Shown one piece after another: positions 1 to 33,419 of a stretch of 33,419 nucleotides of DNA. A program made the position numbers and the translations under genes. Position 1 is the stretch's first letter, and the number at the start of each line of letters is the position of its first letter. The notes under the pieces were generated by a model. It ran no database searches, was not told the origin of the DNA, and saw nothing but the letters and a program-made list of their open reading frames with translations. This DNA comes from Candidatus Fermentibacterota bacterium (GTDB lineage Bacteria; Fermentibacterota; Fermentibacteria; Fermentibacterales; JCC-6): assembly GCA_003644925.1 (NCBI GenBank), contig QNDS01000007.1:1-33419 (forward strand). The letters are read 5' to 3'.

Positions 1-1
1 T

Positions 2-1120
2 ACGGCTGGTAATCATTTGGATGTCAGGGAAATAGACGGGGCAAGCAACAGAGGAATAGATCAGATAAGAGATCTCAGGGAAAAGGCGCGTTATGCTACC
101 GCTTCGGGAAAATACAAAATCTACATTATTGATGAAGTCCACATGCTTACGAATGAAGCATTCAATGCTCTCCTGAAAATCCTGGAGGAACCACCGGAAT
201 CGGTCGTTTTTATTTTCGCGACAACCCAGCCGAGAAAGGTCCCGGACACGATTCTCAGCAGATGTCAGCGGTTCGATTTCAGGCGTATTCCCGTATCCGA
301 TATGTCGGAGTATCTGAAAAATGAAGCTGCAACCGAGGGGATTACTCTGGACAATACTGCACTCAGCCTGGTCTGCAGGGCAAGCGGAGGAAGTATGCGG
401 GATGCCCTTTCACTCATGGATCAGCTTGTCAGCTTTACCGGTAATGATATCAAGGGTGAAGAAGTTTTGAAATTATTCGGTATGGTGAAAACAGAACTGC
501 TTGCGGATATCACATCGAGCATACTTGCGGGGAATACTGCAGCTGCAATTGATCATGTATCAGGTGCCCTTGCAGAGGGATACAGTGTGGATGAGCTTCT
601 GGATGCACTGATTATTTTTCTCCGGAATCTCCTGCTGATCACAACCGGTGCTCAGAACAGTCTTGGTGATGTTCCGGAATCTGAACGAAGATTTCTTGTG
701 AAACTGGCGAAGAACCTCCCCGATGTTGCTGTACTCAATATCCTGAGGATATTCAGCAATACTGCTGTTGAGGTTAAGAGAAGCAATCTGCCCCGAGTAA
801 CACTGGAAACGGCTGTAATGACAGCATCGAAGCTATCCCGGGTGTTTTCGATCAAAGACATGCCTCCGGTAGCAGAAAAGGTTGCTGAGACTTGTATGCA
901 GGCGGAGCAGGAAGCATCACTTGAGGAAGAGCCGGCAGAAACAGAGCCGGTCAACCCCTCCGTGGAAGAAGAGCAGGCTTCTGCGGAAGCTGCTGCAAAT
1001 AGTGAAACAATTGAAGAAACGACCGTTTCAGCAGAAGTAGATTCTGCCGATGATGAAAACGATGAAGAGAAGGAGAAGGAGACGTCCCGGGAAATTCTGG
1101 GACTCTTTGATGCCGTTTGA
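2..1120 (+). CDS. dnaX: DNA polymerase III subunit gamma/tau, 5'-truncated by window edge
   Basis: Reading frame is open to the window edge; HLDVREIDGASNRGIDQIRDLRE...IIDEVHMLTNEAFNALLKILEEPP...FIFATTQPRKVPDTILSRCQRFDF is the classic DnaX AAA+ signature; acidic C-terminal tail; followed by ybaB-recR. Confidence 0.95.
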   Translation, partial: TAGNHLDVREIDGASNRGIDQIRDLREKARYATASGKYKIYIIDEVHMLTNEAFNALLKILEEPPESVVFIFATTQPRKVPDTILSRCQRFDFRRIPVSDMSEYLKNEAATEGITLDNTALSLVCRASGGSMRDALSLMDQLVSFTGNDIKGEEVLKLFGMVKTELLADITSSILAGNTAAAIDHVSGALAEGYSVDELLDALIIFLRNLLLITTGAQNSLGDVPESERRFLVKLAKNLPDVAVLNILRIFSNTAVEVKRSNLPRVTLETAVMTASKLSRVFSIKDMPPVAEKVAETCMQAEQEASLEEEPAETEPVNPSVEEEQASAEAAANSETIEETTVSAEVDSADDENDEEKEKETSREILGLFDAV

Positions 1121-1155
1121 TCAGCGATGCCTGATATGACACCAGGGGAGGATCA

Positions 1156-1470
1156 ATGAATCAGAAACAGTTACAGAAGATGATGGCACAGGCACAGAAA
1201 ATGCAGGCCGGGGTAATGAAGGCGCAGGAAGAACTTGCCGATTCGAGAATAGCAGGAGAAGCTGCCGGCGGGCTGGTCAGAGCTGTAGTTACAGGGCAGG
1301 GAGAGCTTGTTGAACTGTCGATAGCACCGGAAGCTGTCGATCCGGATGACATTGAGATGCTTGAAGATATGATCCTTGTAGCGGTGAAGAATGCGGTTGC
1401 TGCAAGTCGGGAACTCTCCGATGATAGAATGCAGTCACTGGGAATACCCGGTATGGGGGGTCTACTGTGA
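1156..1470 (+). CDS. ybaB: YbaB/EbfC family nucleoid-associated protein
   Basis: 104 aa, MNQKQLQKMMAQAQKMQ...GLVRAVVTGQGELVELSIAPE..; dnaX-ybaB-recR synteny. Confidence 0.93.
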   Translation: MNQKQLQKMMAQAQKMQAGVMKAQEELADSRIAGEAAGGLVRAVVTGQGELVELSIAPEAVDPDDIEMLEDMILVAVKNAVAASRELSDDRMQSLGIPGMGGLL

Positions 1471-2054
1471 GCTCTGACCTTTTTGACAGGCTCACCGAGC
1501 AATTTCAGAGGCTTCCCGGCATTGGAAGAAAAACCGCAATGAGATTAGCATTCAGTATCGTTGATGATCGCGAACTTGCAAGGGATCTCTCCGAAGCTCT
1601 CGGTATGGTCTGGCAGAAAGTCGGTGAATGCTCTGCATGCAGGAATATCACAGAGCATGAAATTTGTGATATCTGTTCAAGCAGCTCCCGCCACGATTCA
1701 ATCTGTGTGGTTCATAATCCCGCTGATATGAGATCGATAGAGGATGCAGGGCTCTATAGGGGTAGATATTTTGTGCTTCATGGATTTCTTGCCCCGCTTG
1801 ACGGGATCGGTCCCGATGAATTGGGAATTGACAGATTGAGAAAAATGATCGACAGATTAGACGTTGATGAAGTTATACTTGCGCTTGATTCAACTGCAGA
1901 TGGAGAAGCCACGTCTACATATATCGCCAGAATACTGGAAATGCATCATGTAACAATTACGAAGCTTGCCAGAGGACTTCCTCCCGGAGCCTCCGTTGAG
2001 TTTGCCGATTCTCTCACGCTGAGCCAGGCCTTTGCGGGGCGACAGAAAGTCTGA
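1467..2054 (+). CDS. recR: Recombination protein RecR
   Basis: LPGIGRKTAMRLAF, zinc finger CSACRNITEHEICDIC, Toprim; GTGA overlap with ybaB stop. Confidence 0.95.
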   Translation: MSSDLFDRLTEQFQRLPGIGRKTAMRLAFSIVDDRELARDLSEALGMVWQKVGECSACRNITEHEICDICSSSSRHDSICVVHNPADMRSIEDAGLYRGRYFVLHGFLAPLDGIGPDELGIDRLRKMIDRLDVDEVILALDSTADGEATSTYIARILEMHHVTITKLARGLPPGASVEFADSLTLSQAFAGRQKV

Positions 2055-2058
2055 TAGG

Positions 2059-2664
2059 GTGCAATTGAACTGGCCGAACCGTTTAACCATACTCAGAATA
2101 CTGTTAAGCCCTCTTTTCATGATCCTTCTGATCGACAACAGGCAGGAATCGAGAATTGCTGCTCTTGTAGTATTTGCAATAGCCTCCCTGACCGATCTTT
2201 ACGATGGATACCTTGCAAGAAAATATGGATGGATCACCAACCTTGGCAAATTTCTTGACCCCCTGGCAGACAAATTGCTGGTGGCTCTGGCACTGATCGG
2301 CCTGAACCAGATAGACCTTGTCCCAGCATGGGCTTTGTATCTTATTATAGGAAGAGAGCTTCTGGTTACAGGTCTCAGGTCCATCGCCGCTTATGCAGGA
2401 GTGCTTATTCTCCCTTCCCGTATGGGGAAATACAAAACATCCTCACAGATGCTTTCAATGTTCGGCTTTCTGTTATTCTCCGTGCTGGGTAATACAGGAA
2501 GAGCTGCTTTTCTCCAGGGTAGCGGCACTGACCTATCGGTGGGAAGGAATCTTCTGCTGTTCTCAGCTGACATTCTTCTGCTTATATCTGTCCTCCTTAC
2601 CATCATCTCGGGAGTGGATTACTTCTGGCGCAACAGATCTGTACTGAAAAGGCTTGGTCTGTGA
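2059..2664 (+). CDS. pgsA: CDP-diacylglycerol--glycerol-3-phosphate 3-phosphatidyltransferase (start GTG 2059 or TTG 2065 more likely than 2032)
   Basis: NWPNRLTILRILLSPLFM..., CDP-alcohol phosphotransferase motif DLYDGYLARKYGWITNLGKFLDPLADK. Confidence 0.9.
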   Translation: MQLNWPNRLTILRILLSPLFMILLIDNRQESRIAALVVFAIASLTDLYDGYLARKYGWITNLGKFLDPLADKLLVALALIGLNQIDLVPAWALYLIIGRELLVTGLRSIAAYAGVLILPSRMGKYKTSSQMLSMFGFLLFSVLGNTGRAAFLQGSGTDLSVGRNLLLFSADILLLISVLLTIISGVDYFWRNRSVLKRLGL

Positions 2665-3128
2665 AGAGCTCTGAATTTTCCCCCGGCACGATCGTAGCTA
2701 CGGTTTTCGGCGCCGGTTATGTCCCGATTGCTCCGGGAACCGCCGGCAGCCTGGTATCTGCGGGGCTCTTTCTTGCGCTTCGGCAGACAGTATTCATTAA
2801 CAGTGTGCTCTGCGTTTGTTTTCTTCTTCTCGGCTACTGGGGCTGCTGCGCTGGAAGGAAGCGATGGGGTGAGGACCCGCAAAAGGTGGTGGTCGATGAA
2901 TTTGCAGGGTGCTGGATAGCCTGCATGGCTGTTCCGGCAGGCTGGGGAGTTATCGGTATTGCCGCGGCCTTCGTGCTCTTCAGGATTTTTGATATTTTCA
3001 AACCATGGCCAGTCTATGTTTTTGACAGGATGAAATCAGCCGCCGGGATACTCCTGGATGATGTCGCGGCCGGAATCATAGCGGCACTTATTATTCTGCT
3101 TGGAAGTGTGCTCCATGGAGCTCTATGA
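2661..3128 (+). CDS. pgpA: Phosphatidylglycerophosphatase A
   Basis: ATVFGAGYVPIAPGTAGSL, DPQKVVVDEFAGCWI, FRIFDIFKPWPV motifs; GTGA overlap with pgsA stop. Confidence 0.9.
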   Translation: MKSSEFSPGTIVATVFGAGYVPIAPGTAGSLVSAGLFLALRQTVFINSVLCVCFLLLGYWGCCAGRKRWGEDPQKVVVDEFAGCWIACMAVPAGWGVIGIAAAFVLFRIFDIFKPWPVYVFDRMKSAAGILLDDVAAGIIAALIILLGSVLHGAL

Positions 3129-3609
3129 AATTGAGCTTGTAAAGCGTATAGGAAACATTATGCTCAAAGCAGGGATAACACTCTCAGCGGCGGAATCCTG
3201 TACTGGCGGAATGGTCGGAATGCTTCTGACTTCTGTACCCGGATCCTCAGGATGGTTTATGGGCTCCGTAACAGCATATTCAAATATTTTAAAGACGACC
3301 GTTCTTAATATTCCCTCCTCTCTGATTGAAGCGGAAGGCGCCGTAAGCAGAGAAACTGCTCTGGCCATGGCCGCAGGCGTAAGAGAGCTTACCGGGAGTG
3401 ATTTTTCGATTTCAGTCACCGGGGTCGCCGGTCCCGACGGCGGTTCGTTGGAGAAACCCGTGGGTACGGTATGGATGGCTGTCTGCAGCAGCCAGACAAT
3501 GTCCGCTGAAAAGAAAAGATTTGCAGGAGACAGGGATGTGGTCAGAAAGAAAGCGGCTGACTATCTTCTTGAGAAGTTATACTGCCTGCTTGCAAAAGAG
3601 GTGAAGTGA
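3115..3609 (+). CDS. CinA C-terminal domain / nicotinamide-nucleotide amidohydrolase (PncC-like)
   Basis: LSAAESCTGGMVGMLLTSVPGSSGWFMGSVTAYSN...SVTGVAGPDGG...KPVGTVWMA; likely ATG at 3115 within ORF 3100..3609. Confidence 0.9.
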   Translation: MELYEIELVKRIGNIMLKAGITLSAAESCTGGMVGMLLTSVPGSSGWFMGSVTAYSNILKTTVLNIPSSLIEAEGAVSRETALAMAAGVRELTGSDFSISVTGVAGPDGGSLEKPVGTVWMAVCSSQTMSAEKKRFAGDRDVVRKKAADYLLEKLYCLLAKEVK

Positions 3610-4130
3610 GGATATTTGCCGCCCTGGAGCTGCCGTTGCAGGTGAGAAGGGAGATTGCAGCCTGGCAAAAACCGCTGAAAGCACTTTACCCTTCCCTGAA
3701 ATGGATACAGGGAGACAGGCTGCATCTTACACTCCGGTTCTTTGGTGATATTTCCCAATCCGAAGTTGAGAGGATATGTGATATTCTATCATCCTGGCAT
3801 CCCGGATCCCTCGCATTCTCTCTTGACAGTATCGGCTTTTTCGGGAATAGACAATCACCATCGGTGTTCTGGCTTGGAGGGAGTTTCCCTGAGGATATAT
3901 CCAGAGTAGCCAGCTCCCTTGGGAGTATCCCCGATGAAAGGGGAAAGAAGGGCGTGCAGAGGTTCGTTCCGCATCTGACATTTGCGAGGAGGAGGAATTC
4001 GACTCCCCTGACGAAACTTGATCCGCCTGATGAGATAAGGGGAGTGTTTAAAGAAGCAGCTGTCATTAACAGCAGATTGACCTCCGGTGGTCCGGAGTAT
4101 ACGTTTATTGAAAGATACGATTTACACTAA
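3606..4130 (+). CDS. thpR: RNA 2',3'-cyclic phosphodiesterase (2'-5' RNA ligase family)
   Basis: Two HxT-type motifs (LHLTLRFFGD and PHLTFARR); GTGA overlap with cinA stop. Confidence 0.9.
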   Translation: MRIFAALELPLQVRREIAAWQKPLKALYPSLKWIQGDRLHLTLRFFGDISQSEVERICDILSSWHPGSLAFSLDSIGFFGNRQSPSVFWLGGSFPEDISRVASSLGSIPDERGKKGVQRFVPHLTFARRRNSTPLTKLDPPDEIRGVFKEAAVINSRLTSGGPEYTFIERYDLH

Positions 4131-4147
4131 GCTGAAAGGTTGACTCA

Positions 4148-5197
4148 ATGGCTGATAAGAAGACCAGTTCCGGTGAAAAGGATAAGGCGCTCAAGGCTGC
4201 CTTCCATCAGATTCAGAAACAGTTCGGTCAGGGAGCCATCATGAGGCTTGGAGAAAACACTCACATGAAGGTGGAGATCATACCCACCGGTTCCATCGCG
4301 CTTGACGCGGCACTTGGCATAGGAGGCATTCCAAGGGGAAGAATTACCGAGATATACGGAGCCGAAGCATCAGGCAAGACAACACTCGCGCTGCATATTC
4401 TCGCCAGCGCCCAGAAACTGGGTGGAGAGGTTGCCTTCATTGATGCGGAACATGCGCTTGATCCGGTCTATTCGGAGAAACTTGGAGTAGATATCGATGC
4501 TCTTCTTGTATCCCAGCCATCCAACGGTGAACAGGCGCTTGAGATAACGGAAATGCTGGTCAGGAGCAATGCGATCGATGTTATCGTGATAGATTCGGTA
4601 GCAGCCCTGGTTCCAAGGGCTGAAATAGAGGGTGAAATGGGCGACAGCCATATGGGTCTTCAGGCACGCCTGATGTCTCAGGCCCTGCGGAAGCTCACAG
4701 GTATTGTTTCACAATCCAAGTGCGCCGTAGTATTCATCAACCAGATCCGTATGAAGATAGGGGTTATGTTCGGAAATCCTGAGACCACAACCGGGGGAAG
4801 AGCTCTGAAGTTCTACAGCAGCGTGCGCCTGGATGTACGGCGGATTGCTTCGATTAAAGAGGGTGATCAGGTAATCGGCAGCCGGACAAGGATCAAAGTG
4901 GTTAAGAACAAGCTTGCCCCTCCGTTCAGAAACATCGAGTGCGAGATCCTTCACGGCTTCGGGATTTCCCGGGAGGGTGAACTCATTGATTTAGGGCTGG
5001 ATAACGATCTGGTTACGCGCAGGGGTACATGGTACTCCATGGGAGATACTCAACTGGGTCAGGGCCGGGAAAAGAGCAGGCAGTTCCTTGTGGATAATCC
5101 TGAGATTGCTGAAGATCTTGAAACGGAGATCAGGAGGATCCTGGAAATACCCGGTTCGGACAGTGCTTCTGAGAAGAATCAGGAGGAGAAGGAATAG
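4148..5197 (+). CDS. recA: Recombinase RecA
   Basis: [15 protein letters not shown] Walker [43 protein letters not shown]. Confidence 0.98.
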
Positions 5198-5826
5198 CTG
5201 AGCTTTCCGTCGAGGAGATCGGCAATGTCAGAAAAGGATGGCAGCTTGTAATCACCGGTAAGGGTTGCTGGCTGCTTCGGGCGGAGAGTGTAAACGCCCT
5301 GGATCTGCATGCCGGTTCAATCGTTGAAGCCGGTGAGATCGAAGAGGCAGCCTATCGGGAACAGCTGCCTTTTGCCCGCAGTGATACAGAAAGGTATCTG
5401 TCTTTTTCTGAACGCACAACGCTTCAGCTCAGATCCTATCTTGCCTCCAGAAAATACCTTGAAAGGGTAGCTGATGATATGCTTAAGTGGGCTTGCACCT
5501 GCGGTCTGGTGGATGATAGACGTTACGCTTCTATTTACATCCGCAGTCACTCGGGAAATTCACCTATGGGGAATTTCAGGATAAGAATGGAGCTGAAGAA
5601 GAGGGGCATCTCCGAGAGCATCTCGGATGATGTACTTGCAGAACGTGATGAACACGATCTGTATCAAACACTCGTGAAAACTGTTAAGAAAAAGTACGGC
5701 TGCCTGGAAATACAGACGGGCTTGCGAAGGGCAAAGGGGTATCTGCAGAGGAGAGGCTTTCAATACGACCTTATCGGCAGAGTCTTAAATGAGGTTTTTC
5801 AGGATTCGGAGGAACATACGTATTGA
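5194..5826 (+). CDS. recX: Regulatory protein RecX, apparently with an ATA start overlapping the recA TAG stop
   Basis: Frame is open from 5173; no ATG/GTG/TTG before 5479; RecX-like sequence ([34 protein letters not shown]...[16 protein letters not shown]) begins well upstream of 5479; AGGAGG at 5181-5186 lies 7 nt before ATA 5194; directly downstream of recA. Confidence 0.75.
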
Positions 5827-6332
5827 AGAACAGATGGTATCACTTCTTCTGGACTGAACTTGGTCGAAGAATAACCGGTACGGAAACAGACCTTCCGGAT
5901 CATCTCCCCGGCTGCATGGCTGAAGTTCTGCATACCGGATCATTTGTTTCCGGAGAGTGCGATCTTCAATTGAATTCCAGACTCTCTTCGCGGATGTCCA
6001 GAAATATTTATGGTTATACGTGGAATATTCTGCGCGAACACGGTTTCAGCCGCTCACTCAGACTGAAGCCCTGGCCTGGAATTACCATGCTTATCCCTTT
6101 CTACAGAGACGGTATCGGAATCTCTCCCCAGTCATTTTCAAGAAGAATACCGCCTGACAAAAGAGCCTTTTCTCTCGTGGGAAGGTCGGCCGCTGCTCTT
6201 GGAGCAGGTTACAGTCTATGGATCGTTCCAGCTGACTGGAACGATGATATACTTACTATTTTCAGTGCCGGTGGTGTGAAAGCCTGTTCTATGGATAATC
6301 TGGCTGATGTCTGCAGGAAGGGATTCTCTTGA
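5823..6332 (+). CDS. Hypothetical protein
   Basis: 169 aa ORF with TTG start overlapping recX stop (TTGA); fills the gap to the yidD-like gene with coupled boundaries. Confidence 0.6.
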   Translation: MKNRWYHFFWTELGRRITGTETDLPDHLPGCMAEVLHTGSFVSGECDLQLNSRLSSRMSRNIYGYTWNILREHGFSRSLRLKPWPGITMLIPFYRDGIGISPQSFSRRIPPDKRAFSLVGRSAAALGAGYSLWIVPADWNDDILTIFSAGGVKACSMDNLADVCRKGFS

Positions 6333-6685
6333 AAATTCTATCAATTATCCTGCTGACAGTTCTCCTGTCTGCAGCTGCGCAGGATGCAGCTATTCGGGAA
6401 AACAGTATTTCCGATATTCTGTTCATTCAGTACAGAGGATTATTCAGAGATCTTCTCGCCAGAAGGTGCGTATATTACCCGAGCTGTTCCCATTACGGCC
6501 AGGAGGCTGTTCAATCGCAGGGACCCTTGCTGGGTCTCATGATAACCCTTGAACGGTGGACCAGGTGTACTTCTGCAGCTTTCAGCCATGGGGACTACAG
6601 GATTACTGAAGGAAACAGACTCGCAGATCCATTGAACTCTGGAGAGGAATTGATATGCTGGGGACGATTCTTGCTGCCCTTCTGA
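6329..6685 (+). CDS. YidD-like (membrane protein insertion efficiency factor) domain protein
   Basis: RGLFRDLLARRCVYYPSCSHYGQEAVQSQGPLLGLMITLERWTRCTSA matches the YidD pattern; N-terminal signal/TM segment; TTGA overlap with upstream ORF. Confidence 0.8.
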   Translation: MKILSIILLTVLLSAAAQDAAIRENSISDILFIQYRGLFRDLLARRCVYYPSCSHYGQEAVQSQGPLLGLMITLERWTRCTSAAFSHGDYRITEGNRLADPLNSGEELICWGRFLLPF

Positions 6686-7497
6686 CCGTATTTCCCGGTC
6701 TTGATGTTGATGAGGGCTTTGCAGATTACCTTTACAGACTCGGGGAATACAGTATGGCTTCCGAGGAATACCTGAGGATAATCTACTCGTATGGTGAAGA
6801 TACTCTGGCGTGTCCCCTGGTATCTCTTCGCCTGGCGAGATGCTGGCAGGAGCTCGGACGTGGGGAAGATGCTTTCTCTCTCTATACATTTCTCCATAGA
6901 AATCTATCCGATGCCGATCTCAGAGCCGGAGCGATGATGGGTGCGGGGTCGGTACTTGAAGAATCCGGAAACCTCGGTTATGCAAGAGAGCTTTTTGCGG
7001 ACGCAGCAGCTACGTCAGAAGATGCAGAAACAGCGGCTAGAGCTGGTATCATGGCGAGTCTTATCAATGCCAGGATGGGTAACTGGGCTGCTTCAGCCGA
7101 GGAGCTGGGAATACTGTCATCAACAGGAGGGTCCTTCTCCGATCTTTCTGCAAGCCTTGCCCGTAAGGTAGCCGAAGGACAATTCCTTTCCAGGCGCAGC
7201 CCGTTATGGTGTGGAATTTCCAGCGCTGTGCTCCCCGGTTCAGGTCAGATGATCTCCGGTCACTATACCGATGGGATAATTGCGTTAGGTATAAATGGAG
7301 CATTGGCCTGGCTATTCGTTGAATCACTGAATGAGGGTAACACGACAACCTCGGTACTTCTCGGATGGCTTAGCTTATCTTTTTATGGGGGCAATATTTA
7401 CGGCGGTTCAAGGGCTGCGGTCACTTACAATTCCGCAAGAAGAAGAGAGCTCCTGGATGAGGTTACCGGTATTCTGGAGGATGAGCATCGGTTCTGA
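6655..7497 (+). CDS. TPR-repeat protein with C-terminal PGSGQ-type membrane domain
   Basis: TPR-like helices (EYSMASEEYLRII..., NLGYARELFADAAA) then VLPGSGQMISGHYTDGIIALGINGALAWLF hydrophobic region. Confidence 0.75.
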   Translation: MLGTILAALLTVFPGLDVDEGFADYLYRLGEYSMASEEYLRIIYSYGEDTLACPLVSLRLARCWQELGRGEDAFSLYTFLHRNLSDADLRAGAMMGAGSVLEESGNLGYARELFADAAATSEDAETAARAGIMASLINARMGNWAASAEELGILSSTGGSFSDLSASLARKVAEGQFLSRRSPLWCGISSAVLPGSGQMISGHYTDGIIALGINGALAWLFVESLNEGNTTTSVLLGWLSLSFYGGNIYGGSRAAVTYNSARRRELLDEVTGILEDEHRF

Positions 7498-7721
7498 CCT
7501 TGACTTTCTGTGTAAATTCTAACAGTTTAGCGGTTCCCTTCAGTATTCTCTCAGTCGATGATCCCTGATGCGTTGCGGAGATTATCGATTACGGAGAAAA
7601 CAGGGTTGGTGCAGCTTTCGATCCGAATGGAGCTGTCTTAGTAAATAGTTGTATTCCATATATATCCATCTCACGGATTGCTGGAATGATAAAGCATGAT
7701 TCTTAGTGGAGGTCCAGAAAA

Positions 7722-8150
7722 GTGAAGACATATACGGCCAAAACCGGAGAGATAGAGAGAAAATGGTGGCAGATCGATGCTGCCGGACATTCTCCCGGAA
7801 GATTGGCTTCCAAGATAGCCATGATCCTTCAGGGCAAAAACAAGCCGGTATACACACCTCATATCGATACCGGGGATTTTGTTGTGGTGATAAACGTTGA
7901 AAAATTGAATTTCACAGGCAGAAAGCTCGATCAGAAGGAGTATGGACGCCATACAGGGTATCCCGGTGGAAGAAAGACTACAAGCATGAAGGTAATGCTG
8001 GAAAAGCATCCCGACAGGATTCTGAGAAAGGCTGTTCGGGGCATGATGCCAAGGAATAGAATAGCTAGAAAACAGTTGAAAAAGTTAAAAATATTCGCTG
8101 GAAACGAACATACGCATGCGGCACAGAACCCACAGGTTCTGGAAGTCTAG
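7722..8150 (+). CDS. rplM: 50S ribosomal protein L13
   Basis: KWWQIDAAGHSPGRLASKIAMILQGKNKPVYTPHIDTGDFVVVINVEK, RAVRGMMPRN; GTG start with GGAGG upstream. Confidence 0.97.
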   Translation: MKTYTAKTGEIERKWWQIDAAGHSPGRLASKIAMILQGKNKPVYTPHIDTGDFVVVINVEKLNFTGRKLDQKEYGRHTGYPGGRKTTSMKVMLEKHPDRILRKAVRGMMPRNRIARKQLKKLKIFAGNEHTHAAQNPQVLEV

Positions 8151-8167
8151 CGATCAAGGGTGGTGAG

Positions 8168-8554
8168 ATGAAACAGCATATAGGTGTCGGCAGACGAAAG
8201 AGCGCTACAGCAAGATGTTATCTGAAAGCTGGAAATGGTCAGATCCAGATCAATCATAGGGATCCGAAGGAGTACTTCTGTGATCTATGGCAGTTGGAGC
8301 ATGCCTTTGAACCTCTGGAGACTGCTGGAGTATTAAAGGATTATGATGTTAAGGTCAACGTTCGCGGTGGAGGATTAACCGGACAGGCTGGAGCCATAAG
8401 ACTTGGAATAGCAAGAGCCCTGGTGGATATTAATCCTGATTTCAGGCCTGCCCTGAAAGCTGAGGGTATGCTCAGTCGCGATCCAAGGATAGTTGAGCGT
8501 AAGAAATACGGTCAGCCCAAGGCAAGAAAAAGATTCCAGTTCTCCAAGAGATAG
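8168..8554 (+). CDS. rpsI: 30S ribosomal protein S9
   Basis: GVGRRKSATARCYLKAGNGQIQIN...GGGLTGQAGAIRLGIARALV...KKYGQPKARKRFQFSKR. Confidence 0.97.
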   Translation: MKQHIGVGRRKSATARCYLKAGNGQIQINHRDPKEYFCDLWQLEHAFEPLETAGVLKDYDVKVNVRGGGLTGQAGAIRLGIARALVDINPDFRPALKAEGMLSRDPRIVERKKYGQPKARKRFQFSKR

Positions 8555-8685
8555 AATAACTGCGCACTTTCTGTACATTGTGCGTTCAATACACACGGTT
8601 GGTGGTGATAAGCCCCGGTGTTTCCATCTGAAAGTGGAAATGGGTTTGATCAAGCCGGCCGGAGGATAACCGAAAGGAACAATCC
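8555..8685 (+). promoter_or_regulatory. Structured rpsI-rpsB intergenic / putative rpsB 5' leader
   Basis: 131-nt gap in an otherwise tight operon; hairpins CGCAC(8563-8567)/GTGCG(8580-8584) and TTTCCA(8621-8626)/TGGAAA(8635-8640); GGAGG ribosome-binding site before rpsB. Confidence 0.35.
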
Positions 8686-9882
8686 ATGAAAATACCTTCC
8701 ATGAAGGAAATGCTTGAGGCCGGAATACATTTCGGTCACCAGAAGAGTCGATGGAACCCAAAGATGAAGAATTATATCTTCATGGCTCGTAATGGTATAC
8801 ATATCATTGATCTGAAAAAGTCGCGAGCATTGCTTGAAGATGCGGCAAATCTGGTTGCGAAAACAGTTGCCTCAGGGAAAAGCGTTCTGTTTGTGGCCAC
8901 AAAAAAGCAGGGAAGAGAGTGTCTGAAAGAGCATGCTATCAGATGCGGTCAGTATTACGTTACCGAGCGCTGGATGGGCGGAATGCTTACTAACTTCAGA
9001 ACGATCTCAAAAGGTATCCAGACTCTGATCGAACTTGAACAGGCAGAGAAGGATGGATACCCCGCAAGCCTCACAAAAAAAGAAATCCTGAGGAAGAAGA
9101 GACACAGAGAGAAGCTTGAGAAAGATCTCACAGGTATCCGTCACATGAAAAATCTTCCCGGAGCAATTATTGTTGTCGATATCAAGAAGGAACAGATAGC
9201 TGTCAGGGAAGCAAGAAATCTGAAAATACCATGCATAGGTATAGTTGATACAAACTGCGATCCGACAGAGGTGGATTATCCCATCCCCGGCAACGATGAC
9301 GCGATTAAATCCATATCCATGATAGTGGGAACTCTGGCGGATTACGCGCTTCTTGGTGCTGAAGGCTCCACTTCGGAAGCTGCGGATGCTGCAGCCCTGC
9401 AGGAGATGTCCAAAGAATCGACCGAGGAGAAACCGAAGGAAGCCGCCTCGAAGGTTTCCGAAAAGATCGAGAAAGAACCGGTTCCAGATAAACCGGTAGT
9501 GAAAGCTGCTCCTGAGAAGAAAGCTGCTCCTGAGAAGAAAGCTGCTCCTGAGAAGAAAGCTGCTCCTGAGAAGAAAGCTGCTCCTAAGAAGAAAGCTGCT
9601 CCTGAGAAGAAAGCAGCCGCTGAGAAGAAGGCAGCCGCTGAGAAGAAGGCTGCCCCTGAGAAGAAAGCAACCGCTGAGAAGAAGGCTGCTCCTGAGAAGA
9701 AAGCAGCCGCTGAGAAGAAGGCTGCCCCTGAGAAGAAGGCTGCTCCTGAGAAGAAAGCAGCCCCTAAGAAGAAGACTGCTGCTAAGAAAACAACAAAGAA
9801 AGCTGCAGACAAGGATACCGTTTCGGACAATCCTGCTGAAGAAGTGGATAATACCGAAGAGGGAAAGGAATCGGGTGAATAA
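8686..9882 (+). CDS. rpsB: 30S ribosomal protein S2 with long Lys/Ala/Pro/Glu-rich C-terminal extension
   Basis: MLEAGIHFGHQKSRWNPKMKNYIF...ERWMGGMLTNFRTI...NLPGAIIVVDIKKEQIAVREARNLKIPCIGIVDTNCDP; tail of KAAPEK repeats. Confidence 0.96.
   Translation: MKIPSMKEMLEAGIHFGHQKSRWNPKMKNYIFMARNGIHIIDLKKSRALLEDAANLVAKTVASGKSVLFVATKKQGRECLKEHAIRCGQYYVTERWMGGMLTNFRTISKGIQTLIELEQAEKDGYPASLTKKEILRKKRHREKLEKDLTGIRHMKNLPGAIIVVDIKKEQIAVREARNLKIPCIGIVDTNCDPTEVDYPIPGNDDAIKSISMIVGTLADYALLGAEGSTSEAADAAALQEMSKESTEEKPKEAASKVSEKIEKEPVPDKPVVKAAPEKKAAPEKKAAPEKKAAPEKKAAPKKKAAPEKKAAAEKKAAAEKKAAPEKKATAEKKAAPEKKAAAEKKAAPEKKAAPEKKAAPKKKTAAKKTTKKAADKDTVSDNPAEEVDNTEEGKESGE
9502..9789 (+). repeat. 16 tandem 18-nt units encoding KAAPEK-type hexapeptides (in the rpsB tail)
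   Basis: Directly read: aaagctgctcctgagaag and variants (KAAPEK, KAAAEK, KAAPKK, KATAEK, KTAAKK) in frame for 288 nt. Confidence 0.95.
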
Positions 9883-10478
9883 TGGCTATCAATGTTGATG
9901 ATCTGAAACTGCTTAGAAAAGCCACCGGAGCAGGAATGCTTGACTGCAAGAAAGCACTTGATGAGAGTGGCGGCGACATGGAGAAAGCTATTACGATCCT
10001 CCGCGAAAAAGGTATAAAAGTAGCATCCAAGAAAGCTTCAAGAGATGCGGATGAGGGCCTTGTAGTATCGTACATTCATCCCCCCGGAAAGCTTGGAATT
10101 CTTGTCGAGGTGAACTGCGAAACGGATTTCGTGGCCAAGACAGAGGATTTCCAGGATTTCGCAAAGAAAATTGCCATGCATATCGCAGCTTATCCTCCAA
10201 TTGTCGTATCCCGGGATGATTTGCCGAAGGAAGATATCGAAGCAGAGAAAAATGTACTCCTTGCCCAGCTTGAAGATTCGGGCAAACCGGCTGAAATTAT
10301 CGAGAAGATAATAAACGGTCGTTTGGAGAAGTTCTATTCAGATACATGTCTGCTTGACCAGGAATGGTCTGACGATCCGGATGTCGGAGCCGTTAAGGAT
10401 GCGCTTACCGATCTTATCGGAAAGCTTCGCGAAAACATTGTGATCCGCAGATTCGCAAGGTTTTCGATAGGTAACTGA
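9882..10478 (+). CDS. tsf: Elongation factor Ts (short form)
   Basis: LLRKATGAGMLDCKKALDESGGDMEKAITILREKG...VNCETDFVAKTEDF; start overlaps rpsB stop (TAATG). Confidence 0.97.
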   Translation: MAINVDDLKLLRKATGAGMLDCKKALDESGGDMEKAITILREKGIKVASKKASRDADEGLVVSYIHPPGKLGILVEVNCETDFVAKTEDFQDFAKKIAMHIAAYPPIVVSRDDLPKEDIEAEKNVLLAQLEDSGKPAEIIEKIINGRLEKFYSDTCLLDQEWSDDPDVGAVKDALTDLIGKLRENIVIRRFARFSIGN

Positions 10479-11209
10479 TGAAAGAGGCTGACCGGTCGTT
10501 GCCCCAGAGGGTACTTCTCAAGCTAAGCGGAGAGGTTCTGGCAGGTGAAGCCGGTCATGGAATAGATCCTGATTTCACGAGTGAACTTGCCCGAGCCGTT
10601 CTTGAGCTTGCTGCCTCAGGCTGCCGTGTCGGAATAGTTACAGGTGGAGGAAATTTCATCCGGGGAAGGGATCTCAGGTCGATTGACCGGATCACCGGAG
10701 ACCAGATGGGAATGCTGGCAACACTCATAAACGGACTTGCATTCAGAGATGCGATAAGGAAGCGCGGAGGCTCCGCTGTTGTGCTTTCATCCATACCTGT
10801 GGAAGGCATCTTCGAAACCTTTTCTCCGGAAAAGGCCGAGGAATACCTCAGCCGGGGAGACGTAGTCATATATGCGGGCGGAACAGGAAACCCGTGTCTC
10901 ACTACTGATACCGCGGCTGCACTGAGAGCCGTGCAGACAGGATGCACAAGACTGCTCAAAGGTACGAAGGTTGATGGAGTTTACGATTCAGACCCAGCTC
11001 AAAACCCTGAAGCGCAGCGATTTAAGACACTAACTTATGATGAAGTGCTCAGGCTTGATCTGAAGGTGATGGATGCCGCTGCAATTGCCATTTGTCGAGA
11101 TGCAGGGCTTCCTATTAGTGTTTTTGATATATGGGACCCAGAAAATATTCTCAGGGTATTCAAAGAGCCTTCGATCGGAAGCCAGATAGGGGGAATGAAC
11201 CATGATTGA
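10478..11209 (+). CDS. pyrH: UMP kinase
   Basis: LLKLSGEVLAGEAGHGID, GGGNFIRGRDL, GDQMGMLATLINGLA, GGTGNPCLTTDTAAALRA, KVDGVYDSDP. Confidence 0.97.
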   Translation: MKEADRSLPQRVLLKLSGEVLAGEAGHGIDPDFTSELARAVLELAASGCRVGIVTGGGNFIRGRDLRSIDRITGDQMGMLATLINGLAFRDAIRKRGGSAVVLSSIPVEGIFETFSPEKAEEYLSRGDVVIYAGGTGNPCLTTDTAAALRAVQTGCTRLLKGTKVDGVYDSDPAQNPEAQRFKTLTYDEVLRLDLKVMDAAAIAICRDAGLPISVFDIWDPENILRVFKEPSIGSQIGGMNHD

Positions 11210-11759
11210 TCAGATTCTGAACGATCAGAAGAGTAGAATGAAAAAGGCAGTTGAGAACACCGCAAGGGAGATGGCTGTAATCAGGACCGGTAAGGCAAGC
11301 CCAGCCCTTCTGGACAATATCCGTGTCGAGTGCTGGGGGGGGCTGCATCCTATAAAGCAGGTTGCCGGAATATCTGCACCGGAGCCTCGGCTTATCGTAA
11401 TACAGCCCTTCGATCCCTCGACATCAGATGCGATTGTTCGCGCAATACAGAAATCGGATCTTGGTCTCAGGGCTGCAGCAGACGGACCGGTAGTAAGAAT
11501 TCCCGTTCCTAAGCTCTCCGATGATCGCAGAAAGGAACTCAGCCGGCACGTCAAGAAGCTTGCTGAATCGGGAAGAACCGCCATAAGGAACATCAGAAGA
11601 AGCGGCAACGACGAACTGCACAAAGCCAGCAAAGCCAGTGATATCACTGAGGATGAGGAGTACAAGACACTCAGCGATATCCAGGATGCCGCAAATGAGG
11701 CGATCGCCGAAATCGACAAATATCTCGAATCAAAAGAAGCCGAAATACTTGAGGTTTGA
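11202..11759 (+). CDS. frr: Ribosome recycling factor
   Basis: MKKAVENTAREMAVIRTGKASPALLDNIRVE...ISAPEPRLIVIQPFD...IPVPKLSDDRRKELSRHVKKLAE. Confidence 0.97.
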   Translation: MIDQILNDQKSRMKKAVENTAREMAVIRTGKASPALLDNIRVECWGGLHPIKQVAGISAPEPRLIVIQPFDPSTSDAIVRAIQKSDLGLRAAADGPVVRIPVPKLSDDRRKELSRHVKKLAESGRTAIRNIRRSGNDELHKASKASDITEDEEYKTLSDIQDAANEAIAEIDKYLESKEAEILEV

Positions 11760-12484
11760 CAGTCTTGGCTGTTGATAACTGCCTGACCCATGTCGCTATC
11801 ATCATGGATGGGAACGGACGCTGGGCAAGGTCTCACGGTCTGAAACGGATAGATGGGCATAAAGCTGCAGAGAAAGCTATTCACGATGCTGTGCAGTACT
11901 GCGGTGAAATGGGTGTTGAATACCTGACGCTATATGCATTCTCAACCGAGAACTGGAAGAGGCCGAAAGCTGAGGTTCTTTTCATAATGACGCTCCTGAA
12001 AAGCTTCATTAAGCGCAATATTGATGACCTTGACGGAAACCGGGTTAGAATAAGAGCTACCGGCCGGCTTGATGATCTGCCTCGCGGACCATTGAAAGAG
12101 TTGCGGAATGCGATGATACGAACCGGTTCAAACGAAGGTCTGAACCTGATTCTTGCCCTGAGCTATGGAGGAAGAGCGGAGATAACTGATGCAATGAGAA
12201 AGATCGCTCTGGATATCAAAGCGGGACGGATGCAAACCTCCGACATCACTGAAGATACTATTACTTCCTGTATGTATCATCCGGACGTACCCGATCCGGA
12301 CATCATCATACGGACCAGTGGTGAACAGAGGCTGTCAAATTTCCTGCTGTGGGAATCCGCCTACTCTGAGCTTTACTTCACAGATGTTCTCTGGCCTGAT
12401 TTCAGAAGAGTAGACCTTGAAGAGGCTTTCAAAGATTACAGGTCGAGGCGAAGACGGTTCGGCGATTTAGATTCCGACCGATGA
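11756..12484 (+). CDS. uppS: Isoprenyl transferase (undecaprenyl diphosphate synthase family)
   Basis: HVAIIMDGNGRWARSHGLKRIDGHKA...YLTLYAFSTENWKRP...DPDIIIRTSGEQRLSNFLLWESAYSELYF; TTGA overlap with frr stop. Confidence 0.96.
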   Translation: MTVLAVDNCLTHVAIIMDGNGRWARSHGLKRIDGHKAAEKAIHDAVQYCGEMGVEYLTLYAFSTENWKRPKAEVLFIMTLLKSFIKRNIDDLDGNRVRIRATGRLDDLPRGPLKELRNAMIRTGSNEGLNLILALSYGGRAEITDAMRKIALDIKAGRMQTSDITEDTITSCMYHPDVPDPDIIIRTSGEQRLSNFLLWESAYSELYFTDVLWPDFRRVDLEEAFKDYRSRRRRFGDLDSDR

Positions 12485-13302
12485 AATCATTCAATTCCCT
12501 TGCAGTCAGAGTGGCGGTGGCAGTTCCCGGTATAGGATTGTTCGCAGCCGTAGCGTTTCTTGATATACGTTATCTGACAACTGGATTTTTCGCGCTCATT
12601 GCCGCATTCTGCGCTGCAGAAGCGGTTACTCTGTTCAGACCCTGCTCCGGTATCAGAATGAAAGCCCTGCTTGCTGTAATGGTGGCAGGCTCATCTGCTG
12701 CGGTTGCTCTACTGGAACCCGCTGTTTCAATAGTTCTGATCCTGCTCCCCGGAGCACTCATTTCAACGGTATGGATACTTGGTGACGGGGTAAACAATGC
12801 ACGAAGGAAAACTGCCGGAATCACAGGCATATCCGTTGCGCTTGCACTGGGCTTCGGCCTTCTGGCAAGGTTGAGACTGGATTTTCAATCACCCTGGGTC
12901 GTATTCATACCTCTGCTGATCTGCTGGCTTGGGGACTCACTGGCTTATTTTGCGGGAAGCGCCTTCGGACGGCACAAAATGGCGCCCTCCATCAGCCCGG
13001 CCAAATCCTGGGAGGGTTTTTTCGCCGGGGTAGCAGGCGCCGTAGGCGGAGCTCTCCTGGCGGGCACCGTCGGTGCTGGATTTCCACTGATTATCATGGT
13101 AGTGATCGGGGCGGCTGGAGGCATAGCCGCCGTCACTGGAGACCTCCTGGAATCCGCGATGAAGAGAGATGCGGGAGTTAAGGATTCCGGCGCATTTCTT
13201 CGGGGGCACGGCGGGTTTCTTGACAGGTTCGACAGTATTCTCGCCGTTGTTCCGGTTGTTTGGGTTCTTCTGTTCCTCTTCCGCCGGGTTGTGGCATTAT
13301 GA
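12481..13302 (+). CDS. cdsA: Phosphatidate cytidylyltransferase
   Basis: Multi-TM protein with the CdsA signature DSLAYFAGSAFGRHKMAPSISPAKSWEGFFAG...GDLLESAMKRDAGVKDSGAFLRGHGGFLDRFDS; ATGA overlap with uppS stop. Confidence 0.95.
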   Translation: MKSFNSLAVRVAVAVPGIGLFAAVAFLDIRYLTTGFFALIAAFCAAEAVTLFRPCSGIRMKALLAVMVAGSSAAVALLEPAVSIVLILLPGALISTVWILGDGVNNARRKTAGITGISVALALGFGLLARLRLDFQSPWVVFIPLLICWLGDSLAYFAGSAFGRHKMAPSISPAKSWEGFFAGVAGAVGGALLAGTVGAGFPLIIMVVIGAAGGIAAVTGDLLESAMKRDAGVKDSGAFLRGHGGFLDRFDSILAVVPVVWVLLFLFRRVVAL

Positions 13303-14405
13303 GGAAGGTTGCAGTACTGGGAAGCACCGGTTCGATAGGGACTCAGGCTCTGGAGATCATACATGCGAATCCGGAACTTGAGCTTCATTCATTACTTTGC
13401 GGAAGCAACCTTGATCTTCTTATGCAGCAGAGGGAACAGTTCTCCCCATCTGTAACCGCCATCGATTCTCCGGGCGGGGAATGTCCCGGCGGTATAATAA
13501 CCGGTCAGGATATTCTTCAGAAAACTATTGATGGGGCTGATATGGTTCTCAATGCCATTGTCGGAAGTGCTGGCCTGCGAGCCAGTCTTATCTGCAGGGA
13601 GAGGGGGATTAAGCTGGCTCTGGCCAACAAGGAAAGCCTTGTTGTAGGCGGCGAATTACTCAGCGATCATATCCGCGCCGGGGGCATCATCCCCGTTGAC
13701 AGCGAGCACAGTACGATATTCAGATGCCTGCATTCCGAACCGCGCCCGGTGAGGAGCATTACGCTGACGGCGAGTGGAGGGTCTGTACGGGATCTCCCCA
13801 TTGAAGAACTTAAAAATGCGGGTGTCGATGATATTCTGAATCACCCAACCTGGAATATGGGAGCAAGAATAACGGTTGATTCGGCGACCATGGTGAATAA
13901 AGCCTTCGAGGTCATAGAAGCCCGATGGCTGTTCAGCGGTATAAATATCGATGTGGTCCTGCACCCCCAGAGCATAGTCCATTCCTTTGTAAGGCTTGAG
14001 GATGGTTCCTGGAAAGCACTTCTGGGTAAGCCCGATATGAAAGTGCCATTGCAGTACGCCCTGCAGTATCCGGGCCGCGAGCTTGAACTGATATCCGATG
14101 ATTGCCCCCTTGACTGGGGAACACTCGAGTTCAGCGAGCTTCCAAGGCAGAGGTATCCCGCTTTCGATTTGATCGTGCGGGCCGGACAGGATGGAAAAAC
14201 CTTTCCTGCGGCAGCGAACGCTGCAGATGAAATAGCTATTGCGGCATTTCTTGCCCGGAAGATCAGTTTTGGAGATATAACGGTGGTCATCGAGGAGGTG
14301 CTTAAAGGGCACGAAGCTCTGGAGGTAAGTGATTTTCAGACCGTTATGGAAGCTGACAGGGTATCACGGATTGATGCTGAAAGGATTGTGAGAAGACTAT
14401 GCTGA
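13299..14405 (+). CDS. dxr: 1-deoxy-D-xylulose-5-phosphate reductoisomerase
   Basis: VAVLGSTGSIGTQALEII, NKESLVVGGELL, PVDSEHSTIFRCL, HPTWNMGARITVDSATMVNKAFEVIEA; ATG 13299 overlaps cdsA stop (ATGA). Confidence 0.96.
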   Translation: MRKVAVLGSTGSIGTQALEIIHANPELELHSLLCGSNLDLLMQQREQFSPSVTAIDSPGGECPGGIITGQDILQKTIDGADMVLNAIVGSAGLRASLICRERGIKLALANKESLVVGGELLSDHIRAGGIIPVDSEHSTIFRCLHSEPRPVRSITLTASGGSVRDLPIEELKNAGVDDILNHPTWNMGARITVDSATMVNKAFEVIEARWLFSGINIDVVLHPQSIVHSFVRLEDGSWKALLGKPDMKVPLQYALQYPGRELELISDDCPLDWGTLEFSELPRQRYPAFDLIVRAGQDGKTFPAAANAADEIAIAAFLARKISFGDITVVIEEVLKGHEALEVSDFQTVMEADRVSRIDAERIVRRLC

Positions 14406-15634
14406 GTATTCTAGCAATAATCTTCGGGCTCGGTGTGATAGTGTTTTTTCACGAGATGGGACATCTTCTCATGTCCAAGGCACTCGGACTTGATGTTCCA
14501 CGCTTTTCCCTTGGCTTTCCGCCACATATTCTTAAAAGAAAAATAGGTAAAACGGAATACTGCGTAGGAGTGGTACCCCTGGGCGGATACTGCAAGGTTA
14601 ATCTCGGTACTACTGGCGAACCGGTTACGGATGTCTCATGGTTCCGGCGGGTTCTTGTGGCACTTGCAGGTCCCTTCGCTAACCTTGTGCTCACCGCGCT
14701 GATACTTATAACCGTATACGGTATTGTCGGGTGGGATGTAGATATCACTCCTGCAGTTGTAGGTAATTCTGACAACTCCCTCGGCCTGGGTGTAGGGGAT
14801 ACTGTCCTCTCTGTGAACGGTTATCCTATTGCGGACTATTATGGGATGCTGGGCATGATGTATTCGTCTACTACTGGAACAATGACCGTAGGAACAGCTG
14901 CTGGAGTACTTGAGATGAGTTATTCCCTGTCGGTGGAAACTATTCCTTTCTATGCCATGGTACCTGTAGTAATAGGGGAAGCCATGATAGGCTTTCCCGC
15001 TTACGAATCCGGTTTAAGAGCGGGGGACAGGATAATTGCTGTTGATAGTAAACCTGTATCCATTTGGCATGATTTCCAGTCAATAGTGACAGGGGATACT
15101 GAAGAACTGGCAATTGAGTTCGCACGAAACGGCATCATCGATACAGCTTATGTAACCCCTGGCGTATACGACGGCAATATTATGACCGGTGTTACTCCTC
15201 TGGTGCCTACGGAGAGGGTAAGACTCCCGATCTTTAGAGCTGTTGTTGAGGGTGTTAGATCGGCGGGTGAGGGTACCGTATACGTATGTACCACACTTTT
15301 TAGACTGTTTCAAAAACCTGCTGAGCTGGCCGAGAGTTCAGGAGGCCCCATTTATGTTGCCGAAACCCTTGGACAGCAGGCCCGGTCAGGGTTACCCAGT
15401 TACCTGTATACTATCGCAAGCATATCCATGGCGATAATGATATTCAATCTTCTTCCGATTCCGGTCCTTGACGGGGGACACGTTGTCATCCTTGTCATCG
15501 AGGGAATCAGGGGGAAACCTATTTCAAAGAAGAATGTTCAGATAATCCAGCAGACCGGCATGATAATCATATTGCTTATATTCCTGCTGATTGTCTTCAA
15601 GGATATTTCCAGAGTTATAACACGCGTGCGCTAG
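14399..15634 (+). CDS. rseP: RseP-like site-2 (RIP) metalloprotease
   Basis: HEMGH near N-terminus, VGVVPLGGYCK, PDZ-like middle, LLPIPVLDGGHVVILVIEGIRGKPIS; dxr-rseP synteny. Confidence 0.93.
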   Translation: MLSILAIIFGLGVIVFFHEMGHLLMSKALGLDVPRFSLGFPPHILKRKIGKTEYCVGVVPLGGYCKVNLGTTGEPVTDVSWFRRVLVALAGPFANLVLTALILITVYGIVGWDVDITPAVVGNSDNSLGLGVGDTVLSVNGYPIADYYGMLGMMYSSTTGTMTVGTAAGVLEMSYSLSVETIPFYAMVPVVIGEAMIGFPAYESGLRAGDRIIAVDSKPVSIWHDFQSIVTGDTEELAIEFARNGIIDTAYVTPGVYDGNIMTGVTPLVPTERVRLPIFRAVVEGVRSAGEGTVYVCTTLFRLFQKPAELAESSGGPIYVAETLGQQARSGLPSYLYTIASISMAIMIFNLLPIPVLDGGHVVILVIEGIRGKPISKKNVQIIQQTGMIIILLIFLLIVFKDISRVITRVR

Positions 15635-15649
15635 CTGGGGTTGCCAGCT
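15633..15649. terminator. Short hairpin at the rseP 3' end (no clear T tract)
   Basis: AGCTGG (15633-15638) GGTTG CCAGCT (15644-15649), at the rseP stop codon. Confidence 0.35.
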
Positions 15650-15723
15650 GGGGTCGTATCTTGAATTTTGGCATTTGATTTGTTATGGGATTAACGAATG
15701 CCAAAATTCAAGATACGACCCCA
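15649..15723. repeat. 75-bp palindromic element with perfect 27-bp inverted arms (REP/MITE-like)
   Basis: TGGGGTCGTATCTTGAATTTTGGCATT (15649-15675), 21-nt loop, AATGCCAAAATTCAAGATACGACCCCA (15697-15723); between convergent genes. Confidence 0.85.
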
Positions 15724-15725
15724 AA

Positions 15726-16040
15726 TTACTGCTGACATGCTGGTAATGGAGGTTCCAAAGTAGCTATGGTGTCTGCTATACAGCTGTAAAGGTAGGCCCA
15801 TGCTTCCGGATTCGATTCGCAGGATTGTATCAGAGAGAGTAATTCAGTGTCCTCCGGTTTCCCGGGGCTGAGGCTGTCACCTGGAGGTAGAATCCAGTAC
15901 CTTGCGAGGATTCCCGCCCATTCACGAAGTTCGCTTTTCATATTATCTGAAATAGCGCTGTAGGAATCTGGTTCATCACAGGAAGTCAGTGTAATAAGAG
16001 CGATCATGAGCGGAATCATGACATTTAAGTATATTCGCAT
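15726..16040 (-). CDS. Small putative lipoprotein of unknown function
   Basis: 104 aa with N-terminal hydrophobic segment and lipobox-like LTSC; the palindrome and the divergent next gene delimit it. Confidence 0.6.
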   Translation of the reverse strand: MRIYLNVMIPLMIALITLTSCDEPDSYSAISDNMKSELREWAGILARYWILPPGDSLSPGKPEDTELLSLIQSCESNPEAWAYLYSCIADTIATLEPPLPACQQ

Positions 16041-16117
16041 TGTATCTCCTGTTCGAGCGGGAACCCTGGCAGTATAGTCGAACTACGAATGCCTGAACAG
16101 TGTTATCTGGAGGTCAA

Positions 16118-19100
16118 ATGAAAAAGGCATTGATTCTGTTCCTTCCTGTTTTATTCTCGATCTGTTTCGCAACTTCCTATGGACGCAACAAGGTTCAGGT
16201 AGGAGACCAGGAATGGTGGGAGATTCACGGAAGGCATTTCACCATATATTTTCCTCAGGGTGGAGAAATACCGGCTGAGACTCTTTTAGTACATACAGAA
16301 AGAGAATTGCTGAAACTATCCGAGGAATTCGATTACGTGCCGACGGAACCGATACCTATCGTTCTTTATGTATCTCCCGGCGACTTCAGACAGACCGATA
16401 TCAATCCATACGAAATATCACAGGCAGTCGGGGGATTCACGGAGTTCTACAAAGGCAGAGTTGTAATCCCCTTCACAGGTTACTGGTCGGAGTTCCGCCA
16501 TGTGATAGCCCATGAGCTTAACCATGCTTTTATCTTTGACATGCTTTACAGGCGCTCCCTGCTTAACATCATTACCGGAGGTACACCTCTGTGGATGATG
16601 GAGGGTCTTGCAGAATATACGTCCATAGGTTGGGATGCAGCTTCTGAAGCAGAATTCAGAGATATGGTCATATCATATCAGATCGTTTCAATTGATCAGC
16701 TTTCCAGAAGAAATGACTACCTTGTTTACCGCGAAGGTCAGGCGATCTACCATTTCATGAACGAAAGATATGGAGAGGAGAAATACAGGGAATTCGTGCA
16801 GCGTCTCAACATTCGGAACAGCAGAGATTTTGATACAGGCACTGAATCGAATGGTTCTTCAGATGCAGAGCGAAGATCCGGAGACCCCTTCAACGCGGTA
16901 TTCGACATGTCCAGTGCTCAATTCAGTGAAAAATTCCTGGAGTGGGCCCGGGAAACCTACTGGTCCGAGCTGGCCTGCGGCGAGAGTCCCAATGACATTG
17001 CAAATGCCATTTACAGGGATGATGAAAGAATAATGCAGATAAATTCTGTAGTATCTGCTAACGGAAGGCTAATTGCCGGTGTCGAATATCATCATGCTCA
17101 CCTGGCAGTGACCGTAAGGTCGGCTGTAACGGGTGAGGTGGAGGAAAGATCTTTTGTATCCGGAGGGATCTCTGATGTCTCAGTATCACCAATGTACCGG
17201 GTATGCAGTTTCTCCCCGTCTGCTGATTCCATAGTTGTAGCCGCGCAATACGTTTCCGGAGATCAGCTGATCATCTGTTCTGATGGAAAGCAGGAAAATC
17301 TTCCCTTTGAACTTGAGCTGATACGTGATCCGGCCTGGTCTCCCTGCGGCAGGTACATCGGATTCGCAGGTATGATGGGCGGTCTGCTGAATATCTATGT
17401 CTGGGATATTCAGGAGCAGGAATTGTCCCAGATAAACGATGATATATCAGGTGAACGGGACCTGTCCTGGATCGATGACAGGATCCTTTGCGCTGCTGAA
17501 TCATCCGATGGAGAAACGAGAGTAATCGAATACACTCTAGAGGGTGAATCCGTTACTGTACTGGCTGATTCCTCGGAAATCAGATATCCCATCAGCGTCC
17601 CGGATGGGATTATCTTCATGTCAAATATGAGCGGCTTCCCTGATCTCTACCTGCTTTCGGATGAAACAGGTGAGATTGTGCGCCTTACAGCCCTTTACCG
17701 GACCATCGATTCGCCCTCCTGGGCTTCTTCCACCAATATTCTGACTTTCGTATCAAGTGACTGGAACGGAAGCGGTGTTTTTCTTGCATACGACATTACT
17801 GACAGAAGGGTTATTGCATGTGAACATGGATCATATCATGTAACCACTGCTGACGTGGAAAACAGGCTCATTCCTGAGTACTATCCAATTGACGACTCGA
17901 CATCAGAACAGAGTGTTCGATCGGTATCCAGGATTCCGACAGCTTTTTCTGAGCTTTCCAATGAAGCTGCTTTACCAGATGAGGATGTGCCTGTTCCCTG
18001 CATCGAGGATGAGTTCCTGTGCAGTATTACCCCATACTCACCAAGATTGACCATAGATTACGCCAGCGCTATGGCAGCATACGACTCTTATCTTGGTGTT
18101 GCCGGTTATTTTCAGTTCATTCTCAGTGACATTCTCGCTCACCACCAGATCGCGGTTAATACTAATCTGAACGGAGGCAGTCTCAGCGATGTGGATGTGG
18201 CTGTATTCTATGGCTATCTCCCCCATCGCACCGATTATGTCTTCGGTCTTATGCGGCAATCCTACAGGCATCTGTTCAGGTTTTCCGATGGTCATTACGA
18301 AGAGGTTCGAGATGTTGATATGGGCGGATTTGCTATGGTCAGGTATCCGTTCAGCCCGTCACTGCGGATCACCGGGTCTCTGGAGTACAGGCATTTAAGT
18401 CGAACCGGAACCTGGAATTCTACCGCTGATATTGATGAGGATATTCTTTCCATGCAGGCCGGGATCGTCTTCGATAACGCCCTCTGGGGAAGTGTGGGAC
18501 CGCGGGTCGGAAGCAGATTCAGCATCGTAGCTGAATATGCCCCATCTATCTCAGGATCAGCTAGTTACGGTACGATATTATTTGATCTCAGGAATTATTT
18601 ATGGGTGTCCCAGCGAGTGACATTCGCCACAAGGCTCGCCGGTGGAACAAGCTGGGGGCAGGATGCACAGGTATTCTTTCTTGGAGGCGCGATACCTCAC
18701 AGGCTGTTGTGGGGAGAAGTTGATACTATAGATGAACTGCTTGGTTTTTACTCAAACCAGGGTGATATCCTCAGGGGGTACGATTACGCCACTATTCAGG
18801 GACGCAGATATGGCATCTTTACAGCTGAGTTGAGAGTGCCCTTCGTGAATACTCTTGCGCTTGATGCCCCTCTTCCTCTTGTTTTCAGAAATGGAAGAGG
18901 TGTTCTGTTCTTTGATCTGGGGTGTGCCCTCGATGATATTTCCAATTTTCATGGAGCTTCCACCTCGGGAGGTTTCCATCTTGATGATCTGAAGATGAGC
19001 CTGGGAACCGGATACAGGATCAACTTCGGTTACTTTCTTCTGAAACATGATATCGCATGGCGTACGGATCTTCGCGGTATTTCCCGCAAGCCTGAATACA

Positions 19101-19126
19101 ATGTTACTATCGGGGCTGAATTCTGA
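16118..19126 (+). CDS. Exported HExxH peptidase / TolB-type propeller / C-terminal beta-barrel-like (Omp85-like) protein
   Basis: Signal peptide MKKALILFLPVLFSICFA; HVIAHELNH (gluzincin-type) with downstream MMEGLAEY; repeated propeller-like segments (DPAWSPCGRYIGFAG, PSWASSTNILTFVSS); C-terminal alternating-strand region ending in YNVTIGAEF. Confidence 0.75.
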   Translation: MKKALILFLPVLFSICFATSYGRNKVQVGDQEWWEIHGRHFTIYFPQGGEIPAETLLVHTERELLKLSEEFDYVPTEPIPIVLYVSPGDFRQTDINPYEISQAVGGFTEFYKGRVVIPFTGYWSEFRHVIAHELNHAFIFDMLYRRSLLNIITGGTPLWMMEGLAEYTSIGWDAASEAEFRDMVISYQIVSIDQLSRRNDYLVYREGQAIYHFMNERYGEEKYREFVQRLNIRNSRDFDTGTESNGSSDAERRSGDPFNAVFDMSSAQFSEKFLEWARETYWSELACGESPNDIANAIYRDDERIMQINSVVSANGRLIAGVEYHHAHLAVTVRSAVTGEVEERSFVSGGISDVSVSPMYRVCSFSPSADSIVVAAQYVSGDQLIICSDGKQENLPFELELIRDPAWSPCGRYIGFAGMMGGLLNIYVWDIQEQELSQINDDISGERDLSWIDDRILCAAESSDGETRVIEYTLEGESVTVLADSSEIRYPISVPDGIIFMSNMSGFPDLYLLSDETGEIVRLTALYRTIDSPSWASSTNILTFVSSDWNGSGVFLAYDITDRRVIACEHGSYHVTTADVENRLIPEYYPIDDSTSEQSVRSVSRIPTAFSELSNEAALPDEDVPVPCIEDEFLCSITPYSPRLTIDYASAMAAYDSYLGVAGYFQFILSDILAHHQIAVNTNLNGGSLSDVDVAVFYGYLPHRTDYVFGLMRQSYRHLFRFSDGHYEEVRDVDMGGFAMVRYPFSPSLRITGSLEYRHLSRTGTWNSTADIDEDILSMQAGIVFDNALWGSVGPRVGSRFSIVAEYAPSISGSASYGTILFDLRNYLWVSQRVTFATRLAGGTSWGQDAQVFFLGGAIPHRLLWGEVDTIDELLGFYSNQGDILRGYDYATIQGRRYGIFTAELRVPFVNTLALDAPLPLVFRNGRGVLFFDLGCALDDISNFHGASTSGGFHLDDLKMSLGTGYRINFGYFLLKHDIAWRTDLRGISRKPEYNVTIGAEF

Positions 19127-19179
19127 TGGGGATGGATTATATTCCATAGCATCATGAAATAGTACGGAGGAGTATCGAT

Positions 19180-20034
19180 TTGAAAGTGATATATTTATTA
19201 TTTACTCTGGTATCAATTATTTCCGCATGGACCTGCCCCGCATGCAGTATAGAAAACGACGGAGAATTCTGTACCGATTGCTATCTCCCCGTGCCCCCTC
19301 CGGGTATGGAGTATATAGCTCCCGCAACCGTCATTATTGACGGGGATAGTATCCATGTCGCCCCCTATTTTATTGATAGAGAACCCGTCATCTGCAGAGA
19401 TATTCTCGACTGGTTCGCAGAGGAGATATCCTACGTAGAACAGATCCCGATCTACATCACCGGACAGGAAGAACTGCTGATGCCCGGTGAGAACATGGGA
19501 GAAGATTTCAGGAATATCGTTTTCGTCAGGTACACCCCTTGGGTTATTTACAAGAACGCTCAAAACGGAGTAACCGGCGTTACAGTTCAGACCGGGTGTT
19601 TTGATATCCCTGCTACATCAGTGACGTTCGATGCTGCAAGGCTCTACCTTGGTGATAATGGAAAAAGGCTTCCTACAAGGGTGGAAATAGCAGCCGCTGT
19701 GGAGGCCGGAGTAATTGGAATTGAAGATACATGGGAAGTCATGAACGCTTATTCCGATTTCATATCGATGACCCTTTCGGGCATCATAGGAACATCTCCT
19801 GCAAGATTGGCCATGTTCTCCGAAAATCAGGCACCTGAGGATCGTATAATGTGGGAATGGACGCGCGATGCATGGGAGCAGCCTCCCGATACGATCCCGA
19901 ATCTGCAATCACCGTACGCACTGATACTGAAGCCCCTTGATCCTCCTTTTAAGGGAACAGCGCTGAGGGAGGGCGGATATTACAATGTAATTTTCCGGGG
20001 AGTGGTTCCGATACCCTGGATGGAACAGATTTAA
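19180..20034 (+). CDS. Secreted protein with N-terminal zinc-ribbon-like CPAC...CTDC and possible formylglycine-generating-enzyme-like C-terminus
   Basis: Signal peptide followed by CPACSIENDGEFCTDC; RLPTRVEIAAAVEAG, MWEWTRDAW and YYNVIFRGV are reminiscent of the FGE-sulfatase fold. Confidence 0.55.
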   Translation: MKVIYLLFTLVSIISAWTCPACSIENDGEFCTDCYLPVPPPGMEYIAPATVIIDGDSIHVAPYFIDREPVICRDILDWFAEEISYVEQIPIYITGQEELLMPGENMGEDFRNIVFVRYTPWVIYKNAQNGVTGVTVQTGCFDIPATSVTFDAARLYLGDNGKRLPTRVEIAAAVEAGVIGIEDTWEVMNAYSDFISMTLSGIIGTSPARLAMFSENQAPEDRIMWEWTRDAWEQPPDTIPNLQSPYALILKPLDPPFKGTALREGGYYNVIFRGVVPIPWMEQI

Positions 20035-20057
20035 ACTTAAACCGAAAGGAATAGAGT

Positions 20058-20660
20058 ATGAGTAATTTATTGAAGATCCTCGCGATTTCTGCTGTAGCTG
20101 TGCTTATTATCGGTTGTGGAGGCAGAGACGTTACCCGGACCGATCCGGACACGGTAACCGATCTCAGCGGTTACTGGAACGAAACCGATGCCCACATGGT
20201 GGCCGATTCAATGGTCATCCAGTGCCTGGACGGTGTATGGCTTTCGGAGTTCTCATCAAGGGCAGGCAGCGGGGCTTCACAGGCTAGACCTGTCATTGTT
20301 GTAGGCGGAATCTACAATCAGAGTTCGGAACATATAAACACAGATATCTTCATGAATGCGATAGAACAGTCTCTTCTGGAATCAGGAAAGGCTCAGATAG
20401 CAGCCGGCGGAGACAGCAGAGGGGAAGTCAGGACTGAAAGAGCGGATCAGACCATTTTTGCCTCACCTGCAACTGCTGCAGCATTCGGCCATGAGATCGG
20501 TGCAGACTTTGTGATGACAGGAAGTGTTGGATCAATAGTCGATGAAGAAGGCAGTACGAGAAGTATTTACTACCAGATCAGCCTTGAACTCATAGATGTC
20601 GAAACTGCACTTAAGTCCTGGATAGGCAGTCTCGAGATCAAGAAGATGATCGAGTGGTAG
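20058..20660 (+). CDS. LpoB-like penicillin-binding protein activator lipoprotein
   Basis: Lipobox LIIGCGG; RPVIVVGGIYNQSSEHINTDIFMNAIEQSLLESGKAQIA...GADFVMTGSVGSI resembles LpoB. Confidence 0.75.
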   Translation: MSNLLKILAISAVAVLIIGCGGRDVTRTDPDTVTDLSGYWNETDAHMVADSMVIQCLDGVWLSEFSSRAGSGASQARPVIVVGGIYNQSSEHINTDIFMNAIEQSLLESGKAQIAAGGDSRGEVRTERADQTIFASPATAAAFGHEIGADFVMTGSVGSIVDEEGSTRSIYYQISLELIDVETALKSWIGSLEIKKMIEW

Positions 20661-20723
20661 GAACTCTTCTCCGGGTACTCGGAGTTTCTGAATGAACTGT
20701 CCTGTAGTGGAGATGCCGGAATC

Positions 20724-22046
20724 ATGATCAAACCAGCCTGGTTGTTTACCACTGTCGCGATTGCGTCAGCAGTTCTGATCTCCGGTTGTGCAACTGATTA
20801 TACAAGAGAAATGAGGCCGGTGACCTCAAGCCTCAGGATGGACAGGCCTGATCTTGCCATAGAGGAATTCAGGGAGAATTTCACTGATTCCACCGGCAGG
20901 GACAGGCTTCTCTACCTTATGGAGCTTGGCAATCTCATGCGGCTGACAGGTGATTTTGCGGGTGCGGAGAATCTGCTGCTTCAGGCGGACAGATTGAGTG
21001 ATCAGCAGCGCGGAATAGAGCTGGGGCAGGAAATAGAGGCGTTTTTAAGCAGTGATCTGGCTCTTGAATTCAGAGGGGCAGATTACGAAAAGGTTTTTAT
21101 AAATTACTGTTTAGCGGTAAGTTATGCTTCACAGAACAATATGGAAGATGCCCTGGTTGAATGCAGAAGGGTTAACGACAAACTGCGGGTGCTAAATCAG
21201 AATTATGAAGAAAACAGCAACAGGTACGGTGATGATGCGTTCATCAGATACTTCATGGGGATTCTCTACGAGAATGCGGGAGATCTTAATAACGCTCTGA
21301 TAGCTTACCGGAACAGTGCCTCGGTATACGATTCCTCGTATGCGGCGGATTACGGACTCCCGGCTCCCCGGCGTGTAAGATCTGACATTCTCAGGTTATC
21401 CAGCGCACTTGGCATGCAATCGATCTATCAGGATTACGCCTCGCAATGGCCCGGGGTCAGCTGGGAGAACGATGGCCCGGATCAGGATCACGGAGAAGTC
21501 GTTGTTATCCTCGAAGCGGGAATGATCCCTGCAAGAGTAGAAAAATCCTATACCTTTGTTCTCAACGATCGGGTATACAGAGTCTCTCTTCCGGCTATAG
21601 CGTCCCGGCGGCGTGAGTCCTGGTCTGTGACCCTTTCTTCTGGAAACGCGCAGGTTTCCGGGTTCCTTGCCGAAGATCTTACGGGAATTGCCAGAAAGAA
21701 TCTTGAGGACCATGCAGGACGCGACATAGCAAGAGCTGTTGCCAGGCTGGCTGTAAAGGCAGGTGCGGCAGAGGCAGGGGAGCAGCTTGTAGAGGAGCTG
21801 ACAGAAGAGAACAGTGGAATTTCCCAGGTTACCGGCCTCCTTCTGAGCATTGTCGGGGCAGTTACCGAACGGGCGGATCTGAGGGCGTGGCTGACACTGC
21901 CCTCCCAGATATTTGTAGCCCGCCTGAGGCTTCCAGAAGGAGAACATCCGGTCAGGGTTGAAGTTAACGGTCGGATCGTTTTCAGTGATGAATCCATGTC
22001 TATTGATTCTGGCGAAATCAACCTTCTGTTTCTTCGGGAAGGTTAG
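20724..22046 (+). CDS. TPR-containing lipoprotein (COG3014-like)
   Basis: Lipobox LISGCAT; TPR-like DLAIEEFRENF, DFAGAENLLLQAD, GDLNNALIAYRNS; downstream of LpoB-like gene. Confidence 0.7.
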   Translation: MIKPAWLFTTVAIASAVLISGCATDYTREMRPVTSSLRMDRPDLAIEEFRENFTDSTGRDRLLYLMELGNLMRLTGDFAGAENLLLQADRLSDQQRGIELGQEIEAFLSSDLALEFRGADYEKVFINYCLAVSYASQNNMEDALVECRRVNDKLRVLNQNYEENSNRYGDDAFIRYFMGILYENAGDLNNALIAYRNSASVYDSSYAADYGLPAPRRVRSDILRLSSALGMQSIYQDYASQWPGVSWENDGPDQDHGEVVVILEAGMIPARVEKSYTFVLNDRVYRVSLPAIASRRRESWSVTLSSGNAQVSGFLAEDLTGIARKNLEDHAGRDIARAVARLAVKAGAAEAGEQLVEELTEENSGISQVTGLLLSIVGAVTERADLRAWLTLPSQIFVARLRLPEGEHPVRVEVNGRIVFSDESMSIDSGEINLLFLREG

Positions 22047-22050
22047 TTCT

Positions 22051-22704
22051 TTGACCCGATCAGAACTCGCATCACTTATCGATCACACACTTCTGGTACC
22101 AGATGCTGTTTCAGGCGATATAGAAAGGCTGTGCGGGGAAGCGATCAGTTACGGATTCTATTCCGTTTGTATTAATCCTCTATGGGTACCTCTCGCTTCA
22201 CAGATCCTCAGGAATGAAAGGTCGATAGTCTGTTCTGTCATCGGCTTTCCCCTCGGCGCTACAAACTGTATGGGACAGGAAGCTGCAGAAGCCGTGGCTC
22301 TTGGAGCCGGTGAGCTGGATATGGTAATCCCGATAGGGTATTTGAAGGACGGCAATATCCCGGAAGCATCAGCCTCTATCCGGGAAGTAGTCCATTCATC
22401 CGCTGACAAACCAGTTAAGGTTATTATTGAGACTTGTCTCCTGACGGATGAAGAGAAGATCCTTGCCTGCAGGATTGCTATGGACAGCGGTGCTTCCTGG
22501 GTTAAGACTTCCACCGGCTTCAGCACCGGTGGAGCAACCGTGTCTGATGTAACTCTCATGCGCGATACTGTAAGGCAAACCCTTGGTGTTAAGGCTTCAG
22601 GCGGGATCAGAACTCTTGTAGATGCTCTTGTGATGATAGAGGCGGGAGCCTCCAGGCTGGGGTGCAGCAGAAGTATCGATATAATCGAGGCTCTGGATGT
22701 CTGA
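22051..22704 (+). CDS. deoC: Deoxyribose-phosphate aldolase (TTG start 22051)
   Basis: LASLIDHTLLVPDA, VCSVIGFPLGA, ELDMVIPIGYLKDG, KVIIETCLL, WVKTSTGFSTGGAT, KASGGIRTLVDAL. Confidence 0.95.
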   Translation: MTRSELASLIDHTLLVPDAVSGDIERLCGEAISYGFYSVCINPLWVPLASQILRNERSIVCSVIGFPLGATNCMGQEAAEAVALGAGELDMVIPIGYLKDGNIPEASASIREVVHSSADKPVKVIIETCLLTDEEKILACRIAMDSGASWVKTSTGFSTGGATVSDVTLMRDTVRQTLGVKASGGIRTLVDALVMIEAGASRLGCSRSIDIIEALDV

Positions 22705-22731
22705 TGGTACCGTTCGAACCTGGATATTAGC

Positions 22732-22764
22732 GCAGGCAACTGGAGGGGTCAACCAGTTGCCTGC
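22732..22764. other. Strong 12-bp stem-loop downstream of deoC
   Basis: GCAGGCAACTGG (22732-22743) AGGGGTCAA CCAGTTGCCTGC (22753-22764), perfect arms, no T tract. Confidence 0.8.
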
Positions 22765-22795
22765 TCGTATCCTGGACCACAATATGCTCTCTACA

Positions 22796-22822
22796 GCCGG
22801 TCAGGGAGGGGATCAGACCGGC
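22796..22822. other. Second 7-bp stem-loop in the deoC-uvrD intergenic region
   Basis: GCCGGTC (22796-22802), 13-nt loop, GACCGGC (22816-22822). Confidence 0.55.
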
Positions 22823-22981
22823 AGTATAACGAGAGTAAAAGCCGGCACAACAACCACTGCGAGAGTGACGATCAGCCAGTTTTTCAATCCAGGTATCTCC
22901 ATTTGAAAATATTCCAATACTTTTGTATTTTCTACCGAACACTTTAAAGAAAGCAAGATTCTTGCCAATTAGAAATATTTT

Positions 22982-25156
22982 ATGAGTGAAGATCAAATGA
23001 ATCCCAGACAGAGGGAAGCTGTAGATTATACAGGAGGCCCTCTTTTAGTACTCGCTGGAGCCGGAAGCGGCAAAACCAGGGTTCTTACGGCGAAAATAGC
23101 GCACATTATCGAGAAGGGTTATGCGGAACCATGGGAAATTCTTGCCATGACCTTCACGAATAAAGCCGCACAGGAAATGAGAGAACGCGTTGAAAACATG
23201 CTCCCGGGAAAAGGTTCCAGAGTAAGACTGGGAACATTCCACTCCATCTGTGCCTGGATTCTCAGACGTGAAGCCCACTGTCTCGGGTACAATGAGAATT
23301 TCGTTATTTACGACGCGGACGATCAGAAAACCTTGATCAGAAGGCTTCTGAAAGGAATGAGTTTCTCTACAAAAATCACCCCCGGCCTGGCAAAAGGATA
23401 CATCTCAAGGAATAAGAACGAATGTATTGCGCCGGAGGAAGCGGCCCTCCAGGCATCACGCCCTGCTGAGGTTGATCTTGCCGAAGTCTATCTCAAATAT
23501 CAGGAGCGTTTGAAATCTTCCGGGGCGTTCGATTTTGACGATTTATTGACGGGAGTTTTGAGCATATTTCGTCAAAATAGTGACATAAGGAAACTCTATT
23601 CTTCCAGATTTTCATACATTCTGGTTGATGAGTATCAGGATACCAATAAAGTGCAGCATGAGCTGCTGAAAGAACTTTCCAGTGATGGTGCGGGAGTCTG
23701 TGTAGTAGGTGATGACGATCAATCCATCTATGCGTGGAGGGGAGCCTGTGTAGAGAATATTCTTGAATTCTCTGAGGATTTCCCCGGTACCAGGATCATT
23801 AGACTGGAAGAGAATTACAGATCCAGCGGAAATATTCTACTGGGTGCCTCTGCACTGGTGAACCACAATTTCAGAAGACATGGGAAAACCCTCTGGACAA
23901 AGAAGGATGCAGGACATCCTATAACCGTCAGATCTCTTTACAATGAAATCGAAGAAGCCGAGTGGATACTGAAGGAGATAATGGAACTGATGGAGGACGG
24001 CTCATGCCCATCCGATTCGATTGCGGTACTCTACAGGACGAACGCTCAGTCACGTCAGTTCGAGACCGTATGCAGAAAGCACGGCGTGAACTACGAAGTT
24101 GTGGGATCCCAGAGATTCTATGAGCGGATGGAGATCAAAGATATTATCGCTTACCTGAGAGTTGTTATTAACCATGACGACCGCCTCAGTCTGGAACGGA
24201 TAATCAACAAACCTGCAAGGGGGCTTGGAGCAAAAGGCAGAGCATCCTTTTTTTCGTTCGTGGATTCGAAGGGAATGGATCCTGTGGATGCGATGCTTAT
24301 CTCCGGCAGTATCAGCGGTATCGCGCCGAGGGCGGCGAAGGAGCTTAAGAGGCTTGGAGAATGGTTCAGACAGGCCGGTGAGAATACTGCAGGCGGCATG
24401 TCCGCTTCCGAAATTGTCGACAGCCTTATTGATGCTACGGGCCTTGCAGCGCAGTACGAAACGGATGATATCACGGATCAGACCCGCCTTGAGAATATCG
24501 CTGAGTTCCGAAGAAGTGTATCTGAATACGATCAGGCCGTTCAGGAGGGAAACCTGCCCGGTTTCATGACGGACATCAGCCTGGCAACAACTGTTGACGA
24601 GTACGAGGGAGAGAACAGCGGCAAAATCGCCCTTATGACACTTCATTGCGCAAAAGGTCTTGAATTCAGCGTTGTTTTTGTTGCCGGGCTGGAGGAGGGG
24701 ATGCTCCCGTTCATCAGACCTGGAGAATACGCTCCGTCCAACATGGAAGAGGAAAGAAGACTCCTGTATGTTGGGATGACAAGAGCCCGCGAAAGGCTGG
24801 TACTGACATGTGCTCTGAACAGAAGAAGAGCGGGAGTATCGCAATCGGGCCCATCCCGGTTCATAGCTGAGATCGCAAGCGGCGAGAACAGGATACAGCC
24901 ACAGAAGGCTGAGTTCACTTCGGAAACCCCGGAGGATAACATCACGGATGCGAATGACAGCAGCATTACTTACAGCAGCGGTAATCTCATAAGGCATCCA
25001 AGGTACGGCAGAGGACTTGTGAAAAAAGCGGTGAGGAACGGATCTGAATGGAGGATAACAGTCGATTTCGGATTTGATGAACCGAAGACACTGGTAACGG
25101 GATATGTACCTATTCCCGTGATTAAACAGAAAGGGTCAATAACAGACCTCGATTGA
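22982..25156 (+). CDS. UvrD/PcrA-family superfamily 1 ATP-dependent DNA helicase
   Basis: [104 protein letters not shown]. Confidence 0.95.
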
Positions 25157-25166
25157 AAGGGAGATC

Positions 25167-25802
25167 ATGCAACTGTTTCTTGATACAGCGAACGTTGAGG
25201 AGATCAGGGAGATCGCTGCCTGGGGTATACTGTCCGGAGTAACGACGAACCCATCGCTTATTGCCAGGGAGGGCAGGGATTTCAGAGAAGTCATCGGCGA
25301 GATATGTGATATTGTGGATGGCCCCATAAGCGCTGAAGTTATAAGCACGGAGAGGGAAGGAATGCTGAAAGAGGCAAGGGAAAATGCCGGGTGGCACGAA
25401 AACGTTGTCGTCAAGATACCCATGGGGAAAGAGGGTCTGGCGGCAGTATCAATTCTTGAGAAGGAGGGAATACGGTGTAACGTTACTCTGGTATTCTCTG
25501 CGGCTCAGGGGTACACAGCAGCCCTCGCGGGTGCTTCCTTTGTCAGTCCCTTCGTTGGAAGACTGGACGATATCGGAATCCCCGGTATGGAGATTGTAGC
25601 CGATCTTGCAGAGATATATGACCTGCATGGATTTCGGACCAGAATAATAGCCGCCAGCATCAGACATCCACAGCACGTCGAGCAGGCAGCGCTGGCAGGA
25701 GCCCATATAGCTACAGTCCCCACTGCAGTTGTAAGGAAGCTTGTGGAGCATCCCCTGACAGACATAGGACTGGAGAAGTTCCTTTCCGACTGGAATAAGT
25801 AG
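25167..25802 (+). CDS. Transaldolase, TalC/fructose-6-phosphate aldolase-like small form
   Basis: [36 protein letters not shown]...VVVKIPM...[32 protein letters not shown]. Confidence 0.94.
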
Positions 25803-25826
25803 TTTAGATCCTTATGAGGTTTACAA

Positions 25827-26648
25827 ATGTTGGATAACGCTCAAATGCAGGACCTGGCTCTGCAGGTCCGACTGGATGTTCTCGAGATGATAAGGGCTGC
25901 GGGAAGCGGTCATCCCGGTGGTTCATTTTCGGCGGTTGAGATACTTGTCGAGCTGTACTGGAATGTGATGAACATCCGTCCTGAGGATCCACGCTGGACC
26001 GGAAGGGACAGGTTCATTCTATCCAAAGGTCACGCCTGTCCCGCGTTGTACTCGGTTCTCGCCAGAAGGGGGTATTTCGATCCTGCAGAATTTCTGACGT
26101 TCAGGAAACTCGGGTCCAGGCTTCAGGGCCATCCCAACATGCATGTTCTCCCCGGTCTGGATGCCTCAACGGGAAGCCTTGGACAGGGTCTCTCCATCGC
26201 GTGCGGAATTGCCCACGGTATGAAGCTGGATGACAGGGAGAGCCGCGTTTTCTGCCTGCTGGGTGATGGAGAGCTGCAGGAGGGAAGTGTCTGGGAAGCG
26301 GCAATGACCGCCTCCCACTACGATCTGAATCAACTTACGGCTATTGTCGATAGGAACCGGATACAGCTGGATGGAACGGTTTCGGAGGTTATGGAGATAG
26401 AGCCGCTTGTTGATAAGTGGCTGGCGTTCGGATGGGACGTGGTAGTCGCCGATGGGCATAGTTTTCCCTCCCTTGAAAAGGCATTTGAGCACTGCGCACA
26501 AACCCCGTTTCCATCGGTTATCATCGCTGATACGGTGAAGGGAAAAGGTGTTTCATTCATGGAGCATACATGTCTGTGGCATGGCAGATGTCCGGATGAA
26601 AAGGAATATGCTGCAGCCGCCTCGGAGATCAGGGGAGGCCTTTCATGA
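25827..26648 (+). CDS. Transketolase N-terminal subunit
   Basis: MIRAAGSGHPGGSFSAVEILVELYW...SKGHACPALYSVLA...GLDASTGSLGQGLSIACGIA...LLGDGELQEGSVWEA. Confidence 0.95.
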   Translation: MLDNAQMQDLALQVRLDVLEMIRAAGSGHPGGSFSAVEILVELYWNVMNIRPEDPRWTGRDRFILSKGHACPALYSVLARRGYFDPAEFLTFRKLGSRLQGHPNMHVLPGLDASTGSLGQGLSIACGIAHGMKLDDRESRVFCLLGDGELQEGSVWEAAMTASHYDLNQLTAIVDRNRIQLDGTVSEVMEIEPLVDKWLAFGWDVVVADGHSFPSLEKAFEHCAQTPFPSVIIADTVKGKGVSFMEHTCLWHGRCPDEKEYAAAASEIRGGLS

Positions 26649-27577
26649 ATGATCTGAAGCCAACGAGGGAAGGGTATGTTGAAGGTATTCTGCAGGCAGG
26701 TAGAGAGAACAGCCGTGTTGTTGTTATCGAAGGGGATGTTTCCCGATCCATCGGGAGCGCTTCATTCGGAGAGGAATTTCCTGACAGGTTCTTCAACCTC
26801 GGAGTAAGCGAGCAGGATATGCTTGGTGAAGCTGCAGGCCTGGCCCTCGAGGGATTCATCCCATTCGTCGGAACGTACGGCGTGTTTTTAGCAGGCCGCG
26901 CGTGGGATCAGATCAGGACAAGTATCTGTTATATGAACCTTGATGTCCGCATAGCCGGCGCGCATGGCGGAGTAAGCGTGGGGCCGGACGGAGCAACACA
27001 CCAGGCTCTGGAGGATGTAGCCCTGATGCGTGTACTTCCCGGCATGAAGGTTCTGGTTCCGGCGGATTCCAATCAGACCAGAGCGTCGGTTATTGCATCT
27101 CTTGAAGCTGATGGTCCTGTTTATATCCGCTTTGGAAGAAATCCGGTTCCCCGGATTTACACATCTGATGATAAAGTGATTATCGGTAAGGGGAATCTGC
27201 TGAAAGATGGTTCTGATGTAACACTGGTTGCCTGCGGAGCCATGGTGAGTTTGTCCATTGAAGCGGCAGCCATTCTCAGGGGAAAAGGCATTTTAGCCGG
27301 GGTTATCGATATGATTTCAGTGAAACCCCTTGACAGGGAACTTCTTGTAGAACAGGCAGGAAAGACCGGAGCCGTTGTCGTGGCGGAGGATCACCAGGTA
27401 ACAGGCGGCCTGTTCGGGGCAGTGGCAGAGACCCTTGCACGGGAGCTGCCTGTTCCAGTAGATACCGTTGCCATGCAGAATACTTTCGGTACCAGCGGGA
27501 CTCCGGAACGTGTAATGGAAAAGTACGGGCTTACCGCAATAGCAATAGCAGAGAAAGCGCAGAGGATGCTGCAGTGA
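26645..27577 (+). CDS. Transketolase C-terminal subunit
   Basis: VVVIEGDVSRSIGSASF...FNLGVSEQDMLGEAAGLALEGFIPFVGTYGVF...GAHGGVSVGPDGATHQALEDVALMRVLP; ATGA overlap with N-terminal subunit. Confidence 0.95.
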   Translation: MNDLKPTREGYVEGILQAGRENSRVVVIEGDVSRSIGSASFGEEFPDRFFNLGVSEQDMLGEAAGLALEGFIPFVGTYGVFLAGRAWDQIRTSICYMNLDVRIAGAHGGVSVGPDGATHQALEDVALMRVLPGMKVLVPADSNQTRASVIASLEADGPVYIRFGRNPVPRIYTSDDKVIIGKGNLLKDGSDVTLVACGAMVSLSIEAAAILRGKGILAGVIDMISVKPLDRELLVEQAGKTGAVVVAEDHQVTGGLFGAVAETLARELPVPVDTVAMQNTFGTSGTPERVMEKYGLTAIAIAEKAQRMLQ

Positions 27578-27597
27578 AAACCGCTTTCGCAGGAACG

Positions 27598-27627
27598 AAT
27601 AACAGTTGCGAAACACCCTCTGTTATT
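27598..27627. promoter_or_regulatory. 8-bp inverted repeat touching the -35 box upstream of serA-like gene (possible operator)
   Basis: AATAACAG (27598-27605) N14 CTGTTATT (27620-27627). Confidence 0.35.
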
Positions 27628-27654
27628 GACTTGAATACGGCTCACCTGTAGTAT
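27626..27654 (+). promoter_or_regulatory. Sigma70-type promoter of serA-like/membrane cassette operon
   Basis: TTGACT (27626-27631), 17-nt spacer, TAGTAT (27649-27654), in the 138-nt gap before the gene at 27716. Confidence 0.6.
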
Positions 27655-27715
27655 GCTTGATATCTTGGAATACGTTGCGAATCCTAATTCAAATAATGAA
27701 AACAGGAGGAATTAA

Positions 27716-28624
27716 ATGGCACGAGTACTCATCTGTGACACGGTTGCACAGGACGCTCTGGATGCAATCCGAAAAGGCGGTCATGAAGTCGTTGAGAAAG
27801 TAGGCATGTCAGTCGATGAGCTGATGGAGACCGCTCCTCAGTTCGACGCTCTGGTTGTGCGCAGCGCGACAAAGGTCAGAAAGCCCGTTCTCGAAGTAGC
27901 GGCAAAAGGAAATCTTAAACTTATCGTCCGCGGCGGAGTTGGACTTGATAACATCGACCTCGATGATGCTGCTGCGCTTGGTATTTCGGTACAGAACACA
28001 CCTGCTGCAAGCAGCGTTGCCGTAGCCGAACTTGCAATGGCCCACATGCTGGCATGCAGCCGTTTTTTAGGTCCCGCGAACTGCACGATGAAAAATGGTG
28101 AGTGGAACAAAAAAGCTTACGGTAAGGGCAAGGAACTCTGGAATTCAACACTTGGTCTCATCGGGTTCGGACGCATTTCAAAGGAAGTTGCAAAAAGAGC
28201 AAAGGCATTCGGAATGAACGTTATTTTCTTTGATCCCTTTATCGATGACGAAGAGGGCGCGCGGAAGGTTGATCTGGATACTCTTTGCAAAGAGTCCGAT
28301 TTCATCAGCCTTCACATTCCCCACAACAAGGAAACACATTACCTGCTTGACGCTCCTCAGTTCGATTTGATGAAGGATGGAGTGATCGTTGTGAACTGCG
28401 CCAGAGGGGGTACGGTAAACGAAGCCGCTCTGCTCGGCGCAATGAAATCCGGCAAGGTATTCGCCGCCGGAGTCGATGTTTACGAAGAGGAACCGGCCAA
28501 AGGAAATATCCTCGCGGAATACGAAAAAACCGTGGCTACACCTCATATCGGTGCAGGAAGCGCCGCCGCTTCAAAGCGTGTGGGCGCTGAAGTGGCCCGT
28601 AAGATTAACGAATTTTTCGAGTAA
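27716..28624 (+). CDS. D-3-phosphoglycerate dehydrogenase-like 2-hydroxyacid dehydrogenase (no ACT domain)
   Basis: LKLIVRGGVGLDNIDLDDAAALGISVQNTPAASSVAVAELAMAHML, LGLIGFGRISKEVAKRAKAFGM, VNCARGGTVNEAALLGAMKSGKVFAAGVDVYEEEP, ATPHIGAGS. Confidence 0.92.
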   Translation: MARVLICDTVAQDALDAIRKGGHEVVEKVGMSVDELMETAPQFDALVVRSATKVRKPVLEVAAKGNLKLIVRGGVGLDNIDLDDAAALGISVQNTPAASSVAVAELAMAHMLACSRFLGPANCTMKNGEWNKKAYGKGKELWNSTLGLIGFGRISKEVAKRAKAFGMNVIFFDPFIDDEEGARKVDLDTLCKESDFISLHIPHNKETHYLLDAPQFDLMKDGVIVVNCARGGTVNEAALLGAMKSGKVFAAGVDVYEEEPAKGNILAEYEKTVATPHIGAGSAAASKRVGAEVARKINEFFE

Positions 28625-28656
28625 AGAATAAGATCATTCAACTGAAAGGTGGATCC

Positions 28657-29907
28657 ATGCGGAAAAACTGGATAGTTGTTCCAGCCCTCATGATTCTCCT
28701 TCTGCTGCCTGCTTTGTCAGTTGCTCAGGGCGTTGACGAAATCTTGACACCAGCAGCAGAAGAACAACTGGAGGAACCGGATTCCTGGCTTGATGCTCCC
28801 GGCGCTGTTACAGTGCAGGATAAGGACAACGATGCGGGAGACCAGCTGCTGGTATCTTTCGAGCAACCGCTCTATACAGATGGTATCTTCGCATACAACG
28901 TTTACCGGCGTATTGTCGGGGAGGAAAACTGGAACCTCGTCAAGGTTATCCCTGCGGATGATCCGCGGGAGTTCATCGATGGTTACGATCCCGAGTATCC
29001 GATCGAACCTGGAGTTCTGTACGAGTACAGGATTGCATCTGTAACCGTTGATGGCGAAGAATACTTCGGACCCGTCTGCGAAGCCGGTGCTGTCTCTGCA
29101 GGTGAGATCTACCATACCGGCAAAACAAGGGTTCTTATTGCAAGCATCTTATTCATTGTTCTCATCTTCTACTACTTTGGAAAAGCCCAGAGGGGTATAA
29201 AGATGTACATGCGGCCCATCGCTGGTATAGAAGCAATCGATGAGGCCATCGGCCGGGCAACCGAAATGGGGAAACCTATACTCTACGTACCCGGGATTTC
29301 CTCCATCGCAGACGTAGCAACCATCGCCAGCCTCACCATTCTGGGAAGAGTTGCCAAGAAGATAGCCCAGTATCAGACGCCGCTCATTGTACCCAACCGT
29401 GATCCAATCGTATTTACGGTTGCCGAGGAAGTGGTTAAACAGGCTTATCTTGAAGCCGGACGTCCAGATGCGTTCGATCCGGATTCGGTCTTCTTCCTCA
29501 CCACCAGCCAGTTCGCTTACGTCGCGGGAGTAAACGGCATTATGATGAGAGAGAAACCGGCCACCAATTTCTACCTCGGAATGTTCTATGCAGAATCGCT
29601 TCTGCTTGCCGAGACCGGTTCCCTCTCTGGAGCAATCCAGATAGCTGGAACCGATGCAGTTACCCAGCTGCCATTCTTCATAACCACCTGTGATTACACA
29701 CTTATTGGTGAAGAGCTCTATGCAGCAAGCGCGTACCTTGGCCGGGAACCGAAACAGATAGGCGCCCTGAAGGGACAGGATGCCTGCAAGGCTATCATAA
29801 TGGGTTTCATTACATTGGCGCTGGTTTTCGGAATTATTGACGTTGTTGCAAACACTCACATCCTGGACTGGCTTCGTGACCTTGTTGCAAGTCCTATTAT
29901 GGAGTAA
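28657..29907 (+). CDS. Membrane protein with exported FN3-like domain and large conserved domain (DUF6754-like)
   Basis: Signal/TM N-terminus; FN3-like SWLDAPGAVTVQDKDND...YNVYRRIVGEENWNLVKVI...VLYEYRIASVTVDGEEYFG; TM VLIASILFIVLIFYYF; YMRPIAGIEAIDEAIGRATEMGKPILYVPGI; C-terminal TM. DUF number is from recall only. Confidence 0.7.
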   Translation: MRKNWIVVPALMILLLLPALSVAQGVDEILTPAAEEQLEEPDSWLDAPGAVTVQDKDNDAGDQLLVSFEQPLYTDGIFAYNVYRRIVGEENWNLVKVIPADDPREFIDGYDPEYPIEPGVLYEYRIASVTVDGEEYFGPVCEAGAVSAGEIYHTGKTRVLIASILFIVLIFYYFGKAQRGIKMYMRPIAGIEAIDEAIGRATEMGKPILYVPGISSIADVATIASLTILGRVAKKIAQYQTPLIVPNRDPIVFTVAEEVVKQAYLEAGRPDAFDPDSVFFLTTSQFAYVAGVNGIMMREKPATNFYLGMFYAESLLLAETGSLSGAIQIAGTDAVTQLPFFITTCDYTLIGEELYAASAYLGREPKQIGALKGQDACKAIIMGFITLALVFGIIDVVANTHILDWLRDLVASPIME

Positions 29908-29931
29908 GCCCACCAGAAAGGAGAAAGAGCA

Positions 29932-30576
29932 GTGAAAAGAACTGTTCCACTTATGATTGTAATGGTGGGCGGAATACTGATGATCCTGCAGTATTTTATT
30001 CCACACCAGATATCGCAAACCATATTCGCATACTATACGGACTGGACTCCAATAATTCTTGCGTTCGCGCTTGTACTCGGAGTCGGAAGCCTCACAAGAA
30101 TTCATTCACACAAGATACGGAGAAAAGCAAAGAACTGGCAGTACAGTTATGCCGTTCTGATACCATTGTTCGGGATGCCTATCCTTGCGCACATACTACC
30201 GCAATCCCTTGGCGGAGGCATGGATTCGCCCAGTATCTTCCATTTCTTCTTCATGCACGTGCAGGTCTCCATACAGGCGACCATGTTCAGCCTGCTTGCA
30301 TTCTACATCGCAAGCGCTGCCTTCAGGGCATTCAGGGCTAAATCGGCACTCGCCACGGTGTTACTGCTTGCGGCTGTGATTGTTATGCTGGGGCAGGTGC
30401 CAGTCGGAGAACTGTTAGGCAAATGGTTACCCGAAACGGGTCTCTGGATTCTGCGATACCCGAACCTTGCGGCTAAACGGGCCATAATGCTTGGTGTCGG
30501 GTTCGGTATGCTCGCAACTAATTTAAAAATAATATTCGGCGTCGAGCGCAACTGGCTCGGCGGAGCAGGGAAGTAG
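29932..30576 (+). CDS. Multi-TM membrane protein of unknown function
   Basis: 214 aa, about 5-6 hydrophobic segments by eye; GTG start with AAAGGAGAAAG upstream; 24-nt gap from upstream gene. Confidence 0.75.
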   Translation: MKRTVPLMIVMVGGILMILQYFIPHQISQTIFAYYTDWTPIILAFALVLGVGSLTRIHSHKIRRKAKNWQYSYAVLIPLFGMPILAHILPQSLGGGMDSPSIFHFFFMHVQVSIQATMFSLLAFYIASAAFRAFRAKSALATVLLLAAVIVMLGQVPVGELLGKWLPETGLWILRYPNLAAKRAIMLGVGFGMLATNLKIIFGVERNWLGGAGK

Positions 30577-31578
30577 GTGAGTGCCGTGAATATCTGGGAA
30601 AGAATGCTCAATATAGACCGGCGCTGGATCTTCCTTGGAATAGGGATAGTATCAATAGTACCGTTCTTCATCAATTTCGGACTGCCTGTGACTACTACAA
30701 TGGAGGTCGAGAGTATCTTCGACTATGTCAATGAACTTGGTCCCGATAATGCCATCTTCATCAGTTTCGATTTTGCCCCCGGAACACAGGCTGAGAACAT
30801 GCCCATGGCAGTTGGCGTAATGCGCCATGCGTTTCACAACGATGTTCCGGTTTTCATGACCGCGAACTATCCTCTGCATCATGGAATGATGCTTGCCGCA
30901 ATGGAGTATGTATTCAATCCAACTACGGTAGGATTCTATCAGGAAGTTTTCTTCGATGACTGGAGGGATCTTCGCGAGGCGGGAGTTACAGGAAAGTATG
31001 AGCTGATTGAGGCCTGGGAGAACCAGGGGAACCAGCTTCCGGATGGAGCTATGGGCTGGGTTTTCGAAGGCAGGGATTACGCAGCCTTAGGCTACGCTCC
31101 GGTCTTCAACCTTGTGATACTTGGAATGACCGTCTCCATAGAAACGCAGTACCCGGTCGATGCACATGGAAACTCCACCGGGGAAATGCCAATGCTCCGT
31201 GAACACAAGAGCCTCAGGGAAATAGACCTGGCTCTTACCAGTTCAGGCTCCGGTGCCTGCGTTTGGTGGGTCACCTATGCCCGGGAAAAGATAGGGCTGC
31301 CAATTGCTTTCGGCCTGACAGCCGTCATGGCTACGGATTACTTTCCGTACCTGCAGTCTGGACAGGTAATAGGCCAGATGGGAGGTCTGCGAGGAGCCGC
31401 CGAATACGAGGTACTTCTAACCGAGAACGGTATTACACCCACCACCGATAAGGCGTTCACCGGGATGGATGTCCAGTCAGCAGCACACATCCTTATAATT
31501 CTGCTGATCATAATGGGTAACATTGCGTTCTTTGCGGGAGGTTTTCATAAGAAGACCCTGCTTAAGGGAGGGAGTTAG
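30577..31578 (+). CDS. Membrane protein of unknown function with large soluble domain between two TM segments
   Basis: 333 aa; N-terminal TM RWIFLGIGIVSIVPFFINFGL, C-terminal TM HILIILLIIMGNIAFFAGGF; abuts upstream gene; start GTG AGT GCC. Confidence 0.75.
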   Translation: MSAVNIWERMLNIDRRWIFLGIGIVSIVPFFINFGLPVTTTMEVESIFDYVNELGPDNAIFISFDFAPGTQAENMPMAVGVMRHAFHNDVPVFMTANYPLHHGMMLAAMEYVFNPTTVGFYQEVFFDDWRDLREAGVTGKYELIEAWENQGNQLPDGAMGWVFEGRDYAALGYAPVFNLVILGMTVSIETQYPVDAHGNSTGEMPMLREHKSLREIDLALTSSGSGACVWWVTYAREKIGLPIAFGLTAVMATDYFPYLQSGQVIGQMGGLRGAAEYEVLLTENGITPTTDKAFTGMDVQSAAHILIILLIIMGNIAFFAGGFHKKTLLKGGS

Positions 31579-31581
31579 GAA

Positions 31582-32211
31582 ATGTATGATACAATAGGCA
31601 TCTGGGTAGGCGCCTTTTTTACGCTTGCCATCTACTCCTTCCTTTACAAGGAGAATCCCATCTACAGGCTTGCGGAGCATCTTGTGGTGGGCATATCATC
31701 GGGATATGCAATGGCCGTTACATACCAGATAACCGTGAAACCAAGACTAATCGATCCCCTTCTTAGCGGAAATCACTGGATACTCCTCATTCCTGGAATT
31801 CTAGGACTTCTGTACATAACAAGGTTCATTCCCAAGATATCCTGGTTGTCCAGATATCCCATAGGCTTCTACATGGGAACGGCCATGGGTGTCAGTTTCC
31901 CTCTTATCATGAAAGCGAACGTGCTTCGTCAGCTGGAGGGTGCCATGGTGCCCCTGTACTCAAGTGGCATGCCCTGGACCGAGGTTCTGGGGAATATCGT
32001 AATGATATTGGGAACACTCGCGGCTCTCATCTACTTCTTCTTCTCAAAGCCGCACAAAGGGCTGTTCTTCGGTACCGGTTCGAAGATCGGTATCTGGGTA
32101 ATCATGCTCGGTTTCGGCGCCACTTTTGGTTTTACCATTATGGGCAGAATCAGCCTGCTGATTGGCAGAATACAGTATCTGCTGGGTGACTGGCTGCATC
32201 TTATAGAGTAG
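31582..32211 (+). CDS. Multi-TM membrane protein of unknown function
   Basis: 209 aa, about 6 hydrophobic segments by eye; 3-nt gap from upstream gene. Confidence 0.75.
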   Translation: MYDTIGIWVGAFFTLAIYSFLYKENPIYRLAEHLVVGISSGYAMAVTYQITVKPRLIDPLLSGNHWILLIPGILGLLYITRFIPKISWLSRYPIGFYMGTAMGVSFPLIMKANVLRQLEGAMVPLYSSGMPWTEVLGNIVMILGTLAALIYFFFSKPHKGLFFGTGSKIGIWVIMLGFGATFGFTIMGRISLLIGRIQYLLGDWLHLIE

Positions 32212-32222
32212 CGTAGAAGAAA

Positions 32223-32249
32223 GGGGTCGGGCCTGAAAGACCCGACCCC
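32223..32249. repeat. Palindromic GGGGTCGGG/CCCGACCCC hairpin after the membrane operon (terminator-like or REP-like)
   Basis: GGGGTCGGG (32223-32231) CCTGAAAGA CCCGACCCC (32241-32249); no T tract follows. Confidence 0.7.
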
Positions 32250-32259
32250 GATTCACAGC

Positions 32260-32288
32260 TTGACCTTTTGAATCTGTTTTCGTAAATT
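32260..32288 (+). promoter_or_regulatory. Sigma70-type promoter for tRNA-Phe
   Basis: TTGACC (32260-32265), 17-nt spacer, TAAATT (32283-32288), 12 nt before the tRNA 5' end. Confidence 0.6.
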
Positions 32289-32300
32289 GGCTCTTCCGGT

Positions 32301-32376
<76 letters not shown>

Positions 32377-32486
32377 TTTCGGTTATAATCTTCCGAACTT
32401 CCCATTCCCGACAGCCTGCTATAGATTTATATGTGAACTGTTCGATATCAATTTGATCCATTCTGGATTCCGGGGGGGGGAACCGC

Positions 32487-33419
32487 TTGAGGATATTTCA
32501 GATAATCAATAATCTGCATATGGGCGGAGCAGAAAAACTTGCCCTGGGTCTCCATCAGCGATACCTTGAGCGGGATCATGACAGTATTCTTCTTTCCCTT
32601 GCAGGGGAAGAAAGAGGATGGACGGAGAAGGGTGCATTCTCTCTCGGGTTCAGTACACCCTACAATCCTTTCGTTGTTCCATCTCTATTGGATCTGAAGG
32701 ATGAGTTGGACCTTTGTGAAGCCGATATCCTTCATGCACACCTTTTTCCATCGCAGTTTATTACAGCTTTTCTTCCCGAGGCAATGTCCCTCAGGGCACA
32801 GTTAGTAACAACCGAGCACAGTACGGCCAACAGGCGAAGAGGAACGCTATTCGGCAGGCTTGTCGACCGATGGTTCTATAAGCAATTCAGCGGGATTATC
32901 TGTGTAAGCAGCGCAGCTGCTTCCGAACTTGCACGCTGGATTCCGGAGGTATCAGGTAAACTGGAAGTGATTTTCAACGGAATTGATCTGAATGAGTTCA
33001 GCGGGAAACCTCCCCCGCAGTATAATGACCGGAAAACCGTCCTTTCAGTCGGAAGGCTGACGGAAGCAAAGAATTATCACACAGCAATTGAAGCTTTTTC
33101 TCTTCTGTGCACCAGAAGCCAATTTGATCTGCAGTACTTTATTGCAGGCGCAGGTAAGCTTGAAATGATGCTGAAAAACCATGCTCAGGAGCTTGGCGTT
33201 TCGGAAAGAGTAAGATTCTTAGGGGAGATCAGCGATATCCCAACCCTGATGAAACAGGCTGATGTATTCTTCATGCCTTCAGCAAGGGAGGGTTTCGGGA
33301 TAGCAGCAGTCGAGGCCATGGCTTCAGGGCTGCCCGTCGTTGCCTCGAGGCTCCCCGGATTAGCTGATGTAGTTGGACGGGACCAGCATTGCGGCATTCT
33401 CGTTGATCCCGCTTCCCCA
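32487..33419 (+). CDS. GT4-family glycosyltransferase, 3'-truncated by window edge
   Basis: Frame from TTG 32487 open to the end: LRIFQIINNLHMGGAEKLALGLHQRYLERDHDSILLSL...ILHAHLFPS...TTEHSTANRR...FNGIDLNEF...TVLSVGRLTEAKNYHTAIEAF...SAREGFGIAAVEAMASGLPVVASRLPGLADVV. Absent from the ORF track because no stop is in the window. Confidence 0.93.
   Translation, partial: MRIFQIINNLHMGGAEKLALGLHQRYLERDHDSILLSLAGEERGWTEKGAFSLGFSTPYNPFVVPSLLDLKDELDLCEADILHAHLFPSQFITAFLPEAMSLRAQLVTTEHSTANRRRGTLFGRLVDRWFYKQFSGIICVSSAAASELARWIPEVSGKLEVIFNGIDLNEFSGKPPPQYNDRKTVLSVGRLTEAKNYHTAIEAFSLLCTRSQFDLQYFIAGAGKLEMMLKNHAQELGVSERVRFLGEISDIPTLMKQADVFFMPSAREGFGIAAVEAMASGLPVVASRLPGLADVVGRDQHCGILVDPASP

Follow-up and report, generated by a model that had tools for sequence, protein, structure and literature searches.

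Four membrane protein genes as the putative core of an undescribed bacterial envelope machine retained with an actin/Hsp70-type ATPase and an adaptor

The ASKHA-type assembly proteins PilM, GspL and FtsA are examples of an actin-like protein that stands beside membrane proteins, and ATP-driven importers such as the ABC systems for vitamin B12 uptake work together with TonB receptors. The ASKHA ATPase domain is also found in the glutamate mutase accessory family GlmL/MutL (PF13941), and RnfC and NqrA carry an N-terminal barrel-sandwich hybrid. A family without any assigned function is DUF6754 (PF20539), the entry of which covers only a cytoplasmic domain and its transmembrane (TM) helices. The libraries searched record no link between DUF6754 and the proteins B, C, D, MutL and BSH described below, and no relevant literature was found on DUF6754, on PF20539, or on GlmL in connection with TonB or Chloroflexi. 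The domain was found neither on plasmids nor in 14 well-known control genomes. Here, we describe a locus within a window of 33,419 nucleotides, the whole stretch of DNA analyzed, from a Candidatus Fermentibacterota bacterium, in which a DUF6754 protein (A) is followed by three further membrane proteins (B, C, and D). As judged from sequence, A–D are the fixed core of a putative envelope machine that is undescribed so far and that is retained alongside an adaptor and an ATPase of the actin/Hsp70 type.

Five genes lie on the plus strand in the order S-A-B-C-D, namely the serA-like gene S (27716–28624, 302 aa), A with FN3 and DUF6754 domains (28657–29907, 416 aa), B (29932–30576, 214 aa), C (30577–31578, 333 aa), and D (31582–32211, 209 aa), with intergenic gaps of 32, 24, 0, and 3 nt. 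These places, sizes and gaps reproduce those of a first-pass annotation of this DNA. The real start of C is probably the GTG at 30586 (MNIWERM..., as in relatives), which would widen the B–C gap to 9 nt. A–D can be regarded as more than chance ORFs, since members of each protein family recur in conserved form in different phyla. The first-pass annotation had the genes led by a promoter and closed by a hairpin. The promoter-like site TTGACT-17-TAGTAT exists on the plus strand (27626–27654, 9/12 match), but seven such sites occur in the region compared to 7.6 expected from shuffled sequence, so that it does not count as promoter evidence and was rejected as evidence for an operon. The hairpin GGGGTCGGG/CCCGACCCC 3' of D (32223–32249) was confirmed and occurs only once in the genome; no T-run follows it on the plus (coding) strand, and the scan scores it as a terminator only on the minus strand. 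A glycosyltransferase gene is located 3' of the module in the window. A small membrane protein encoded upstream, E0, appears PH-like by eye and gave no match in a Pfam scan.

Protein A is a clear member of DUF6754 by profile comparison (5.2e-115, 383.4 bits for residues 149–399 at a Pfam gathering cut-off of 27), in line with the first-pass annotation. The domain including its two flanking TM helices is encoded at 29101–29853 on the plus strand and contains 31 invariant columns in an alignment of 25 diverse sequences. The architecture of A comprises a signal peptide, a periplasmic FN3 domain, a TM helix, the alpha/beta DUF6754 domain, and a second TM helix. The exported FN3-like domain proposed earlier was confirmed structurally by Foldseek on the AlphaFold model (pLDDT 85.7), and it is absent from distant relatives of A; the A protein of L143 also has none. 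Positive-inside charges (inside versus outside 116:0) put the alpha/beta domain in the cytoplasm; its predicted structure alternates between alpha and beta elements and it has many invariant charged residues. Sequence and profile searches against the PDB returned FN3 matches only, and the match list of the fold search was likewise filled by FN3 domains, so that its outcome is dominated by FN3 rather than by the DUF6754 fold.

The topologies proposed earlier for the other three proteins agree with our results. B is polytopic with about six TM helices, the fourth and fifth of which are joined by a conserved (S)AAFRAFR loop, and D is polytopic with four to five. In C, a large alpha/beta domain stands between two TM helices, and the distribution of positive charges puts this domain in the periplasm (98/123 sequences for TM1 and 108/123 for TM2). 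It is also predicted to alternate between alpha and beta elements, with fewer invariant charged residues than the domain of A; Glu73 of C is invariant. Although the structure model of C is confident (pLDDT 90.7, pTM 0.86), the fold search against the PDB gave no match at E<=0.001. None of B, C, and D matched a family in Pfam or NCBIfam, and PDB sequence and profile searches with them gave no matches. Homology within the module was rejected for A and C as well as for B and D (hhalign probability of about 2% in both cases). By eye, the last beta-alpha-beta-alpha stretch looks alike in the domains of A and C, a likeness that hhalign does not support.

The order of the four genes is conserved far beyond this genome. 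Among 133 distinct A genes whose contigs extend far enough downstream, 121 are followed by B, C, and D in this order, as counted on raw matches after removal of contigs duplicated under a second name (123/136 before), and the arrangement spreads over about ten candidate phyla. Tandem ABCD arrays are frequent, with positional orthology of the copies in 22/22 cases for every one of the four genes, and a paralogous ABCD operon exists elsewhere in the same genome on other contigs. Evolutionary distances among A–D match each other (r 0.75–0.83). In a sample of 104 genomes, one per family, A is present in 23, and all 23 contain D. Synteny is strict outside this genome, and A–D gave no confident match to known transporters or secretion complexes in sequence-profile or fold comparisons (B and D by sequence profile; the fold search for A dominated by FN3); these were the two points on which the first-pass annotation had let its reading depend. 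Its proposal of a multi-subunit envelope complex with complementary soluble domains and no characterized function is supported by topology and synteny, and that A, B, C, and D form a single putative inner-membrane complex is well supported by these comparisons.

Two further proteins, the most telling parts of the system, are retained with this core. Within the 104 genomes, a barrel-sandwich protein (BSH) occurs in 20 of the 23 A-bearing genomes and in none of the other 81 (p=1.4e-18), and a long GlmL-like ASKHA ATPase (MutL) in 20/23 compared to 1/81 (p=2.8e-17), the sole exception (G128) carrying D. Three A-bearing genomes contain no BSH and three partly different ones no MutL; MutL-BSH may therefore be dispensable or replaced in places. 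Both proteins are either fused or encoded beside ABCD, and some genomes, among them G045, G101, and G131, retain all genes with A–D, MutL, and BSH on separate contigs. In Fermentibacteria MutL-BSH is a single protein, encoded immediately 3' of D in one locus (L026). The genome of the window encodes one such fusion (L121) away from the window ABCD, and the first-pass annotation missed MutL, BSH, and the paralogous operon because they are encoded on other contigs. Of 37 MutL copies, nearly all have intact ASKHA motifs (phosphate-1, phosphate-2, and adenosine), with a phosphate motif of the form DxGSTTTK; the motifs are degenerate in L138 (G101), and the first is missing in one truncated copy of L131. 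The N-terminal part of BSH, as well as that of the MutL-BSH fusion, gives borderline RnfC_N and NQRA_N matches at or below the Pfam cut-off, which for RnfC_N is 25.6 bits (no match for L024; 19.1, 24.8, and 26.2 bits elsewhere). PDB sequence and profile searches with BSH returned only weak KOW/RraA-like matches at chance level.

Our preferred reading of the module, put forward tentatively and at somewhat less than even confidence, is an ATP-driven inner-membrane transport machine which in some lineages is coupled to TonB receptors. In this reading A–D would make up the membrane core of a single complex in the inner membrane, working with MutL and the barrel-sandwich/SH3 adaptor BSH. Cytoplasmic MutL, with its conserved motifs, would bind and hydrolyze ATP. 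The alpha/beta domain of A on the cytoplasmic side would be linked to MutL by BSH, which in one Fermentibacteria form is part of the same protein as MutL. Movement could be relayed by the polytopic proteins B and D to the alpha/beta domain of C in the periplasm, and the cycle would carry a solute or a lipid-linked substrate over the inner membrane. Where the gene string also encodes a TonB receptor and ExbB/ExbD/TonB, as it does in several diderm lineages, these might extend the path over the outer membrane. The fixed positions of tandem copies suggest that these are parallel units of differing specificity. At 12 loci from at least three lineages, a TonB receptor or ExbB gene lies on the same strand at a distance of no more than 9 kb. 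A–D themselves match none of ExbB, ExbD, TonB, or the receptor, TonB genes being separate neighbors in some lineages. Speaking against transport, A–D have no sequence or fold similarity to known transporters, TonB genes are missing from most neighborhoods, and the neighbors point to no substrate.

An envelope glycan or lipid enzyme complex, in which catalysis would lie in the alpha/beta domains of A and C, a lipid-linked substrate would be bound by B and D, and an ATP-driven activation step would come from MutL-BSH, would agree with the alternating alpha/beta prediction for both soluble domains and with their invariant charged residues. Polysaccharide-export SLBB genes immediately 5' of A in two loci (L051 and L094), an M23 peptidase gene 5' of A in Cloacimonadota, and the glycosyltransferase gene after the window module point in the same direction. 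However, these neighbors vary between phyla, unlike MutL and BSH, and A–D resemble no known enzyme family, which makes this explanation rather unlikely. Force or signal transduction over the envelope in a motor-, TonB- or motility-like manner, with no solute being moved, could be read from the actin/Hsp70 class of MutL, from the periplasmic FN3 domain of A, and from ExbB/ExbD/TonB genes within the ABCD string in Fermentibacteria and Stahlbacteria/WOR-3. As ExbB is found near ABCD at only seven loci, no linked motor or pilus component was found, and distant A members do without FN3, we judge it improbable.

That MutL is a true GlmL and the module serves a B12-dependent mutase is suggested by matches to PF13941 and the GlmL models, but the scores remain far below the curated cut-offs: 221.9 bits for NF040745 (cut-off 475) and 150.3 bits for TIGR01319 (cut-off 204), with 144.1 and 96.9 bits, respectively, for the fused MutL-BSH. 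No carrier genome searched contains glutamate mutase (GlmE, PF06368), and no mutase was found among the scanned neighbors; the only genome with PF06368 (G119) has no ABCD and a short GlmL beside GlmE. For glutamate mutase the assignment was rejected on these grounds, and we give the B12-mutase reading as a whole hardly any credence. Only slightly less remote is a single functional unit of SerA and ABCD in serine or glycine metabolism. S is a D-2-hydroxyacid dehydrogenase, as had been noted, with 2-Hacid_dh and 2-Hacid_dh_C domains; it reaches 341.5 bits against the PGDH equivalog model (cut-off 454), and the domain scan found no ACT domain. SerA-like genes stand immediately 5' of A in Fermentibacteria loci of the window type, and GcvPB lies near c13-MutL-BSH-ABCD in several lineages, GcvP being among the other ABCD neighbors. 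Outside Fermentibacteria, however, SerA-like genes adjoin no ABCD, most ABCD neighborhoods have no GcvPB, and within Fermentibacteria S is the last gene of a pcrA-tal-tktN-tktC-serA string. S is thus a local neighbor outside the proposed machine, and of the single operon system described earlier the four membrane genes stand as a fixed core while serA and the promoter drop out.

The ABCD module keeps its gene order over many deep-branching phyla, most of them uncultured, and frequently occurs as several copies in one genome, which implies that the cells must depend on it. Among its four parts only A has a family number. Through co-occurrence, fusion, and gene order, what were hypothetical proteins become a defined system of six parts. 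This also gives a likely role to the long GlmL-like proteins, which on these results do not serve as accessory proteins of glutamate mutase. Compared to GlmL, long MutL shares the ASKHA ATPase domain and the ATP-site motifs; it differs by an extension at the C-terminus or by fusion to BSH, and in its company, which is ABCD and not glutamate mutase. BSH, unlike RnfC, has no other RnfC domain in Pfam scans, its remainder being a separate conserved domain and a weakly matching KOW/SH3-like tail. The PilM, GspL, and FtsA systems resemble MutL-ABCD in the pairing of an actin-like protein with membrane proteins, but ABCD neighborhoods contain no pilus or secretion partners and A–D have no sequence match to these systems. 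It is possible, though less likely than not, that the module is a new class of membrane machine powered through BSH by an ASKHA ATPase, with alpha/beta domains on both sides of the membrane, unrelated to ABC, P-type, F-type, and TonB systems and present in about one-fifth of the bacterial families sampled. ABC importers have an ABC ATPase and known permeases, in place of which the ABCD system has an ASKHA-class ATPase and membrane subunits that match nothing known; yet the proposed division of labor would be the same, with an outer-membrane TonB receptor, an inner-membrane core, a cytoplasmic ATPase, and a periplasmic binding domain.

The gene S, encoding a D-2-hydroxyacid dehydrogenase with 2-Hacid_dh domains in Pfam (27716–28624, + strand), is followed on the same strand by four membrane-protein genes, A (28657–29907), B (29932–30576), C (30577–31578) and D (31582–32211), with intergenic gaps of 32, 24, 0 and 3 nt, an order and spacing that the first-pass annotation had described. 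The DUF6754 domain proposed for A was recovered in Pfam (5.2e-115), and the open reading frames B, C and D gave zero Pfam or NCBIfam family matches. The start codon of C is probably the GTG at 30586, because the C proteins of relatives begin with MNIW. The promoter claimed for these genes is no better than chance, 7 promoter-like sites being found vs. 7.6 expected. The closing hairpin (32223–32249, 3' of D) is present and unique in the genome, but on the coding strand it has no T-run; the next gene encodes tRNA-Phe (32301–32376). Elsewhere in the window, the ribosomal protein S2 gene (8686–9882) encodes a long C-terminal Lys/Ala/Pro repeat tail (EKKAAPEKKAAP...). The window is one contig (C7) of a 3.6 Mb draft genome in 492 contigs, so that linkage past its ends is unreadable here; among named organisms, Candidatus Fermentibacteria are closest (91% identity across 292 columns).

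A scan of the genome collection with an alignment of A identified at least 577 places that encode a relative, and the best 80, which were fetched, come from Fermentibacteria, Stahlbacteria/WOR-3, Zixibacteria, Cloacimonadota, Latescibacterota, Edwardsbacteria, Eisenbacteria, Poribacteria, TA06, CSSED10-310 and others. Profiles of the four proteins revealed the order A-B-C-D nearly everywhere among the fetched loci, often in tandem (ABCD-ABCD-ABCD). B, C and D follow in order on the same strand for 121 of 133 distinct A genes with sufficient downstream sequence (123/136 before contigs fetched twice were dropped), and synteny thus extends beyond this genome. Seven of the 12 exceptions are a single lone A paralogue of Fermentibacteria, A2. 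It occurs without B, C and D at L022:6029-7195 (contig C132 of the window's genome) and L023:11869-13026, adjoined by GNAT acetyltransferase-like genes, and in relatives a few kb downstream of the ABCD module. In eight Zixibacteria-type arrays the closest counterpart of each copy occupies the equivalent array position in a different genome (22/22 for A, B, C and D alike), a positional grouping also visible in the tree, and pairwise distances correlate between the four proteins (r 0.75–0.83). Fixed order, positional orthology and matched distances show that A–D are inherited as a block. S, which had been counted as part of the system, is a local neighbour: it directly precedes A in Fermentibacteria only, as the last gene of a conserved string pcrA-tal-tktN-tktC-serA, and outside this group it was found once within 9 kb, non-adjacent (L056), the block being kept in other phyla without adjacent serA.

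Three-unit arrays with fixed positions occur in the Zixibacteria-type loci L059, L068, L076, L088, L098 and L105, where pyruvate phosphate dikinase-like and acyl-CoA synthetase-like genes often lie downstream (by eye). An additional 165-aa one-TM ORF lies between B and C in one cassette (L028:4593-5090, genome G050).

The AlphaFold model of A (pLDDT 85.7) bears out the proposed FN3-like domain, TM and large second domain, with the layout signal peptide, FN3 (best match 1.6e-5), TM, an alpha/beta domain of six strands and TM; FN3 is missing from distant members. Versions of A of ~920–1000 aa with a long additional N-terminal part are encoded in Cloacimonadota (L077, L085, L090, L099, L114) and in L035. 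C consists, as suggested, of a large alpha/beta domain between two TM helices (pLDDT 90.7, pTM 0.86), and its model gave zero PDB fold matches at E<=0.001. Simple hydropathy supports the polytopic nature of B (~5–6 TM) and D (~3–5 TM). By positive-inside counts the domain of A is cytoplasmic (116 for, 0 against), and that of C lies outside (TM1 98/123, TM2 108/123).

A second ABCD operon of this genome (L021, contig C78) reveals further candidate partners. Its order, continued across a contig end that splits MutL, with the 3' part in L021 and the start in L122 (contig C127), is gcvP, E0, c13, MutL, BSH, A-B-C-D, TonB receptor, ExbB, two ExbD and TonB. MutL is a long GlmL-like ASKHA ATPase, BSH (~375 aa, directly upstream of this ABCD) a putative barrel-sandwich/SH3 adaptor, and E0 a small conserved membrane protein upstream of c13 with the motif ...LLSPF...RL..FRG... 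(L100:3335-3781; L035:15012-15452; L033:7842-8288; L122:1697-2185) and zero Pfam matches; MutL, BSH and c13 have zero TM in most copies by simple hydropathy. The string c13-MutL-BSH-ABCD recurs, whole or mostly, in L035, L079, L081, L100, L107, L120, L143 and L148. Moreover, Fermentibacteria encode a fused MutL-BSH protein of 920–1046 aa, immediately 3' of D in L026 (MutL match 260 bits, borderline RnfC_N barrel-sandwich match) and near ABCD in L038, L041, L043 and L124. The copy of the window's genome (L121:1923-5060, ~1000 aa) is a candidate partner of the window's block, though on another contig (C107). Almost every MutL copy, including those in fusions, keeps the three ASKHA ATP-site motifs. 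Near the Zixibacteria-type arrays of L068 and L105, MutL lies on the opposite strand. Glycine dehydrogenase (GcvPB) genes lie near c13-MutL-BSH-ABCD or ABCD alone in several lineages (L024, L049, L079, L081, L100, L107, L112, L147, L148).

Phylogenetic profiling used 104 genomes, one per family (G042–G145), of which 23 carry A. BSH was found in 20/23 A-bearing vs. 0/81 other genomes (p=1.4e-18) and long MutL in 20/23 vs. 1/81 (p=2.8e-17), by a Fisher test that assumes independent families, several of which may belong to one phylum. D is present in all 23, in G134 and in G128, the sole A-less genome with long MutL. In G045, G101 and G131 the parts are dispersed over contigs, yet all are retained, and the association is therefore more than linkage. 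ABCD occurs in G099 and G118 (loci L132, L133) with neither MutL nor BSH found, where it would have either another power source or another use.

The gene block, co-occurrence, fusion, topology and conserved ATP site form the observed basis for a mechanism in which A–D, MutL and BSH would form one physical complex: MutL would hydrolyse ATP, BSH would couple it to A, and the motion would be relayed via B and D to C, the outcome being transport. A serious rival is that A–D are an enzyme complex for envelope polymers, for which an SLBB export gene, an M23 peptidase and a glycosyltransferase among the neighbours argue. We favour transport on three grounds: the soluble domains face opposite sides of the membrane, the accessory ATPase keeps an intact ATP site, and TonB receptors or ExbB share the gene string with ABCD in at least three lineages.

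A role of long MutL as glutamate mutase accessory was rejected, as it scores well under the curated GlmL cut-offs and glutamate mutase (GlmE, PF06368) is absent from every carrier genome searched; G119 alone encodes GlmE, adjoining a short GlmL, and served as positive control for this search.

No mention of DUF6754 was found in a library of open-licence papers, and none of B, C, D, BSH, c13 and E0 falls in a curated family, the borderline RnfC_N matches of BSH apart. As a unit the system would be new, with the reservation that it may prove to be an unusual transporter.
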